The notes under the pieces were generated by a model. That model searched no databases, was not told the DNA's origin, and worked only from the letters and a program-made list of their open reading frames with translations. A DNA stretch of 64,000 nt from contig VGHE01000008.1 of NCBI GenBank assembly GCA_016868315.1, positions 89,888-153,887 on the forward strand. Direction: 5' to 3'. Below, one piece after another: positions 1 through 64,000 of the stretch; positions within the stretch are counted from its first letter, which is position 1; the number at the start of each line of letters is the position of its first letter. The position numbers were made by a program, and so were the translations under genes. Origin of the DNA: Betaproteobacteria bacterium (GTDB lineage: Bacteria > Bdellovibrionota_B > Oligoflexia > Silvanigrellales > Silvanigrellaceae).

Positions 1-509
1 TTTGCAAATGCACCGGCACTTGCGGACTTGGGAATCACAAAGGTTCCACCGAAAATATCTGAGAAGGTGGTATTCTTGCCATTAACGCGCAAATATCCCC
101 AACCGGATTTTACTTCATCGGCAGGGTACTGGAGCGAGGCTGCAAAGTAACTCTCTACTGGAAATGATGCACTATTGGTGAGTTTTGGTGTGCGATAGCG
201 TGGTTCATCGATGGTCGTCATGCTTCGGAATTCGACCTTTTTACCATCGACCGTCTCAGCAGCGCCTGCAAAGCCGAGAATGTATGGGCTCACACCTTCT
301 CCGCTTGACTTCTTAACACGCCAAACAAAATCGAGTCCTCCGGACTCCTGCCCCTTGGAATTTTTGCAGGCTGTGAAGCGTGTTATTTCGAACTGCTTGC
401 TATAATCATCAGCATCGCTCGACTGTGTTGCAGCGTTAAATGTTCTTGGCTTGCAGCTCACAAGCACAAGTGCAGCTGACGCGAGCAGGTGCAAATAAAA
501 GTTCTTCAT
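1..509 (-). CDS. Putative lipoprotein, C-terminus outside the window
   Basis: Reading leftward from ATG at 509, the frame stays open to the window edge (169 codons seen), so the 3' end is missing. The start is preceded by a GGGAGA ribosome site. The N-terminus has a short basic start, a hydrophobic stretch and the lipobox-like LVSC near residue 19, so the protein should be lipidated and sit in the inner or outer membrane facing the periplasm. The rest is soluble in composition, with a tryptophan/tyrosine-rich part around residues 110-150. I do not recognise the family. Nothing upstream on this strand looks like its operon partner; the next gene points away. Confidence 0.7.
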   Translation of the reverse strand, partial: MKNFYLHLLASAALVLVSCKPRTFNAATQSSDADDYSKQFEITRFTACKNSKGQESGGLDFVWRVKKSSGEGVSPYILGFAGAAETVDGKKVEFRSMTTIDEPRYRTPKLTNSASFPVESYFAASLQYPADEVKSGWGYLRVNGKNTTFSDIFGGTFVIPKSASAGAFA

Positions 510-672
510 CCCGAGCATCTCCCGTAATCGAAAGAATTGATTGTTCCGAAATTCTGGCTCATTCTATTGAAAAGAAATGAAATCACCCTAAACTCTACGA
601 TTCTGGCATTGGAACGCATCTCCATGCTGCCAAAAAACAGACGTGTCTGATCCAAAAACAGGAGATACGCCG

Positions 673-1281
673 ATGAAGATAGGGATTATTTCCGGAAGTC
701 ACCGCATCAATTCGCAGTCTATGCGAATCGCGTGCTGGATTGAAAAAAGACTGACGGCTCTTGCCCTCACCCAGCGCAATTACACTCTCGAACTCGCAAC
801 CGCGAATATTCCCCTCTGGGACGAAGGGCTTTGGAACGGTGATGAAAAATGGAAAGGTATCTGGGGCAAACACTCCCAAGAGCTCATCAGCTGTGACTCT
901 TTCGTCTTCGTTGCACCTGAGTACGGCGGAATGGTACCACCAGCGCTCAAGAATTTCTTTCTCTTGTGTAGCAATCAAGAGCTCGCGCATAAACCCGCTC
1001 TTATTGTGGGGGTAAGCGCCGGCCGCTCGGGCAGCTACCCCATCGTCGAGCTCCGCTCGAGCGGCTACAAAAACACACGCATTTGCTACTTGCCAGACCA
1101 CATGATAATCCGCGACGCTGAGAAAATGTTCTTGAATGATGAGCCACGCGACAACTTTGAAGCATCAGACAGGGCACGCCTCGACTACTTCCTAAGGGTC
1201 TTAAAGGAGTACGCCAAGGCACTTTCAACCGTGCGAGCAAGCGGTATTATCGACGTAAAAAACTTCCCCAACGGACTTTAA
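673..1281 (+). CDS. NADPH-dependent FMN reductase family protein
   Basis: A 202-aa flavodoxin-like reductase. The N-terminal beta strand and phosphate loop read KIGIISGSHRINSQS, matching the GS.R..S.s FMN-phosphate loop of NADPH-dependent FMN reductases (chromate/quinone/azo reductase type). The second family hallmark, PEYGGMVPPALKNF around residues 77-90, is the equivalent of PEYN.s.PG.LKN. I chose ATG 673 rather than a GTG/ATG further upstream because AGGAGA lies about 8 nt before it. It probably reduces flavins or quinones with NAD(P)H in the cytoplasm. It is followed 51 nt later by a nitroreductase-family gene on the same strand, so the two may be a small redox operon. The exact substrate cannot be told from sequence. 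Confidence 0.82.
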   Translation: MKIGIISGSHRINSQSMRIACWIEKRLTALALTQRNYTLELATANIPLWDEGLWNGDEKWKGIWGKHSQELISCDSFVFVAPEYGGMVPPALKNFFLLCSNQELAHKPALIVGVSAGRSGSYPIVELRSSGYKNTRICYLPDHMIIRDAEKMFLNDEPRDNFEASDRARLDYFLRVLKEYAKALSTVRASGIIDVKNFPNGL

Positions 1282-1332
1282 ATTTCGTTTCAGAGCCGAC
1301 TCATTCAACAGTATTTTCTGGGAGACTTTCCG

Positions 1333-1977
1333 TTGGATATTAGAGAAACTATCAAAAACTCTCTTCACTGGCGCTACGCCGTGAAGAAGTTTGATGCCAC
1401 ACGCAAGATCAATTCTGCAGACTGGGAGATGCTTAAAGAATCTCTGCGACTGACCCCATCCTCCTACGGCCTGCAGCCTTGGAAGTTCATCACCGTGGAA
1501 ACTCCCGAGCTGCGCCAGAAGCTGCGTGAAGTCTCTTGGAACCAATCGCAGGTTACCGATTGCTCACACTATGTTGTTCTCGCATACAAGGAAAAGGTCG
1601 ACGCAGCTTTCATCCGAAAGAACATGACAAAAATCGCACAGGTGCGTCAGGTTCCGTTGGAATCGCTCGCCGGATTCGAAAAAGCCATCATCTCCGACAT
1701 CGTCGAAGGACCTCGTTCTGCCGTGATTGAAGCCTGGGCGCAGCGGCAAGTTTATATCGCCATGGGATTCTTACTTGAAACGGCAGCCCTGATGGGTGTC
1801 GATTCCACCCCAATGGAAGGCCTCGATCCCAATGCCTACGACACTCTCTTGGGATTGAAAGGCAGTGGCTGGAAAACTGTTGCGGCTGTTGCGCTTGGGT
1901 ACCGTCATGCGGAAGATCCATTCTTGAAGCTGACGAAAGTTAGGTTCGATGACAGCGAAGTTTTCGAGGTTCGCTAA
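1333..1977 (+). CDS. NAD(P)H-dependent oxidoreductase, nitroreductase family
   Basis: A 214-aa protein of the NfsB/nitroreductase fold. The N-terminus has the R.AVKKFD signature of the family (RYAVKKFD, residues 14-21) and the FMN-contact segment PSSYGLQPWKFI near residues 42-53. The C-terminal segment (LGLKGSGWKTVAAVALGYR) matches the family's nucleotide-proximal loop. It starts with TTG, which GGAGA precedes by about 7 nt. FMN-dependent two-electron reduction of nitroaromatics or quinones is the usual activity. Located just downstream of the FMN reductase-like gene and 45 nt before the antiporter-like gene, so it may be part of one transcript. Confidence 0.85.
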   Translation: MDIRETIKNSLHWRYAVKKFDATRKINSADWEMLKESLRLTPSSYGLQPWKFITVETPELRQKLREVSWNQSQVTDCSHYVVLAYKEKVDAAFIRKNMTKIAQVRQVPLESLAGFEKAIISDIVEGPRSAVIEAWAQRQVYIAMGFLLETAALMGVDSTPMEGLDPNAYDTLLGLKGSGWKTVAAVALGYRHAEDPFLKLTKVRFDDSEVFEVR

Positions 1978-2022
1978 GAGCGCATTTGCAGTACCCTTCA
2001 GAAATATGAAAAGGTGGGAAGC

Positions 2023-3300
2023 ATGATATCCGATCCAACGCTTCTTAAGATATCAACATTGCTGTTCGCTTGCGCAGTGCTTCACACCTTCTTTACAAAG
2101 CAGTTCAATCAGTGGGCGAGAAAGTTTCCCGAAGGCTCCGCGCGTGAGAATCTTTTCCATTTCCTCGGTGAAGTCGAGGTGGTTTTTGGAATATGGGCTG
2201 CACTCTTCGTCACGCTGCTTGCAATTTCGCAGGGAACCCAGACTGCCGTAAATTATATGAACCAGGTTAACTACTCTGAAGCGGTTTTCGTCTTCGTGAT
2301 TATGTGCCTGGCCTCTACTCGACCAGTCATGCAGGCTGCCAACTTGCTTATTGATACACTCGCTCGGCTTTTGCCTCTGCCCGCAGGTGTTTCATTTTTT
2401 CTGACTGCACTCGTGATTGGCCCCCTGCTCGGCTCATTCATCACCGAACCTGCAGCCATGACAGTCGTTGCGCTGATGCTGCGTGACAGGCTTTTCTCGC
2501 AAAATATCTCTTTGAAATTGCGCTACGCCATTCTTGGTTTATTGTTCGTCAACATATCAATTGGCGGCACGCTGACCCACTTTGCTGCTCCTCCAGTGCT
2601 GATGGTCGTCAATGCCTGGAAATGGGATTTGGCCTACGTCTTCCAGAATATTGGGACACGCTCGCTGATTGCAGTTTTGCTAGGCACCCTCATCACAGCC
2701 ATTGTTTTCTGGCGCGAGCTCGCACGCCTGAACATCTCCAGCGCCAAAGAGAGTCGAAAGTCCGTGCCACTCTGGCTCACTCTCATTCACTTTGGGTTCA
2801 TGATTTTAACCATTGTCTATCACTCTCATATCGCCTTTGTTCTGCCTCTCTTCTTGCTTTTTATGGGAATTGCCGAAGTGACCAATGAGCATCAGAATCC
2901 GCTTAAAATCAGAGAGAGCCTACTGGTTGGATTCTTCCTGGGAGGCCTTGTGACTCTCGGAGGATTGCAAGGCTGGTGGCTTAAAGACATTGTCGCTGCT
3001 CTGAACTCAAAGGCTCTGTTCCTGAGCGCAACAGGCCTTACGGCCATCACCGACAATGCAGCCCTCACTTATCTGGGAACCCTTGTTCCGAACATTTCGG
3101 ACCAAGCAAAATTGGCGCTGGTGAGTGGAGCAGTCGCTGGAGGCGGACTCACAGTCATTGCCAATGCACCCAACCCAGCGGGATACGGCATTCTGCAAAA
3201 ATCCTTTGGAGAAGATGGCATAAGCCCACTCGGATTACTTCTGGCAGCATTGCCGGCAACCTTACTTGCGATGTTTATATATCTAATATCATTGCCCTAA
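2023..3300 (+). CDS. Putative Na+/H+ antiporter, ion-transporter (IT) superfamily
   Basis: A 425-aa integral membrane protein with roughly 11-12 hydrophobic helices. It resembles the 'putative Na+/H+ antiporter' family related to NhaD/ArsB. Two pseudo-symmetric motifs are visible: GSFITEPAAMTVVAL followed by GGTLTHFAAPPVLMV in the first half, and TGLTAITDNAALTYLGT followed by GGGLTVIANAPNPAG in the second. The polar residues in the paired discontinuous helices (TEPAA and TDNAA) are what IT-family carriers use for ion binding. ATG 2023 is preferred to the GTG 9 nt upstream because AGGTGGGAA lies just before it. It likely works in sodium or pH homeostasis at the inner membrane, but the ion is inferred. 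Confidence 0.75.
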   Translation: MISDPTLLKISTLLFACAVLHTFFTKQFNQWARKFPEGSARENLFHFLGEVEVVFGIWAALFVTLLAISQGTQTAVNYMNQVNYSEAVFVFVIMCLASTRPVMQAANLLIDTLARLLPLPAGVSFFLTALVIGPLLGSFITEPAAMTVVALMLRDRLFSQNISLKLRYAILGLLFVNISIGGTLTHFAAPPVLMVVNAWKWDLAYVFQNIGTRSLIAVLLGTLITAIVFWRELARLNISSAKESRKSVPLWLTLIHFGFMILTIVYHSHIAFVLPLFLLFMGIAEVTNEHQNPLKIRESLLVGFFLGGLVTLGGLQGWWLKDIVAALNSKALFLSATGLTAITDNAALTYLGTLVPNISDQAKLALVSGAVAGGGLTVIANAPNPAGYGILQKSFGEDGISPLGLLLAALPATLLAMFIYLISLP

Positions 3301-3369
3301 AATCGCCATTTGCGCTCCGTAGTGAGATGTGTCAAGACGCTGATCCCAATGTTTTTGGAGTGCATGACC

Positions 3370-4602
3370 ATGTTAAAAGCAAATCAACTCAGCCACATTC
3401 TGCGCGCCGGCCTTAGTCTTCTGGGAGTCGTGTTCCTGAGCACCCCAGCCGCCGCACAACCAAACGCACCCGTGGTCGATGAATTCGCCCAGCTGCTGCT
3501 TGGAATTTTCGATAGCTCGACTCAAGCCATCGATGACTCCGACTATCTGGATGTCAGTGTGCGGCATTGCAATGTTGTTGTAAAAGACGCCCCAGCTCAG
3601 TTTGCATCGGGTCGGTTTCTTGCACTCCGCCAATCTGTGAGCACTTCAGCAGATCCCTACCGCGTGCGCATCTTGCGCGTTTTTTCTGGAAGCGAGAAGG
3701 ACGCAGTCAACACGTCATCGTTTGCGCCCAAAGCTGGAATCGATTTTAGCGATTTGTGCTTCAAACCCGAGGCAGAGCGTGTGGTCTCGTTCGCTGACCT
3801 CAGCGAAGAGCGCTGCACAACAACTGCCAAAAAAGATGCCGACGGATCTTTCGCGGGTGGTACAACCAGTGAGGGTTGCCCGAGCACACGCATGGGCTCT
3901 GTGCGCATGACCAGCGAAGTCAAACTGAACGCAGAGGGAATGAGCACATGGGATAGGGGCTGGGATGCACAGGGCAACCTCGCCTGGGGTCCAGCAAAGG
4001 GACCGTACCGCTTTGAGCGCGTGAGCGCGCAGGACGTTCGTCTTTCGCAGTTGGCCGCCTTCTTCTCCGGAAAATTCTCAAATGCGGAGCAGGTTGAAGC
4101 CGATCCAACGAATTTCACTCCGGTTGAATATCAGTTCTGCCAAATCGATTTTGCAGATGAACCGCTTCGCCCAACGACCCGTTTGATGCTCGCACAGCAG
4201 ACTGTCACCACACCAGCTCGTGTGTTCAAGCGCAATCGGATCTACGAATTCTTCAGAAACGAAGACGGTAAAATCGCAGTGCGCACAAACCCATTTAATG
4301 AAGCAGCTGTGCCACAGGATATTTGCAATCGAGCACTCAATGAACGACGCGGACTTTCGAAGGACATTCTCACGCAGCGTGACACATGCGTTCTGACTTT
4401 TGACTGGAATGACGCAGAGCAAAGCTTTGTGGGCGGAACGCCAGCAGAGGGCTGCGCAAGCAACTTCCAAGGTGCGGTGAGAATGACCATTGAAGAAGTG
4501 ATTAAGGATGGTCTGATTCAACCCTGGGAGCGTTGGTTCAACGCGCAGGGCGAACAGGTTGCCGGCTCCAAAACCGGCCCCTACGTCTACAAGAGAAAGT
4601 GA
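3370..4602 (+). CDS. Secreted protein with two tandem CpcT/CpeT-like domains
   Basis: A 410-aa protein with a cleavable signal peptide ending in TPAAAQP near residue 31. It is built of two homologous halves (about 32-210 and 211-410). Each half ends with the same module: C, then GGT, C.S, a G.VRMT segment, a W-R-W/D block, a G-PY-F/Y ending (for example VRMTSEVKLNAEG then STWDRGWDAQGN, and VRMTIEEVIKDG then QPWERWFNAQGE). This is the pattern of the CpcT/CpeT family, known as phycobiliprotein chromophore lyases, here in a genome with no phycobilisome genes in view and with an exported protein. ATG 3370 is chosen over 3364 because GGAG lies 9 nt upstream. Function is unknown; a lipocalin-like ligand-binding barrel is a reasonable inference. 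It converges on the VirK-like gene, 6 nt away. Confidence 0.7.
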   Translation: MLKANQLSHILRAGLSLLGVVFLSTPAAAQPNAPVVDEFAQLLLGIFDSSTQAIDDSDYLDVSVRHCNVVVKDAPAQFASGRFLALRQSVSTSADPYRVRILRVFSGSEKDAVNTSSFAPKAGIDFSDLCFKPEAERVVSFADLSEERCTTTAKKDADGSFAGGTTSEGCPSTRMGSVRMTSEVKLNAEGMSTWDRGWDAQGNLAWGPAKGPYRFERVSAQDVRLSQLAAFFSGKFSNAEQVEADPTNFTPVEYQFCQIDFADEPLRPTTRLMLAQQTVTTPARVFKRNRIYEFFRNEDGKIAVRTNPFNEAAVPQDICNRALNERRGLSKDILTQRDTCVLTFDWNDAEQSFVGGTPAEGCASNFQGAVRMTIEEVIKDGLIQPWERWFNAQGEQVAGSKTGPYVYKRK

Positions 4603-4608
4603 GTGCGC

Positions 4609-5244
4609 TTAGCGCGCCACGAAGAAAGAGGCACCTTGCTCGTCGCTACCGTTGCTGAATCGGCAGCGGAACATCTCGTCCATCTTGATGGCGTAGTCGC
4701 GCGGGTCAAGGTATGCCACTTTCACCAAAACTTCGCCATCGTCGTATGCACGCACGCTACCATAGTTCAGGACGAACCCACGAATAGAAATCAGTTTGGT
4801 TTCTGATGCCGCCAAGTAGGTACGCTTGTCTTGACGCTTTCCGGTGATGCCTGGTCCGAACTGTTCCCAGGTCTCCAGTTTCATTCCACCGACAGCATCC
4901 ATCCCATTCTTTGCAGAACCATAGCAGCTCATGGGTTTGCCTGGAGCGGCAAGTTTGCAAGCTGCATCAGATGTCTGCTCATCTGGATTTGCAAGGTTGC
5001 CTTCAACGAATTGCTTCAGAAAAAGAAACTCACATTTCTTATAATCGAAAACACCGCGCACAGACTTGCCCGCAGAGAGTGTTGCGAAAAGATCGTTGTA
5101 ATTCAAAACGCGCTTTTCCATACCCGCAACAATTGCGTCGGTCACGGGTTTCCAGGGGTTGTTGGATTGAGCTTCCGCGCGGCTGGCAGAAAAAACTGTC
5201 AGAGCTGCGACGAACACCGGGGCAAAGAGAGAAGAGTTTTGCAT
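4609..5244 (-). CDS. Periplasmic VirK-like family protein
   Basis: A 211-aa protein with a signal peptide ending SRAEAQS. After it comes a block typical of the VirK family: YNDLFATLSAGKSVRGVFDYKKC, i.e. a helix followed by 'G..V..v.D...C' (shown here in pieces: LSAGKSVRG, DYKKC). A middle AVGG segment and a C-terminal DGEVLVKVAYLDPRDY stretch ending with another Cys complete the pattern. GAGG lies 6 nt before the ATG. VirK proteins are small periplasmic proteins of unknown biochemical role. The gene converges with the CpcT/CpeT-like gene. Assignment is by motif memory only, so moderate confidence. Confidence 0.55.
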   Translation of the reverse strand: MQNSSLFAPVFVAALTVFSASRAEAQSNNPWKPVTDAIVAGMEKRVLNYNDLFATLSAGKSVRGVFDYKKCEFLFLKQFVEGNLANPDEQTSDAACKLAAPGKPMSCYGSAKNGMDAVGGMKLETWEQFGPGITGKRQDKRTYLAASETKLISIRGFVLNYGSVRAYDDGEVLVKVAYLDPRDYAIKMDEMFRCRFSNGSDEQGASFFVAR

Positions 5245-5440
5245 GAAAGCCTCGTGGGTTGTTGGCGAACTCAGGGAGCAAAGATATTGAAAACTCAGCC
5301 CTGGTCAGCCCACCTGCGCACCTAGCAAGGAGCTTTAGGCGGCGCAACAATTTGGCAGTGCTGTCTACTTCTTCGACACCTTAAAGAACCTCAAACTCAC
5401 CAAAAAGGCAGGATTTTTTGGCTGTAAAAAAATACTCCAC

Positions 5441-5458
5441 TTGGCACATACTTTGCAA
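5441..5458 (+). promoter_or_regulatory. Candidate sigma-54 (-24/-12) promoter
   Basis: TTGGCAC at 5441-5447, exactly five bases, then TTGCAA at 5453-5458. This fits the sigma-54 consensus TTGGCAC-N5-TTGCA at every conserved position, including the invariant GG at -24 and GC at -12. Transcription would start about 10 bp downstream, giving a leader of roughly 40 nt before the GGGAGAG site and ATG 5507 of the M48 lipoprotein gene. No enhancer-binding activator gene lies nearby. Confidence 0.65.
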
Positions 5459-5506
5459 TACGTGAACTGCCGTGGGCGCGAATCGCCCCTGATGGGAGAG
5501 TCACAC

Positions 5507-6370
5507 ATGGAGAATATGTCACGCAGTCTTTTTTTAGTGTCCTTGGCTCTGACTACCGTTGCTTGCGGCACACAACAGGACAACGTTGACGCTAAACCTC
5601 AAGAATGGGGCACATCAGTTGCTGCCGGTCAGGCTGAGGCCGAGAAACTGCGCAACCTGACCCTTCAGGAAGAGTATAAATACGGCGCGGACTTCGATGC
5701 TGCTCTTAAAGATCCCGCTCGAGCGAAAGAAACTGGTCTCACCATTCAAACTCTGGAAAATCATCCGGCGACAGCATACGTCCGCAACATTGGCCAGCGC
5801 CTCGCATTCTCTTCCTCACGCGATGACATCACATACACATTCCAAGTTGTGCAGGATGATTCCATCAACGCCTTTGCCACCATGGGTGGCTACGTTTACA
5901 TGCACACAGGGTTACTCAAAGCTGCTGAGAATGAAGCACAGGTTGCTGGTGTTATGGCGCACGAGATTGCCCACATTGCCCGCAAACATGCGCTGCAGTC
6001 GATGGCACACCAGGCTGCTTTGGGAGGCTGGCTCAAAGGCGTGGGCGGCGGACTCGGCAGTATCATGATTGGACTCACCTCGGCCGTACTGTTCCAACTG
6101 CCACGCAGCCGTGGATTCGAATTTGAAGCAGATGATTTTGGATTTCAGAACATGAGAGCTTCAGGATACGCCTCTGAGCAAATGATTTACTTCTTCAGAA
6201 ACGTCTTGGGCAAAGATGAGCCCAACAGCGGCGGACGCCGTGATTGGCTTTCAACTCATCCCGACACAGCGCGTCGCGTAGAAGCTCTGCGCCAGAAAAA
6301 GACCCCTGCAGACAGCAACGGATACGGGCTCCGCAGCGCCGAACACAAAGCAATTATTCAAGGGCTCTGA
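5507..6370 (+). CDS. M48 family metalloprotease, lipoprotein (LoiP/YcaL-like)
   Basis: A 287-aa zinc peptidase. The lipobox TTVAC near residues 14-18 predicts lipidation. The zinc motif HEIAH is seen in MAHEIAHIARKHA, and the third ligand Glu lies in the downstream FEFEADDFG segment, as in M48 peptidases. ATG 5507 has GGGAGAG 6 nt upstream, and so excludes an in-frame upstream start at 5441 that would overlap the promoter. Family members (LoiP, BepA, YcaL) degrade or check outer-membrane proteins from the periplasm. It is preceded by a near-consensus sigma-54 promoter and followed 42 nt later by another lipoprotein gene, so the two are probably co-expressed. Confidence 0.88.
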   Translation: MENMSRSLFLVSLALTTVACGTQQDNVDAKPQEWGTSVAAGQAEAEKLRNLTLQEEYKYGADFDAALKDPARAKETGLTIQTLENHPATAYVRNIGQRLAFSSSRDDITYTFQVVQDDSINAFATMGGYVYMHTGLLKAAENEAQVAGVMAHEIAHIARKHALQSMAHQAALGGWLKGVGGGLGSIMIGLTSAVLFQLPRSRGFEFEADDFGFQNMRASGYASEQMIYFFRNVLGKDEPNSGGRRDWLSTHPDTARRVEALRQKKTPADSNGYGLRSAEHKAIIQGL

Positions 6371-6412
6371 AACGCGTTTGACTCATGAGCTCTGACCCAC
6401 GAGGAGGCATCT

Positions 6413-7489
6413 ATGTTGAAGCAGCAACTGCTCGTTCTGACAGCCGCATGCTCAAGTCTATTTGCTTTCGGATGTGCTCCTCGCACCTCAGCTTCTGAAG
6501 CCACACAAGTTCAAAGCCTGCAGGTCAAATCTTTTGATCTCATTAACGAAGAAATCACAAATACTATTGCCCAACAGATGCAACTCAAGTGCACCTCGTT
6601 GTTCGGAGCACAAAGCGGAAGTCTTCAACAATGCAATCGAGCCGCAACTCAAATGGCTCAATTTTTGGACTTCAATTATATCCGGCGCAGTGACAGCCAA
6701 AGTGCGTTTGTCTTCATGCACCGCCGCTTGAATGAAATGCTCTCTGACCGCACTGTGCTTGAATTCGTTAGCAATCTCACAGTTGCCGCAGAGGATGCAC
6801 TCTACCTCAACAAGAAGCTCGACCTGTGGGAATTTACACTCAGAAACAGCAACAATCGTGCAGACATTGCCACTGAACGACTCGCGGTTTTGGTTCAAGA
6901 TGGAGCTGAGACCGCTGCACAAATTAAATATCTTCTTGTGGCACAGCACCCACAAGCACTTCAGCTTGCCCAAATGATATCGACACTCGAAGAGGCATTG
7001 AAACAAGGGAAAGCATCAGCCTACCCCGCACATGTTGGCCTTTCGCGCACAGCTTTGTATCACTACTACGTGCCTCGATACCTAGCGCAAAAGCTCCAGA
7101 ATGCAGGAGCCGAAGCACAAATGGCTGCGCGCCTCCCCTTCATGTTTAACAGTTCGTATGAAATGCATCAGATTCAAAAGGCTCAGAGTCCAAACCTGGC
7201 ACTCAACCACAAACCTGTCAGGACTTCTGAAACCCTATCTCCCGAACTCAAACGATTTGTGAACAAATGGAACTCCTACGACGAACTCTACTCCGACCTG
7301 CTCGACCACCTAGGTGCGCCCTTTGAAAGTTTTGACCCTGCGGGACAACGCACCAATATGGAAGACCTTTACCTGGGCTATGTTGGTGGTCTCGATGGTG
7401 GCTCGGGAGGGCGCGCGGTACCTGTGAACTTTAATGGCTTTTTGGAGAGATTCCCGGTTGCTCCGTCGTCCTTTATGGTCAGTAAATAA
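6413..7489 (+). CDS. Lipoprotein of unknown function
   Basis: A 358-aa protein. It begins with a hydrophobic signal and lipobox FAFGC near residues 17-21, so it should be lipidated and periplasmic. The body is mostly predicted helical and rich in Gln, Asn and Ala, with long amphipathic stretches around residues 60-200. The C-terminus contains a glycine-rich segment (GGLDGGSGGRAV). GAGGAGG lies 6 nt before the ATG. I recognise no catalytic motif. It is 42 nt downstream of the M48 lipoprotein on the same strand, so it may be a partner or substrate regulator of that protease; this is inference from position only. Confidence 0.7.
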   Translation: MLKQQLLVLTAACSSLFAFGCAPRTSASEATQVQSLQVKSFDLINEEITNTIAQQMQLKCTSLFGAQSGSLQQCNRAATQMAQFLDFNYIRRSDSQSAFVFMHRRLNEMLSDRTVLEFVSNLTVAAEDALYLNKKLDLWEFTLRNSNNRADIATERLAVLVQDGAETAAQIKYLLVAQHPQALQLAQMISTLEEALKQGKASAYPAHVGLSRTALYHYYVPRYLAQKLQNAGAEAQMAARLPFMFNSSYEMHQIQKAQSPNLALNHKPVRTSETLSPELKRFVNKWNSYDELYSDLLDHLGAPFESFDPAGQRTNMEDLYLGYVGGLDGGSGGRAVPVNFNGFLERFPVAPSSFMVSK

Positions 7490-7576
7490 TTAAAAATAAT
7501 AACATATTTTCGCCTATTAAGTTAATTCTAAAAAGATAAACATAGACATCCGATATGACCCTCGGAGGAAGCAGGC

Positions 7577-9139
7577 ATGTCCGGGAAGGTCAAAACATCA
7601 AAAAGTGTTTTGGGGTTGGGTGGCTTAATGCTGCTAACCGCTTGCGGTGGTGCAACACCCGCAGGGACTTTGTCGCCAACCTGCTCCAAGAGTCCATCGG
7701 TCTCTTCGAAGAAGACCGGTGGAGCGGCACCGTCGACTCTAAATCTTTCAGCTTCAACCGACCCAACGCAGCCTGCCGTGGGCACAGGTTTCCTCGACAT
7801 CGAGACTTCAAATAGTAGCGGCGCGCGAGTCTCCCGCCGCTGCACAATGAGTTTGCGTCCGATACCCGGAACTGAAACAGAAGTGAAGGTATGGACTGCG
7901 GGACATTGCCTTTTTGATCCCGTTTCCGCTGAGTTCAAAAACTCAAAATTTACGCTACAAATTTACCTCGATGGTGGCTACTTTAACGCCCCAATTCAAT
8001 TCACAGGCTACAGCGAATTGCAAAAATTCTCTGAGCTCTTTAATATGGTCAACACATACGTTGGATTTCCCGAAGACCAGATTTCCCGTGCACTGCCGCG
8101 TGGAAACTCGACAGTTTGCACGGCAGAGACTGGCACATACAAAGCAGCCTTAGGTTCAGCTGCGAAGAGCATTGCGTGTTTTAGCCGCGATGAAATGCGC
8201 GGCATAGGTGGCAAGTTGACGGTCAACTCAACATCAGCACCACTTCTTAAAAAAGTCATCAGTATTATTCGCGAACGTGAGAGCACCGTGCTCAGTAAAA
8301 TGGATGCGGATACTCGCCGCCTACTTGATGCCTACACAAGTGCACACAGCTTGGAACAGCGGCGGGTAACCGACCTGCGCAGTATTTCATACTTAATCAA
8401 TGAGCAGTTTTGCGCACCAGGTGCTGTTCGGCCTCCGCCAGACAAGAGCGGATCAGAACCCGATTCTGCCGAAGGCTGTAACAATCGCATTTTGATTCTC
8501 GCTGCGTTGCCGCAGTATTTGTCTGCTTCAGATTTGGCTCTTGCAAAATCTGTTTATGAAGACACAACCACGCCGCTCGTTGATTTGCGCAAAAAGACGC
8601 TCGGCTGCAGCAACATCACCGACCCATCCAAAGTTCCCGCAGGCTTGGATCTGACTCGTATGACTCCCTGTGACATGCACAATCTGAGCGTGAATGCATG
8701 GCACAAATTCATCGACCGGGGTCCGAATCTTTCTGCAGCATCAACCTCTGAATCCGTGTTTGGACTCAATACGAGCTCATACTATGGCTTCTACACCAAT
8801 GCTTTTGAAGAAGGTCAAATATCAAGAAGCGTTGCAAAGCTTGTACCACTCAATAAGGCGACTGTTCTCAATTTCGAGTACGCGTCTCGGCTCAGCTCAG
8901 GTGCAAAGCTGCCCGTTGCGACTTTCCTGGTCAACTTTGACCCAGCGAAGAAAACTTTCAATCCATCTAAAGGTGCGAGTGGATCGATTCTTTCTGCATT
9001 TGGATTGTTCCCCATGGCTCTGCTTTCGACAGTTAACGGTGAAGCAACTTCGGGTGGCTCGTCAATCACTCCTCTGCCCCAGGTGGGAGAGGAAGAAGAC
9101 AGTATTCCGATGCGATCGAAGTCGAACGCGGGCTGCTGA
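7577..9139 (+). CDS. Lipoprotein with trypsin/V8-like serine protease motifs and a large insertion
   Basis: A 520-aa protein with a lipobox LTACG near residues 20-24. Two hallmarks of chymotrypsin-fold proteases are present: WTAGHC (His110, with a paired Cys as in TAAHC) and GASGSIL (Ser468, like G.SGSP of V8-type enzymes). About 358 residues separate His and Ser, against about 140 in trypsin, so a mostly helical insertion of some 200 residues (about 190-400) interrupts the barrel. I cannot point with confidence to the catalytic Asp. The start has GGAGGA about 8 nt upstream. It is the third consecutive lipoprotein gene on this strand. Activity is plausible but unproven. Confidence 0.65.
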   Translation: MSGKVKTSKSVLGLGGLMLLTACGGATPAGTLSPTCSKSPSVSSKKTGGAAPSTLNLSASTDPTQPAVGTGFLDIETSNSSGARVSRRCTMSLRPIPGTETEVKVWTAGHCLFDPVSAEFKNSKFTLQIYLDGGYFNAPIQFTGYSELQKFSELFNMVNTYVGFPEDQISRALPRGNSTVCTAETGTYKAALGSAAKSIACFSRDEMRGIGGKLTVNSTSAPLLKKVISIIRERESTVLSKMDADTRRLLDAYTSAHSLEQRRVTDLRSISYLINEQFCAPGAVRPPPDKSGSEPDSAEGCNNRILILAALPQYLSASDLALAKSVYEDTTTPLVDLRKKTLGCSNITDPSKVPAGLDLTRMTPCDMHNLSVNAWHKFIDRGPNLSAASTSESVFGLNTSSYYGFYTNAFEEGQISRSVAKLVPLNKATVLNFEYASRLSSGAKLPVATFLVNFDPAKKTFNPSKGASGSILSAFGLFPMALLSTVNGEATSGGSSITPLPQVGEEEDSIPMRSKSNAGC

Positions 9140-9175
9140 ACCAAACACACTACACTCATGTGAATGCGAGGAAAT

Positions 9176-9946
9176 TCAAACGTCGCGGACAGCCTGATGT
9201 GCACCGAGACGAAGTTTCCTTGCCACCCAGAGCTCCAACGCCGAAAAAAGAAAATGAATCAGCACTCCAAAGCCAGACACAACGAAAAGCGCTGCGAAGA
9301 GCTTTGCTGTCTCTTGGTTGTAGGCCGCCATCAAGAGGCGGTAGGCCAAACCCAATTCATGACCGCCTGTGCCCGCAACAAACTCAGCACCAATAGCACC
9401 CACAAGGGCGAGCCCCCCAGAGATACGCACACCATTGAGAATCATGGGCAGTGCCGACGGCACTTCAAAATGCAAAAAACTTTTCCACGGCGAGATTCCG
9501 TGCAGCCGAAAAAGTCGTTGCAGGTTGGGATCGGTGCTCCTGAAACCTGCATAGGCAGCACTGATGAGCGGATAAACACACACAAGCCAGGCACAGGCCA
9601 CCAGCGCAGCGAAAGCATTGTTGCGGAACCATACAATCAGCAGTGGCGCCACAGAGACCACTGGAGTCGTTTGCAACAAAATAGTGAAAGGAAAAATTCC
9701 CTCACGTACTCCGCGCGAAACATGCGAGAGAAAACCCACGGCTAGACCCGTGACCAAAGCCAAAATGAATGACGCGGCCGTGACTTTTGCTGTAAAGAAA
9801 AAGCTCTTGAACAGGGTTCCCGCGTCGGAAAAAAGAACCTGCATGACACTTGTTGGTGTTGGTAGCAACCAGGCAGGAATGGAAAAGAGCTGGCATCCCA
9901 CCTGCCACAACACAACCACAAAGAGCACAGTCAGCAAACTACGCAT
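9176..9946 (-). CDS. ABC transporter permease, SsuC/TauC type
   Basis: A 256-aa membrane protein with about six helices and the binding-protein-dependent permease signature near residues 165-195 (FLHFEVPSALPMILNGVR, the EAA loop: here E..SALP...G). It belongs with SsuC/TauC/ThiX-like importers of small organic ions. The start chosen is ATG 9946, preceded by GAGGGAAG, which overlaps the ATPase gene by 8 nt and indicates translational coupling. An in-frame upstream extension to about 10021 would lie wholly inside the ATPase gene and is rejected. Last gene of the epimerase-SBP-ATPase-permease operon. Confidence 0.85.
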   Translation of the reverse strand: MRSLLTVLFVVVLWQVGCQLFSIPAWLLPTPTSVMQVLFSDAGTLFKSFFFTAKVTAASFILALVTGLAVGFLSHVSRGVREGIFPFTILLQTTPVVSVAPLLIVWFRNNAFAALVACAWLVCVYPLISAAYAGFRSTDPNLQRLFRLHGISPWKSFLHFEVPSALPMILNGVRISGGLALVGAIGAEFVAGTGGHELGLAYRLLMAAYNQETAKLFAALFVVSGFGVLIHFLFSALELWVARKLRLGAHQAVRDV

Positions 9947-10712
9947 GAGTTGCTTCCCTCGTGGTGGCTTGCCAGAGCGAACGAATGGCAGAGCGGATGT
10001 CGGAGACCTCTTTGGAATCACGACGTATCGATTCAGAGCCGGAGAAATCGCTCACACGTAGCTCGGCAACGATTTTGCCCTGGGGTGAAAAAACCAGAAT
10101 GCGTTCGGCCAATAACGCAGCCTCTTCCATATTGTGCGTCACCAGGACATAACTCAACTCGCTCGAACGGTACAACTGAAGAAGATCGTCTTGGAGCTTT
10201 TCGCGGGTGAAGTCGTCAAGCGCCGAGAATGGCTCATCGAGAAGTAAGAGGCGAGGAGACATGAGTAAGGCGCGGGCAAGGGCAACGCGCATCTTCATTC
10301 CACCAGAGAGTTCATCGGGAAAAGCACCACGCCGTTCCCACAAACCAACGCGTGTGAGCACATCGCGCAGTTTCTGCCGCACATCAGACTGAAGCTGAGC
10401 TGTAGAGTTTAATGAAAGTAGCAACTGAACGTTTTCAGCAACGGTTTTCCATGGAAGCAAAGAAGGCTCCTGAAAAACAATTGAAACATCTCCTGGCTTA
10501 AGAGTGCTATTGAGTGTGCCTTCCGAGGCTGGAAGCAAACCTGCAAGTACATTCAAAAGTGTGCTCTTTCCACAACCAGATGGACCAAGCAATGCAATCC
10601 GGTCGCCCCTGCAAACCTCAACAGACACACTGGAGAGAATCTTGTGATTTCCTATTTCAACCCCAACATCCGCGCACTTGACAAGAATATCACTTATCGA
10701 TTTTTGAGCCAT
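9939..10712 (-). CDS. ABC transporter ATP-binding protein, SsuB/TauB type
   Basis: A 257-aa ATPase. Walker A reads GPSGCGKST near residue 42, the Q-loop is FQEPSLLPW (typical of the nitrate/sulfonate/taurine importers), the signature is LSGGMKMRVALARA, Walker B is LLLLDEPFSALD, and the switch His is in VTHNMEEA. It powers uptake through the neighbouring permease. Its ATG (10712) overlaps the TGA of the upstream binding-protein gene by one base (TGATG). Substrate cannot be assigned from the ATPase. Confidence 0.9.
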   Translation of the reverse strand: MAQKSISDILVKCADVGVEIGNHKILSSVSVEVCRGDRIALLGPSGCGKSTLLNVLAGLLPASEGTLNSTLKPGDVSIVFQEPSLLPWKTVAENVQLLLSLNSTAQLQSDVRQKLRDVLTRVGLWERRGAFPDELSGGMKMRVALARALLMSPRLLLLDEPFSALDDFTREKLQDDLLQLYRSSELSYVLVTHNMEEAALLAERILVFSPQGKIVAELRVSDFSGSESIRRDSKEVSDIRSAIRSLWQATTREATHA

Positions 10713-11761
10713 CAAGGTGCCTGCGGCAAAAATTTAAGTGTGTACGCCTTATCGATGGTTAGGTTATCTGGGAACAATCCTCCTTCAACGAGGCTCCGGT
10801 AAAACGCACTCCATCGTTCACTCGTCATGGCACCAATACCGAGAGTTTTGGCATCACCCGAATCCACAAGACCCATGTCTTTCATTTGGGTGAATCCATA
10901 TTGCAGAAGGTCATCCTGCATTTCCGGATTCAATTTCTTAATTGCCGCAAATGCTGGTTGAGGGTTTGCGAGGTAACTCTTCCAACCTGCAATCGATGCA
11001 GAAACAAATTTCTGCACCAAATCAGGATTCTTCTCGACGAGTTCAACGCGGGTTTCGATGGTTGTTGCATAAGGGAGGTAGCCATGGTCGGCCAGATAAA
11101 AAACGTTCGGCCTTTTGCCGAGCTTCTTCTCGATGGTGAATGGTTCAGATGTTCCGTAGCCCTGTTGAATGGCCTGGGGGTCAGCCAAAAAGGGGGCAAT
11201 GTTGAACGTGTACGGACGCTTCTGTTCATCGGTGAAGCCAAACTTGCCGACGAGAAAAGGCCAGTACGACGTGTTGGCTGTCGCAGAAACCAAAATGGGC
11301 TTACCCTTCATGCTTTCGAGCGAATCATGACCCACGTCAGGATGCGAAATCAGAACCTGAGGATCCTTCTGAAACATGGCAGCAACTGTGATGATGGGAA
11401 TATTTTGAGCCACAGAACGCACGGCCTCAAACCCACTCCCCATGAAGAAATCAGTGCCACCGCTCATCAGCAAAACAGGGCCGTTGACTTGAGCATTGCC
11501 TTGACGGATTTCTACATCGAGACCCACCTGCTTGTAGAGCCCCTCCTCCACAGCTTGAAAAAAACCACCCTGCTCAGCTTGGGCAAACCAGTTGGTGGTG
11601 AATACAACCTTGGTCAGCTCCCCAGTCGCCGGATTTTGATTTTGTGAGGCGCTTCTGTTCAAAAAAACCACGACACTGATGCCCAACAAAACCAAAACCA
11701 GTGCGGAAAGTCCAAGAATAATTTTGTTCTTCAAAATATTGAATTCAGATTCCACCAGCAT
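10712..11761 (-). CDS. ABC transporter substrate-binding protein, NMT1/THI5-like
   Basis: A 349-aa protein with one N-terminal hydrophobic segment (signal or anchor, residues 8-32). The mature N-terminus carries the NMT1/THI5/SsuA hallmark: FTTNWFAQAEQGGFFQAVEEG in part (TNWFAQAE, GGFFQA), then YKQVGLDVEI. Such proteins bind thiamine pyrimidine precursors, sulfonates, nitrate or riboflavin-like compounds. ATG 11761 is chosen because GGAGG lies 7 nt upstream; a GTG at 11773 would place this site inside the gene. I see no TPP riboswitch upstream of the operon. The linked dipeptide epimerase suggests a peptide-related or amino-acid-derived substrate, but this is inference. Confidence 0.82.
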   Translation of the reverse strand: MLVESEFNILKNKIILGLSALVLVLLGISVVVFLNRSASQNQNPATGELTKVVFTTNWFAQAEQGGFFQAVEEGLYKQVGLDVEIRQGNAQVNGPVLLMSGGTDFFMGSGFEAVRSVAQNIPIITVAAMFQKDPQVLISHPDVGHDSLESMKGKPILVSATANTSYWPFLVGKFGFTDEQKRPYTFNIAPFLADPQAIQQGYGTSEPFTIEKKLGKRPNVFYLADHGYLPYATTIETRVELVEKNPDLVQKFVSASIAGWKSYLANPQPAFAAIKKLNPEMQDDLLQYGFTQMKDMGLVDSGDAKTLGIGAMTSERWSAFYRSLVEGGLFPDNLTIDKAYTLKFLPQAP

Positions 11762-11788
11762 CAGCGCCTCCACAACTTCATTTGGAAT

Positions 11789-12886
11789 TCATATCCCCAG
11801 ATTCTTCGCCAATTTCAACCCTAATCCGGAACCCGACGGAAGATGCAGGCGCGCGTGCCTCTGATGGTAGGGACTCGCCTCGGTGACCCGCTGCTGTAGA
11901 AAAAATGGGGTGTCGAGATCACACCAGCGAATAGCACCCGTACCGCTCACTGCGTGCAGCGATGCAGTCATCGCAATTTCACTTTCAACCATACCACCAA
12001 TCATCAAGGTAATTTGAAAGCGGCGGGAAATTTCGGTGATCAAAAGTGATTCTCGGACGCCTGACTTCATAAATTTGAGATTGATCATGTGCGCGCACTT
12101 ATCGTTTATCAGTCGAATAGCGTCTTTTACGGTTTTGACTGACTCGTCGGCACACACCGGGATCGGCAGCGTCTCAGACAATCGTGCCATTCCGGAGAAG
12201 TCATCCTCGGGGAGCGGCTGCTCGAAGAACAAAGGCTCAATTCCGCGTGCCATAAGCTCGGCAACCAAGCGCTTAGCTGACTCCACGCCAAAGCCCTGAT
12301 TGCCATCGAGGCTAAGTTTGAGTGTGTTCGAGGCACATTCTTGAAGGGTCAAAATGCGATCGAGGTCATCTTGCAAAGAACCATCGCCCACCTTCACTTT
12401 AACATAGGGAAACTCTGCATCTGCAAAATGATTCCAGAATGTGCGCACATCCGCGGGTGGCAAACAGGGCAAGGTGATGTCGGTTTCAATCTGCTGCAAG
12501 CCAGCGCGCCCCCAGAGCTTCCAGAGCGGAAGCTTCAGTTGCTGTGCATGAATATCCCACAATGCAATCTCAACCCCTGTGCGCGCAGACGGAGCATATC
12601 GAAAGGTAGGCCACAACTCATTGTGCAATTTCTCAAGCGCAGCAGCCGGAGTCAGCTTGACCAACTCCGCGAGAATCTGTTGCGCTGCCTTGAGCGCAAT
12701 TTCTTGAGTGTCACCTGTGAGCACTGGAAAAGGCGCAGCCTCACCCAAGCCCGAGTGCCCCGCAGAATCTGCGACTGTTATGAGAACATTTTCGGCCTTT
12801 GCAACACTTCCTTTTGAAATATTGAATGGCATATGAAGCGTTGATTCCAGCGGCACAGCATGGCAGTGTTGCAATTCAAAAACCAT
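11789..12886 (-). CDS. Enolase-superfamily dipeptide epimerase (L-Ala-D/L-Glu type)
   Basis: A 365-aa mandelate racemase/muconate lactonizing enzyme. The full catalytic set is visible: KVKVG (KxK base motif, about residue 164), LDGNQG (Asp ligand), FFEQPLP (Glu ligand), CADESV (Asp ligand plus Glu) and NLKFMKSG with the second Lys base. This arrangement and the FEQPL segment match L-Ala-D/L-Glu epimerases that recycle murein peptides; N-succinylamino-acid racemase or o-succinylbenzoate synthase are alternatives. GGAG precedes ATG 12886. First gene of the importer operon, 27 nt before the binding protein, so uptake and epimerisation of the same compound is likely. Confidence 0.8.
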   Translation of the reverse strand: MVFELQHCHAVPLESTLHMPFNISKGSVAKAENVLITVADSAGHSGLGEAAPFPVLTGDTQEIALKAAQQILAELVKLTPAAALEKLHNELWPTFRYAPSARTGVEIALWDIHAQQLKLPLWKLWGRAGLQQIETDITLPCLPPADVRTFWNHFADAEFPYVKVKVGDGSLQDDLDRILTLQECASNTLKLSLDGNQGFGVESAKRLVAELMARGIEPLFFEQPLPEDDFSGMARLSETLPIPVCADESVKTVKDAIRLINDKCAHMINLKFMKSGVRESLLITEISRRFQITLMIGGMVESEIAMTASLHAVSGTGAIRWCDLDTPFFLQQRVTEASPYHQRHARLHLPSGSGLGLKLAKNLGI

Positions 12887-13037
12887 TTCAATGCATCTCC
12901 AGGAATGAACAAACACTCTAAAACACGCCAGACATTCTGCCTGCATCAGCCAAGCGCCAACAGACTGCCGTTAAGCATATCACAACTCCACGAATGTACC
13001 GCTTCATGATAGCTTCAAGAACCTGCCGGGGGATAAC

Positions 13038-14303
13038 ATGAGCGCCGTAGAACAAGTTAAGCGTGAAAAAATTGTACTTATCCTTTTGGCCTCTATCCAG
13101 TTTGCTCATGTGATGGACTTCATGGTGATGATGCCATTAGGTCCACAACTCATGCGTATTTTTGGGCTCAGCACTTCAGAATTTGGTCACATTGTTTCGG
13201 CTTATGGAATTAGCAGCGGTGTTGCAGGACTCCTTCTTGCGCCCTACCTCGACCGCTTTGATCGCAGGAGCTTCTTGAAATTTTGCCTCGTTGGGCTCTT
13301 CCTGGGAACGTTGCTCTGCGCAGTTGCACCGAGCGCTTCGATGCTTATGCTGGGGCGTTGCCTTGCCGGATTCTTCGGTGGCATCCTGGGAGCACTAGTG
13401 CAGGCCGTAATTTCGGACATCTTTCCGCCGGAACGCCGTGGTTCTGCGCTGAGTCGCGTGATGCTGGCCTTTTCCATTGCATCGGTGGTGGGTGTCCCCG
13501 CAGGATTGTTCTTTGCCAACTCATTTGGCTGGCACGCACCCTTTTTGATAGTTAGCGGCCTCTTGCTCGCGCTCTTTTTGGCTGCGCACCTGTATTTTCC
13601 TTCACTCACAGGACACATGAATCCCAGAGTCAGTGTTTCGGCACGGATTCAGCAGATGCTTCATTTCTTTGTGGAGAAGAATGCCATTCTTGGTTTCCTG
13701 GCCACGGTGTTCATCGTTCTGGGGCAGTTTATGGTCATCCCATTCATCAGCCCATACCTGGTCAACAATCTGGGATTTGGCGAGGAGAACCTGCCATTCC
13801 TTTACTTACTCGGTGGCATCGCCAGCATCTTCACGGTTCCGCTCATTGGCAAACTCACCGACAAACACTCTCCACTCAAAATATTTCCCGTTGGAATTTT
13901 AGTTTCAATTATTCCACTTTTTACACTGACACATCTGGCGACCTCAAATAAATTTTACATCCTTGCAACCACCACGATGTTCATGGTCTGTATGGGAGGG
14001 CGTATGGTGCCCTTCATGGCTCTGCTGACTCAAGTGGTGGAACCTCAGAAACGAGGTACATATCTCAGCCTCACCTCATCCATACAAGCACTTGCACAAG
14101 GCAGCGCTGCGCTGCTTGCGGCTGCGATTGTGGAGACAGGAACTCAACGTGAATTAATTGGATACGGCACAGCAGGCTGGCTTGCAGCACTCTTTAGCGG
14201 TGTGACTATTTTGTTGGGCTGGCAAATCGCAAAAGCCGTAAGGCATTCATCACAACAAACACACTTGAAAACGCCATCGCAGCCGCAGCCCACATCGGAG
14301 TGA
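13038..14303 (+). CDS. MFS transporter, drug/sugar efflux (AraJ/PbuE-like) subgroup
   Basis: A 421-aa protein with about 12 transmembrane helices. The motif-A loop between helices 2 and 3 is APYLDRFDRRSFL (the D/G..DR.GRR pattern). A charged cytoplasmic loop lies near residue 200 and a GKLTDKHSPLK repeat of motif A occurs in the second half, as in all MFS carriers. The ATG follows GGGGGATAAC. Proton-driven efflux of an unknown small compound is likely. Its last 98 bp overlap, tail to tail, the 3' end of the copper ATPase gene on the other strand. Confidence 0.83.
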   Translation: MSAVEQVKREKIVLILLASIQFAHVMDFMVMMPLGPQLMRIFGLSTSEFGHIVSAYGISSGVAGLLLAPYLDRFDRRSFLKFCLVGLFLGTLLCAVAPSASMLMLGRCLAGFFGGILGALVQAVISDIFPPERRGSALSRVMLAFSIASVVGVPAGLFFANSFGWHAPFLIVSGLLLALFLAAHLYFPSLTGHMNPRVSVSARIQQMLHFFVEKNAILGFLATVFIVLGQFMVIPFISPYLVNNLGFGEENLPFLYLLGGIASIFTVPLIGKLTDKHSPLKIFPVGILVSIIPLFTLTHLATSNKFYILATTTMFMVCMGGRMVPFMALLTQVVEPQKRGTYLSLTSSIQALAQGSAALLAAAIVETGTQRELIGYGTAGWLAALFSGVTILLGWQIAKAVRHSSQQTHLKTPSQPQPTSE

Positions 14304-16368
14304 GGCGCCCAGAAATCGCCAATGGAATGAGGAGAACGTTGTAACCAAATGCCCAGGCTAAGTTCTGCGCAATGTTTTTGAACGTCGCCTTCGAAAGACG
14401 CAAAGCCGTTATGATATTCGAAAGGCTCACGTCACGCAGTGTGACTGCTGCCGTCTGCTGGGCAGCATCGGTTCCGCTGCCCATCGCAATTCCAACTTCA
14501 GCGCGCGCCAGCGCCGGAGCATCGTTCACACCATCACCCACCATTGCCACACGTTTTCCTTGGTTTTGCAATTGAGCAATATATTCGGCCTTCATTTCGG
14601 GCGTCTGCTCACCCCTGCCCTCAACCTGCAGCAACTGTGCAACGTGCTCAACAACCTTGCTGCGATCGCCGGAAGCAAGAACCGGATCTATTCCCATCTT
14701 TTTCAACTCGCTGAGCAGCTGGGGTGCATCAGCACGCAGCGCGTCTGAGAGTGCAAATGCAATTTGCGGATGATGATCGAGAGAGCAGAGAATCCAGGTT
14801 GCAGAAGGCAAGTCTGGCAATTGAGAGAGCGTATTGGCATCGGCTCTGCCAATGGACAGTTGGTACTCATGCTGCGCCCAAGTGATTTTAGACTGAACAC
14901 CTGCTCCGGCAACTTCACTGTGATGACTCAGTTCAATATCACCTTGTGGCGCTAATTTTTTTTGCTCAATCCAATTGACCAAGGCTGCCGCAATAGGATG
15001 CTGAGAGATTTTTTCGAGCGCACACACCGCATTCAGAAGAACCTCGCGCGGCAAAAGCGTTTCGAATTCATGCTCATGTACAATTTTGAAATCACCTTCC
15101 GTGAGTGTTCCCGTCTTATCAAGAACAAGCATGTTCACTGAGTGAAGAGCCTCAAAGGCTGCCACGTCACGAAAAAACAGCCCTGCGCGCGCCGCTCTAT
15201 GAGTTGCGATAGCCACCGCAATCGGTGTTGCCAAACCCAAAGCACAAGGGCACGCCACCACGAGAACTGAGACAGCTGCATTGAGGGCAAAAATTTGTTC
15301 GGAACCAAACACAAATGCCCACGCAATCCAGGTCAGTACGCTCAGCGCAAGAATCACTGGAACAAAAACTGCTGAGACCTTATCAACAAGTTTCTGCACC
15401 GGAGCTTTGCTGAGCTGTGTGCGTTCAACGAAGGCGACAATTTCACCCAAACGCGATTGAGCACCCACAGACCGAGCCTCGTACAGCAGCGGCGCGGTCA
15501 GATTCAACGCACCGGCAACAACCTTTTCACCTGATTTCTTCAGCACTGGAAGACTTTCGCCTGTCAGCAATGACTCATCCGATTCAGATGTGCCTTCAAG
15601 CACTACGCCATCCGCTGCAAAGCGTTCACCGACGCGCACACGCAACACATCGCCCGGGCGCAGGAATCTGACGTCGACTTCCTCCGTATCGGTTGGATTG
15701 CCATTCTTAAGTCGCTGCGCTGTGCGTGGCTGAAGCTGCAGCAACGCACCCAGCGAAGAGGTTGCGCGCCAGGTCATCCGCTGTTCAACAAATTTTCCGA
15801 TAAGAACAAAGGCAACAATCGCTGCGGCCGTCTCGAAATAAACGAAGCCCTGACCCCAGAATGTTTGAAAAACAGACCAAAGAAAAGTGAGTCCTGCACC
15901 CAAGGCAACGAGTGTGTCCATGTTCGTTGAGCGGTGGCGAAGATTACGGAGAGCATTTGCAAAAAAAATGCGTCCTGGCCCAACCAACAAAGCAGCCGTG
16001 GCCAAGGCACTTGAAATGCGCACCCAGGAGAGCTCAGCCCATGAATGCATCATTCCGAGCGCAATAACGGGCAATGCAAAAATCATGGCCCAAATCAAGC
16101 GCATGCGTGCCTGAACTTGCTCGCGCCTTTGCAGTTCCTCACGGCTGAGCGATCCACCCAATGCGTGCGCAGAGAAACCCAAATCGTCGATGATTGCTTG
16201 AATATCCTGCGCAGTCAGGGATGACTGAATGACTGCCGAGTGACTCGCAAAATTCACAACCGCCCGCTCAACACCCGGCGTCTGCAAGAGAACTCGCTCA
16301 ATCCGATTCGAACAACCGGTGCAGCTCATCCCCTGGATGGCAAATTCCTGAATCTGTGTTTCAGCCAT
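14206..16368 (-). CDS. copA: Heavy-metal P1B-type ATPase, copper-exporting (CopA-like)
   Basis: A 720-aa P-type ATPase. Order of parts: one N-terminal heavy-metal-associated domain with GMSCTGC (residues 12-18), eight hydrophobic helices, actuator loop LLTGES, the membrane metal motif CPC (VACPCALG), the phosphorylation site DKTGTLTEG, and the hinge GDGVNDAPAL. CPC plus a single HMA fits Cu(I) exporters rather than Zn/Cd ATPases with DKTGT and C-x-C variants. I chose ATG 16368, preceded by a GGAAGAAGAGA purine run; longer in-frame starts lie upstream but have no support. It would pump copper out of the cytoplasm. The 3' end overlaps the MFS gene by 98 bp. No CueR-like regulator or chaperone lies adjacent. 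Confidence 0.9.
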   Translation of the reverse strand: MAETQIQEFAIQGMSCTGCSNRIERVLLQTPGVERAVVNFASHSAVIQSSLTAQDIQAIIDDLGFSAHALGGSLSREELQRREQVQARMRLIWAMIFALPVIALGMMHSWAELSWVRISSALATAALLVGPGRIFFANALRNLRHRSTNMDTLVALGAGLTFLWSVFQTFWGQGFVYFETAAAIVAFVLIGKFVEQRMTWRATSSLGALLQLQPRTAQRLKNGNPTDTEEVDVRFLRPGDVLRVRVGERFAADGVVLEGTSESDESLLTGESLPVLKKSGEKVVAGALNLTAPLLYEARSVGAQSRLGEIVAFVERTQLSKAPVQKLVDKVSAVFVPVILALSVLTWIAWAFVFGSEQIFALNAAVSVLVVACPCALGLATPIAVAIATHRAARAGLFFRDVAAFEALHSVNMLVLDKTGTLTEGDFKIVHEHEFETLLPREVLLNAVCALEKISQHPIAAALVNWIEQKKLAPQGDIELSHHSEVAGAGVQSKITWAQHEYQLSIGRADANTLSQLPDLPSATWILCSLDHHPQIAFALSDALRADAPQLLSELKKMGIDPVLASGDRSKVVEHVAQLLQVEGRGEQTPEMKAEYIAQLQNQGKRVAMVGDGVNDAPALARAEVGIAMGSGTDAAQQTAAVTLRDVSLSNIITALRLSKATFKNIAQNLAWAFGYNVLLIPLAISGRLTPMWAAAAMAFSSVFVVMNALRLLRFASPTK

Positions 16369-16483
16369 TATCTCTTCTTCCTTGGGGAGTTTTGAGCAAG
16401 TGGAGAGCCGGATTTCGACAAGCGAAACACGACACCCCTTCGAAAAGTCTCTATACACGCTGATTTTAGGAGAGTCATTAGCT

Positions 16484-17452
16484 TCAGTTGCAAGAAGGCG
16501 GACGATTTGGTGTTCCTGGTGGAGGGCATCTGAATACACTCATTTCCTGACCGTCGTTGAATTCAAGGGTGAGGCCGCCATGAATCCAGATGTAATTGCT
16601 GAGGCGGTTGGGAGGATCGGCAGGATTCACGGGCGGCAAGACATCAAAGCGTGCGCGCGCCAGAAAGAGCGTGAGGGTCATGTAGTCTGGCACAAATGCA
16701 CCACTGTTCTCTCCATACAAACCCTGCAAAAACCGTTGCCGATCGGTAAAGTAGACACCACAAAGGACTGCACCCCAGTGATTCAACGCAGCACGGCTCA
16801 TTGAACCATCTGCTTGAACAATTCGCCGCGGTACCTGACGTTGAACAATCTCGCCGCGTGCAGTGTTGAGATACTTCACAACTGGCCGACTGCCCGCAGC
16901 ACATTCCACAGGACAAATGCTGTCGCGTCCGGCATCAGCATCCACTCCACCCCAGTTACCTATCGCGTTGCGCGGGTGGCGCGGCGCTTCCATCACGCCA
17001 CCCCGTCCTGTAGGCAGAGCCAATCCAGCGGGAATCTCCTCACAGGCATTCACAAATGCTTGCGAGGGTGCACCACCGGCGTCGAGCCCGAATCCAATCC
17101 CATCTGTTGGAACACCCGCAAGAACACCAGCCGCAGGATTGCAGGTGTAATTTGCAATATCTGCGCGGTCGCCAGCGTTGAACTGAAGAATACAGCCACG
17201 ACGCTGATTACCAATATTTACAGAAACTGAGGTTTGGAAAACCCGCCTCACATCGCGCAACAAATTCATCAGATCCGCGTTGGCGTCGGCTGCGACTTGT
17301 ATCGTTTTAGCCGTGGCCATGTAGTCGCGCAGGAGTGAGCCTGATGCCGTCATGAGAATGAGGGTCAGGCTCACGCCAATCATGAGCTCCACAAGTGTGA
17401 AACCGGCTTGCCGCTCTGCCTTCCTTTGCAATGAACGGGTCTCCATGCTCAT
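16484..17452 (-). CDS. PilW-like prepilin (type IV pilus minor pilin family)
   Basis: A 322-aa protein with a class III (prepilin) signal: QAGFTLVELMIGVS, cleaved between G and F, with Glu at +5, then a hydrophobic helix to about residue 40. The length and a body containing four or more cysteines (RRGCILQF, YTCNPAAG, NACEEIPAG, SICPVEC) fit PilW-type minor pilins. It starts 7 nt after the stop of the Hint-containing gene, so it is the third gene of the operon. It would be processed by prepilin peptidase and placed at the tip or base of a pilus or pseudopilus. Confidence 0.85.
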   Translation of the reverse strand: MSMETRSLQRKAERQAGFTLVELMIGVSLTLILMTASGSLLRDYMATAKTIQVAADANADLMNLLRDVRRVFQTSVSVNIGNQRRGCILQFNAGDRADIANYTCNPAAGVLAGVPTDGIGFGLDAGGAPSQAFVNACEEIPAGLALPTGRGGVMEAPRHPRNAIGNWGGVDADAGRDSICPVECAAGSRPVVKYLNTARGEIVQRQVPRRIVQADGSMSRAALNHWGAVLCGVYFTDRQRFLQGLYGENSGAFVPDYMTLTLFLARARFDVLPPVNPADPPNRLSNYIWIHGGLTLEFNDGQEMSVFRCPPPGTPNRPPSCN

Positions 17453-17459
17453 GCCCGCT

Positions 17460-19937
17460 TCACTTGCTCGAGGCTTTGAGTTGCAACATATTTTGTATAA
17501 CCAAATCGCCTGTGACTACTCCATCGGCCAGCACATAATGCAGTTCAGGGTAGTCGGCGGGACCCTCAAGTGCCAGATTGACCACCGTGCGCCCGAACTC
17601 TCCCAATTCGACAGATTGAACAGGGAGGAACGCCTTTTGAGCCCTCAAAATCTCCACACCTTTTTTCAGATCCTTGGCCTGCACCCAACCGCGCCGAGTC
17701 ATGAATGGGTGCGAGTCGGTCACCTTCACCACACGATCGCCCACACGCACATTCAGGAGATGCTTCAATTCTGGGCCGATGGTCAATTTGGTGATCTTTG
17801 CAGGGAGTTTGGTGACTGGATTGAAAACAAACTCGCCCATCTTGAGCTGTGTGATCAATCGATCCGAGCCATCCGCCATGCGAATCCGGGTAGACTCATC
17901 GAAGCAGCCATCATTGTTTCGGCACACAAAACCAGCTTGATCGCGCGTAATGAAGGTGTAAGAACATTGTCTGGGATCTTCGGCTTTTTTATACACGAAG
18001 TACGCACATGTTTGAGAGGTGTAGCGCTCTGCCTCCACGGGAGCACTCAACGCTTGTAAGCGATAAACCTTGAAGGTTCTCGTGGTTCCTGCATCAATAA
18101 CGGCACCAGTGTCAGGGTCTACAACCTTGTCAGTTGCCCCTCGAAGTTCCATGGCATACGGATTTCCAGCAACAAAACTTGCACCCGGTGCTTGCATCTC
18201 GGCGCTCTTGAAGTTTTCAAAGGCATGGCGCAAAGGGTGGTTCATTGGATCTGATGGTTGCAATGGCACAGCCGTTGGATTGACACGGTTAATCAACCGT
18301 ACCGGATTGTTTGCCCAGCGGTCACGCCCAGCAATAAACGCATCGTCGACTTCCAATGCAGCAATGGCCATTTGTAAGGTTGTTTCTGCGTGCCGACCCG
18401 CCACCTGCGGAGTGAATACCGCTGTTTTGTTGTTGAGACGCGCTTCTTCTGCTCGCACCAAGTCGCGCACGTTCTGCACCCACTGGTCACTACAACTCAC
18501 CTGGAGAGCACGGTCTGCATACTTCACATTGGGAGCCTCGGCTGCTGTAACAGGCTCAATAGTCACATCCTCACTCACACAGCGGGCGTTGAAGCGAGTG
18601 TTAAGATGCTCACGCGGCACATAAACTTTCGTGCAGAAATCCGCTCCGGCACCGGTTGACCCTGCTGAACCGCAACCGCTCTTGTAGTCGTTGTACCACT
18701 CTTGCGGCGACTTATTTGGGGTAGCCGGATTACGCTGCTTCAACCACTCAACTGGTTGTGATTTGCTCCCTGTTAAGTAGTACTTAAATTCTGGACCACC
18801 AACATTTTTCAACTTTGGCGTCACACCCACGAAGTATGAATTAGCCTGCTCAGCAGCTGTAAAGCGCTCGCGGCGCACAACTAATTGCTCGCTGATATAC
18901 TGCCCGCGTCCACCCGCATTCGGGCGCCATGAGTCAGCTGCACCCGAGACAGCAACATTGAGCCCAGCTCGACCGCCGCGAACATGGCGCTGGCTTGCCG
19001 GAATATTGGGGTCGTTTGACATATAATAAGGAATGAGACGCTCGCGCAGAGGAGCCAAAACCGCATAATCCTCTTCCTGCGCAAGCGCAGCGAGATTTGG
19101 AATTTCTCTTTCAAATTCATCCGCCAGATTCCCATCCGGCCGAGGTTCAAGTTCGGTTATAACGTAGCGCTGACCAACGCGACCGCCGCCACGCGCTGCA
19201 AATCCAATTGTTCCGCTTGCACTTTGTGCCACCGTTTGAGGGCGCATATAGAAGCAGGTATCTGCCGCGCCGTAACGTCCCAGGAGGCCGCGGTTTCCGT
19301 CCGAGGCTGCACCCAAATTCACTTTTGCTTCAAGAGAGGAAAAGTATGTTCCATTGGCTGCTCGTGGGCGCTGTGCTTTGATGAAAGCAAAATTTCGCTC
19401 AGTCACGAGTGCATCGCCGCTCCCCGAACGCTCTGGCGCAGGATAGCGAACGAATTTAACTTCAACCAAGACACGGTCGTTGACCACAACTCCGTTTGCA
19501 TCTTTGCGTGAGACTGGAACACAGACGTCAACAACTTCGCATCCCTGGCTCGGGCAAGTTCGCTTGAAGCGCCAAGATGCGTTCGCATTGGCGCAATCAA
19601 GAGCTGGCATAACAGTTGTGATGTTCAAACAACCGCCTCGCGTATACCTCGAGGAATTGACAGGATTGCCGTTGATTTGTGGCTCAATCACACGGCACCC
19701 AGCGGTGGAATTGAAGTACAGCGAACCGTTGGTAATCAGCTGTGTGACTGACTGCAGTGCCGTTTCATTCACTCGGCGGTCGACGTCTGCTGCTGTTTCC
19801 TGAGTCCGCGCTTTTCTGTTGTCGCGCAGCGACTGGATGACTGCACCGGAAGACAGTGCCAAGACCGAGGTGAACACAAGAATACTTGTGGTCGATGTCC
19901 CCCGCTGATTTCCCCATCGCAAACTGAATCCAAACAT
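17460..19937 (-). CDS. Large PilX/GspK-like pilin-associated protein ending in a Hint (hedgehog/intein) domain
   Basis: An 825-aa protein. The N-terminus (NQRGTSTTSILVFTSVLALS) has the basic-G-hydrophobic layout of a PilX/GspK-type prepilin but lacks Glu at +5, as GspK and some tip pilins do. A cysteine-rich extracellular region follows (about residues 80-670). The last 148 residues form a Hint fold: Cys678 opens it (GCFDESTRIRMADG), MGEFVFNP is the next strand, VTDSHPF is the TxxH block with Thr740 and His743, then RRGWVQAKDL and the C-terminal LADGVVTGD. The usual final His-Asn of inteins is replaced by Gly-Asp, so N-terminal acyl-shift chemistry is plausible but C-terminal Asn cyclisation is not. 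GAGGAG lies 7 nt before ATG 19937. Between two prepilin genes. Confidence 0.8.
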   Translation of the reverse strand: MFGFSLRWGNQRGTSTTSILVFTSVLALSSGAVIQSLRDNRKARTQETAADVDRRVNETALQSVTQLITNGSLYFNSTAGCRVIEPQINGNPVNSSRYTRGGCLNITTVMPALDCANANASWRFKRTCPSQGCEVVDVCVPVSRKDANGVVVNDRVLVEVKFVRYPAPERSGSGDALVTERNFAFIKAQRPRAANGTYFSSLEAKVNLGAASDGNRGLLGRYGAADTCFYMRPQTVAQSASGTIGFAARGGGRVGQRYVITELEPRPDGNLADEFEREIPNLAALAQEEDYAVLAPLRERLIPYYMSNDPNIPASQRHVRGGRAGLNVAVSGAADSWRPNAGGRGQYISEQLVVRRERFTAAEQANSYFVGVTPKLKNVGGPEFKYYLTGSKSQPVEWLKQRNPATPNKSPQEWYNDYKSGCGSAGSTGAGADFCTKVYVPREHLNTRFNARCVSEDVTIEPVTAAEAPNVKYADRALQVSCSDQWVQNVRDLVRAEEARLNNKTAVFTPQVAGRHAETTLQMAIAALEVDDAFIAGRDRWANNPVRLINRVNPTAVPLQPSDPMNHPLRHAFENFKSAEMQAPGASFVAGNPYAMELRGATDKVVDPDTGAVIDAGTTRTFKVYRLQALSAPVEAERYTSQTCAYFVYKKAEDPRQCSYTFITRDQAGFVCRNNDGCFDESTRIRMADGSDRLITQLKMGEFVFNPVTKLPAKITKLTIGPELKHLLNVRVGDRVVKVTDSHPFMTRRGWVQAKDLKKGVEILRAQKAFLPVQSVELGEFGRTVVNLALEGPADYPELHYVLADGVVTGDLVIQNMLQLKASSK

Positions 19938-19964
19938 AACCAATCTCCTCAAAAAACAAAGAAA

Positions 19965-21104
19965 TTAGCGAGCGACAATAGGCACAGGATCCGCACATTC
20001 CTCTCGGCATTGGTAGAGCCACAAAGGCGCAGCAATGCACACTGGACGAAGTCCATTTACGGGAATGGGAGGACGGTTGCTGCAATTCGGAACGGACACT
20101 CCAATTTTTTCACTTGAAAATTCCTTCATCGTTTTGAAAGCAAGTTGCTTCTTCGATGCCACAGAGCTCTCCGCATTGAGAACCGTATAAAGATTGAGCC
20201 GCACATTCAAAGTGCGATGCATTTCGTTGACTGCTTGATTGCAAGTTATGGCCTGTCCCGTGTTGGAGTTCCGGAACGTCGCTGTCGCTACCGCCAAACC
20301 CAACACCGATGGGTTGTCTATCACTTCGAGCTCACGTGCTGCAGCACCATTGACCACGTTGCCCGTACGTGAAAAAAGATTGCCTACAAATGCAAAGCAC
20401 ATGCGAAAACTCGATAAATTATTGAGGCTACTCACTCCCGCCCGGGGGGAGAGGTAATTGACACCGTCATTGGTGATGTCAGGGGTTAATGGTCGCTGAG
20501 GAGCTCGGTTGCCACCCTGCCCCGAACACGTATCAACCCAATTGCAAAACTCGCGCGCAGCACCCTGTGAGTCTTCGAGGACGCCCTCGTTGGCATTGCA
20601 AAAACTGGCGAGGTTGGCATTGGCATCCATAATTGCGCTCGGCCTAACTAAACGCGTGCTGAACGGCACAAGTGCCCCCCACGCAGCACCACCTTGGTTC
20701 AAGCGCCCCGTTAATGGATTCGCGGCCACCTCAGCATAATCCAAAGTGGAAAGCGCCATACGCATGTCTGCGCCTAGCGTGCGGTTGTTGAATGCCTGGT
20801 CGTTCGCCGGGGGGCCACCCGCAAGGACTGCATCATTACTTGCAAAGGCGAAGCGTAGCGCATCGCTGCAATCTTGCGCACCCGCATGAGCAACCCACTG
20901 CATTAACTTCGAGTAGTAAAGACGAAGTCTGCTGCTCGCAAACGTTTCAAAAAACAAATGAGGGCCAGCGGTATCGCGAGCCCGCGCGCTCACACGCGCC
21001 TTGTTGAGCACCATAAACGAACCGCCGAACACGATGATGAGGATGGTCATTCCGACCATCAACTCGATCAAAGAAAATCCAGATTGTTTTTTGAGGCCTC
21101 TCAT
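19965..21104 (-). CDS. Prepilin-type protein with N-terminal methylation motif
   Basis: A 379-aa protein beginning with a classical prepilin leader: KKQSGFSLIELMVGMT, with cleavage between Gly and Phe and Glu at +5, then a hydrophobic helix to about residue 30. The rest is extracellular, with several Cys (QDCSDAL, SFCNANEG, EFCNWVDTCSG, CAFVGN). GGTGAG precedes ATG 21104 by 5 nt. First gene of the three-gene prepilin operon, with a sigma-28-type promoter about 40 nt upstream. The PilW gene and the Hint gene follow. It is likely a minor pilin or pseudopilin of type IV pilus or type II secretion type. No ATPase or secretin gene is in the window. Confidence 0.85.
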   Translation of the reverse strand: MRGLKKQSGFSLIELMVGMTILIIVFGGSFMVLNKARVSARARDTAGPHLFFETFASSRLRLYYSKLMQWVAHAGAQDCSDALRFAFASNDAVLAGGPPANDQAFNNRTLGADMRMALSTLDYAEVAANPLTGRLNQGGAAWGALVPFSTRLVRPSAIMDANANLASFCNANEGVLEDSQGAAREFCNWVDTCSGQGGNRAPQRPLTPDITNDGVNYLSPRAGVSSLNNLSSFRMCFAFVGNLFSRTGNVVNGAAARELEVIDNPSVLGLAVATATFRNSNTGQAITCNQAVNEMHRTLNVRLNLYTVLNAESSVASKKQLAFKTMKEFSSEKIGVSVPNCSNRPPIPVNGLRPVCIAAPLWLYQCREECADPVPIVAR

Positions 21105-21151
21105 CAAGACTCACCAAACGCCAAGGGGCGGTCGGCAACCTCCAAAGTGCT

Positions 21152-21178
21152 ATATCGGCTGATTTTTATAAAATTTGA
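21152..21178 (-). promoter_or_regulatory. Candidate sigma-28 (FliA)-type promoter of the prepilin operon
   Basis: Reading the minus strand: TCAAATTT, exactly 11 bases, then GCCGATAT. The sigma-28 consensus is TAAAGTTT-N11-GCCGATAA, so the -10 matches 7 of 8 and the -35 matches 6 of 8, with exact spacing. Transcription would start near 21145, about 40 nt before the ATG at 21104. It implies control by a motility sigma factor rather than the usual housekeeping or PilR/sigma-54 control of pilin genes. Confidence 0.6.
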
Positions 21179-21242
21179 CTGTCGCCCATTAAAATGCGTA
21201 GCGACTTAGGACTTAACAATAAATTTGGATACTTAACCAGAG

Positions 21243-21929
21243 CTAGAGCACCTTCTGCAAGTCCAACCAACGATCGAGGTAGGAAGCCTCTATCAGGTCG
21301 CCGTGCCCCACGTGAAAGCGCTCTACACCGCTCCTGCGCAACCTAGAAACCTCCCTTAAACACAAAGGCTTGTTGAGTGTTGCGGGGTGTTGAGCCGGCA
21401 TCCAAGCCGGAGGCAGGCCGAGCACCCCTCCCATGAGGAGGTCGCCTACGCATGCCGAGCCATCGGCCAGCACGACCGAGAGTGAGCTTTCGGTGTGGCC
21501 AGCTGTGCGCTCAACTTTCCCCTCAATTCCGAATTCGCTCAGCTCCAAAATCCCAGACACCGGTACGTCGATCTCCACGGCCGGAAAGGCTTGCGGCAAG
21601 ATATTGCCCAAAGTCGAGCGTAAAAACTTCGGAGCGAGTGCTTGCAATGTACCGCTCTCTTGCTTCCCAGATTTCAGAAAACTCCGCGCCTGCTCGGAGG
21701 CAATGACGGGAACCCCCCTTCTGCGCAACTCTGCCGCGCAGCCGCAATGATCAAAATGCACATGTGTAAGCACAACTGCGGCAAGCGATTCCGGCTTCAC
21801 GCCGCGCTCGATAAGCTGCCTCGAGAGCTGTGCAAAGTCACTTTGGCAACCAGTATCGACAAGAATATTTTTACGATCGCAGATGAGAAATGCGTTCGAC
21901 AAGGGCAGCGAGATTCTATGGACGCGCAT
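21243..21929 (-). CDS. Metallo-beta-lactamase fold hydrolase
   Basis: A 228-aa MBL-fold protein. The zinc motif is THVHFDHCGCA (HxHxDH), with the fourth histidine in TAGHTESS, an Asp in SACVGD and a final His in VGHGD. This set fits the general MBL hydrolase/glyoxalase-II-like group. It starts directly after the stop codon of the upstream gene (TGAATG), so the two are translated together. No lactonase- or glyoxalase-specific feature is obvious, so the substrate is unknown. Cytoplasmic: no signal peptide. Confidence 0.85.
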   Translation of the reverse strand: MRVHRISLPLSNAFLICDRKNILVDTGCQSDFAQLSRQLIERGVKPESLAAVVLTHVHFDHCGCAAELRRRGVPVIASEQARSFLKSGKQESGTLQALAPKFLRSTLGNILPQAFPAVEIDVPVSGILELSEFGIEGKVERTAGHTESSLSVVLADGSACVGDLLMGGVLGLPPAWMPAQHPATLNKPLCLREVSRLRRSGVERFHVGHGDLIEASYLDRWLDLQKVL

Positions 21930-23039
21930 TCAGTACCCCATCATGAAGCGCTCGAGTTCAAATCCACTCGGCTTGAGCTCGAAATTGCGAATGATTTGTT
22001 CGCGCACTGTTTCGCTTTTTTTATCTCTTAAAAAACTTTGATGTTGCAGAAGATAGGCCTGCATTTCGTTCGTCAAAATATAGGGATCACTCGTATCAAA
22101 TATTTTCGCTACGAAAAATTTGAGTCGCTCGAGGCTGTTCTGACTGTCTCCCAAGGTCTGACCAACCACCTTCCGAAAATCTTCTGATTGAAAATACAAA
22201 CCATGCAGAAACTCGTGCGATGGCACCCCGGTAAAAACACTTGGAGCGCTGAAACTCAGAAAGTACTTCCAGGGCTGAGCCGACATCCAGGACCAAAGCC
22301 TTTGCTCATCGGCCAAAGGCTCACCCGCTTGTAACAGCAGCTGAACAGCGATTTCGAAATCCTCTCTTCGTAAATTCGAGCCCTGCCAGAATCGGAGCAA
22401 AGGATTGGTGCGATGCTGCTCAATGGTGAGAATTTTATTCCCCTGTTCAACGTACGATACAACGCGCCCCAGCGCATAATTGAACTGCCTGTTCCCTTGA
22501 GAAACACAAAGCAAGGTTTCAGGAAGCTCTAGTACTGCACCGCAAACCAAATCAATTTCACTGCCCCGCGCTGCGACTGCTCCCTGCAAACCGATATCAA
22601 GCCACGAGTCAATTGGCTGCGCACCAGCGAGCTGCGCAATACTTGGCCATGAATGAGGCTTCTTTGCCTCTGAAGCCTGCAGCTTCTGCCACTTCTGTTC
22701 TTGCTGGGCTTCTTCGATACGCCGCAGGCGCTCACAAGAAAATTCAGAACCCAGGGAACAACTTTGATCCAAGAAGCGCTTGAATTCGGCCGGGGCTGAG
22801 GAGTTCCAGGCCCAACTCACCATGCTCCAATCCACACATTGCTCTGTGGAAGCGGAGGTGGTCTCCCGGCACTCCAGCGCCAGTTGCTCGAGCAGGGACT
22901 CCTGGTCTCGGACAAAGCTATCGGCTTTAAATCCCTTGGGATTTTTGGGCTTAAAGGGTGAAGCTTGAAGACCGACCACCACAGCAACAAGCGAGGCTGC
23001 ACAAAAAACCAGCAGTGCCAGCAGCCCCTTTTTTTTCAT
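21930..23039 (-). CDS. Membrane-anchored or exported protein of unknown function
   Basis: A 369-aa protein with basic residues then a hydrophobic segment (MKKKGLLALLVFCAASLVAV), so exported or anchored by its N-terminus. The part after it has several cysteines (ECRETT, EQCVDW, SCSLGS, FSCERL), which suggests disulphides in the periplasm, and long helical stretches. The C-terminal half is rich in Phe/Leu helices ending in SGFELERFMMGY. I chose ATG 23039; the upstream bases contain an AGGGG purine tract some 12 nt away, so the start is not certain. It shares an operon with the MBL hydrolase that immediately follows. No known domain recognised. Confidence 0.6.
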   Translation of the reverse strand: MKKKGLLALLVFCAASLVAVVVGLQASPFKPKNPKGFKADSFVRDQESLLEQLALECRETTSASTEQCVDWSMVSWAWNSSAPAEFKRFLDQSCSLGSEFSCERLRRIEEAQQEQKWQKLQASEAKKPHSWPSIAQLAGAQPIDSWLDIGLQGAVAARGSEIDLVCGAVLELPETLLCVSQGNRQFNYALGRVVSYVEQGNKILTIEQHRTNPLLRFWQGSNLRREDFEIAVQLLLQAGEPLADEQRLWSWMSAQPWKYFLSFSAPSVFTGVPSHEFLHGLYFQSEDFRKVVGQTLGDSQNSLERLKFFVAKIFDTSDPYILTNEMQAYLLQHQSFLRDKKSETVREQIIRNFELKPSGFELERFMMGY

Positions 23040-23129
23040 CCTGCAAATACCCCTTACCAACTCGTAAATTTCGCGGCTGTCCCCTCGACCCCCAGAACAC
23101 TATTGTGCCCCATTGAGAGACGTAAAGAC

Positions 23130-25550
23130 ATGACGAAAATATTCCGCCAAATAGAACTGCTGACCAAGAGACTCAACGCCATTGTCTTATGCCATCTGCC
23201 CTTGGTGTTTGCGGGAATCCTTGTTTTGTCAGGCTTCCATGGCCGAAATCTCGGAAACGATGAATTGCGTATATTCTATGCAATGTCTGCAATTTCGTTG
23301 CCGCCCCTGCTGCTTGTTTCGCTGCGTCATACATCCAAACCCGAGCAGAACGCCTCCACATTGGAGAGCCTGTTCTGCCGCATCACGCTGGCTCTCTTGG
23401 TGCTCGTTCATATTGTTACCCTCTCGTTTTCTCCGAACGAGATGAACCTTGGATTGGCAAGATTCTTATCCTCAATCGAGCAGACACTGCTCGTGATTTA
23501 TATCTTCCAAAAGGTTGTGGAGGAGTTTCCATCGAGATGGTCGCGCCTGGCGCTGTGCGGTTCCTTACTGAACGGTTTTCTTGTTTTTGTGATCTCAATT
23601 TTGACGTTTGCAACCCGTGATCACGAAAATTACCAGAATCATTTCATAAACACGGTTGAAACGAATGCTGCTTTAACTTCAATCATCACAATGGTTGTGC
23701 TTTATCGTTCAAATTTCCCAAACCGCAACAGCAGACTACACAGCATCATCTGTTATTCCGTGCTGCAGTCGAGCATTCTGTTTTTTTTCTTTCCGCTGCA
23801 CTTCACAGAAGTCATTTCTTCGTTGCTGACATCGGGTACTATTTTTGCTCTCTCGCTCGATTTCATTCTGCTCAAGCCCAGCGTCCTACTGGAAAATGGA
23901 TTTTCATTCTTAAACCGGCAGAAGGATTTGCATGCAAAGATTGCTAAGGTCAGCAAAGATCTGAAATTGCAAGAGGAGAAAACAACACGTGTTGAAAAAG
24001 AGTTGTCGGACACGGTTTTGCTTGCAGCAGCAACCCTCGACAGCATGTCGGTTCAGGTCTGTATCCTCGACACTGATGGTATGATCAGGTCTTCAAATCA
24101 GGCCTGGCGAGAATTTCACAAGTCTTTGGGAGTTCAATCTGAGCATTTTTTAACACGCGGATCATACGTTGAAGGATGCGAAAGTGACCTCACCGCCAAC
24201 AGCGATTCGCTCAAGAAATCAGCCTTGGAATTCAAATCTGTAATGCGAGGTGAGCATCAGGAGAGCTGCACACAGCAGTCGTATTTTTTGGGTCATCAGA
24301 AACGCTGGCTGATGTGTCGCATCACTCGTTTCGAATCGAGTCTTGGGCTGCGCTACATGATTGTCCAAGAGGACATCACCGAACTGAAACACACGGAAGA
24401 AGAACTACGCCTAAAGTCAATTGCGATTGAACGGGCAAATGATGGCATTGTGCTCACCGATCCAAATCTCCCAGACAACCCTATTGTTTATGTAAGCCAG
24501 GGATTTTTGAAGCTCACTGGCTATACGCAAGATGAAGTTATGGGGCGTAATTGTCGATTCATGCAAGGGCAGGGCAGCGATCCTGAGATGATTCAGAAAA
24601 TGCGTGAGGCGATTGCTCATGAGCAGTCGTTTGTGGGTGAAATTGTCAATTACCGGAAGGATGGCAAACCTTGGGTCAACCGCCTCAAACTCGAGCCCGT
24701 GCGCAACGAGGAAGGAAGGCTGATTCGCTACGTGGGAGTGCAGCTCGACGTTACCGCTGCAAGGAAGCTCGAACGCGAGCGAAAAGCTGCCCTCGAAAAA
24801 GAGACCAGCGCGCGCCAAGAAACAGAGCGGCTCTATCGCGAAGCTCAGCAGGCCAACACCATCAAAGATGAGTTTTTGGCAACACTTTCCCATGAACTCA
24901 GAACACCTTCCGGTGTGATTGTCGGTTTCACTGAGCTCTTGAAATATGAAGATATGAATCAGGAAGAGAGAGATGAGGCACTCGATGCCCTCGAGCGCAA
25001 TGCCCGCTTGCTTGTTACATTGATAGACGACATGCTCGACATGAGTCGGGTCATCACCGGAAAATTGAAACTGAATCCAAAACCGGTAGACCTGGCCTCC
25101 ATTGTTGAATCGGTTATTGCCGCAGAAACACTCGCTGCACAAACAAAAAACATTCGCTTGGTCACAGAGTTTGAACCGGGAGCAGGCCCGGTTTACGGCG
25201 ATACCACGCGTCTCCAACAGATTTTTTGGAACCTTCTCTCCAATGCCATTAAGTTCACGCCACGCAATGGGCGCGTGAAGGTTTCCGTGAAAAGTGAGGG
25301 TTCCCGGGTTGTGGCGCGTGTTATCGACACAGGCGTCGGCATTGAGCCAAAGTTTCTTCCGCACGTGTTTGAACGTTTCCGGCAGCAAGAGAGCAGCACA
25401 AACCGAAGCTATGGAGGCTTAGGCTTGGGGTTGTCCATAGTAAAACATCTCGTTGAACTCCATGGCGGAACGGTGGCCGCCGAGTCTGCCGGAGCCGGAC
25501 GCGGCGCAACGTTTATTGTTAAGTTACCCACCCTGACTTCGGCTGTTTGA
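23130..25550 (+). CDS. Membrane-bound LOV-domain sensor histidine kinase (candidate blue-light receptor)
   Basis: An 806-aa kinase. Residues 1-265 hold about six or seven hydrophobic helices; a coiled coil follows (about 270-300), then a PAS domain, then a LOV-type PAS domain with all the flavin contacts: GRNCRFMQG (Cys475, the photo-adduct Cys), NYRKDG, the Asn in PWVNRL and Gln in YVGVQ. The kinase core has the H-box SHELRTP (His588), N-box WNLLSNAIKF, G1 DTGVGI and G2 GGLGLGLSIVKH. ATG 23130 follows GAGAGACG about 10 nt upstream. No response regulator is adjacent. The LOV match is strong by motif; light sensing is inferred. The membrane part resembles no named input domain I can identify. 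Confidence 0.85.
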   Translation: MTKIFRQIELLTKRLNAIVLCHLPLVFAGILVLSGFHGRNLGNDELRIFYAMSAISLPPLLLVSLRHTSKPEQNASTLESLFCRITLALLVLVHIVTLSFSPNEMNLGLARFLSSIEQTLLVIYIFQKVVEEFPSRWSRLALCGSLLNGFLVFVISILTFATRDHENYQNHFINTVETNAALTSIITMVVLYRSNFPNRNSRLHSIICYSVLQSSILFFFFPLHFTEVISSLLTSGTIFALSLDFILLKPSVLLENGFSFLNRQKDLHAKIAKVSKDLKLQEEKTTRVEKELSDTVLLAAATLDSMSVQVCILDTDGMIRSSNQAWREFHKSLGVQSEHFLTRGSYVEGCESDLTANSDSLKKSALEFKSVMRGEHQESCTQQSYFLGHQKRWLMCRITRFESSLGLRYMIVQEDITELKHTEEELRLKSIAIERANDGIVLTDPNLPDNPIVYVSQGFLKLTGYTQDEVMGRNCRFMQGQGSDPEMIQKMREAIAHEQSFVGEIVNYRKDGKPWVNRLKLEPVRNEEGRLIRYVGVQLDVTAARKLERERKAALEKETSARQETERLYREAQQANTIKDEFLATLSHELRTPSGVIVGFTELLKYEDMNQEERDEALDALERNARLLVTLIDDMLDMSRVITGKLKLNPKPVDLASIVESVIAAETLAAQTKNIRLVTEFEPGAGPVYGDTTRLQQIFWNLLSNAIKFTPRNGRVKVSVKSEGSRVVARVIDTGVGIEPKFLPHVFERFRQQESSTNRSYGGLGLGLSIVKHLVELHGGTVAAESAGAGRGATFIVKLPTLTSAV

Positions 25551-25637
25551 ACAGCAAGAAGAGCGACACAACGTGCTGAGCGCCGCAGACTGTGACACAA
25601 TCGGCTGCACGGAAAAACGAATTGCACAGGATTCAAC

Positions 25638-26036
25638 ATGTCGAACGGCAGAAAAAAGCCCATAAAACTTGATTTTGAAACACAACTCATCCGCACGGAC
25701 TCGGGTGCACTTGGCTCCACCCGGGTGCAAATTGCCGGCGAAGAGCGTCCCCGAGCTCAAACGCCTGACACCCCTCCACAGCCGCTCGGCGGAACGGTCA
25801 AGCTCCGTCGCGAAGTCAAAGGCCGTGCCGGCAAACCTGTCTCAGTCTTGCATGGTTTTTCGGATCCCAACGCCAAACACTCCCCCTCGCTGAAGGAACT
25901 TCAGGCCAAGTTGAAGAAAAAGCTGGCCTGTGGAGGAACATTCGATGAGGTGGAGGGGACGATTGTCCTCCAGGTCGACGATCTGAAAAGGGTTCGCTCT
26001 GCCCTTGAGGCCATGGGATTTGACGTTAAAGGTTAA
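25638..26036 (+). CDS. yciH: SUI1/eIF1-like translation factor, YciH family
   Basis: A 132-aa protein. The C-terminal part is the SUI1 domain: REVKGRAGKPVSVLHGF, KELQAKLKKKLACGGTF and LQVDD followed by GFDVKG at the end, close to the YciH pattern (E.KGR.GK.v..i.GF, LKk..g.GGt.., GD). The first 50 residues are polar, proline-rich and probably disordered, an extra segment compared with E. coli YciH. AGGA precedes ATG 25638 by about 6 nt. YciH-type proteins influence translation initiation fidelity in bacteria. It lies 87 nt after the LOV kinase gene on the same strand. Confidence 0.8.
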   Translation: MSNGRKKPIKLDFETQLIRTDSGALGSTRVQIAGEERPRAQTPDTPPQPLGGTVKLRREVKGRAGKPVSVLHGFSDPNAKHSPSLKELQAKLKKKLACGGTFDEVEGTIVLQVDDLKRVRSALEAMGFDVKG

Positions 26037-26125
26037 CCTGCCAGAAGATAGACTCCGTTGTTCGGGCAGAATTGAGGTATACTCAGAGAGTTCCCGTTAT
26101 TTTCGGGACAATCGGAGAAATTGAA

Positions 26126-26632
26126 ATGCAGGTGAATCGTGAGGGGCGCACACTCAATTTGGAAGGCGTGTTGAACGAACACGTTGACCTGAGCGTTATT
26201 GAATCGGCCATCCGCGACGCCAATAAGGCCGCAGCAAGTGACAACGGCGAGGTTCTTCTTGACCTCTCTAAGGTTCAGCGCGCCAACTCCTCCGGACTTT
26301 TGCAGTGGCTCCGCATGACAAAACGCCTTTCCGTTCCGCTGTGCTATCGCAACACGCCGGTCTGGTTGGTGGAACAGTTCAACATGATCGATGAGTTTTT
26401 CGATGGTCAGGTGCGGGTCGAGTCACTGTATGCTCATTTTTATTGCCCAGAAACAGACACGAGCGAGAGCCATTTGCTCACGCTCGGTAAAGAAGTTCCT
26501 GTGCTGAGTCAGTACAAAGATTTTCAGGTCACAGTGACCTCAGGCGAGGGCAAAACACTCGAGCCCGACTTCGACGAACGCTCGTATTTCCATTTCATCG
26601 CCCGCCACATCTTCAAGAAGACTGAAGGCTGA
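26126..26632 (+). CDS. STAS-like domain protein
   Basis: A 168-aa protein. Residues 1-90 look like a STAS (anti-sigma-factor antagonist-like) fold: RTLNLEGVLNEHVD, then EVLLDLSKVQRANSSGLLQW, where the D/N-S-S-G-L core echoes the phospho-serine site of SpoIIAA-type proteins (SSG). The second half has no clear family; it carries Cys-Pro (YCPETD) and a C-terminal aromatic segment. GGAG 8 nt before ATG 26126 makes this the start; an upstream GTG near 26072 is possible but overlaps a short hairpin in the leader. Possible role in a phospho-relay, perhaps with the LOV kinase 500 bp upstream; this is inference. Confidence 0.65.
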   Translation: MQVNREGRTLNLEGVLNEHVDLSVIESAIRDANKAAASDNGEVLLDLSKVQRANSSGLLQWLRMTKRLSVPLCYRNTPVWLVEQFNMIDEFFDGQVRVESLYAHFYCPETDTSESHLLTLGKEVPVLSQYKDFQVTVTSGEGKTLEPDFDERSYFHFIARHIFKKTEG

Positions 26633-26650
26633 GGCTGCGCAGGGCTGCGC

Positions 26651-27538
26651 TCAGTTCGCAGCCACAGCAGACGAGGACGCCGGTAGATAGTTCAAGGTCG
26701 AAATAACTTCGGTCAGAGCCGAGTCGATCGATGCTCTTCCTGAATCGACTGAGGGAACACTGTCGCCCAGAATTGCAAACACAATCTGCCAACCTGTTCT
26801 GCTATCGCCATAGCCCGCCAAAGCAGCGGTGGGGTCGTTGATGAGAGTTCCTGTTTTAGCTGCAATGGTTCCGTTCACGTTCCCCAAGCGACCCGCGAGC
26901 GTACCATCGACCCCAGCCACGGGGAGCAACGAGCGGAACGCCTTCATTTTTGCGCTGGCTCTGATACCAGACAAAATCTGAACGAGATCGTCGGCTGCGA
27001 GGCGGTTATGGTAGCTGAGTCCCGAACCGTCTGCGATATTCAATTGCGCTGACTTCGAAATGCCGAAATTAGTCAGCATGGAATAACTTGCTGAAACACC
27101 ACCGCACCAACCCAAAATATTTTCAGCCATCGTGTTGTCGGAGTATTTCATCATTTCGCGGATATAGCTGTATTTGTCGGAGCCAATCGTGGATGCGGAT
27201 GGAATTTTTTGAAACGCTATCCAACTCGTTAGAATTTTCATTGTGGATGCAGGCTTCACTGCACGCTCTGCACTTTGACGATAAAGAGAGAGCTTTTGCC
27301 CGCGCGGGCCGTAGGCACGGATGGATACACTCCAGCGCGTGTTTCCATCGGAGCCGTTTGCGAAAATATTGCTCAGCGCTTTCGAAAAGCGCTCATTCTT
27401 ATAGGGCTCAAAGCCGTCGTCGCCACCGGAGTCAACGGCGAGTGTTTGTGATCCCTCGGGCGAGGTCGCTTGGCCACAACCAATCAGGGCCAGCGCGGCC
27501 AGTGAGAGAGCAACAAGAGAAGTCCACCGAGAAGTCAT
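26651..27538 (-). CDS. D-Ala-D-Ala carboxypeptidase/endopeptidase, S13 (PBP4) type, short form
   Basis: A 295-aa penicillin-binding-protein-like enzyme with all three active-site motifs: PASTMK (S-x-x-K), YSDNTMAENIL (S-D-N) and AKTGTL (K-T-G). DGSGLSYHNR is a typical PBP4 segment. The N-terminus has a lipobox, LIGCG near residues 18-22, so the enzyme is anchored as a lipoprotein. E. coli PBP4 is about 480 aa with an inserted domain between SxxK and SDN; here that distance is only about 45 residues, so the inserted domains are absent. It cleaves peptidoglycan stem peptides in the periplasm. Converges with the STAS-like gene. Confidence 0.85.
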   Translation of the reverse strand: MTSRWTSLVALSLAALALIGCGQATSPEGSQTLAVDSGGDDGFEPYKNERFSKALSNIFANGSDGNTRWSVSIRAYGPRGQKLSLYRQSAERAVKPASTMKILTSWIAFQKIPSASTIGSDKYSYIREMMKYSDNTMAENILGWCGGVSASYSMLTNFGISKSAQLNIADGSGLSYHNRLAADDLVQILSGIRASAKMKAFRSLLPVAGVDGTLAGRLGNVNGTIAAKTGTLINDPTAALAGYGDSRTGWQIVFAILGDSVPSVDSGRASIDSALTEVISTLNYLPASSSAVAAN

Positions 27539-27649
27539 AGCACACCCTCCTTCTTGGGAGCTCTCAGTGCAAAAGTCGCGCCATCTCGCTCAGAGAAAAA
27601 GCTAAATAATTCCAGAAATCTACAAAAAATATGAGCCTTTGCGGAGTGT

Positions 27650-28108
27650 TTAAACTGCAGTCGTGTTGAAAAGGTAGACAGTATGCAAGGTCGAGTGAAG
27701 CTGACCTTCGCACAACCGAGTAATTTCTTTTTCAAGCCAACCCGGTGGAGGTCCTTCGAAGACCGGCACCGCAGCACTGCCCAGCTGTCTTTCAAAAATC
27801 CCCTCGAATAAAAGACCAAGAGCCTGGCGCGTGACGTCCGGACGCATCTTTTCCTGCCAATGATTTTTCAACGGCAGCGCAACCACAAATCGAGTTCCAA
27901 AGAGCTCGCCAACCTCATGCCACAGCGGCTCGCCTGGTAGTAATTTCTTACGAATGCAGCTGCGTGTGTACTCACGGAAATAGTCTGGCCAAGACTTCTT
28001 AACCTGCCTGGAAAGAATATCTTTACTCACACCGACGCAATTGACCGGGTGAACGAACACTTCCGGATAAACGGTAAAGATATCGTCAACATGTATGAGC
28101 TCGAGCAC
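27650..28108 (-). CDS. Macro-domain protein, DarG-macro-like
   Basis: A 152-aa protein consisting of a macro domain: HPVNCVGVSKDIL matches the VNtVG.mGkGlA ADP-ribose loop in divergent form, followed by KSWPDYFREYTRSC and PGEPLWHE, then LPLKNHWQEK (the 'pTK..W' strand). These resemble DarG-type macro domains, which remove ADP-ribose from thymidine in DNA. The GTG start has GGAGG 4 nt upstream. There is no DarT or other toxin gene next to it and no DarG C-terminal domain. The last residue of the G-loop (SKD in place of GKG) differs from canonical members, so catalytic status is uncertain. Confidence 0.65.
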   Translation of the reverse strand: MLELIHVDDIFTVYPEVFVHPVNCVGVSKDILSRQVKKSWPDYFREYTRSCIRKKLLPGEPLWHEVGELFGTRFVVALPLKNHWQEKMRPDVTRQALGLLFEGIFERQLGSAAVPVFEGPPPGWLEKEITRLCEGQLHSTLHTVYLFNTTAV

Positions 28109-28226
28109 ATTGCCTCCGCTGTCATTCTTGCAGCGTCAATTCCAGCACATTTCTGTCTACCGATGAACGCAAACAACTTACCATGATTTGTATCGTCGAG
28201 ACCAGCTTCGTTGAGGTAGAAGCCCC

Positions 28227-30413
28227 ATGCACAAACACCGCTCCAGACCCATTTTTACAACGTCCATTCTCGGTCTTCTGCTTATAACCGCGGGTGGATG
28301 TGTGCCGGGCAAAAAAGCTAGCCTAACAAGTGACGCAGGAATTTCTATTCCTCAGGCTGCTTCGGAATTGGGAATTGAGCCTGATTTTCTGCTCGCCGCT
28401 TATTCCAAGAAAAACCTGGAAAAGAGAGCTAAGCCCGGTCAGCTGGTTGCCATGGTCAAGAGTGAGTGGAGAGACAATCTTCCTCTCAAACTGCGCTCCG
28501 GTGATGTGAAGAATTTCCGCAATACAAGTGAATCAGCAAGCATCACTGCGGTCGGTTCGGTTGAGGTCAACAGCATTAGTGTTGCCAAAAGCCCGATGAA
28601 AATTAAAAATCAGAAAAGCGGCTCCGAAAACCAATTCGAAGTCATACGCCTCGACTTGCGCGACATAAGCAACGCAGGTCTGAGCAAAGCCATCAACTCT
28701 CTGCATGCACTGGGCTCAGTGGTTCTCGCAGAGCCAAACTATGAAATGAATGCCATTGGTGTTCCCAATGACCCCCGCTGGCCATCACTCTGGGGTCTGG
28801 AGAAAATCGGCGCTCCAGCAGCATGGGATAGCTGGCAAGGAGATTCCAACTTCACCGTAGCGGTCATCGACACCGGGATCGATTACAATCATGAAGATCT
28901 TAAAGACAGCATTTGGAAGAACACAAAAGAAATTGCGGCAAACAATATCGATGACGATGGCAATGGCTACATCGATGACGTGATTGGCTGGAACTTCCAC
29001 TGGGCCAACAACAACCCAATGGACGGCAACGGACACGGTACCCACTGCGCTGGAACAGTTGCAGGCAAAGGTAACAACGGCGTCGGAGTTGCAGGTGTCA
29101 GTTGGAATGCAAAACTGATGCCCGTGAAGGTTCTGAGTGACAGTGGTTCGGGCTACAACTTCGATATCTACGAAGGCATCATGTATGCCTTGAACAACGG
29201 CGCAAAGGTCACAAGCAATAGCTATGGCGGCGGCGGAGCAAGCTCGCTGATGGCAACAGCACTGACAGCGGCTAAAAACAAGGGTGTTCTATTTGTTGCT
29301 GCTGCGGGCAACGAATCCGCTGCGACCTCGAGCTATCCAGCCTACTACAGCAAAACCTATGACAACGTTTTATCGATTGCATCTACAGACAAGCTCGATG
29401 CGTTGTCCTCATTCTCTAACTACGGTGACGGTGTAAATATCGCTGCCCCTGGAAGCGACATTGTTAGTACTGTTCCCAACAACGGCTATCAATCCTACAG
29501 TGGAACCTCGATGGCCACACCCCATGTGGCGGGTCTGGCAACTTTGATTTGGAGCAAAAACCCCAATCTAACTTACCTTCAAGTCAAAGATGCTATCCTC
29601 ACAACAGGTGATGCATTGCCCGCACTGGTCGGTAAAGTGGATACCGGAACACGCATCAATGCCAAGAAGGCGCTCGATAAAGTGAGTGTATCGCCCTCGC
29701 CCACTCCAGCACCTACAACACCTGCTCCGACTCCAACTGCTGCACCAACCACGGCAGCACCAACGCCTGCGCCCACAACGCCTGCGCCCACAACGCCTGC
29801 GCCCACAACGCCAGCCCCTACTCCGGCACCAACAACACCTGCACCAACAGCAACGGCTACACCCACTCCCGTGCCGACAACTCCGGCACCAACGGCAACG
29901 CCGACACCCGTGCCTACGACTCCAGCACCCACAGCAACTCCAACGCCTGTGACGACAACTCCGGCGCCAACGCCCACCCCGGCATACAAGTCGGGAGTTC
30001 AATACTCCTACTTCACAACTGCCGTCACATGGTCAGACATTCCCAACTTCGACCGCATGGCACCCTTGAAGCAAGGAGTGATCGCCAACTTTGCAGTCGG
30101 CCAGAGAACACAGACAACCAACTATGGGTTCAGCTTAAAGGCCTTTATAAAAGTTCCACGCAATGGAACCTACACGTTCTTCACATCATCCGACGATGGA
30201 AGTCGCCTGTGGATCAACGGTACGGTAGTTGTTGAAAATGGCGGAACGCACACACTGCGTGAACGCTCAGGAACAATAAATCTGACTGCTGGTTACCACG
30301 CGATTCGCGTGGATTACTTCCAGGGAACTGGAAACCAGGGACTCACAGTGAGCTACCAGGGTCCACGCATTACCAAACAGAAGATTCCAAACTCTGCGCT
30401 GTTCTACCAATAA
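28227..30413 (+). CDS. Subtilisin-family (S8) lipoprotein protease with Pro/Thr-rich linker and PA14 domain
   Basis: A 728-aa exported protease. Order: lipobox TAGGC near residue 25, an I9-like propeptide (about 40-180), the S8 catalytic domain with VIDTGID (Asp215), NGHGTHCAG (His270), AAGNES and SGTSMATPH (Ser428), then a linker of repeated TPAPT units (about residues 490-587), then a C-terminal PA14-like domain: FTSSDDGSRLWING and AGYHAIRVDYFQ. GAGG lies about 10 nt before ATG 28227. The linker holds the catalytic part away from the carbohydrate- or surface-binding PA14 module. Secreted or surface-anchored extracellular degradation is likely. Confidence 0.9.
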   Translation: MHKHRSRPIFTTSILGLLLITAGGCVPGKKASLTSDAGISIPQAASELGIEPDFLLAAYSKKNLEKRAKPGQLVAMVKSEWRDNLPLKLRSGDVKNFRNTSESASITAVGSVEVNSISVAKSPMKIKNQKSGSENQFEVIRLDLRDISNAGLSKAINSLHALGSVVLAEPNYEMNAIGVPNDPRWPSLWGLEKIGAPAAWDSWQGDSNFTVAVIDTGIDYNHEDLKDSIWKNTKEIAANNIDDDGNGYIDDVIGWNFHWANNNPMDGNGHGTHCAGTVAGKGNNGVGVAGVSWNAKLMPVKVLSDSGSGYNFDIYEGIMYALNNGAKVTSNSYGGGGASSLMATALTAAKNKGVLFVAAAGNESAATSSYPAYYSKTYDNVLSIASTDKLDALSSFSNYGDGVNIAAPGSDIVSTVPNNGYQSYSGTSMATPHVAGLATLIWSKNPNLTYLQVKDAILTTGDALPALVGKVDTGTRINAKKALDKVSVSPSPTPAPTTPAPTPTAAPTTAAPTPAPTTPAPTTPAPTTPAPTPAPTTPAPTATATPTPVPTTPAPTATPTPVPTTPAPTATPTPVTTTPAPTPTPAYKSGVQYSYFTTAVTWSDIPNFDRMAPLKQGVIANFAVGQRTQTTNYGFSLKAFIKVPRNGTYTFFTSSDDGSRLWINGTVVVENGGTHTLRERSGTINLTAGYHAIRVDYFQGTGNQGLTVSYQGPRITKQKIPNSALFYQ
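29692..29985 (+). repeat. Low-complexity Pro/Thr/Ala-coding tandem repeats
   Basis: Within the subtilase gene, codons cycle through TPAPT-type pentads. A near-perfect 15-bp unit (acgcctgcgcccaca) is repeated three times from 29763, and looser 33-36-bp units follow around 29850-29970. The repeats code for the linker and could change length by slippage without shifting the frame, since the units are multiples of three. Confidence 0.85.
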
Positions 30414-30446
30414 TAAAAACAGACAGTAGAACAGGAAAGCTCACAC

Positions 30447-30478
30447 GAAAAGCCCCGGCTCGGAAACGAGCCGGGGCT
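30447..30478 (-). terminator. Rho-independent terminator, best on the minus strand
   Basis: A 12-bp perfect stem AGCCCCGGCTCG with a GAAA/TTTC loop (30451-30478). On the minus strand it is followed by TTTT, as expected for ending the L,D-transpeptidase transcript; on the plus strand no T-run follows, though the stem could still slow transcription from the subtilase gene. Confidence 0.8.
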
Positions 30479-30515
30479 ACGTGCATGAGGCCAGACAAAT
30501 TCCGAAGGCTCGGAA

Positions 30516-31568
30516 TCAGTCTTGACTACGACAGGAACCTAAATATTTCTTATCAAGCAATCCGCGAGTTGTGTTCACAAAGCCCGTACCAGGAACATCT
30601 TCCTTCACATAAGCTTCGTCGCCCTTGCTGTAGAAGCCGAACATATTGTCATTATTTGCTGGAAGCTGCGAATAGGTTGGGGCAATTCCCAAAACAGGAT
30701 CCGCACCTATCACCATGCATTTGACTTTGGTGAATTTGGGGTCACCTGCCGGAACCGTTGGTTTGGGCGCAGGAGTGAGCTGTGGTGAAGATGCAGCGAG
30801 CTGGGGATCTTCGCTCCACTCTCCCACGACGACCTTCATGTCCACTTTTCTTAGGCTTTGCGTGAGTGTCTTCTTTTTATCTGTTGTTTCCAACTGAAGC
30901 GTTTCTGCTTTGAATGCATTCAACTGATAGGTGTCGAGCACCTGGTGAAACACATCCTTAATTTTGGAATTCGGATTGCGGATACATCCACCAGAGACCC
31001 TGCGCTTCTCAGCGTCACCCAGCTCAAGAATCCACTCTGCTGCGTTGCCGTGAACACCATATTCACCATAGAACCAGATCGCGTATGAGCCCAGTGGATT
31101 CTTTGCTCCACATGCGCCAAAAAGATCCGGGTTTTTCTTGAAAATCTCACGCCGCTCCGCTTCGTTTGTGGCCACTTTGCCCGTGGCCGGATCTTTCGGA
31201 GAACGGGGTAGCCATTCAGGGCAGGCCTGCATGTCTTCAACCGCAAAAATCCCCTTGGGAGTGGACTGGGAGATGTTGTCATGGAACTCACCCGAAACAT
31301 CTGCAGAGGCAATGTTCCATTGGTCAACAGCTTTGCCGGCTTTAAAGAGTGTAATGCGATTTGTCTTGAGGTTGATTTTTAACGCTACCTTAGCGCTCAG
31401 TGCCTTATTAACGTTCGCATCAGCAAGATTCTCAGATTGCAGCCACTGCGGAGCTGTTTCGCTCGTCGCTTCAGAAACAGAGCAGGCACCGAGTATCTGC
31501 AACGAAAGCAGAGGAAACAGAGACCAACCCGCACGAGCTTTGAGGTATTTCTTCAGAACACGCTTCAT
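30516..31568 (-). CDS. L,D-transpeptidase (YkuD) lipoprotein
   Basis: A 350-aa protein. A lipobox LGACS near residues 26-30 predicts lipidation. The YkuD domain (about residues 60-210) has the catalytic layout GVHGN (His), then RRVSGGCIRNP, i.e. S-G-G-C-I-R with the nucleophilic Cys. A region of about 100 residues with Cys-rich ends follows and may be a small SH3-like binding unit; it contains two Cys, one near the end (LGSC). It would form 3-3 cross-links or attach proteins to peptidoglycan. The terminator lies about 40 bp after the stop codon. Upstream on the same strand, about 105 bp away, lies the deaminase gene. Confidence 0.85.
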   Translation of the reverse strand: MKRVLKKYLKARAGWSLFPLLSLQILGACSVSEATSETAPQWLQSENLADANVNKALSAKVALKINLKTNRITLFKAGKAVDQWNIASADVSGEFHDNISQSTPKGIFAVEDMQACPEWLPRSPKDPATGKVATNEAERREIFKKNPDLFGACGAKNPLGSYAIWFYGEYGVHGNAAEWILELGDAEKRRVSGGCIRNPNSKIKDVFHQVLDTYQLNAFKAETLQLETTDKKKTLTQSLRKVDMKVVVGEWSEDPQLAASSPQLTPAPKPTVPAGDPKFTKVKCMVIGADPVLGIAPTYSQLPANNDNMFGFYSKGDEAYVKEDVPGTGFVNTTRGLLDKKYLGSCRSQD

Positions 31569-31674
31569 AGATTGTTCTCCTGCTGCTTGTGCCGCTTGGG
31601 CAGCACGTCACCGGAGTTTGACAAGCAAACCGAAGACCAACCTAAACCTCAATGAATTCAAACCCTTGAAAGCA

Positions 31675-32364
31675 TTATAAGTGTTCAATGTTTTTACAGT
31701 GTTCAAGCAGCTTTGTGCCCCGGAGCACAGAGCGTCTCACGGCGGTGCCTAAATCGGGCTCCACAAACTGTACCCGAAAACGCTCGCGGTGCTCGAGACA
31801 TTCCCAGATAGCACCGGCGCACATCGGACAAGGCTCAAGAGTTGTAACGAGTCGTGCATCAACCGGAAGAGGCCTGCGCTCTCGCTGCCACCACGCCTGC
31901 AAGAGATTCATTTCTGCATGCTGAAGTCTATTACGCCCAGAAGAGTTGGAGGCACAGCCCAAAAGCCGCCCTTTTGAATCAATCAGCCACGCCTCTATGG
32001 AACGGTCACGTTGATACAGAGCAGCACTCTCTGACGAAGGCGTGAGGCTCGGAGACAAACGATTCGAGTGCTCTTTGCCAACCTGAACAGCGCGGTCGGC
32101 GGCCTTCATGCGACTCACTGCATCTTCCGGCGCCTGGGCTAATCGAGTTATGCGCTTTGCACAGACAATCACCGCACCCCGACACAGTGCTGTGGGTTCG
32201 TAATCAATAAAAATTCGGCTTCTCAAAATAAAGTGGGCAAGACCAGGATGACTTTTCCAAATACCTTCAACCAAGCACGTGACAGCCGTGCGTGGCTCGA
32301 AGGGTTGACGGGTGTAAGTGCACCAGTAAATTGTGCCATTCCACTCTAGCCAGGCCCGTGCCAT
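31675..32364 (-). CDS. Zinc-dependent nucleoside/nucleic-acid deaminase with N-terminal extension (Bd3614-like?)
   Basis: A 229-aa protein. Residues about 110-200 are a cytidine/adenosine deaminase fold: HAEMNLLQ (HAE zinc motif with the proton-shuttle Glu) and LEPCPMCAGAI (PCxxC). The first 105 residues are not part of the common tRNA-adenosine deaminase (TadA, about 160 aa) and begin with two Cys/Trp-rich strands. Bdellovibrio has a Bd3614 deaminase with an own N-terminal domain and this may be a relative; I judge it by layout only. Its start is 5 nt after the stop of the ABC permease gene, so it ends the leftward operon that begins with the OleC-UbiA gene. Confidence 0.7.
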   Translation of the reverse strand: MARAWLEWNGTIYWCTYTRQPFEPRTAVTCLVEGIWKSHPGLAHFILRSRIFIDYEPTALCRGAVIVCAKRITRLAQAPEDAVSRMKAADRAVQVGKEHSNRLSPSLTPSSESAALYQRDRSIEAWLIDSKGRLLGCASNSSGRNRLQHAEMNLLQAWWQRERRPLPVDARLVTTLEPCPMCAGAIWECLEHRERFRVQFVEPDLGTAVRRSVLRGTKLLEHCKNIEHL

Positions 32365-32369
32365 TCAAC

Positions 32370-33578
32370 TCAACCCACCTGTCGCAGCGCATGGCTGATA
32401 GGCATCCGCAAGACCTTCAAGGCCGCAAGAAGACTACCCACAACAGCTGCGACGAGAACTAGAAAAGCAGCCTCAATTGCCATGCCCGAGTGAAGCTGAA
32501 TGTACGTTTTGAAGGAACGGGTGATTCCAGGTCCAGGGGGCATGTAGAATCCGTCACGCAGAATCGTCATGTTGAGGAGCACCACCACCAGCAGTCCAAT
32601 CAATGCACCTGCTGCCGCTGCAAACGCGCCTTCCAACGCAATGAGGCTCAGGATGTCTTTCTTTGACTCACCATTAGCGCGCAGCATGCCTATTTCCTGA
32701 GTGCGCTCGAGAATCGCAGAAGTAGCCGTGTTAAAAACTCCGAGAATCACAACAAAGAGAATGATGGCGCGCACGATAGCGTATTGCGCGTTGAGAAAAT
32801 CTACAGAGTTTTGATAGTAGATTTTGTCGAGAATTTCGAAGGGAGTGGCTTCGAGTCCGGAAAAAGTCGCACGGATGACCTGCTCAACACGTGCCCAATC
32901 TTCGTGGCGCGCAAGTCCAAGGGAAACCTTCTCGACCTTTTCGGTATCCAAAAGTCTCTGCGCGTGCGGAAGCTGGATCTGAAAAAAGGAATCATCGAGC
33001 TCTCGTGAACCGGTATGAAAAATGCCCACCACTTCAAGGTCTGCGCCGTTCAACGTGCCATGAATCGTATTCGACAAAAGAGTTACACGCTGCCCAACTT
33101 GCAGGTCGAGGGAGTGAGCAAGACCACGCCCCAGCACAATTCCATCCTCTGCATCACGCAGTGGATTGCCTTCAACAACATTAATTGTGTAGAAAAATTC
33201 GCTTTCTGCCGCACCATCAATCCCTACACCTCTAGCGCCCAAGGAACGAGTTCCGTTCGAAACCAAGGCAGAAAATTCAAGGCGCGGAAAAACCTTTTCA
33301 ACACCAGGAATCTTCAAAAGGTTTGACAGAACCTCTTGTGGATTTTGGATCCAAGCCTCCCAAGGCTTAGCAAGAACTTTGTCGCGGTAGCCGATGGTAT
33401 TGACCTGACCATTACCGTAATGAGCATGCACAGCATTGTTACGGTATTCATTGAGTAGGCCAGTATTGAATCCGCGGAAAAGAAAAAGTGCTGCTGTACC
33501 GACTGCTACCGTTGCGAGTGTCACAGCAGTGCGTCTTTTGTTTCTGAGGAGACTCCGCAAAGCGACGGTCAGTAGCAT
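32370..33578 (-). CDS. ABC transporter permease, FtsX/MacB (LolC-like) family
   Basis: A 402-aa protein with one helix at the N-terminus (residues 15-40), a long periplasmic domain (about 45-270, MacB-type core) and three helices near the C-terminus, with the FtsX signature around VVILGVFNTATSAILERTQEIGMLRANG (key residues ERTQEIGMLRA). This four-helix design matches MacB/LolC/HrtB-like proteins that move lipids, lipoproteins or antibiotics without a canonical pump channel. The ATPase gene lies 1 nt upstream (33580), so they are a pair. Coupled to biosynthetic genes upstream, it may export or protect against the product, which is an inference. Confidence 0.85.
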   Translation of the reverse strand: MLLTVALRSLLRNKRRTAVTLATVAVGTAALFLFRGFNTGLLNEYRNNAVHAHYGNGQVNTIGYRDKVLAKPWEAWIQNPQEVLSNLLKIPGVEKVFPRLEFSALVSNGTRSLGARGVGIDGAAESEFFYTINVVEGNPLRDAEDGIVLGRGLAHSLDLQVGQRVTLLSNTIHGTLNGADLEVVGIFHTGSRELDDSFFQIQLPHAQRLLDTEKVEKVSLGLARHEDWARVEQVIRATFSGLEATPFEILDKIYYQNSVDFLNAQYAIVRAIILFVVILGVFNTATSAILERTQEIGMLRANGESKKDILSLIALEGAFAAAAGALIGLLVVVLLNMTILRDGFYMPPGPGITRSFKTYIQLHSGMAIEAAFLVLVAAVVGSLLAALKVLRMPISHALRQVG

Positions 33579-33579
33579 T

Positions 33580-34260
33580 TTACTTCTCCCCCAAAAGCTG
33601 GCCATCCCTGAGCCGCAAAACTCTGTCTGCCATGTTGATAGCCTGGTGATCGTGGCTTGCCATAATAACCGTACAACCATGCTCACGGCATAATCGAACC
33701 AGAAGCTGCAAGATATCTGAGCCCGTTTTTGAATCTAGGTTTGCGGTCGGCTCATCAGCAAGAATCACCTTGGGCTGCTTGGCGAGGGCGCGCGCAATGG
33801 CAACCCGCTGCCGCTGACCACCACTCATCTGACCTGGTCGCTTGTGGGCATGATCCGCGAGTCCAACCCACTCGAGTGCAGAACGCACAAGTAGCTTCCT
33901 CTTTTCCTCCGGAACCTCCTGACGCGCCAGAAAATATTCAACATTCTCTTCAGCAGTCAAAACATCAATGAGAAAAAAACTCTGAAAAACAAAACCGATC
34001 TCAAATCGACGAATACGATTGAGTTCTATTTCCGAAAATTCAGAGATGAGCTGTCCGCGATATTTGATTTGCCCCTGCTGCAAGGGCTCAATGAAACCGA
34101 GCAGATTCAAGAGCGAGGACTTTCCTGACCCCGAGGCACCGGCAAGACAAGTGAACTTGCCTGTCTCAATTTCAAAATCTAACTGCTTGATCGCCTCGAC
34201 GCGCACATCGTCCATGATGTAGGACAACGACACAGACTTACCCTGAAACAGCGATTCCAT
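33580..34260 (-). CDS. ABC transporter ATP-binding protein, LolD/MacB-type
   Basis: A 226-aa ATPase. Walker A GASGSGKSS, Q-loop GFVFQSFFLI, signature MSGGQRQRVAIARAL, Walker B VILADEPTANLDS with H-loop ASHDHQ. The DEPTANLDS-plus-SGGQ set is the LolD/MacB/HrtA type that works with FtsX-fold permeases. It lies 22 nt downstream of the PEP-synthase-like gene and is read just before the permease gene. Confidence 0.92.
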   Translation of the reverse strand: MESLFQGKSVSLSYIMDDVRVEAIKQLDFEIETGKFTCLAGASGSGKSSLLNLLGFIEPLQQGQIKYRGQLISEFSEIELNRIRRFEIGFVFQSFFLIDVLTAEENVEYFLARQEVPEEKRKLLVRSALEWVGLADHAHKRPGQMSGGQRQRVAIARALAKQPKVILADEPTANLDSKTGSDILQLLVRLCREHGCTVIMASHDHQAINMADRVLRLRDGQLLGEK

Positions 34261-34282
34261 GACCTCCCCCTAATGCTCTTCA

Positions 34283-37060
34283 TTATTGCTCGGAAACACG
34301 ATCTGCCTCTGGGAGAATACGCACCTCGCCGCGCGCTGCATCCATGCGAACCCGCATTCCGGTCTTGAGACGACTCACAAGTCCACCTCGGATACCCACA
34401 ATTGTCGGAAGACCCAATTCACGAGCAACCACAGCAGAATGCGACAGAAGGCTGCCACGCTCAATCAAAAGCCCACTGCAAGCGGGATACAGAGGCACCC
34501 AGCCTGGGTCAGTTCGTTCTGTGACAAGTATTTCGCCATTTAAACCCTGAGCATCCTTCATCGAGTGGACAACACGCACAATCCCCTCGACCACACCAGG
34601 ACAGCAGGCCGTGCCCAGCAGAACATTGGGATCTGTTGAAGCAGGAAGATCCTGCGCAAGCAAATCGTTCCCTGCCAGAATCTCAGACCACTTGAATGAC
34701 GCGCCTGCTGCTCCACGGGTCGTAAAACGGTCGGGAGGTGGCGGAGTGCGTCGATACTCTTCGAACTCAGCCTTACGCACTTGCGAGAGGCTTCTGAGCT
34801 GCAGACTCGAGGCTCGCCCCTCAACGTATGAAATGATTTCTTCGATATTGAGATAAAACACATCCTGTGTCGCATCCAGAACACCCAGCGCGTGCAAATT
34901 TCTGCCAAAACCTCGAAACAGATGCCGCACAATTCCAAAGCTTTTTGTTCGGTCAAAACGGAGATTCTCTCGATCGCGCACCGCGCTGCGCGCATTCCGG
35001 AGTACGAACCAAAAAACCGGACGCTTCAAAAATCCAAACAGACCACCGAGCTTTTCAGCTGCAAGCGCCTCGGCCTTGTGGAGAATTTCCTTCTCGCGCG
35101 CTTCCATTTCCTCTACGGAGTAACTCTTCATTCGAACGTAGCTCCCCACGGCTTCGAGTGCGAAGCTAGGGTCATCGTGCAAATCCGGCTCCTCAAGTTT
35201 CAGCTCATTGACGCAACGAAAGCCATAGAGATCAAGAAACTCCTTAAACTTCAAATAAAGCTCGGGAAAAACTCCGTGCTCGAACATCTCCTGCCATGCC
35301 TGCTGTGCCGTTTTGGACAGGAACCAGCTGCGGCGGTTCTCCGGGCCGTTATCTATCTCTTTGGCAATGCGCATCAACATTCGCGTTGGCTCAGTGCTTT
35401 CCAAGTCTCCCTGCCCACATAACAGATCATTCTGCAGGGTTGCCGAGTCAGCCCCCGCAGACAGCCAACGTGTGGTGAGCGCCTTGAGCAATCCGAAAAA
35501 AACCATGCAACGGGTGTCGTTTACAATGGGTGCCTGCCAGTGTTTCAGAACACGCTCGGTCAGTGAATGATAGTAGTTGACCTGCTCCTGCAGAGACATA
35601 CGCGCAAAGTTTGTATGGCGACCCTCAGCAACAATGGCATCAACGCGTTGTTCAAATGCAGTCACAAGACCACGAATAAAGATGAGACGATAGACAACTG
35701 AGAACAACAGGCGCAGACGCGCAAAGACCGAATACTCAACAGGATTGCGGGTGAAATCGAAGAGTGCAGCAATCTCTGGCTTGAGGTTTTGCTTCACACC
35801 CATCATGGTTTCCATGAAAGACTTGCTCTGCGCAGTCCCTGGAAACAGGTAAAGCAGCCGATACCAATTTGCGAGATTGTAGTAAACGCGCCCGCGCACC
35901 AGCCCGAGCATATTGCGGAAGGTCGCTTCATTTTCGGCAATTATTTTTTCTGGAACAAGCATCAGCCGACAGAACTGATAGTATACCTCCTGATAGCAGC
36001 GACTCACATGACTGAACGTCAGTGGCGTAGTGACACCACAAAAGCTCTCGATGATGTTTGAGTTATCCCAAAGAATATATCCCCCGCCCGCGCACTTTTC
36101 GTCGAACAGTCCATCAGGTGGAAGTGTTGTAATTGGGCGAGCTTGAAGTAAGTAGAGTTGCCCTGCCACCAACGCCCACTCAATATCTTGTGGATGTTCG
36201 AAACGCTTCTCGACATCTAGAACGAGCTTCGAAATATTTTTGACTTCAACCGGCGATAAACTCGATTTGTTCACAAGCTCCCCGGCCACAGCAACTTCCC
36301 GCAAACCTCCCTGCGGAGCCGCACGCAAGGCCTTTTGCTTAGCCACGATCTCCTCTTTGTAATCCAGGTTCCGTCTGTGCACTTTGAACTCATCAGCCGG
36401 CAACAAACCGCTCACAAGACCCTCACCCTGTCCCCAGACACTGCTCACAAGGAGATGGTCGCGATCGTTAGGGTCGACTGCATTACGAGAAAAAGCGACA
36501 CCAGAAGCCTCGGCATCGACCATGCGCTGAATCACAACTCCAACTTTAATTCCGGTGAGCGGAAGATTACGCTCTTTACGGTATGAAAGTGCGCGTTCTG
36601 ACCATCCGGAGGCCCAACAGCGCAGAACACTTTTGAGAATTTGTTCGGAACCTTTTTGGAAAAGAAAAGTTGAAAACTGCCCAGCAAACGAATTCTCCGC
36701 CGAGTCTTCATCGAGGCCACTGGAACGCACAGCCACGAAGCAGCTGATAAGACCATTGCGCTCGAGTTCTGCAACAAGCTCTTCGCGCACATCGATGGGA
36801 ATGGGTTGCGAGAGGAAAAGCTCCTCAACTGCCTTTTCAAGGTCTGCGAAGTTTTGCTCATCAGACTGCAATTGCTTATTCAACCCGTGCTGTGTGAGGA
36901 ACTGGTCGAAAGCATCGACACCGAGACAAACCCATTCGGGTACAGGAAAGTTTGACTGCGAGAGTCGAGCTAGGTTGTATGCCTTCCCCCCGCCGAGCCG
37001 CTTCACTTCTTCCGGGCGGGTCAGAGAAGTCAACACATAGCGCGCATTCGACTCATTCAT
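34283..37060 (-). CDS. PEP-synthase/rifampicin-phosphotransferase-like enzyme
   Basis: A 925-aa protein with three parts. An ATP-grasp PPDK_N domain occupies the N-terminus: GGGKAYNLARL near residue 22, VRSSGLDEDSAENSFAGQ (the R-S-S-..-D..-SFAGQ ATP loop) and EWALVAGQLYLLQARP. A long central helical region follows (about 330-800). A mobile phosphohistidine domain ends it: RGSLLSHSAVVARELGLPT, with catalytic His in SHSA. Rifampicin phosphotransferase and PEP synthase share this layout; length and order fit both. In this operon it may activate or inactivate a pathway intermediate by phosphotransfer from ATP. Separated by 16 nt from the OleC-UbiA gene, so co-transcribed. Confidence 0.8.
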   Translation of the reverse strand: MNESNARYVLTSLTRPEEVKRLGGGKAYNLARLSQSNFPVPEWVCLGVDAFDQFLTQHGLNKQLQSDEQNFADLEKAVEELFLSQPIPIDVREELVAELERNGLISCFVAVRSSGLDEDSAENSFAGQFSTFLFQKGSEQILKSVLRCWASGWSERALSYRKERNLPLTGIKVGVVIQRMVDAEASGVAFSRNAVDPNDRDHLLVSSVWGQGEGLVSGLLPADEFKVHRRNLDYKEEIVAKQKALRAAPQGGLREVAVAGELVNKSSLSPVEVKNISKLVLDVEKRFEHPQDIEWALVAGQLYLLQARPITTLPPDGLFDEKCAGGGYILWDNSNIIESFCGVTTPLTFSHVSRCYQEVYYQFCRLMLVPEKIIAENEATFRNMLGLVRGRVYYNLANWYRLLYLFPGTAQSKSFMETMMGVKQNLKPEIAALFDFTRNPVEYSVFARLRLLFSVVYRLIFIRGLVTAFEQRVDAIVAEGRHTNFARMSLQEQVNYYHSLTERVLKHWQAPIVNDTRCMVFFGLLKALTTRWLSAGADSATLQNDLLCGQGDLESTEPTRMLMRIAKEIDNGPENRRSWFLSKTAQQAWQEMFEHGVFPELYLKFKEFLDLYGFRCVNELKLEEPDLHDDPSFALEAVGSYVRMKSYSVEEMEAREKEILHKAEALAAEKLGGLFGFLKRPVFWFVLRNARSAVRDRENLRFDRTKSFGIVRHLFRGFGRNLHALGVLDATQDVFYLNIEEIISYVEGRASSLQLRSLSQVRKAEFEEYRRTPPPPDRFTTRGAAGASFKWSEILAGNDLLAQDLPASTDPNVLLGTACCPGVVEGIVRVVHSMKDAQGLNGEILVTERTDPGWVPLYPACSGLLIERGSLLSHSAVVARELGLPTIVGIRGGLVSRLKTGMRVRMDAARGEVRILPEADRVSEQ

Positions 37061-37076
37061 GTGCTGCTCTCCAATT

Positions 37077-39404
37077 TCAATAATTCAAAAGTGTAAGAAC
37101 ACCCATCCAAGCCGAGGCCAAGACAGAGAGTGCTGCGAAACCTTCTGCAGGCTTGTGCAAACCATCGCGCAGCGAGTGTAACAAAACCACGAGCACAGTT
37201 GGAATCTGCACAAGCGCCAAAACAGCAATAGACGCGAATTCATTGCGTGCAGAAAAGACAAGCATAAGCGCACCAGCTTGAAAAACAACAGCGACACACG
37301 CAGCAGGCTTGAGTCCGTAGATTTGCCTGTAGGTCTGTGCAGCCGGATGCGCATCTGGTTTGAGTTTTCTTGCGAACTCGTAGGAAAGCGAGGCTATGAC
37401 ATTGAGGCTTACAAAAACCCAAGCCAGCCGCTCTCTGGCAAACTCAGGAGAGAACAAGGTCACTCCAAAAAGATATAATGGAATACCGACAGCCTGGTGC
37501 GACAAAGCATAAACGAATGGAAAACTTGCAAGCTTCTGGCCGATATAGAACTCTTTGTACATAAGCCAGAGGTAGATTGAAGAGAGAAGAAAAAGCGAAC
37601 CTGCAAGGTTTGATACAAAAACGAACAGCGAAACCCCAGCCAGCATCAAGAGTCCCATGACCACGCGGATGCCTACTTGCATTTCCGGTGCGGAAATAAG
37701 CCCACGCGGCAGAGGACGGGTTGGATTAGCCAGCTTGTCCTTCTCGAAATCCTTGATTTCATCCATCATGCGCGCGGCAATCATAAACAAAACGGAGGCA
37801 ACAACAGCGACGCTCCCCCCCGCGAAGACACTCAAACCGCTGGGACACCCCTGTGGTGCAGAGCAGAATCCACGCCCAACAGTAAACAAATAGGCGCTCA
37901 CAACAGGACCCAATGCCAAAAACACAAGAACTGCGAGCGGACTTCGTTCTTTAAGATAGATCCACCAACGCAACATCATTAACCCCTTTTCCCAGATGGC
38001 AACGCGATCGATTCGAGCCCTGTGGCGACGATCCCGAGTCAGCACTGAAGTCAACACCGTTGGCTTTTCACCCAACAACTCGCTGGCCGATTTTTCCACA
38101 TGTCGAGCATCATCATCGGCAATCAACAATGGACGGCTGTTGTTGTCGCGTCTCAAGAAGCACCGTGTATGACCCAAGCGCGCATAAAGTTTCTGCTCGA
38201 AGAGAAAATCCTCTAGCGGCTGCCCTTTTCGTCCCATGTACCAAAGCCCATCGGTATCGCTGATCACCCGATCGCCCATGCAATGCCAAAGTGTTCCGTT
38301 CTGATCTCGTTCTTTGTTTAAAAATGTATCTTTTGAGTTGCCGAGGTATTCCGGACAAACATTTACACCTGCAACCCACAGCACGGAGTCATCTGCAAAG
38401 CGCACGCTTAACTCTGGAATAGGATGACCCACATTGAGTGCATGCATGAATCCCTTACGGCGAGAGTTCTCAAGGGAGAGCCGTGCATCAATGAACGCAA
38501 CCGGCTCGACTTCTGTTCCACCATAAATCTGGCGCACCTCAGCACGTGGTAACACCCTCAGAGCTCGTTCAAGCAACTCACATTCAACCAGTGCACCGCC
38601 AACATTAATGTGTTGCAAAGATGCAAACGCTTTGTTGTGGTCGAGAATATGCCGCAGGACCGCAGGCCCACACGAGAGCGAGCGCGGCCAGAGTGACTTA
38701 TGGAGTGATTCAATCCGTGTAAGAGCACTCACCGACCAGTTGGCGGGAAGCAACAGCGAGCCACGCCCTGTTCCCAAGTGATACAGTGCGAGATTTGGAA
38801 AAACAGCGAGGTCTGGCTCCTCGATTTTGTCGTCTTGCCCGTACTTTTCGAGAATTTCGTGCAGCTCCCACAAATACGCATGGCTCCGCACCACACCTTT
38901 GGGAATGCCCGTTGTTCCCGTAGTGAAAGAAATTGTTGCCGGGAGTTGCGCAGAAATTTCCAAGACCTGAAACTGGGAGGCATCGGTTGAAAGAATCGTA
39001 TCCGGCGACAAATACACTGCCCTCAGCGACCTCAGACTCGAACTTCTTAAGCGCCAAAGCCAACCAAAACGGTCGAAAAAAGCGGCCTTAACATTTACGA
39101 GCTTGAGTACGTGTTCAATATGTTGGGCAGGCATCCAGGGCTCAACGAAGACAATACCTACCCCCAATCCCAATAATCCTAGAAGCGCTGCATAGAGCTC
39201 TGCTCCAGGCAATGCCATGACCAGCGCAGTATCACCAGGCTGCAATCCCACCGACAAAGCAGCCTTTTGACGCGCTGCGGCGCGCTCTCCCATCTCGCGA
39301 AAGCTGACCACACCGTCACGCATTGACCACAATGCAAGTTTCTCAGGGTGAGCTGCGATGCGCTGCAAAACCCTGATCGAGCAATTTCCGTTCGGAGCAG
39401 GCAC
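37077..39404 (-). CDS. Fusion: OleC-like AMP-dependent ligase plus UbiA-family prenyltransferase
   Basis: A 775-aa two-enzyme protein. Residues about 1-470 are an adenylate-forming ligase: SFTTGTTGIPKGVVRSH (P-loop), PNLALYHLGTGRG, QIYGGTEVEPVAFI, then MGDRV...DGLWYMGRKG, and a C-terminal RDRRHRARIDRVAI that echoes the DIRHNAKI.R end of OleC beta-lactone synthetases. Residues about 480-775 hold about eight or nine helices with RMMDEIKDFEKDK (DxxxDxxxD) and RPLPRG, the first Asp-rich prenyl-diphosphate motif of UbiA, and a second motif YEFARKLKPDAHPAAQTY. GTG start, GGAGG 4 nt upstream. First gene of the leftward operon. Would activate a carboxylate and then alkylate the product with an isoprenoid; inference. 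Confidence 0.82.
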   Translation of the reverse strand: MPAPNGNCSIRVLQRIAAHPEKLALWSMRDGVVSFREMGERAAARQKAALSVGLQPGDTALVMALPGAELYAALLGLLGLGVGIVFVEPWMPAQHIEHVLKLVNVKAAFFDRFGWLWRLRSSSLRSLRAVYLSPDTILSTDASQFQVLEISAQLPATISFTTGTTGIPKGVVRSHAYLWELHEILEKYGQDDKIEEPDLAVFPNLALYHLGTGRGSLLLPANWSVSALTRIESLHKSLWPRSLSCGPAVLRHILDHNKAFASLQHINVGGALVECELLERALRVLPRAEVRQIYGGTEVEPVAFIDARLSLENSRRKGFMHALNVGHPIPELSVRFADDSVLWVAGVNVCPEYLGNSKDTFLNKERDQNGTLWHCMGDRVISDTDGLWYMGRKGQPLEDFLFEQKLYARLGHTRCFLRRDNNSRPLLIADDDARHVEKSASELLGEKPTVLTSVLTRDRRHRARIDRVAIWEKGLMMLRWWIYLKERSPLAVLVFLALGPVVSAYLFTVGRGFCSAPQGCPSGLSVFAGGSVAVVASVLFMIAARMMDEIKDFEKDKLANPTRPLPRGLISAPEMQVGIRVVMGLLMLAGVSLFVFVSNLAGSLFLLSSIYLWLMYKEFYIGQKLASFPFVYALSHQAVGIPLYLFGVTLFSPEFARERLAWVFVSLNVIASLSYEFARKLKPDAHPAAQTYRQIYGLKPAACVAVVFQAGALMLVFSARNEFASIAVLALVQIPTVLVVLLHSLRDGLHKPAEGFAALSVLASAWMGVLTLLNY

Positions 39405-39554
39405 ACGGCCTCCAAGACCTCAGATGAACCTTCGAGGTGTCGGGCAATTTGCTGAAAACTTTAAAATAAAGAAGGAAATTTAAAAAACAGCTTTTGTCAC
39501 AGAGCTTTTGTTCCGAATACCCGCAACGTCGGCACGATGAGCAAGGATAGCATC

Positions 39555-40535
39555 ATGACTTTACCTGACTTACGAACAATCGCTGAAAACGCACAAAAAG
39601 ATGCCTACAGCATTGATCGTATTCAATGGCACAAGGGCGTCGATAGCCAACGCCATTATTTTCCTGAAATCCTCACGCCGCTGTACCACTGTGCATCCTA
39701 CAGAACTGTTCTCGATGACTCCGATAGGAAGCTCTACAACCAGCTCTATGCGCAGTACATCAGTGAACAGTTCATCTTTCTTGAGGATCGTTTTTTGTGT
39801 CGGGTGGTCGAAGGCCTATTGCCCTGGGCTGGGCAGGTTTCTTGGGACTTGAAACGCTGCCTTGAAATTTTTCTGGAAGAGGAAGTTAAACATACGGAGA
39901 TGTTCCGCAGATTAAACCGCCTCTGCAACCCTGAGGTTTACGGGCAAAGTGATTTTCGATTCCTCCAGCTGCGCCCTCTTGAAAACAAATTAATAGAAAC
40001 CATGTCCAAATATCCAAAGGCTCTCAACTTCTGGATATGGATTGCACTCCTGTTTGAAGAAAAGACGATTGACTGTTTTACTCACTACAGAATGCAACAA
40101 CGCGATGACCAGGCTCAGAAGGTTGATCCGCTGCATTATCAGGTGCACCAGTTTCACATGCTCGATGAAGCAAGGCATGTGCAAATCGATGAACACTTGT
40201 TGCATTATATTTTCAACAAAGCCAACCCGTTTGTGCGACAAATGAATATCGCACTGCTTAAAAAAACGATGTCAAATTACACAAATCTAAAGCGCGCGAA
40301 TATTATGATTTTGGAACAACTATGTCAGGTGCAAACTCGGCTCCGGTCGCAGGTTGCGCGACTCTCAGATGAAGTCCGTGCCCAGAATGGCCAAGCTGAT
40401 TACCAAGTCGCACAATACTCTCGCAAAAACTTTCCAAAAACCTTTTCTTACTTTGATGCAGCCCCCGATGTGCGCAATGCCATGCGAAAAGTCATACTCA
40501 CATATCATCCGCAAGAGGAGAGTCTTTCTGCATGA
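39555..40535 (+). CDS. AurF-like diiron oxygenase (non-heme)
   Basis: A 326-aa all-helical protein. Metal ligands of the AurF/CmlI family can be placed: EQFIFLED (first Glu), FLEEEVKH (E-x2-H), FEEKTID (Glu) and HMLDEARH, which is HxxxExxH with His201, Glu205 and His208. Known relatives N-oxygenate arylamines (AurF on p-aminobenzoate). ATG 39555 is chosen because AAGGA lies about 7 nt upstream; an upstream ATG at 39537 has no good site. It is divergent from the OleC-UbiA operon across a 150-bp gap, so the two likely share one control region. The substrate is unknown. Confidence 0.75.
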   Translation: MTLPDLRTIAENAQKDAYSIDRIQWHKGVDSQRHYFPEILTPLYHCASYRTVLDDSDRKLYNQLYAQYISEQFIFLEDRFLCRVVEGLLPWAGQVSWDLKRCLEIFLEEEVKHTEMFRRLNRLCNPEVYGQSDFRFLQLRPLENKLIETMSKYPKALNFWIWIALLFEEKTIDCFTHYRMQQRDDQAQKVDPLHYQVHQFHMLDEARHVQIDEHLLHYIFNKANPFVRQMNIALLKKTMSNYTNLKRANIMILEQLCQVQTRLRSQVARLSDEVRAQNGQADYQVAQYSRKNFPKTFSYFDAAPDVRNAMRKVILTYHPQEESLSA

Positions 40536-40562
40536 GCCAGAATCGAATCGAGGCCGCAAACA

Positions 40563-41642
40563 ATGCCGCGTAACATAGAAATACACAGACGCTCTGAAGC
40601 TCACGCGAGGCAGGAATTCGACTCAGCCTTCAGCACCTATATTTCAACGGCCATGAAGAGCTCTGACGACGCAGTTAACCTGGAGAGGCAGGGCTACAGC
40701 AAATTCGCTTTGAATTACGCCCAAACGAGAGAGTGTGAATTCTGGATGGCAACCGACGCCCACAGCGGAGATGTTATTGCCCGTCTTGGAGCAGACTTCA
40801 GCAAATCCATGGAAAATTTGGGCAGCGTAGGTTTTTTTGACTGCGAACCTACACCTGTAGGCAAATCCGCTGCAGTTTCGCTCTTGGCCAATGCCTATTC
40901 ATGGCTGAAGGAAAAAGGAGCCTGCGCTGCAGTTGGTCCGATGGACTTCAACAGTTGGTTCCAATATCGCTTTAAAGTTAAGAATCACGAGAGCGCCATC
41001 CCTGATTTTCCCTGGGAGCCTCCACCCTGCGATTTCCATCTTGAGCTTTTCAAAGAGAGCGGATTCTCTGAGCACATTCGGTACTCGAGCTTCTTCTTCG
41101 AACTGCCTTCCCTTGACCTTTGGGATGCCTACATTGCGCGGCTCGAAACTGACCACAAACGTGTTCTTGCAAGCGGGTATTCAATCACTGGAATCCGCTG
41201 GGACGAGAATTTAGAGCCCGACCTGCGAAAGATCTTCATGCTGCTCAATCGTGCGTTCGCGCAGAGCCCCATGTTTGAGGAGATCCCATTTGAAGTTTTT
41301 TCGGCGATGACCCTCTCCACCCTCAGGTCGAAGAACTGCGCAGGTTCGAGCCTCTGCTTTTCACAGGAGGGTGAGCTTGTTGCTTTTCTCTTTTCCTTCG
41401 TCAGCCATGACACCGCAATATACAAGACGATTGCCGTGCACCCCGACTTTCAATCCTTGGGCATTGGCAACGCACTCACCCTGGAACTCTGCAAAGCCTG
41501 CAGGCAAATGGGACTCTTGAAGAGTGCAGGAGCCCTGATTCGCTCCGGAAACAATAGCGAGATGATAGGCCGAGGTTTTGCAAAATTCGCCGCTGCATCT
41601 GGTCTGAATGAATATATTCTCATGCGGAAGGATCTGCTGTGA
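40563..41642 (+). CDS. GNAT-family acetyltransferase with N-terminal extension
   Basis: A 359-aa protein. Residues about 250-355 form a GNAT fold: IYKTIAVHPDFQSLGIGNALTLE contains the Q/R-x-x-G-x-G acetyl-CoA loop (here QSLGIG), and the region before it has the usual strand pair. The first 250 residues resemble another GNAT-like half (ECEFWMATDA, AAVGPMDFNSWFQYRF), as seen in longer acyltransferases, but I cannot name the subfamily. GAGG lies 9 nt before ATG 40563. It follows the AurF-like gene by 27 nt and its stop overlaps the next start, so all are one operon. Possible acylation of the pathway product is inference. Confidence 0.7.
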   Translation: MPRNIEIHRRSEAHARQEFDSAFSTYISTAMKSSDDAVNLERQGYSKFALNYAQTRECEFWMATDAHSGDVIARLGADFSKSMENLGSVGFFDCEPTPVGKSAAVSLLANAYSWLKEKGACAAVGPMDFNSWFQYRFKVKNHESAIPDFPWEPPPCDFHLELFKESGFSEHIRYSSFFFELPSLDLWDAYIARLETDHKRVLASGYSITGIRWDENLEPDLRKIFMLLNRAFAQSPMFEEIPFEVFSAMTLSTLRSKNCAGSSLCFSQEGELVAFLFSFVSHDTAIYKTIAVHPDFQSLGIGNALTLELCKACRQMGLLKSAGALIRSGNNSEMIGRGFAKFAAASGLNEYILMRKDLL

Positions 41643-42076
41643 ATGCATTTCATAAGAACATCATTTTGCTCTCTACTGCGAGTTGTTTTGTTTCGGCAAC
41701 AGCGAGCGCTTTGGACTTTGGCAAACCGGTGCGGGCAGGTTTCTCCTTCGGTGCCATCCGCACCGGGGGCGCTGCAATTTCGGTCGATACTGGAGCACTT
41801 TTTAATAGCAACATCAGCGCGGGATTTGAGTTTTTTAACCTCAATCTTGTGTCATTGCGGGCATTGATGTGGGAGCAGCCCGGAAACATGTCGGGTTTCA
41901 ACGGCGGTGCAAAACTTTACCTCGGATTAGGATCAAAGTTTGCCCTCGAGCCTGGTGCCGAAGTGGGATGGACTTACAGAATGAAGAACCGCATTGACGT
42001 CGGTGCCGGAATCGATCTTGTGTTTTCTGACTCCATTGGAGGGTCAATTAAAATTGGAGCCGGTCTGTTGTTCTGA
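41639..42076 (+). CDS. Small exported beta-barrel-like protein
   Basis: A 145-aa protein with a signal peptide ending TASALDF near residue 26. The mature part alternates hydrophobic and polar residues rich in Gly and ends in a Phe (IGAGLLF), the C-terminal residue used by outer-membrane barrel proteins. It would have about eight short strands. The GTG start overlaps the TGA of the GNAT gene (GTGA), so they are translationally coupled. No known family recognised. It might be an outer-membrane component of the same envelope-directed operon. Confidence 0.6.
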   Translation: MNAFHKNIILLSTASCFVSATASALDFGKPVRAGFSFGAIRTGGAAISVDTGALFNSNISAGFEFFNLNLVSLRALMWEQPGNMSGFNGGAKLYLGLGSKFALEPGAEVGWTYRMKNRIDVGAGIDLVFSDSIGGSIKIGAGLLF

Positions 42077-42152
42077 TGCTTTTTTGCATGCGTATTGCTC
42101 CGGTTGAGCAGTTGTTGTGTGGTTTGCGGTTCGTGGAATGTGGAGGTAGACG

Positions 42153-42971
42153 GTGGCTTTTTGCAAATTGAGGCTTGCATGTGGGTCGATTTTTCTGCCT
42201 CTCATCTGGTCATGTGCTAACCCTGGCCAAGTTGCGGAAGTCAGCAACACGCGCGGTTTCGAAGTTGTCTTGGTTGCACTCCAATCAAGCGTCATTAAGG
42301 ACTCCACCGAACAATCTATGAGTCTGGATTCCCACCGGAAATGCAAAATTGTTGTTGGTGAATCTATCCAACTTAAAGAAGAGCCAAAGCTTGTCCAGAC
42401 CGACAATGGCCCCCACTACAAAATCACACTGCTTCCGGAGCAACAGCTCAGTGCCCCTTGCCGCATAGAAAGCGCTTACGTCTTTGCGTCTCACTTTCGG
42501 CAAGAATTGTTTCAGAGTGGAACAAGAAATCCGAGCAGCCCTGCCCCAGATGTGCCTCAACAGTCACCATCGCCGGGATCACAGAATGCAGAGCAGCGGT
42601 TCGCCTGGCCGACGCAATCGGGGGTAGTGACCTCAGGTTTTGGTCAGCGTTTTGGTGTTCTGCATGAAGGTATCGATATTGCCTTACTCACAGGCTCACC
42701 CATCTTGGCATCGGCTGCTGGTCACATTGCGTTTGCCGGATGGAGTTCTGCCGGCTTTGGAAACCTGATTCGACTCGCGCATCCCGACAATTTCGAAACA
42801 CGTTATGCGCACAACTCTGACCTCCTCGACATGACTGTTGGAAAAGTGATTCTGGCCGGCGACCAGATAGCAAAAAGTGGAAACACCGGACTCTCAACAG
42901 GCTCACACCTGCATTTCGAAATCAGAACCCGAGGCAAAGCCGTGGATCCAATGTATCACTTGCCTAGGTGA
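42153..42971 (+). CDS. M23 (LytM) peptidase, lipoprotein
   Basis: A 272-aa protein with an N-terminal signal and lipobox-like IWSC near residue 20. The C-terminal half is an M23 zinc endopeptidase: LHEGIDIALLTG (H-x3-D, the first zinc pair), GFGNLIRLAHPD, RYAHNSDLL, and GSHLHFEIRTRG (H-x-H) at the end. These are the full zinc ligands, so it should be active. The first half has no clear domain. GGAGG precedes the GTG start. It would cut peptidoglycan peptide cross-bridges in the periplasm. Follows the small barrel protein on the same strand. Confidence 0.85.
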   Translation: MAFCKLRLACGSIFLPLIWSCANPGQVAEVSNTRGFEVVLVALQSSVIKDSTEQSMSLDSHRKCKIVVGESIQLKEEPKLVQTDNGPHYKITLLPEQQLSAPCRIESAYVFASHFRQELFQSGTRNPSSPAPDVPQQSPSPGSQNAEQRFAWPTQSGVVTSGFGQRFGVLHEGIDIALLTGSPILASAAGHIAFAGWSSAGFGNLIRLAHPDNFETRYAHNSDLLDMTVGKVILAGDQIAKSGNTGLSTGSHLHFEIRTRGKAVDPMYHLPR

Positions 42972-42981
42972 GGCAACTGAT

Positions 42982-43854
42982 ATGAAGAGAAAACTCCTTG
43001 CGAGCAGTTTCTTAATTTGTGGAGCGTTGCTTGTTTCAAGCCCCATTGTCAAAGTCGAATTGTCCGCACTCGACCTCACGGAAAATATGGAAGTTCCAGA
43101 GCTGATTCCCTACAGGACCCCATTTGAGAACGGCTTTTTGCCTCTGAATTTCGAGCAAAAAGGTGATCCGGGAATTTCAGTCGGTGAAGAGTCCTCAACA
43201 GAGGTTAATCAGATACCACAAGAGCCCAACGATGCGATGCCGCGTGATTCATTCGTGCGTCTTCATTCTCCGGGGGATTTCTTTCGGAAATTGAATCCAA
43301 AGCTAAGTGAACGCTTTGTAATGCCGGAACCACGTTTCAAACCGCACAAAAATTGCAAACGAAACGGCGCTCAGCTGCGTCAATCCTTTAAAGACAGCCT
43401 GAGTCGGCTAGAGCTGTCGGGTGAACAGCTCCTTCCTGAGAAGGGAGCTATTCTTGACTTGAACTTCTATTTCCAACATGCGGAAAAATACTACCAACTC
43501 TCAATGGAGCCCACGAGCCGAAGCCTCGCTGATTATCGCATTACTCTTCTGCAAAGCACCAGTCCCGACTTTTCCACCGAGCTGATGCGCATCGATGATG
43601 GAAAAATGAGTCAGTTTCAGCAGCTTCAACGCCTCGACGCGCTCACGAGTCTCAGGCTTCTCGTGGATGATTATTCTGCTCAGGGTGCACGCTGGGGTGC
43701 AAGGACGACTCTTCTTGCAGACTCACTCGATTCATCTGAGGATAAAACACGCACCAAATTTGAATTTCACAATGGTGCGCTGCGGGGATTTATGAACAAT
43801 CAGCAGGAATGCCATCTTGCCGATGACAATTCACTTGAGTGTCTGTGCTGGTGA
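42982..43854 (+). CDS. Exported protein of unknown function
   Basis: A 290-aa protein. It starts with basic residues and a hydrophobic stretch (KRKLLASSFLICGALLVSS), so is exported or anchored. The body has few motifs: a proline-rich acidic segment (about 40-90), a cluster of Cys and basic residues near 115-125 (KNCKRNG), and a Cys-rich end (QECHLADD, LECLCW). GAGG lies close before ATG 42982, only 11 nt after the stop of the M23 gene, so it is co-transcribed and may partner that peptidase. It converges with dps, leaving one base between stops. Confidence 0.55.
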   Translation: MKRKLLASSFLICGALLVSSPIVKVELSALDLTENMEVPELIPYRTPFENGFLPLNFEQKGDPGISVGEESSTEVNQIPQEPNDAMPRDSFVRLHSPGDFFRKLNPKLSERFVMPEPRFKPHKNCKRNGAQLRQSFKDSLSRLELSGEQLLPEKGAILDLNFYFQHAEKYYQLSMEPTSRSLADYRITLLQSTSPDFSTELMRIDDGKMSQFQQLQRLDALTSLRLLVDDYSAQGARWGARTTLLADSLDSSEDKTRTKFEFHNGALRGFMNNQQECHLADDNSLECLCW

Positions 43855-43855
43855 G

Positions 43856-44374
43856 TCAGAGCTTCGATTGAATGTGAGATTCAATCATCCAAAGTCGTTT
43901 TTCCAAAGATGCTAGGCCACGCAAACAAACGTCGTAGGTCACCGGATCGTTGTTGCGCTCAAGGGACACGAGACAGTCACGCACCAGACCGCAAAAGTAG
44001 GACACTCTGTCGGTCATGACTTTGATAAACTCGTCTTGGTTGCGCATTCCCAGAGGGGCGTCTGCCAATTGGGGAACAGCAGCCAGCTTTTGAACCGTGG
44101 CTACAGGCTCGCCACCGAGAATTGCAGTGTGCTCCGCCAGCTCGTCGGCGAACTGCAACACGTTTGAAGAAGCGTCATCGAAAAGTGAATGCAGCGCCGA
44201 GAACCCCGAGCCCTTAACGTTCCAGTGCGCATTCTTGAGCTGCAAATACAGCTCAATAGAGCCTGATTGCATGGGCTGGAGGATCCGAACAATCTCGACA
44301 CGGTTTGTTTCCGTAAGCGGATGACGTGTGCGCTGCAGAACAATTGTCGGCTTCTTTTTAGCGATAGCTGGCAT
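43856..44374 (-). CDS. dps: Dps-family ferritin-like DNA-protection protein
   Basis: A 172-aa protein of the ferritin-like Dps family. The helix with the inter-subunit ferroxidase ligands reads LKNAHWNVKGSGF followed by LHSLFDDASSNV and DELAEH, giving the H, D and E ligands of Dps. The basic N-terminus (AIAKKKPTIV) can bind DNA. AGGGAG lies about 8 nt before ATG 44374. It stores iron and protects DNA against peroxide by oxidising Fe(II). No OxyR or PerR gene is adjacent. Converges with the exported protein, leaving one base between stops. Confidence 0.9.
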   Translation of the reverse strand: MPAIAKKKPTIVLQRTRHPLTETNRVEIVRILQPMQSGSIELYLQLKNAHWNVKGSGFSALHSLFDDASSNVLQFADELAEHTAILGGEPVATVQKLAAVPQLADAPLGMRNQDEFIKVMTDRVSYFCGLVRDCLVSLERNNDPVTYDVCLRGLASLEKRLWMIESHIQSKL

Positions 44375-44595
44375 GCTTATGACTCCCTGTCTCCGTGGAG
44401 ACGTTAAGGTTGGCAAAGAGCCCCGGTCCTGGCCAAGGCAAGAACTCCTTGCTCTGGTATAAATCACAGCCGTCCGCTGAAAGAGAGTCTACTTTATTGA
44501 AATCACAAAAGTATTTACAGATGCAGAGAGTCTTTCTTCGCCGGAAATTTTGTGTCACAACACCTCTGCAGGCAGAACTGTTCGCGAAGAAAAAA

Positions 44596-45495
44596 ATGGG
44601 CATCCCTATGAACAAACGCAAAACCGACATCCTCATTGTTGATCCAGCTGCATTCGAACCCGAAACTGCAGCTTACAACCGCATTCTCATGCTTTTTGGC
44701 GAGCTTGCTGAGCACCCGGATTTCTCTTTGCGTTCTGTGGTTATCAAGTGCCCCGCACTCTCAAACGATGATCCCCTGGAATCCGCATTCATCGAGAACC
44801 ATCGCTATGCCGGTGTTTTTGGACTCGGTAGCACTGCCAATGTGACTGAAAATCCGCCTTGGTTGCCTCACATGCGCAAGCTTCTGACTCAGAATATCTT
44901 CGAGAGAAACATTCCTTTTTTGGGGATTTGTTTTTCTCACCAAATGCTGGGAGACATGCACAACGCAAGAGTCGATTTTATCGACAATCGCCATGAATTG
45001 CCGACACGGCGCTATCAAGTGCCGCGTGGCAAGCAGGTGACCTCACCCAAAATGGCGCTGCTTGCTGCCACACTCAGCGACTCCGACTACTTCTCCGGGA
45101 ACCGAAAAGATCTCGCATTCCGTGAAGCAGCCGTGCAGACGCGCAATTGGGCTGAAAAAGACTGGCATCATGTTTTCCCTGAATCCAGCCAACTTCCACC
45201 GCTCCCACCAACCCACATGCGCATCCGCAAATCAATTCAGCAGCTCTGGCCGCGTGAATTCTGGAGCCACACCTGGCATGAACAGGAAGTTAAGAAACCC
45301 ATGCAGCCCTGGGATCTGCACGTGGCAATGACCAGCCCCGAGTGCGAGGTTGATGCACTCGTGCACCCGAACAAACCCATTTACTCCGTGCAATCTCATC
45401 CTGAAACCCCACATCCCACCCGCGACGGCGATCGGCTCCTCAAAAATTTCATCTATATGTGCCATCTGTTCAACCTCCAGGAGCGCATGCCCTGA
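44596..45495 (+). CDS. Class I glutamine amidotransferase-like protein
   Basis: A 299-aa protein. The catalytic triad of class I amidotransferases can be found: GICFSHQML (nucleophile Cys, normally GICLGHQ, here Phe-Ser instead of Leu-Gly), and SVQSHPETPHPT near residue 270 giving the His and Glu. The front half carries a short Rossmann-like start (KTDILIVDPAAFE). The acceptor domain found in GMP synthase or carbamoyl-phosphate synthase is absent, so it is a stand-alone glutaminase-like domain such as YfeJ/GuaA-like proteins, with a longer middle part (about 160-235). Start could be ATG 44596 or 44608. Acceptor substrate unknown. Confidence 0.7.
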   Translation: MGIPMNKRKTDILIVDPAAFEPETAAYNRILMLFGELAEHPDFSLRSVVIKCPALSNDDPLESAFIENHRYAGVFGLGSTANVTENPPWLPHMRKLLTQNIFERNIPFLGICFSHQMLGDMHNARVDFIDNRHELPTRRYQVPRGKQVTSPKMALLAATLSDSDYFSGNRKDLAFREAAVQTRNWAEKDWHHVFPESSQLPPLPPTHMRIRKSIQQLWPREFWSHTWHEQEVKKPMQPWDLHVAMTSPECEVDALVHPNKPIYSVQSHPETPHPTRDGDRLLKNFIYMCHLFNLQERMP

Positions 45496-45575
45496 GAACG
45501 TTTCCTTCCTTTCAAGGAATGAGCGTTGTCACGGACACTCGTGGAAATTAACTGGTGCCCTCTGAGGAGGGTTCC

Positions 45576-46749
45576 ATGGAACAGGAAGACGATATATTTG
45601 TAGACTTCATTATTGCAGATCGCCGCGATGCCCTGCATTTTGCACCTGTCGTGCATGAGCTGCGTCGCGACGGCAGCCTTGTTCCGAGGGTCACGGTAGT
45701 CACGAGTGGCACTGACAGTCTCACCAGCGTTCTTGCATCGCTCGACATTTCACCCGAAATTCAGTGGAAGATCCGTGGCAGTGAGAACAACCAAAGCCTG
45801 TTTCATGCTGAGGTTCTTTTGTTGCTTGGGGAATTCTGGGGCGCACGTAAACCCAAATGGCTCATGAGCTTTGGTCACTCGGAATTCACATTTTCCTGCG
45901 TTTTTTCAGCTTTCCAGAATGACATCCAAATTGCCCATCTGGTAGATACAAACGGGATGGACGAGGTCTCCTCTGCAGGGAGACAAGGGCAACACAAGCA
46001 ACGCCTCATCATTAGCATGTCGAACATTCATTTCACACCAAACATTCACTGCAAGAATCTTCTCCTCGCCGACGGCGTTGAAGAGCGGAAAATATTCTCT
46101 GTGGGAAGCCCACTTCTGGAGTCTGGAAAAAATCATTTCCGAAAGCGACTTTTTCACATCGAAGACAAGGGATTTTTCTTTGGTATCAGAAAAAATGGCG
46201 CGGCTCTCAGGTGGTAGTTTTGTTCTGATTGAGATCGACAAAAGCCAACCACAATATGAACAGTTGATAGAAGACATTCGCCGAATTATCTTAACCAATT
46301 CTCTTGTAAGATTTGTGCTGCTCGACCTTAAATACGGGAAGAAGGATAACTTCGCTGAGATTTTTTCACCCTATAATCTTATGACGATCGACCAGATTGG
46401 CCATCTAGAGCGCTGCTTTCTTCAAGCAAATGCGCTCTTTACTTTGAGCGATTCGGTCGAAGTTCTCGAAGAGTGTGCCGGGTTTGGAACACGAGGAATA
46501 CTTCTGCAGAGCAGCACAGTGCGCCTTGATTTGGTCAGCTCTGGATGGATCACGCTGACGAGTTCAGTGGCAGAAGATCTCGAGAAAAAATTCCAGACCC
46601 TTCTGAGCGAGGGCAAGACAATGCAAGCACAAGTGCCGTTGAGAACAGCCGAGGCGGCGAGCTCAGGAGCCGCACGACGCATTGTTGCTGCACTCACCAG
46701 CCGAATAAGCGAAAACGAGCAAAAATGGAGAACATCACTTCCACCGTAA
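45576..46749 (+). pseudogene. Frameshifted WecB-like UDP-GlcNAc 2-epimerase
   Basis: Two overlapping frames make one protein. The first (from ATG 45576, GAGGAGG upstream) has DRRDALHFAPVVHELRRDG, TPNIHCKNLLLADGVEERKIFSVGSPLLES, as in WecB/MnaA epimerases; it ends at 46217. The second, one frame ahead, continues with SGGSFVLIEID, and LFTLSDSVEVLEECAG, TVRLDLVSSGW to 46749. Reading one A fewer in the six-A run at 46190-46195 joins them as FGIRK-MARLSGG. The canonical SGG.QEEA motif is replaced by SDSVEVLEECAG, so the second half is also degenerate. Either a decaying gene, a programmed slip, or a sequencing error. It overlaps the 3' end of the DUF155 gene. Confidence 0.65.
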
Positions 46750-47635
46750 TGAGCACAATAATGATGACCTCAAGTCTTTGTGCGAGTGCCGTGTTGCGTG
46801 ACTCAAGAACAATGCGGAGCGACTCTTTGATAGTCTCAATTTTGTATTCAATCGACTTGAATCGCTCCTCGAGGTCAAAGGCATTGCGCAAATCGAGATA
46901 AATGGATTCCATCTCGGCGTCGTTCCAAAGGGTGTCGGGCTTGTCGAGCAAATGCAGCACGCCCACCACTTCTGCTTGAGTCATGGAAGCATCAGCGATT
47001 TGACTGTTCAGGTGACGCGTTGGAAAAGCAATGCGCCCCTGTTTGCGAATACGATCGAGCATGGCAAGGACCTGAATCTTCGCCTGCGTAACAATCCCCT
47101 CGTAGTATTCCATCGCAACACTCTGCGCGAGTGTTTGCACAACTGCACCCAGGCGTTCCTGATTGACTGATGGCAAAACCAAGCGGTTGTATTCGACCTG
47201 CGCCGTTCGGCCAGAATCCACAAAAATTAGGAATTTTTCCGCCGTAACGCGCGGCTCACGCAGAGGCAAACCAAGCGACTCCCTCAACAAATCCACTTCG
47301 ATGTGGCGCATCTCCTTGGGCACTTCCACAAAAACGATGGCACCAAACCTCCATGCAAATGCAATTCCTACGTCTGCAATCAGCTTTGCCCGAACGTCGT
47401 TGGCATCCAGCGAAGGATATGGTCCCCAACCCTGTGGCAAGCGGTCGAGGTCAAAATCTTCTTTGTAGGTTTCGGCGTGAAGACCGATATCAGCAATGCG
47501 GTCACGGCAAACGGCATTCAGCCAATCATTGACTTCCGCCGCCATGCGACTGCGCTGGTGAAAGCTCATGTCAGATGTATGCACGGCTTCACTCATCGAG
47601 TGATTTTGTTGTTTTTGCTCTGACAGGATGAACAT
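46694..47635 (-). CDS. DUF155/RMD1-family protein with C-terminal membrane anchor
   Basis: A 313-aa protein of the RMD1/RMND1 (DUF155) family. Recognisable features: the basic mid-region with a W-R segment, TAEVV-type helices, an LDLRNAFDLEERFKSIEYKIETIKESL coiled region in part (LDLRNAFDL, ESLRIVLESR) and a final helix VIIIVLITVEVMFSIF near the end that anchors it. The family has mitochondrial and bacterial members of unclear function. ATG 47635 follows GAGGAG by 8 nt; an alternative ATG 47596 would make an ATGA overlap with the small upstream gene. Both sites lie inside that gene, so translation is coupled to feo expression. Confidence 0.75.
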   Translation of the reverse strand: MFILSEQKQQNHSMSEAVHTSDMSFHQRSRMAAEVNDWLNAVCRDRIADIGLHAETYKEDFDLDRLPQGWGPYPSLDANDVRAKLIADVGIAFAWRFGAIVFVEVPKEMRHIEVDLLRESLGLPLREPRVTAEKFLIFVDSGRTAQVEYNRLVLPSVNQERLGAVVQTLAQSVAMEYYEGIVTQAKIQVLAMLDRIRKQGRIAFPTRHLNSQIADASMTQAEVVGVLHLLDKPDTLWNDAEMESIYLDLRNAFDLEERFKSIEYKIETIKESLRIVLESRNTALAQRLEVIIIVLITVEVMFSIFARFRLFGW

Positions 47636-47736
47636 CCACCGCACTCCTCTTTCGCCTGGCCTGCAAACAGCTTACGCAGAACCACAAGAGCTGCAATGGC
47701 GATAACAGGTACAACCAGCCAGTCGGTTCCGGTCAT
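47593..47736 (-). CDS. Small FeoB-associated Cys-rich membrane protein
   Basis: A 47-aa protein. It starts at ATG 47736, overlapping the FeoB stop codon (ATGA), and ends at 47593. It has one hydrophobic helix (DWLVVPVIAIAALVVL) and a short tail with the CGGCSSC cysteine cluster. This is the layout of the FeoB-associated Cys-rich membrane proteins found beside feoB in many bacteria, thought to help FeoB handle Fe(II). The next gene's start lies within it. Confidence 0.85.
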   Translation of the reverse strand: MTGTDWLVVPVIAIAALVVLRKLFAGQAKEECGGCSSCQSKNNKITR

Positions 47737-49598
47737 ACGAACACGCCCGCAATTCGGAAGGTGAAAAAAGCTGCGACCCAGGCAAGCAGCAAGAAGACAC
47801 CGAAACTCAACACAGTCCAGCGCAGAGAACGAGTTTCACGCTGCATGACAGCAAAAGTTGCCAGACACTGTGGTGCAAAAATGTACCAAGCGAGCAGAGC
47901 CAGAGCGGTCGGCAGACTCCAATCCTCTTTGAGTCTTTCGGTGAGTTGGCTTGTGTCTTCGGAATTCTCCGATTCGACCGCATAAACTGTACCCAAAGCA
48001 CTCACCAGCACTTCGCGCGCCGCGAACCCAGGAATCATTGCAACTGATATTTTCCAGTTAAAGCCGATGGGCTCGAGCACAGGAGCCACCACACTGCCGA
48101 GCTTGCCTGCAAGGCTGTAGTGAATGGCTGACTGAGTTGCATCAGCCGGAGGGCGAGGAAAGGTGGAAATCGCCCACAACAGAACCATGATGGAAAGGAT
48201 GAGCGTTCCGGCTCGTATGAGAAATGCACGCGCCCTCTCATAAAGTCCACGGTATACGGTGCGCAGCGATGGCAGGCGATAAGTAGGAAGCTCGAGCAAA
48301 AAATAGCCACTGCTGCCGGTGAGTTTGAATGATTTGAGAAGTGCCGCGAACGCAAACGCGCTAAGTGCACCGGCAACGTATAGGCTTGTTAGAACTATCC
48401 CCTGCAACCCAAAAATCCCTGCGACAAGCGAGTTCGGTATAAAAGCCGCAATCAGCAAGGTGTACACCGGAAGTCGAGCAGAGCAGGTCATCAGGGGAGT
48501 GACGAGAATAGTGGCCAGACGTTGCTCAGGCGATTGAATGCTCCGTGCACCAATTATGGCCGGAACAGCGCATGCAAAACCGGAGACCAGGGGCAGCACC
48601 GAACGTCCCGAAAGCCCAACCCGCCCCATAATGCGATCCATTAGAAAAGCAGCGCGCGCCATATAACCGGAGTCTTCGAGCAACAACAGGCAACCAAACA
48701 GAATGAGAATTTGCGGCAAAAACACCACCACAGCACCCACTCCAGAAATGATTCCGTCAACCAAAAGATCGGTGAGCAGACCTGCTGCAAGCTTTTCACG
48801 CGTCCAGGCGGCAAATGCACTCACCAGACCATCTAACACATCCGTAGGTATTGCTCCCAGATTAAAAACCGCCTGAAAAATCGAAAAAATAACAGCCAGG
48901 AGAATGAGCGGTCCCCAAAAAGGGTGTAGCAGAGTGCGGTCAATCTGCGCGGTGAGTTGAGCGGGATGTCCTGGTGAAACCACCACACGGCGCAGGATGT
49001 CTTCGACCTGACGACGTCGTGCAATGATTTGTTCTCGCGTTGAAGGTGTCCAGCGTACTGCAGATTTATCAAATTGAGGCTGAATCGCTGCGGCTGCAGC
49101 CTCTGCGAGCGCAGGAACTCCTTCGTTGCGCGTTGCCGCTGTGGGAACAACTCGACAACCAAGCAGCTGTTCCAATGCGCCAAGATCAAACTTCATACCC
49201 GTTGCAGAGGCCATATCCATCATGTTGAGTGCCACGCACATCGGATAGCCGAGCGCACGGATCTCCAAAGCAATAGGCAAATGCAATCGCAAATTGGTGG
49301 CATCGAGAACAACTATCAGAACAGACGGCCGCAGCTCCGCACCCATCTCTCCAAGCAAGACATCATGCGTGACTCGCTCATCTTCACTGTGCGGATTCAA
49401 ACTATAAGCACCGGGCAAATCGAGAATGCGCAGGGGATGTCCGAGGTCGGAGCGCAAATCTGATTCCACACACTCGACCGTGACACCAGGATAGTTGGCA
49501 ACCTTTTGCCGAAGTCCGGTTAGGACGTTGAACAACGCAGTTTTACCGCAGTTGGGATGCCCCACAAGACCAACGAGAATTTTGCTCGAGTCACTCAC
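47733..49598 (-). CDS. feoB: Ferrous iron transporter FeoB
   Basis: A 621-aa membrane GTPase. The N-terminal G domain is clear: GHPNCGKTALFN (G1), DLPGAYSL (G3) and NMMDMA (G4), followed by the helical linker. The membrane part has about eight helices with the gate cysteine-like and VVVFLPQILILF/SGFACAVPAI motifs typical of FeoB (CAVPAI in Gate 1, CSARLPVY in Gate 2). E. coli FeoB is 773 aa, so this is a shorter form. It imports Fe(II) across the inner membrane. feoA overlaps its start by ATGA, and the small Cys-rich gene overlaps its stop. Confidence 0.95.
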   Translation of the reverse strand: MSDSSKILVGLVGHPNCGKTALFNVLTGLRQKVANYPGVTVECVESDLRSDLGHPLRILDLPGAYSLNPHSEDERVTHDVLLGEMGAELRPSVLIVVLDATNLRLHLPIALEIRALGYPMCVALNMMDMASATGMKFDLGALEQLLGCRVVPTAATRNEGVPALAEAAAAAIQPQFDKSAVRWTPSTREQIIARRRQVEDILRRVVVSPGHPAQLTAQIDRTLLHPFWGPLILLAVIFSIFQAVFNLGAIPTDVLDGLVSAFAAWTREKLAAGLLTDLLVDGIISGVGAVVVFLPQILILFGCLLLLEDSGYMARAAFLMDRIMGRVGLSGRSVLPLVSGFACAVPAIIGARSIQSPEQRLATILVTPLMTCSARLPVYTLLIAAFIPNSLVAGIFGLQGIVLTSLYVAGALSAFAFAALLKSFKLTGSSGYFLLELPTYRLPSLRTVYRGLYERARAFLIRAGTLILSIMVLLWAISTFPRPPADATQSAIHYSLAGKLGSVVAPVLEPIGFNWKISVAMIPGFAAREVLVSALGTVYAVESENSEDTSQLTERLKEDWSLPTALALLAWYIFAPQCLATFAVMQRETRSLRWTVLSFGVFLLLAWVAAFFTFRIAGVFV

Positions 49599-49852
49599 CG
49601 CGCAGTTCCCTCTGCCTCTTTGTGTTCTTCAATTAAAATAAGATCGGCTTCATCGCGGCGCAGAGCAATGCGCGTTCCAGCGCACATCACCACAATAGGA
49701 TCGCCTGACAGGGGTGCTTCGTGCACAATCTCGATGGCTTCACCAGCAACAAAGCCCAATTCCACCAATCTCTCCGACAGAGGGTGACCTGTGCGCACGT
49801 CGAGTACGCTCACTATTTTATTTTTTTCTATAAATTTCAGTGATTTGCTCAC
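49595..49852 (-). CDS. feoA: Ferrous iron transport accessory protein FeoA
   Basis: An 85-aa SH3-like protein. Motifs RLVELGFVAGEAIEIVHEAPLSGDPIVV match the FeoA domain (here LVELGF, G..I.I......GDP.vv.....i.lr). It supports FeoB in Fe(II) uptake in the cytoplasm. First gene of the overlapping feo operon; ATGA overlap with feoB. Just upstream lies a Fur-like palindrome. Confidence 0.9.
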   Translation of the reverse strand: MSKSLKFIEKNKIVSVLDVRTGHPLSERLVELGFVAGEAIEIVHEAPLSGDPIVVMCAGTRIALRRDEADLILIEEHKEAEGTAR

Positions 49853-49897
49853 ATGAAGCTCCGCTCTTCAACACCGCGCACTCACTAATTAGTCTTA

Positions 49898-49914
49898 TTG
49901 AGAATCATTTTCAA
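49898..49914. promoter_or_regulatory. Fur-box-like inverted repeat
   Basis: TTGAGAATCATTTTCAA is an inverted repeat with matching ends (TTGA...TCAA) and the GAATCATT core resembling a Fur box (GATAATGATAATCATTATC). It lies about 45 bp upstream of feoA and about 85 bp upstream of the divergent beta-barrel gene, and would give iron-repressed control of feo, and perhaps of both genes. Confidence 0.7.
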
Positions 49915-49997
49915 CAGAATTTCGGAGAATTTCGTGACAGCTCCGCAGGCAGCCAGATAGACTCGCAAATCCAATCATTTTTTAGGGAGTTAAAACC

Positions 49998-50843
49998 GTG
50001 GGAAGAATTCTCAGTTCCAAGTCCAGCTTGAAGACCATCTTCTCGTCGATTGTATTCTCTGCTGTTGTTCAACCACAATTGTCGTTCGCGAAAGCTCCAG
50101 AAACCGTAGGCACGGTGGAACTTGGCTACTCAGCAGTTGCCGCTCATAAAATTCAGTTCGGCAAAGAGGGAAGCAAATTCGATTACGTTAAAGAGGGTGG
50201 TCAGGACATCCTGTTCCCATTCGCTCGCGCAGAAGTTGCGGTGCGCACAGATGACAACACCCGCTTTGTGTTTGTCTACCAGCCACTTGAGCTCAACACG
50301 CGTGTAGTGGTTCCCGAGAAATTGCAGGTCGACGACGTGACCTTCGACAAAGACACTCCAGTGGATCTCAAGTATTCGTTTCCATTCTATCGTTTCAGCT
50401 GGCTGCGTGACACCTGGTCAAATGAAACAACAAAAATAGCGCTCGGAGCGAGCTTGCAGTTGCGCAACGCACGCATTGAATTCACGAGCGTGGATGGCAA
50501 GAAGCACCGCAGCAACCGCGACGTTGGACCTGTGCCAATCTTTAAATTCCAGAGTGTCACTCAATTGGGCAACGGCGTCTGGTGGGGTACCGATATCGAT
50601 ACAATTTATGTTTCCGTTAAGTATCTCAATGGTGGACGCTCTGATGTGACAGGTTCCTTCCACGATGCGTCATTGAAACTGGGCTTCCCAATTGTATCGT
50701 GGCTGGATGCAGCTTTCGTCACACGTTACATTGGTGGAGGTGCGGAGGGAACGAGCAAGAGTCCTGACCGCGGTGCAGACGGCTACAACAACAACCAGAT
50801 TCACACAGTGAATTTCGGATTGGCACTGAACGCCAAGAACTAA
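49998..50843 (+). CDS. Exported beta-barrel-like protein
   Basis: A 281-aa protein with a signal peptide ending QLSFAKA near residue 32. The mature part is made of alternating hydrophobic-polar strands (for example VELGYSAVAAHKIQFG, KIALGASLQLRNARIEF, HTVNFGLALN) typical of outer-membrane barrels. It begins with GTG, AGGGAG 9 nt upstream. The last residues are Lys-Asn rather than Phe. It is divergent to feoA and shares the control region with the Fur-like site, so iron regulation is possible. Family not recognised. Confidence 0.6.
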   Translation: MGRILSSKSSLKTIFSSIVFSAVVQPQLSFAKAPETVGTVELGYSAVAAHKIQFGKEGSKFDYVKEGGQDILFPFARAEVAVRTDDNTRFVFVYQPLELNTRVVVPEKLQVDDVTFDKDTPVDLKYSFPFYRFSWLRDTWSNETTKIALGASLQLRNARIEFTSVDGKKHRSNRDVGPVPIFKFQSVTQLGNGVWWGTDIDTIYVSVKYLNGGRSDVTGSFHDASLKLGFPIVSWLDAAFVTRYIGGGAEGTSKSPDRGADGYNNNQIHTVNFGLALNAKN

Positions 50844-50867
50844 GCCAACTCAATTGCGGGAGCAGAG

Positions 50868-52160
50868 GTGAACACGAGGACACACGCTCAACGGTTTCGG
50901 GGTGGAGTCCTGCTGTATGCTTTGTCGGTGGCCAGCGGGCTGGCGAACTTTGGTGCGCTCAAACTCCTGCAGCACATCACCCCCCAGCCGTCCACCTACT
51001 CCCAGATCTCAACCATCCTGCTCTCGTTCACTACATTTCAATTGCTGACCGACCTAGGTACGCAAACCCAGTTCGTTCATAGCTTTCGCAAAGCTGATGC
51101 GGCTCATCGAGGGGAACTCGTACACCTGCTGCTGCAGTCGCGCCTTGCTTTGGGGTGTGCAGCAGTTTTGCTGTCCCTCGTATACATTGCAGCTGCGCAG
51201 TTCACTGCAGAAATGGCATTTGCATTTCTCCTATACCAGGTAGCATTTATTCCATTTGCATACATGAGCACAGCCGACAGCGTCTTTCTTGCGCGGGAAG
51301 AGTTCAGCAAGGCGATACTTTCGCGCGTCACCCGCATTGTTGCACTGATCTGCTTTCTCACTGTTGCGGCGATCACCCACTCGGGCAACCTGATTATGCC
51401 CGCACTGTTTTCAACCGTTTCGTTTTGTATTTGTGCCGTGCTGGTTTGGTTCTCCTCGCTTCGAGAAAGCACCACATCAACTGCGGGGCATGCGCACTTT
51501 TTGAAACCAAGCTGGTGGCGCTTTTCCAACAGTGCGAAGCTCGCCTTTCTCAAAGGCAGTGGACTTGCTAGCCTCGTTATTATTTTTCATTTTCTGCAGT
51601 CGTTCATTGCACAGATCTTTCTTGTTCGGAGTGTCGGAGAGCAATCGCTCACATCCATAAATACAGCTCTTGTGATTGCCACACCCGCAATTTTAGCCTT
51701 TCAAACCTTGGGACAAATGCAATTGCCGGCAGTCTCGGACTGGGCATCTTCTCGAGAAGCCAACCTCAAGCCGGATTTACTGAAATTTTTCCTCAAAATG
51801 CTGCTTGTGTTTGTGCTGATGTGCGCAGGTTTAGCGCTTGCACAAGAGCTGGGGTGGGTCAGCTGGTTCTTTCCGCTTAGCACACAAACTACGGTCGAGC
51901 TCAGTTTCCTCTACATGATTGCAAATGCAATTCTGTGCTTCGCAGGTCCACTCCAAGTGCTGTGCCAGTACCAATCCCGGGCGCGGCCATTGCTTTTGGC
52001 TTTGGCTATCTCGGTTCTCTTGAGCTGGGCGTGTCAGTTCATCTTGAACCCACACTCAAACGAAATGGCGCTTCTCACCGCCCTTCTGCTCTTCGCAGTT
52101 CTCATTTCAACGGCAAGCCTCATCATCTCAACTCAACGCCAATCACGTCACTTGGATTGA
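50868..52160 (+). CDS. Polysaccharide/lipid flippase-like membrane protein (Wzx/MATE superfamily)
   Basis: A 430-aa protein with about 12-14 hydrophobic helices and few charged residues. The start has GLANFGALKLLQHITP and TFQLLTDLGTQTQFVH, with the D-L-G-T-Q-T pattern seen at the start of Wzx/polysaccharide export flippases. It would move lipid-linked sugar units across the inner membrane. GGGAG precedes the GTG start. The 3' end overlaps by 13 bp the convergent flavoprotein oxidoreductase gene. Exact substrate and class are tentative. Confidence 0.6.
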   Translation: MNTRTHAQRFRGGVLLYALSVASGLANFGALKLLQHITPQPSTYSQISTILLSFTTFQLLTDLGTQTQFVHSFRKADAAHRGELVHLLLQSRLALGCAAVLLSLVYIAAAQFTAEMAFAFLLYQVAFIPFAYMSTADSVFLAREEFSKAILSRVTRIVALICFLTVAAITHSGNLIMPALFSTVSFCICAVLVWFSSLRESTTSTAGHAHFLKPSWWRFSNSAKLAFLKGSGLASLVIIFHFLQSFIAQIFLVRSVGEQSLTSINTALVIATPAILAFQTLGQMQLPAVSDWASSREANLKPDLLKFFLKMLLVFVLMCAGLALAQELGWVSWFFPLSTQTTVELSFLYMIANAILCFAGPLQVLCQYQSRARPLLLALAISVLLSWACQFILNPHSNEMALLTALLLFAVLISTASLIISTQRQSRHLD

Positions 52161-53452
52161 CCCAAGCTCTTGAGCACCTCACCGCCCACACGTTCGCCAA
52201 GCTCCAATGCAAAATTGGTTCCTCTGTCCCAGGGATAAACATGCGCGAGGCTTGCATGAAACAGGCGCGGCACACCATGTACATGCACTGATGGAACAAA
52301 ACGCGAAGCATTTTTGCCTACAATCGGCTGCGCATAGTCCGAGCGAAACACCCGCGCACGAATCAAACTCTCTCGATTGAATTTACTGTTAATAAAGCGG
52401 CAGCCCAAAAGAGCGAGTTCAACCAACTGCTCGTCACTTTGCTTCCACTCCTCACTGTGCACATCAACATATTTGGCAAAATAAATCAGGTGCTCATTGC
52501 CATATTCAGAGCTATCCACAAAATTTGTATGCTCCACGGCTGCAAGGAACGGCTGGCTTGAATTGCGCTTTAAGCTATACCAGTAGTGCTCACCCACTTT
52601 TTCATTCAAAGCCAGAATCACGACCTGAACACCGAGAGCCGGCTGCCCGAGAGTTGCTTTGACGTGCTCGGGTGCATATTGCCCGGCGAGCGATGCAAAC
52701 ACACGTGGCGATGCAGCAACAACCACAGCGTCGTGTTCCTGAATGCCATGATTCAGCGCAGCAACACTCCAGCCCTGTCGAGTGCGTTCAACCTTCATTT
52801 CTGTTGCTTCTTTGAAAATACGCACACCACGGCTGAGCAAAAATTTCTCTGCGCAAAGGGTGAATTTCTCAAAGCCACCTAGGCACGTACCGAGCTCTGG
52901 TGTGCGGCAATGCAACCGCGCCCACAGCCATGCCATATTCACATCGGGCGCATGCCGCTCGCCAAATTTTCCTACCAGAAGTGGCTCCCAAATCTGTTGG
53001 TATCCCTCCTCGCCCATGTATCGTCTGCACCAGTCTTCAGCTGTAGCGGCTTCAAGCTTTTTCCAGCTGCGCGAAACCTTGAGGTAGGCCAATGCGAGTC
53101 CCATGCGCAGTTTTCCAGGCAATGACAATTCTGGGTAACGCAGCAAGGCACTTGCGCTGTCGAGCGGTACGAATCCATGTGTGTCTGTTTGGAAGACTGT
53201 CGATGGTCTTTTAAATACGAGGAGGTCTTCTGCATTCCAAAGCTTTGCAAAGCGTGTGACACAAGCATCGCTCGTAAACCAGTGATGATAAAATTCTTCG
53301 AGGCTGGACGTCCAAGTGAGCTCGCGAAAACCAGCTGCGAGCCCGCCCAATTTATCATTTTTTTCATACAGAACGACATCCACACCACGACGAGCAAGCA
53401 CACTTGCGCATGCCAACCCAGTGTAGCCACCGCCAATGACCGCGACCTGCAT
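52148..53452 (-). CDS. FAD/NAD(P)-dependent amine-oxidase-like oxidoreductase
   Basis: A 434-aa flavoprotein. The N-terminus carries the FAD-binding Rossmann motif AVIGGGYTGLACASVLARRGVDVVLYE (GxGxxG core GGGYTG), and KNDKLGGLAAGFRE follows. Residues near 190-200 (CLGGFEKFT) are typical of the protoporphyrinogen oxidase/amine oxidase group. The C-terminal GVPRLFHASLAHVYPWDRGTNFALELGERV (DRG) is the second flavin contact. Such enzymes occur in polysaccharide or carotenoid-type pathways; here the flippase converges on it, so a sugar-related oxidation is possible. Substrate not identified. Confidence 0.75.
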   Translation of the reverse strand: MQVAVIGGGYTGLACASVLARRGVDVVLYEKNDKLGGLAAGFRELTWTSSLEEFYHHWFTSDACVTRFAKLWNAEDLLVFKRPSTVFQTDTHGFVPLDSASALLRYPELSLPGKLRMGLALAYLKVSRSWKKLEAATAEDWCRRYMGEEGYQQIWEPLLVGKFGERHAPDVNMAWLWARLHCRTPELGTCLGGFEKFTLCAEKFLLSRGVRIFKEATEMKVERTRQGWSVAALNHGIQEHDAVVVAASPRVFASLAGQYAPEHVKATLGQPALGVQVVILALNEKVGEHYWYSLKRNSSQPFLAAVEHTNFVDSSEYGNEHLIYFAKYVDVHSEEWKQSDEQLVELALLGCRFINSKFNRESLIRARVFRSDYAQPIVGKNASRFVPSVHVHGVPRLFHASLAHVYPWDRGTNFALELGERVGGEVLKSLGQSK

Positions 53453-53472
53453 TCGGTTGTCCTCGAGTTCAA

Positions 53473-54399
53473 TTATCTCGAACCGAGTTTACCAATTTCC
53501 TCCGCGTGTGCATGCGACCATTCGTCGACTTTCAGATGAAACGCACGCCAACATGTTGTCGGGTGAACCTTGTTCCCGCGCTCGGGGCGAACAGAAGAAT
53601 TTTTGACAAGTGCCTCTTCAATGAGCCCTTGGCAACGCTGATAGTCGTCGACAGAAGCAGATGATGTGCGCCAGAGCATGGAAAGATAGGAATTGCTCTT
53701 GAAGCCCGCACGCACAAAAAACTCTGCACCGACTTCATCGGCCTCCTGCTCAAACCAATTGGCATGCGCGTTGGCCTCACCATAAACAGCATCAATGCGA
53801 GCGTTCATTTGTTTTTGGAGTTCACCAAATTGCTCCGAGAGATGGAAAATATCTTTTTCCCGGCCGCCTTGTTTTGCGAGCGCAGCAACCTCACTCTGCA
53901 GTGCCTGACCACGCGACTTCAATGCAACAAAAATCGGGTCAGCTGACAAACGTGGGGGAGCCTCGCCGAATCCCTGGTGCTGCAAAGTGATGTGCGCCAG
54001 CTCATGACTTAAAACAGCGGCCAACTCATCGTCGTTTTGTGCCACGAGAATCATGGGTGTGGAAAACAGAATGGTTTTGACTTCGGGCTGAGTGCGGGCA
54101 TCGAGCTTTGTCCAGGCGGCATTGATTCCAATGCACAACTGTGACAACGAGAGATTCCCTTGGAACGTCTGCGGATTTGCACTTGTGATTTTTTCAGCCA
54201 GGGAATTGAGGCGGTTGATGTCGGAATCACTCACGTCGAAAGCAGGACATTGTGCTGAACGACCTTCAGACGGTGTTCCGCGGCTCGTTTCACCCCAAGT
54301 ATGCTTCACATTTGAATCTGGCGGCGGGACGACTCCACATGCGACAGCAAGCACGGCGACAACAGGGAAAAAGAACGGCAACTTTGAACACTTGAACAT
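53473..54399 (-). CDS. M48 family metalloprotease lipoprotein (second copy type)
   Basis: A 308-aa zinc protease. Lipobox LAVACG near residues 16-21, then HELAH in LSHELAHITLQH as the zinc motif. The third ligand Glu sits in WFEQEADEVGAEF. The N-terminal half is longer and different from the M48 protein at 5.5 kb, with Cys-containing loops (QLCIGI, AQCPAF). ATG 54399 has GGGGAG about 7 nt upstream, but this site lies in a hairpin. It should act in the periplasm on envelope proteins. The promoter region is shared with nothing obvious. Confidence 0.85.
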   Translation of the reverse strand: MFKCSKLPFFFPVVAVLAVACGVVPPPDSNVKHTWGETSRGTPSEGRSAQCPAFDVSDSDINRLNSLAEKITSANPQTFQGNLSLSQLCIGINAAWTKLDARTQPEVKTILFSTPMILVAQNDDELAAVLSHELAHITLQHQGFGEAPPRLSADPIFVALKSRGQALQSEVAALAKQGGREKDIFHLSEQFGELQKQMNARIDAVYGEANAHANWFEQEADEVGAEFFVRAGFKSNSYLSMLWRTSSASVDDYQRCQGLIEEALVKNSSVRPERGNKVHPTTCWRAFHLKVDEWSHAHAEEIGKLGSR

Positions 54400-54400
54400 C

Positions 54401-54415
54401 TTGGGGCTCCCCCAA
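54401..54415 (-). promoter_or_regulatory. Hairpin that sequesters the ribosome binding site
   Basis: On the minus strand the leader reads TTGGGG-GAG-CCCCAA, a 6-bp perfect stem with a 3-base loop, ending one base before the ATG of the M48 lipoprotein. The GGGGAG ribosome site lies inside the stem and loop, so translation would need unfolding, for example by temperature, a protein or coupled transcription. Only one small structure, so low-to-moderate confidence. Confidence 0.4.
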
Positions 54416-54618
54416 CAACAGCCTTCGTCTTGGTAGCAACAAAAAATGCGCAAATCTAGTGCAAAAAACCATTCTCTCGGCCTTCGATTCGCCATTTCGT
54501 AGACACCAAACTCTTCCAAAAATGAAACATCAGGCCATAATCAGGCACCGACGGGTCTGCTATAGGTGACTCAACACACCGAAAGTCATGCCATTTTTTG
54601 AACAGGGAGTTCAATTTC

Positions 54619-55155
54619 ATGCACGAGTTACGAGCCGCAGTGCGTGCGCTGCAGATACTGAACCGCGCTCGGCTCGACGATGCCTTGGGAACCCGCTGGG
54701 CACTTCTCGCGGTGGCTGGCCTCAATCACCTGCGGCAAATTCACCCGCGCATGTTGGGCAGCGACCTGATCGTTGATCGGGTCAACTGGTCTGCGGTTCT
54801 CGACACCTCCGCTCGTGGACTTGAAAAATATCCAGAACTCGCCCGGCATGCAGATGCCTGGGCTGAGGACGCTGCCAAAAATCAAGAAACCTTTAGCGCT
54901 TTTGCGAGCTGGTATGGATTTCTCGGCACTCCCGAGCAGATGTTCATCGACGAACAGATCCGCAATGGCACGCTCGCCATCCGCAACGAACGCAACGCGC
55001 TGCTGTGCGCGTACCAGATTTACAGCGCCCTCATGGAGCATGAATCGGCAGCAGCCTTCAACGCCGCGATGCGGGTTGCAGGCTGCTCGTTCAAGCCACT
55101 CAGTCAGAGCTTCTTTAGCGATTTCATGAGCGGAAGTCAGTTCTCTTCTGCGTAA
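54619..55155 (+). CDS. Protein of unknown function, helical
   Basis: A 178-aa cytoplasmic protein, mostly helical with many Ala, Arg and Leu. It has no signal peptide and no motif I recognise. Segments such as [15 protein letters not shown] and [16 protein letters not shown] are amphipathic. ATG 54619 has GGGAG 9 nt upstream. It lies between the divergent M48 gene and pckG, which it converges with; the last 19 bp overlap the 3' end of pckG. It may be a small adaptor or DNA-related protein, but this is only a guess. Confidence 0.55.
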
Positions 55156-57002
55156 CGCTCAGAGAGCATTTCCCATTTTTCAGGAGAGCGCCACAGCGCC
55201 GAAAGCATGAGTTCGCGCATATTGCCAAACTCGCGTGGGAGGTGGTCGTAGAGCTTGTGGAAGAACTCCTCGTGGCCGAGCATCTCTTGCTTCCACTCTT
55301 CGGTGTCGACGGCCATGATGTTGTTGAACTGCTTGGCTGAGAAATTGAGCCCCGACCAATCCAGATCAGAGTACTGTGGCATCCAGCCAAGTGGACTTTC
55401 AACGGCCGATGCTTTGCCCTGCACGCGTTCCACAACCCAGCGCAGCACGCGCATGTTGTCGCCAAAACCTGGCCAAAGGAATTTGCCGTTGGCGTCTTTG
55501 CGGAACCAGTTGACGCAAAAAATACGGGGCGGGTTAGAAAGTCCGCGACCCATCTGCAACCAATGATTAAAATACTCGCCCATGTGATAACCGCAGAAAG
55601 GAAGCATTGCGAACGGATCGCGACGCACCTCGCCAACCTTTCCAGCCGCTGCTGCAGTCGTTTCGGAACCAATCGTTGCAGCTAAGTAAACACCGAAATT
55701 CCAGTTGAACGATTGAACAACCAACGGCAGGGTTGTTGCACGACGTCCACCAAAAATGATGGCATTGATGGGCACACCCGCAGGGTTTTCCCAGTCTTTG
55801 TCGATCACAGGACATTGATGCGCCGGAGCAGTGAAGCGCGCATTGGGATGCGCTGCTTTGCGTCCGCAATCGGGAGTCCAAGCTTCACCCTGCCAGTCGG
55901 TGAGTTGTGCAGGTGGCGTGTCGGTCATGCCCTCCCACCACACATCTCCCTCAGGCGTGAGTGCAACGTTTGTGAAGATGGTGTTGGCGCGGATGGAGTC
56001 CATCGCATTTGGGTTGGTTTTGTACGAGGTGCCAGGAGCAACTCCAAAAAAGCCCGCTTCCGGGTTTATGGCATACAAACGGCCATCGTCGCCTGGGCGC
56101 AACCATGCGATGTCGTCGCCGAGTGTAGTGACCTTCCAGCCCTGCATTTCCTTTGGAGGAATCAGCATGGCGAGGTTGGTTTTGCCGCATGCACTTGGAA
56201 ATGCTGCGCTGAGATAGGTTTTCTCGCCTGTCGGCGATTCGACCTTGAGAATGAGCATGTGCTCGGCAAGCCAGCCTTGATCACGCCCCATGGCCGAAGC
56301 AATGCGCAGCGCAAAACACTTTTTACCCAACAAGGCATTTCCACCGTACCCGCTTCCAAACGACCAAATAGCTCGCTCTTCAGGATAGTGGACAATGTAT
56401 TTTTCATCTTTGTTACATGGCCAAGGAACATCTTTTTGCCCCGCTGCAAGCGGAGCACCAACGCTGTGCACGCATTGAACGAATTCGCCACTCTGACCCA
56501 AAGCCATCCAGACATTCTTTCCCATGCGGGTCATGATTTTCATGTTGACCGCAACATACGGCGAATCGGAAAGCTCAATTCCAATTTTACTGAGAGGCGA
56601 ACCCACTGGTCCCATGCTGAAGGGCACAACATAAAGTGTTCTGCCACGCATACACCCCTTGAACAGACCGGAAAGCTTCTTCTTCATTTCAACCGGGTTT
56701 ACCCAGTTGTTGGTCGGCCCTGCATCTTGCTTGCGGCGGCTGCAAATGAAGGTTCTGTCTTCAACACGCGCCACGTCGCTCGGGTCAGACCAAGCCAAAA
56801 AGCTATTCGGACGGAGCTTTTCATTGAGAGGTTTAAAGGTGCCTTGCTTCACCAGCTCTGCGCAGAGATGCTTGTACTCCGCGTCAGAACCGTCGCAGAA
56901 ATAAACATCACGCGGCTCACACAATTCAACAATAGAAGCAATCCAACTCATTGCTTCAGCGTGCAACAATTCAGGCGGGAAAGCGATCGTGCTCTTGGTC
57001 AT
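55137..57002 (-). CDS. pckG: Phosphoenolpyruvate carboxykinase (GTP)
   Basis: A 621-aa enzyme with the GTP-type PEPCK signature FPSACGKTN in [15 protein letters not shown] (P-loop). Family-conserved segments also visible are [38 protein letters not shown] and [18 protein letters not shown] near the C-terminus. It converts oxaloacetate to PEP with GTP at the link between the TCA cycle and gluconeogenesis. Start chosen at ATG 57002 with GGAGAAGAAC upstream; an ATG at 57014 would add four residues. Members are typical of aerobic heterotrophs, consistent with a predatory or amino-acid-consuming lifestyle. The gene converges with the unknown 178-aa gene. Confidence 0.95.
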
Positions 57003-57117
57003 GTTCTTCTCCATGTTCTTCCACTTCTGCTACCAAAAACCAAAACAACATCTTCAAATCCAAGAAAATCTGAGAAAAATAACAGTCGAAATAGCCCCTA
57101 TCTTTTCTCCAGGCGGA

Positions 57118-58185
57118 TTAGGTTTCAGTGACCTTTTTCAACAGCGGTGGGGCGTCTGGGCTTCTGCCCATTCGACCGCACAACGCAAGACAGGTCATCT
57201 GCACAAGCGCAATCAAGGCAAAAACATCAGACCAGTCGTGACCCGTGCTCGCAAGTTCAAGGTTCGCCATCTGATCTCCTGCAGTGCGCTCGGATACGAA
57301 GCACCTCACAGACTCCGCGGCTTCCTCACTGATAGATGGAGTCTGCCGCATAACAACACGCACGGGCACATCACGTTCAGCGAGGCTCTTCAACAGACGC
57401 AACTCAAGTTCGGCTTCACCAGAGAGAAAAAGGACGACGCGATCGTCGGGCGAAACACAACCCAAGGGACCATGGAAGAACTCGGCTGTGGAATAGGCAA
57501 ATGCAGCGAGTCCGGTGGTTTCCTGTAATTTCAGCGCAGCATCGTGAACAGCTCCCAAAAGCAATCCGCGCCCCAGCATGATCACCGAACGCGCACCTGC
57601 AATAAAATCTGCCAGGGTATTACTTGCAGGACTGACTACAGTCTTCTCGATACTCGAAGCAATTGCGCTGGCACGCTCTTGAACGGGCATGCCTGAAAGT
57701 GCAGCTGCAGCAGCCAATTGAGATACAAAACTTTTCGTTGCTGGAACAGCTTTTTCAAGCCCACAATTGAGCAGAAAAAGTTCGTCTGCTACAGCTCCGA
57801 GGCGACAAGAAGCATCCTGTGCCGCCGTGACTCCAACGATGAGGGCACCGCGCTCCTTCAACCACGCACAAGCACGCACAACATCGGTGCTTTGCCCAGA
57901 TGCAGAAAAGGCGAGAACAGCACAATCGGAGTAATCGCCGACGTTGTTGTTCTCCTGTGCAATCCAAAGCCTAAAATCCAGAGGCTGACGACCGCTCGAG
58001 ATGGCCCAAAGGTATGTGAAATACAACGCAGCATTTCCCGAACTGCCACGCCCAACCAGGATGACCTGGCGACGCGATTGCAACTTCGTGCGCAGCTCAT
58101 GCCCCCGACTCTTCCAACCCTGAGACTGACGCCGAACAAGGGTGGGCTGTTCGGCAACCTCGGCCTGCATGTGCGACTGAGTCAT
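57118..58185 (-). CDS. SIS-domain sugar isomerase, GlmS-isomerase/AgaS-like
   Basis: A 355-aa protein. It opens with AEVAEQPTLVRRQ, a family start (E..EQP..v.r), and has a double SIS fold: RGSSGNAALYFTY (Ser-rich sugar-phosphate loop), LAFSASGQSTDVVRA (second loop with S-A-S-G-Q-S) and AFAYSTAEFFHGPLG in the second half. Without the glutaminase domain of full GlmS, it is like AgaS or FrlB deglycases/isomerases of amino sugars. GGAAGGAG lies 10 nt before the ATG. A PIG-L-type deacetylase gene lies 37 nt upstream in the same operon, so the two likely process N-acetylated amino sugars. Confidence 0.8.
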   Translation of the reverse strand: MTQSHMQAEVAEQPTLVRRQSQGWKSRGHELRTKLQSRRQVILVGRGSSGNAALYFTYLWAISSGRQPLDFRLWIAQENNNVGDYSDCAVLAFSASGQSTDVVRACAWLKERGALIVGVTAAQDASCRLGAVADELFLLNCGLEKAVPATKSFVSQLAAAAALSGMPVQERASAIASSIEKTVVSPASNTLADFIAGARSVIMLGRGLLLGAVHDAALKLQETTGLAAFAYSTAEFFHGPLGCVSPDDRVVLFLSGEAELELRLLKSLAERDVPVRVVMRQTPSISEEAAESVRCFVSERTAGDQMANLELASTGHDWSDVFALIALVQMTCLALCGRMGRSPDAPPLLKKVTET

Positions 58186-58222
58186 TTTCTGCTGGCTCCT
58201 TCCTGAGCAATTGAAGCGAAAT

Positions 58223-59041
58223 TCAGTGTGCAGCCTGACGGCTCACACGCCAAAACCGCTCGAGCGTTTTTCCATCGCGTGAGTTTTTCATCAGAAGAGG
58301 GCGGACGTTGTCGTGGCTTCCAAAAATAGAGTCGATCTGAGATTCGTAGTGGGAAATCAGGGACATTTTGGCATCGACCTGTGCGCCGTGCTCGAAACAT
58401 GTTTCGCCACGCACCTTCAAACGTGCCAATGCTTTTTCAGCGCTGTCGGCCACACCCACATGCACTCCTTGGTCAACAACGTAGGGAAAATCTTCGTAGA
58501 GCAAAACGGAGTCATCGCTGCTGAGCTGCGCAAGAAGATTCTGTGTGCAGAGGATGTGATCTACATGATGACCGATACCGGCAGGAGTGAGAAAAAGTGT
58601 TGGCCGTTGTTGCGCTTCCGCCAAAAACGGCTTGAGACCCTCCAAAAAAGCACGCGGATGTTGGGTGTCCTCTGCTCCGGGAAGAGTCCACAGGGAATCG
58701 AGGCTCGGATACAAAAGATTTTGATTGGATTCACTGCACCTATAAATAGCGTCAAGCAAATTTAGCTGAACAAGCCTGCAACCGAGTGCCCGCATCGCGG
58801 AAACTTCCTCATCACGGCGTTGCGAAGGCAGCGCAATACCATGCGGTGGATTTGAAGGATCTGTGTTCTCTGGGTCAGCCGTGCAGACTGTGACAGTCAC
58901 ACATTCCATTTTACCGACAAGGTCGATCAACAAACCACCACAGCTCAGGATGGCATCGTCCATGTGCGGCGAAACCACAACGATGCGCGCAAATCGTTCG
59001 CTGATCCAGTTCAGCAACTGTTTGGGGCCGAGTGCACTCAA
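58223..59041 (-). CDS. PIG-L/LmbE-family N-acetylglucosaminyl deacetylase
   Basis: A 272-aa zinc-dependent deacetylase. The motif SPHMDDAILSCGG contains the H-x-D-D zinc ligands of LmbE/MshB/BshB enzymes, and TPAGIGHHVDHILC gives the second H-x-x-H zinc site. The fold matches GlcNAc or GlcNAc-derived deacetylases of bacillithiol, mycothiol or cell-surface synthesis. The SIS gene follows 37 nt later, so both belong to an amino-sugar operon. Substrate not identified. Confidence 0.82.
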   Translation of the reverse strand: MSALGPKQLLNWISERFARIVVVSPHMDDAILSCGGLLIDLVGKMECVTVTVCTADPENTDPSNPPHGIALPSQRRDEEVSAMRALGCRLVQLNLLDAIYRCSESNQNLLYPSLDSLWTLPGAEDTQHPRAFLEGLKPFLAEAQQRPTLFLTPAGIGHHVDHILCTQNLLAQLSSDDSVLLYEDFPYVVDQGVHVGVADSAEKALARLKVRGETCFEHGAQVDAKMSLISHYESQIDSIFGSHDNVRPLLMKNSRDGKTLERFWRVSRQAAH

Positions 59042-59167
59042 AACTCAACTCCTTTTCATCCATCCAGGCTCTCGAGTTTAGCCGTCTGGAACGATGTTCG
59101 GCAACAGACCGATATTACAGTTTCGCTTGAAATTTGTCGTTATTGGGTCGTGCGACCAAGGATTGAA

Positions 59168-59183
59168 CAGTGTCCAAACACTG
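59168..59183. repeat. Perfect inverted repeat in an intergenic leader
   Basis: CAGTGTCCAAACACTG: two 6-bp arms with a 4-base spacer, between the deacetylase gene and the next exported protein. It could be an operator or a weak hairpin; no known regulator site fits. Confidence 0.4.
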
Positions 59184-59294
59184 AATATTGCTCATCCCCA
59201 TAAATTCACTTACGCCCACCTCCGCCGTGCGCGCCTCTTTGTAGGGCAACGCGCACAATCGTTTCCGGCAGATGTTTTAGAGGAGATGCCGACT

Positions 59295-59711
59295 ATGAAA
59301 ATTTTCCTGTCCAGCCGTCGAAAGTCTGCTGTTCCTTTGCTGACTGCACTGTTGGTTTCCGTAGCCTCCGGAATTGCCGCATTCGCGCAGTCTGACTTCT
59401 CGCACTTGAGCCTCTCTCGAGTTGAAAGCGAATTGCGGGGGCAGGTTCAACAACTCAAAAAGCACTCCGACCCATGGGCAAGAAGTGCTCGTAGCCGAGC
59501 GGAATTTGCGCTGTTTGAGCTTGAAAAGGCACGACTAGCGAGCAATCCTGCCGTGGAAAACATGCACCTGAGGCATGCTTGTGAAGCTCTGAGTGCTGAA
59601 CGAGCGATACTGATTGAAGCGCAAAGTGCCGATTCTGGTCGCTCACATGTGATTGAGACGCTTATCGAACAGACGTTTGCGCACAGGGAGATCGTGGGTT
59701 GCCTCGATTGA
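59295..59711 (+). CDS. Small exported protein of unknown function
   Basis: A 138-aa protein with a signal peptide ending ASGIAAFAQS near residue 31. The mature part is one or two long helices rich in charged residues and Ala (LSRVESELRGQVQQLKKHS, ARSARSRAEFALFELEKARL), so it may be a coiled coil. GAGGAG lies 9 nt before ATG 59295; an ATG at 59286 is closer but poorer. No domain recognised. It stands alone on the plus strand, facing the DUF486 gene. Confidence 0.6.
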   Translation: MKIFLSSRRKSAVPLLTALLVSVASGIAAFAQSDFSHLSLSRVESELRGQVQQLKKHSDPWARSARSRAEFALFELEKARLASNPAVENMHLRHACEALSAERAILIEAQSADSGRSHVIETLIEQTFAHREIVGCLD

Positions 59712-59727
59712 GCCGAGAGCCGAGGGC

Positions 59728-60075
59728 TCAACGAAACGGCCCCCAGAATGCAAAATAAACAGCACCCAGAATAAACGCGAAACTGATGACGTAGTTAAGC
59801 GTCATTGGTTCGCGCAAATAAAACACCGAAAACAGTATGAAAGACGCCAGAGTGAAAAACTCGGCGATGACACGGAGCTGTGCGGCAGGCATCACCGAAT
59901 GGCCAATACGGTTGGCTGGTACCTGAAGAGCATGCTCGACCAGTGCAATCAGCCAGCTTCCCAAAATTGCTACCCACAAAGGCGCATGCTTGAAGCGCAA
60001 ATGTGCATACCGGGCAATGGTCATCACCATGCTGCTCGCAGCGAGCATCACGGTAGAAGTCAATGCGGGATTCAT
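59728..60075 (-). CDS. DMT-superfamily DUF486 membrane protein
   Basis: A 115-aa protein with four hydrophobic helices and the DUF486 hallmark VPANRIGHSVMPAAQLRVIAEFFTL (VPANRIG, QL..i.E...L). The last helix ends AVYFAFWG. Family members are small, four-helix inner-membrane proteins of the drug/metabolite transporter superfamily with unknown function. It lies on the opposite strand to the small exported protein and is 16 nt from it. Confidence 0.85.
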   Translation of the reverse strand: MNPALTSTVMLAASSMVMTIARYAHLRFKHAPLWVAILGSWLIALVEHALQVPANRIGHSVMPAAQLRVIAEFFTLASFILFSVFYLREPMTLNYVISFAFILGAVYFAFWGPFR

Positions 60076-60202
60076 GCCGACCTCACGAACAATTCTGACG
60101 CGTCACGAAAGTAACAATCATGGGTGCGCATCAGTAAATGAAAGTTGAAAACGCCCCGAACTATGAAACTATCGGAAGACCCTTTCAGGAGGAAGCTACG
60201 GA

Positions 60203-61012
60203 ATGGAATTCCGATACAAGCGCGTCGTTTTTCTCACAGGAGCCGGAATCTCGGCGGAAAGTGGCGTGCGCACATTCAGAGATGGTCAAGGACTTTGGGA
60301 AAACCACAAGGTTGAAGAAGTCGCAAGCCCACTTGGCTTCAAGCGCAATCCTGCGCTCGTTTGGAAATTCTATTCAATGCGGCGCATGCAGGCCAACGAT
60401 GTGCAACCCAACCCGGCACACATCGCGCTCGCCGATACACTCCATGCGCTCGGCAAGGCTGGAGCACGCGCACTACTCATCACACAGAACGTAGACACTT
60501 TGCATGAACGGGCGTTTGGCGCACTTCCAAACAAAGATTTCATCGACGTTCATGGCACTCTCTCGCGCTCGCGCTGTACAAAATGCAACAAGGTCTTTTC
60601 GGATAGGTGGGCCTACTTTGATGGCCAGCAGCATGTGATTGCGCACCACTGCGATAACCTTTGGTCTCATCCGGCACTGCCCAATCTGTTGACCACACCG
60701 CGACGCGACCCATCGGGATTGCCTCTTTCTCCCTGCTGTTCTGATCTCCTCAGACCCGACATTGTTTGGTTTGGGGAAAAGCCCCAAGGGGTCGAGCGAG
60801 CCATCGACCAACTCACGAGCTGCGACCTGTTCGTTTCGATTGGCACCAGTGGCAACGTCTATCCAGCTGCGGGATTTGTAACGGTTGCCCGCAAGGCTGG
60901 GGCGCACACGGTCAGCATCAACCTCGAACCACCTGAGAATTCAGCTGCTTTTCACGAACACCTCAATGGCCTCGCGAGCGAGAAAGTCGCGGATTTTCTC
61001 AAAAAAATCTGA
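60203..61012 (+). CDS. cobB: NAD-dependent deacylase, sirtuin (CobB-like)
   Basis: A 269-aa sirtuin. NAD-binding loop GAGISAESGVRTFRD; TQNVDTLHERA; catalytic His in DVHGTLS; zinc cysteines CTKC and a CC in SPCCSDLLRPDIVWFGE, then GTSGNVYPAAGF and NLEPP. A longer insertion lies between the two cysteine pairs (about 60 residues with HHCDN). AGGAGG lies 9 nt before ATG 60203. It removes acetyl or other acyl groups from lysine with NAD, for example acetyl-CoA synthetase. It stands 81 nt before the ABC-F gene on the same strand. Confidence 0.9.
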   Translation: MEFRYKRVVFLTGAGISAESGVRTFRDGQGLWENHKVEEVASPLGFKRNPALVWKFYSMRRMQANDVQPNPAHIALADTLHALGKAGARALLITQNVDTLHERAFGALPNKDFIDVHGTLSRSRCTKCNKVFSDRWAYFDGQQHVIAHHCDNLWSHPALPNLLTTPRRDPSGLPLSPCCSDLLRPDIVWFGEKPQGVERAIDQLTSCDLFVSIGTSGNVYPAAGFVTVARKAGAHTVSINLEPPENSAAFHEHLNGLASEKVADFLKKI

Positions 61013-61093
61013 ACTCCCAGCGCCTTTGAGTGTTGACCTGCGGTTCAAAAAACTCAATAAAGCCGGCAGACTTTTCTGTTGGAGATTTGCACC

Positions 61094-62725
61094 GTGATTG
61101 GATTGTCGAGCGTCACCAAGAATCAAGGCGGCCGTACCCTTTACTCGAATGCGAGTTTCCAGGCTCAACCTGGGGATCGCATCGGTCTTGTTGGCCCCAA
61201 CGGTGCGGGAAAAACAACAATTTTTCGCCTTCTTTCGGGTGAAGAAGCAGCCGACAACGGACAGGTGATTCGTCCGAACTCTATTACGCTGGGCTACTTC
61301 TCTCAGGATGTTGGCGAAATGCACGGCCGCTCGGTTCTCGAGGAAACCATGGCTGGTGTTGAAGATCTCGCACTGCTGAAATCACGCATTGCAGACATGG
61401 AGCAACGCCTGGCAGAACCCATGGACGATGATGCCATGGCTGCACTCCTCGAGGCCTATGGTGACGCGCAAGCTCTGTTCGAGTCACGTGGCGGATATGA
61501 CCTCGACGTGCGTGCGCAAGAGATTCTCAGTGGTCTTGGATTTTCGCTCGATGATTTCCACCGCTCGGTAGAAAACTTCAGTGGTGGTTGGAAAATGCGC
61601 ATCGCACTTGCGCGCATCCTTCTTCTCAAACCCGATGCTCTGCTGATGGACGAGCCCACAAACCACCTCGACCTCGAGTCGATCATGTGGCTCGAACAAT
61701 GGCTTATGGAATTTAAGGGAATTCTTGTGATGACTTCCCATGACCGCACCTTCATGAACCGTGTGGTCAATAAAATTGTTGAAATTGCGCACGGCAATAT
61801 CACGACATATTCGGGCAACTACGATTTCTATGAGCGTGAACGCGATATCCGCAAAGAACAGCTGCTCGCTTCGTTCCGCAGGCAGCAAGAAATGCTTGCT
61901 AAAGAGGAAGAGTTTATTGCCAAGTTTGCAGCGCGCGCAAGCCATGCTGCGCAGGTTCAAAGCCGCGTGAAGAAGCTCGATAAGATTGACCGCATCGAAG
62001 TTCCTCCGGAGGAAAAGGCCGTAAAATTTCAGTTCAACAAGCCTCCCCGGAGTGGCGATGACGTCGTGAAAATGAACACTGTTGGGAAGGAGTGGGCTTC
62101 GGCCGACGGCCGAAAGAAACGCGTTTTTTCGGGTGTAACGGGACTTGTGCGCCGCCTCGACAAAGTCGCACTCGTGGGAGTCAACGGTGCCGGAAAAAGT
62201 ACCCTCCTTAAAATTATCGCCGGTCAGACGGAAGCCACTGAGGGGGCGTGCAACCTCGGTGCCAGCCTCGAAGTGGGATACTTCAGCCAGCATGCACTTG
62301 AGGTGTTGAGTCCGAACCGAACTATTCTCGAACAACTTCAATCCGTGGCTCCACAGGCCTCTATCGGCACACTCAAAACACTGCTGGGCGCATTTCTCTT
62401 CTCAGACGACGAGGTCAACAAGAAAATCTCCGTGCTTTCGGGTGGCGAGAAAAGCCGCGTGGTGCTTGCTTGCATCTTAATTCGACCAGTGAACTTCATT
62501 ATTCTCGACGAGCCCACCAACCATCTGGACATCCGCTCACGTGAAATTCTCATGGATGCACTGCGGGAATTTGAAGGTACTGTGATCATCGTTAGCCATG
62601 ACCGTCACTTCCTTTCGCAAATCACCAACCGCGTGTTCCGCATCGACCACGGCGAAATGCAAATCTACGAAGGTGGTTTCAAAGAATACCTCAACTCGTC
62701 GATGCACGACGGCAAGGCGCACTAA
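61094..62725 (+). CDS. ABC-F family ATPase (ribosome-associated, Uup/EttA-like)
   Basis: A 543-aa protein with two ABC domains: Walker A GPNGAGKTTIF and GVNGAGKSTLL, signatures FSGGWKMRIALARIL and LSGGEKSRVVLACIL, and Walker B LLMDEPTNHLDLES and IILDEPTNHLDIRS. No membrane helices. The linker between domains is charged (KEEEFIAKFAARASHAAQVQSRVKKLDK), as in EttA/Uup and antibiotic-resistance ABC-F proteins that act on the ribosome. The GTG start is chosen since GGAGAT lies 9 nt before it; an upstream TTG lacks this site. Followed by a strong terminator. Confidence 0.9.
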   Translation: MIGLSSVTKNQGGRTLYSNASFQAQPGDRIGLVGPNGAGKTTIFRLLSGEEAADNGQVIRPNSITLGYFSQDVGEMHGRSVLEETMAGVEDLALLKSRIADMEQRLAEPMDDDAMAALLEAYGDAQALFESRGGYDLDVRAQEILSGLGFSLDDFHRSVENFSGGWKMRIALARILLLKPDALLMDEPTNHLDLESIMWLEQWLMEFKGILVMTSHDRTFMNRVVNKIVEIAHGNITTYSGNYDFYERERDIRKEQLLASFRRQQEMLAKEEEFIAKFAARASHAAQVQSRVKKLDKIDRIEVPPEEKAVKFQFNKPPRSGDDVVKMNTVGKEWASADGRKKRVFSGVTGLVRRLDKVALVGVNGAGKSTLLKIIAGQTEATEGACNLGASLEVGYFSQHALEVLSPNRTILEQLQSVAPQASIGTLKTLLGAFLFSDDEVNKKISVLSGGEKSRVVLACILIRPVNFIILDEPTNHLDIRSREILMDALREFEGTVIIVSHDRHFLSQITNRVFRIDHGEMQIYEGGFKEYLNSSMHDGKAH

Positions 62726-62730
62726 AAAAA

Positions 62731-62757
62731 GCCAGGCTCCAGCCTGGCTTTTTTTTT
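62731..62757 (+). terminator. Rho-independent terminator, bidirectional
   Basis: GCCAGGCT-CC-AGCCTGGC, an 8-bp perfect stem with a 2-base loop followed by nine T (62749-62757), and with seven A on the left, so it can end transcripts in both directions. It ends the ABC-F gene on the plus strand and the lysozyme-like gene (62784) on the minus strand. Confidence 0.9.
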
Positions 62758-62783
62758 CACAAACGTCTTCTGAGCGATTTAAC

Positions 62784-63575
62784 TCAATACCTATCTTTAA
62801 ACTGTTTGAACTTGCTCCACAGTGAAGAAGCACTGTGTGTGGGCTGTCCGTAGGGGCTGTGTGGCATCGATGCCCACTCAAAACGCACAGTGTAAGCAGC
62901 ATTATTGAAGCTCGAAAAATCGGAGATGCGCTCCACGTCATCGTATCCACCACGCCACTTAATAAGCTGCACTGCTGCTCGGTCTTGGCTTTCGGGAGAG
63001 AAGTCAGTGAGACCAACAACGCGGCGCACTTCATCCCAGGTCGTTGATTTAAACTGGTAACGGCCTGCGGCATCGGAACAGTAGCCACCTGAACAAATCA
63101 GGCGGCGTGGATGTCCTGCGAAGCTATAGAACTTCACGTAGCTGAAAATGTAGTCGTATGAGTCGTCGGTACCCTCGGCATAAGCAATTGTGTCGAGAAA
63201 GGCCTTCATGTTTGCAGAGAACAAACTCTTCAAGCTTGTCTTTTGGATATGGTCGCGGAACACGAATCCACGCGTGAATTCGCAGCCCGGGAGAGCCTCT
63301 TCGAGCACAATAATGAAATGCGCACCTGCGTAATCTGGAGCTGCCTTCAGAAGAATCTTCTGACCCGACTCCAGTGTGCATTTCTCGGAGCCAATCTGCA
63401 GTGAGCTTGAATCGACGGTCGACTTCTTAAAGAATGTGTCAGTGGAGCCAACGACAATGAAGTTCTCCGTGGTTTCATCGGTGGTCAAAAAATCCCAGGT
63501 CGCGTCGCCGGCCTGTCCACATGCAGTCGCCATCAACGCCATTACAACAAGTGCGAGTCTGTTATTAAAACACAT
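62784..63575 (-). CDS. Lipoprotein with phage-lambda-lysozyme-like (GH104) domain
   Basis: A 263-aa protein with a lipobox ATACG near residues 16-20. The C-terminal half (about 125-260) resembles lambda R lytic transglycosylase: KAFLDTIAYAEGT (catalytic Glu in the AEGT motif), FAGHPRRL, DAAGRYQFKSTTWDEV, and DFSPESQDRAAVQLI. The first 120 residues are a separate domain with Cys pairs, perhaps a membrane-anchor or binding part. GAGGTGGCAG precedes ATG 63575. It would cut peptidoglycan glycan strands in the periplasm. A shared terminator separates it from the ABC-F gene. Confidence 0.8.
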   Translation of the reverse strand: MCFNNRLALVVMALMATACGQAGDATWDFLTTDETTENFIVVGSTDTFFKKSTVDSSSLQIGSEKCTLESGQKILLKAAPDYAGAHFIIVLEEALPGCEFTRGFVFRDHIQKTSLKSLFSANMKAFLDTIAYAEGTDDSYDYIFSYVKFYSFAGHPRRLICSGGYCSDAAGRYQFKSTTWDEVRRVVGLTDFSPESQDRAAVQLIKWRGGYDDVERISDFSSFNNAAYTVRFEWASMPHSPYGQPTHSASSLWSKFKQFKDRY

Positions 63576-63699
63576 CTGCCACCTCATCCGCAAAGACCCC
63601 ACCACGAAGCAGCAAAACCAGTGCCGCGGGTGAGATTCGAATTTGACAGGACATTTCTCCTGCCAGAGGTGACCAAAGATTGTACAGTTACGAAATCTT

Positions 63700-64000
63700 T
63701 TACTTCCGACGGGAGGATTTTTCGAGGATTTGAAGTTCTCGAGCAGAGAATTCGGCCTCGCGTAAAACCCGGGCAGAAATCACTGCCTCACCCGCAAGAC
63801 CCCACCCAAAATGCCTAAACATACGCGCTGCACGACCTGGAGGCGCAAGATGGCATCCAACACAACTGCCTTGCAGAGGGGTAACCTTTATAGGGTCAAG
63901 AAATTCATCTGCCGAAAATTCTTTCCCTCCGGCAGTGGGAGGTGTTCTCATTCCTACTGCACCGGGATCTGCGTCGGTCAGAGACTCGTGCATGACGCCC
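63700..64000 (-). CDS. Partial protein with a CXXCH heme-c-type motif
   Basis: The C-terminal ~100 residues of a protein whose start lies beyond the window (in-frame codons run to the edge). It contains GSCVGCHLAPPG, the c-type heme attachment motif CxxCH, so it is likely a periplasmic cytochrome c or related redox protein. The C-terminal region after it has a few helices (GEAVISARVLREAEF). I cannot define the family from this fragment. Confidence 0.6.
   Translation of the reverse strand, partial: GVMHESLTDADPGAVGMRTPPTAGGKEFSADEFLDPIKVTPLQGSCVGCHLAPPGRAARMFRHFGWGLAGEAVISARVLREAEFSARELQILEKSSRRK

Follow-up and report, generated by a model that had tools for sequence, protein, structure and literature searches.

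Hint domains are well known from inteins, hedgehog proteins and toxins. In inteins, splicing after the acyl shift needs a terminal His-Asn plus a nucleophile at position +1, and in hedgehog proteins the reaction ends in transfer to cholesterol. BIL domains of the A and B types were reportedly described by Amitai in 2003 and by Dassa in 2004. The B type lacks the C-terminal intein motif (PMC7765530), and a further type from Bdellovibrio bacteriovorus, a neighbouring predatory lineage, is presented as a new, C-type BIL with the domain PPS-1 in the citing description of Dori-Bachash 2009, as far as that description goes (PMC9185962). In Tetrahymena, the Hint domain of BIL2 joins its own N-terminal domain to lysine (PMC8616854). 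On the side of the pili, the tip complexes of minor pilins contain a capping subunit that lacks Glu5 (PMC10191384), and GspK and PilX are such Glu5-less capping subunits (PMC7541494). In the literature searched, we found no Hint domain on GspK/PilX minor pilins or on any other pilin-type carrier.

The window analysed here, a stretch of 64,000 nucleotides, carries on its minus strand a Hint-containing, minor-pilin-like gene of 825 codons for amino acids (17460..19937), with the ATG at 19937, the stop at 17460 and a GAGGAG ribosome-binding site before the ATG; an earlier note on this DNA had given the reading frame the same coordinates, which are correct. All parts of the protein are likewise encoded on the minus strand. 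Residues 1-13 (19899..19937; MFGFSLRWGNQRG) form a short leader of the class III prepilin type ending in Gly13, and predicted cleavage at the Gly13/Thr14 boundary (RWGNQRG/TSTTSILVFTSVLALSSG) would make Ser18, not Glu, mature residue 5. Residues 14-69 (19731..19898) are read as a helix like pilin alpha-1, first hydrophobic and then amphipathic, which appears as one helix of residues 16-69 in the full-length AlphaFold model, at low confidence there; because the quality of this model was too poor (pLDDT 40), it was left out of the fold search. The large, Cys-containing ectodomain (residues 70-639; 18021..19730) has no Pfam match and is 32-46% identical among relatives, and the conserved linker behind it (residues 640-677; 17907..18020), with Cys644, Cys658, Cys672 and an RNNDG motif ahead of the Hint, is 50-68% identical and leads to the predicted scissile bond Gly677-Cys678. 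The Hint domain itself (residues 678-811; 17505..17906) contains Cys678 as residue 1, Thr740/His743 as the TxxH motif, Asn787, His800 in block F and Gly810-Asp811 where an intein has His-Asn. The short tail (residues 812-825; 17463..17504; LVIQNMLQLKASSK) carries Gln815, which is found family-wide, and is without a toxin or sterol-recognition domain. Full-length relatives of the protein occur at three other places within the genus.

The earlier note had read the last 148 residues as a Hint domain, and sequence, profile and fold all bear this out; Cys678, Thr740/His743 and the LADGVVTGD end with Asp811 stand where it had placed them. The Pfam PT-HINT model scored 29.6 bits against the domain alone and 29.3 bits for the same domain in a whole-genome search (cut-off 27.7), and 25.9 bits, under the cut-off, against the whole protein. 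Among solved structures, a profile of 58 relatives matched 2lwy, a BIL domain of Clostridium, at 6e-13 and BIL2 of Tetrahymena at 9e-13. Residues 650-825 were modelled with AlphaFold from an alignment of four sequences; the model had a mean pLDDT of 59, about 60-79 in the core blocks and under 50 where the Hint ends. The comparison with Hint structures, which the earlier note had proposed for residues 670-825, returned the Hint fold for this model (Foldseek E 2.3e-8, Z 11). In the superpositions, Cys678 (model residue 29) coincides with hedgehog Cys258 and with the first residue of many inteins, and Asp811 (model residue 162), at the weak end of the model, coincides with the final residue of several inteins, e.g., gp41-1 residue 125 and PI-SceI residue 454. 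The motifs also align without gaps with those of two phage inteins (L108/L109; HTYIANGVVVHN vs HYVLADGVVTGD). With its fold, a Cys at residue 1 and TxxH in block B, the C-terminal domain belongs to the Hint superfamily.

The gene stands in a tight three-gene cassette on one strand, between two prepilin genes as the earlier note had described. The upstream neighbour (19965..21107, minus strand; KKQSGFSLIELMVG) is separated from it by 27 bp and the downstream one (16484..17452, minus strand; RQAGFTLVELMIG) by 7 bp; both keep Glu5, both lie above the Pfam N_methyl cut-off (1.7e-7 and 2.2e-6, respectively), and a search of related genomes found both at the same positions, in identical gene order, in the relatives L037 and L038. 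The label "PilX/GspK-like" given to the protein holds by signature and operon and fails by Pfam, as PilX_N has no match anywhere in the genome and T2SSK has no match to this protein. Judged from its class III-type leader, the lack of Glu5, the predicted alpha-1 helix and a cassette shared with Glu5 prepilins, the protein has the signature of a minor pilin in the GspK/PilX position. A metallo-beta-lactamase-fold protein and a 376-residue membrane-anchored protein without Pfam match are encoded upstream of the cassette (21243-23060, minus strand).

In the same genome, a type II secretion operon encodes pseudopilins of its own (G, J and K), and pilB-pilT-pilC plus a PilA-like gene lie elsewhere. 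Besides these, the cassette pair are the only other prepilins found in it by the N_methyl profile, which is not fully sensitive, in an assembly that is 95% complete. Since the remaining prepilins of the genome are type II pseudopilins and a PilA-like gene located apart, the minor pilins of its type IV pilus are most naturally sought in this cassette, and from signature and genome context together we infer that the Hint protein probably sits at the pilus tip. The absence of PilY1 (0/58 genomes) was considered as support for a tip role and set aside, since control genomes gave no match in the phylum search either. One relative genome (G048) has three full-length relatives (L038, L039 and L040), of which only L038 lies in a prepilin cassette and the other two stand alone.

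Across the phylum, the same C-terminal Hint was found in about 60 places in 27/58 genomes, copies that are related, were partly picked by their similarity to the window Hint and are not independent. Sequence comparison thus far makes it a recurrent module of the whole class Oligoflexia, not confined to the window protein. Its carriers fall into at least five N-terminal sets without detectable mutual similarity, all exported and mostly Glu5-less prepilins: the window type with a distantly related set (L049, L053, L075), a large set in two other families, L078/L085, lipoprotein-like proteins and short secreted proteins. By hand count, 41 Hint proteins have a prepilin-type leader, 40 of them without Glu5, which only L078 keeps. 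Lipoprotein-like N-termini occur in L054, L056, L082 and L083, with a clear lipobox in L082, so that pilin-type proteins are not the only carriers of the Hint; as the family also includes lipoproteins and simple secreted proteins, the job of the Hint is not pilus-specific. Three tandem Hint genes lie on one contig (L050, 8604-12852, minus strand), the third cut by the contig end, and three genomes (G028, G030, G033) hold 7-8 copies each.

In every family member the Hint is the last domain, with about 10-40 residues beyond the Asp, and no toxin or other domain follows it. The match to PT-HINT might recall a pretoxin module that releases a polymorphic toxin, but such a module would be followed by a toxin, and the cassette also has no immunity-like gene; together with a degenerate intein, we regard this explanation as highly improbable. 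As to the intein, the Hint is not inserted in a conserved host protein, and it has neither a C-extein nor an endonuclease. Viral contigs yielded only two terminase inteins, and the plasmids and phages searched gave nothing beyond inteins and distant HINT proteins of the toxin type, all at less than 35% identity.

The earlier note had made its reading depend on a conserved Cys and TxxH in homologs, and both are kept: in up to 62 copies, truncated ones left out, Cys1 is present in 59/60, the block B Thr in 60/62 and the block B His in 61/61, together with Gly-1 in 58/60, the block F His (His800) in 59/62, Gly-Asp in 59/61 and Gln815 in 60/61. The only copy without Cys1, L093, has lost His800 and Gly-Asp as well, and in L088, a relative of it with a truncated N-terminus, His800 and the Gly of Gly-Asp are gone; as each lost several, the catalytic sites appear to decay together. 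L076 and L062 are decaying copies too, with in-frame stops in the ectodomain sequence ahead of the Hint. It could be argued that the Hint fold is an inert scaffold, retained as a structural cap, since its activity here is only predicted and Gly-Asp for His-Asn drops half of the intein chemistry. However, Gly-1, Cys1 and TxxH hardly vary between unrelated carriers, and in L093 the sites have decayed jointly; both observations speak against such a cap, which we consider improbable.

The Hint with its pre-Hint linker is 58-75% identical among relatives, versus 32-46% for the ectodomain. When the ectodomain of L047 was used alone, in a search blind to the Hint, about 18 loci were found, all of them Hint-bearing genes or broken or tiny fragments, and with the ectodomain of the window protein 5/5 in the genus carried the Hint; for these two ectodomain sets, no intact gene without the Hint was found.

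At 27 loci of the other families, an uncharacterised family of about 280-340 residues with an N-terminal membrane segment adjoins the Hint gene or lies near it (e.g., L044:2042-2947, L060:2263-3096, L051:5194-6210 and 24 more); four of its members have no Pfam match, and it might serve the Hint protein as partner or acceptor. This family of roughly 300 residues was not found in the window cassette, and profiles gave no link from it to the window genes. The short secreted Hint proteins (L087, L090, L091, L092, L095, L096), of about 100 residues plus the Hint, share two more conserved neighbour families, of about 250 and 430-560 residues; the pair at L095 has no Pfam match.

Regarding the end of the domain, the C-terminal His-Asn followed by Cys, Ser or Thr that marks an intein is replaced here by Gly810-Asp811-Leu812, and no splicing is expected because of this replacement and the Leu at +1. 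The argument of the earlier note that a missing His-Asn speaks against splicing therefore stands, but the dipeptide is not merely missing: Gly-Asp is fixed (59/61) in its place and, being so conserved, is probably functional, though its role could be purely structural.

According to the above-described comparisons, the residues for an N-S acyl shift at Gly677-Cys678 are all present and conserved, and the domain should stop at the thioester, because His-Asn and the +1 nucleophile are replaced by Gly-Asp-Leu. We propose, at a probability of roughly 0.6, that the protein is a self-processing minor pilin in which the Hint forms a thioester without splicing, resolved by water or by an outside nucleophile. 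In this proposal, the minor pilin lacks Glu5, probably caps a type IV pilus as its tip subunit, and carries its own C-terminal autoprocessing domain. Export and leader cleavage would come first and the Hint would fold afterward; Cys678, aided by Thr740/His743, would then attack the carbonyl of Gly677, and through the N-S acyl shift the ectodomain would come to end in a thioester. With Gly-Asp for His-Asn and Leu at +1, splicing and Asn cyclisation would be impossible, and a nucleophile would resolve the thioester: with water, the tip protein would be trimmed and the 16 kDa Hint shed, while with an amine or hydroxyl of a partner pilin, the envelope or a target surface, the tip would become covalently attached. 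Asp811 may be the base that activates the nucleophile; fixed and at the position that the terminal Asn takes beside the active site of inteins, it is the best candidate. Cleavage at Gly677-Cys678 would leave the ectodomain with a new C-terminal end, as acid, ester or amide. The earlier note had supposed that the acyl shift could release the large domain; the reverse is to be expected, as the pilin helix is part of the N-terminal partner, and it is the 16 kDa Hint with its tail that would leave the large domain behind on the filament.

How the thioester would be resolved separates two explanations. In plain maturation, water resolves it and the Hint is a self-removing C-terminal pro-domain, a folding aid or a protection until export, with no attachment. 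This is compatible with all the sequence evidence, the tail is short and the protein ends there, and N-terminal cleavage has been reported for B-type BIL domains (PMC7765530). However, the invariant Asp811, His800 and Gln815 go beyond the acyl-shift residues and suggest control of a second step, though they maybe only hold the fold; we give plain maturation a real chance, if one somewhat short of even.

Covalent attachment, the second route of the proposal taken by itself, is a more tentative explanation. Here the thioester would pass to a neighbouring pilin, to the envelope or to a target surface through an amine or hydroxyl there, in the manner of hedgehog, BIL2 or thioester adhesins. The Gly-Cys-Phe start of the window Hint presumably resembles the hedgehog start, and the fold superposition matches the two by position. 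BIL2, a maker of isopeptide bonds, is among the closest solved relatives, and the internal thioester adhesins of Gram-positive bacteria also attach covalently (PMC4450167). Against this, the acceptor is only hypothetical, the window protein is without a sterol-recognition region, and the Gram-positive thioester domains use an unrelated, internal Cys-Gln chemistry. The stronger form, in which the tip is armed with a Hint-made C-terminal thioester, couples to a partner pilin or target surface, and Gly-Asp turns a splicing domain into a transfer domain, is a little more doubtful still.

If active, the self-processing minor pilin would bring a self-processing step, and perhaps covalent adhesion, to type IV filaments, and the comparison suggests that self-processing or covalent attachment completes the pilus-tip proteins of Oligoflexia. 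With Gly-Asp fixed class-wide and in many copies, the family would represent a natural Hint halting before splicing, useful for studying the choice between hydrolysis, transfer and splicing. Within the literature searched, there appears to be no report of Glu5-less prepilins in cassettes as carriers, of a fixed Gly-Asp or of a spread over the class in multiple copies.

Compared with GspK/PilX, the protein is alike in its class III-type leader without Glu5, its predicted long N-terminal helix and its cassette with Glu5 prepilins, but it is much larger, matches neither PilX_N nor T2SSK and carries a Hint. The Gram-positive thioester adhesins (SfbI and pilus-tip proteins) would be functional analogues should the tip be attached covalently through its thioester (PMC4450167), although their internal Cys-Gln thioester sits in a fold unrelated to Hint. 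Polymorphic toxins with PT-HINT differ in the toxin domain after the Hint, absent in the window family. The hedgehog Hog domain (1at0, 6tyy) shares the Gly-Cys-Phe start, TxxH and the place of a C-terminal autoprocessor on an exported protein; it has a sterol-recognition region, whereas the window protein has only 14 residues after Asp811, and its fold match (Z 9) is weaker than those to BIL domains and inteins. Tetrahymena BIL2 (6tmm, 6y75) is the second-best solved relative (E 9e-13), but it keeps an Asn at the C-terminal end (N143 in the entry titles) and has a polyubiquitin-like carrier, whereas the window Hint ends in Gly-Asp. By the tests made, the window Hint is therefore classed as neither an intein, an A-type BIL, a Hog domain nor a toxin HINT. 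The nearest likeness is to the A- and B-type BIL domains, in the Hint fold, Cys1, TxxH and variable exported carriers, with 2lwy as the best solved match (6e-13, Z 11); the window family differs in that its Hint is always the protein end and its carriers are mostly Glu5-less prepilins. The A type ends in His-Asn and the window family in a fixed Gly-Asp (59/61). The window Hint fits the B type loosely, having the motifs except the C-terminal one, in a comparison made with the description in PMC7765530 only, and it may be B-type-like; it may also be the same domain type as the Bdellovibrio C-type BIL.
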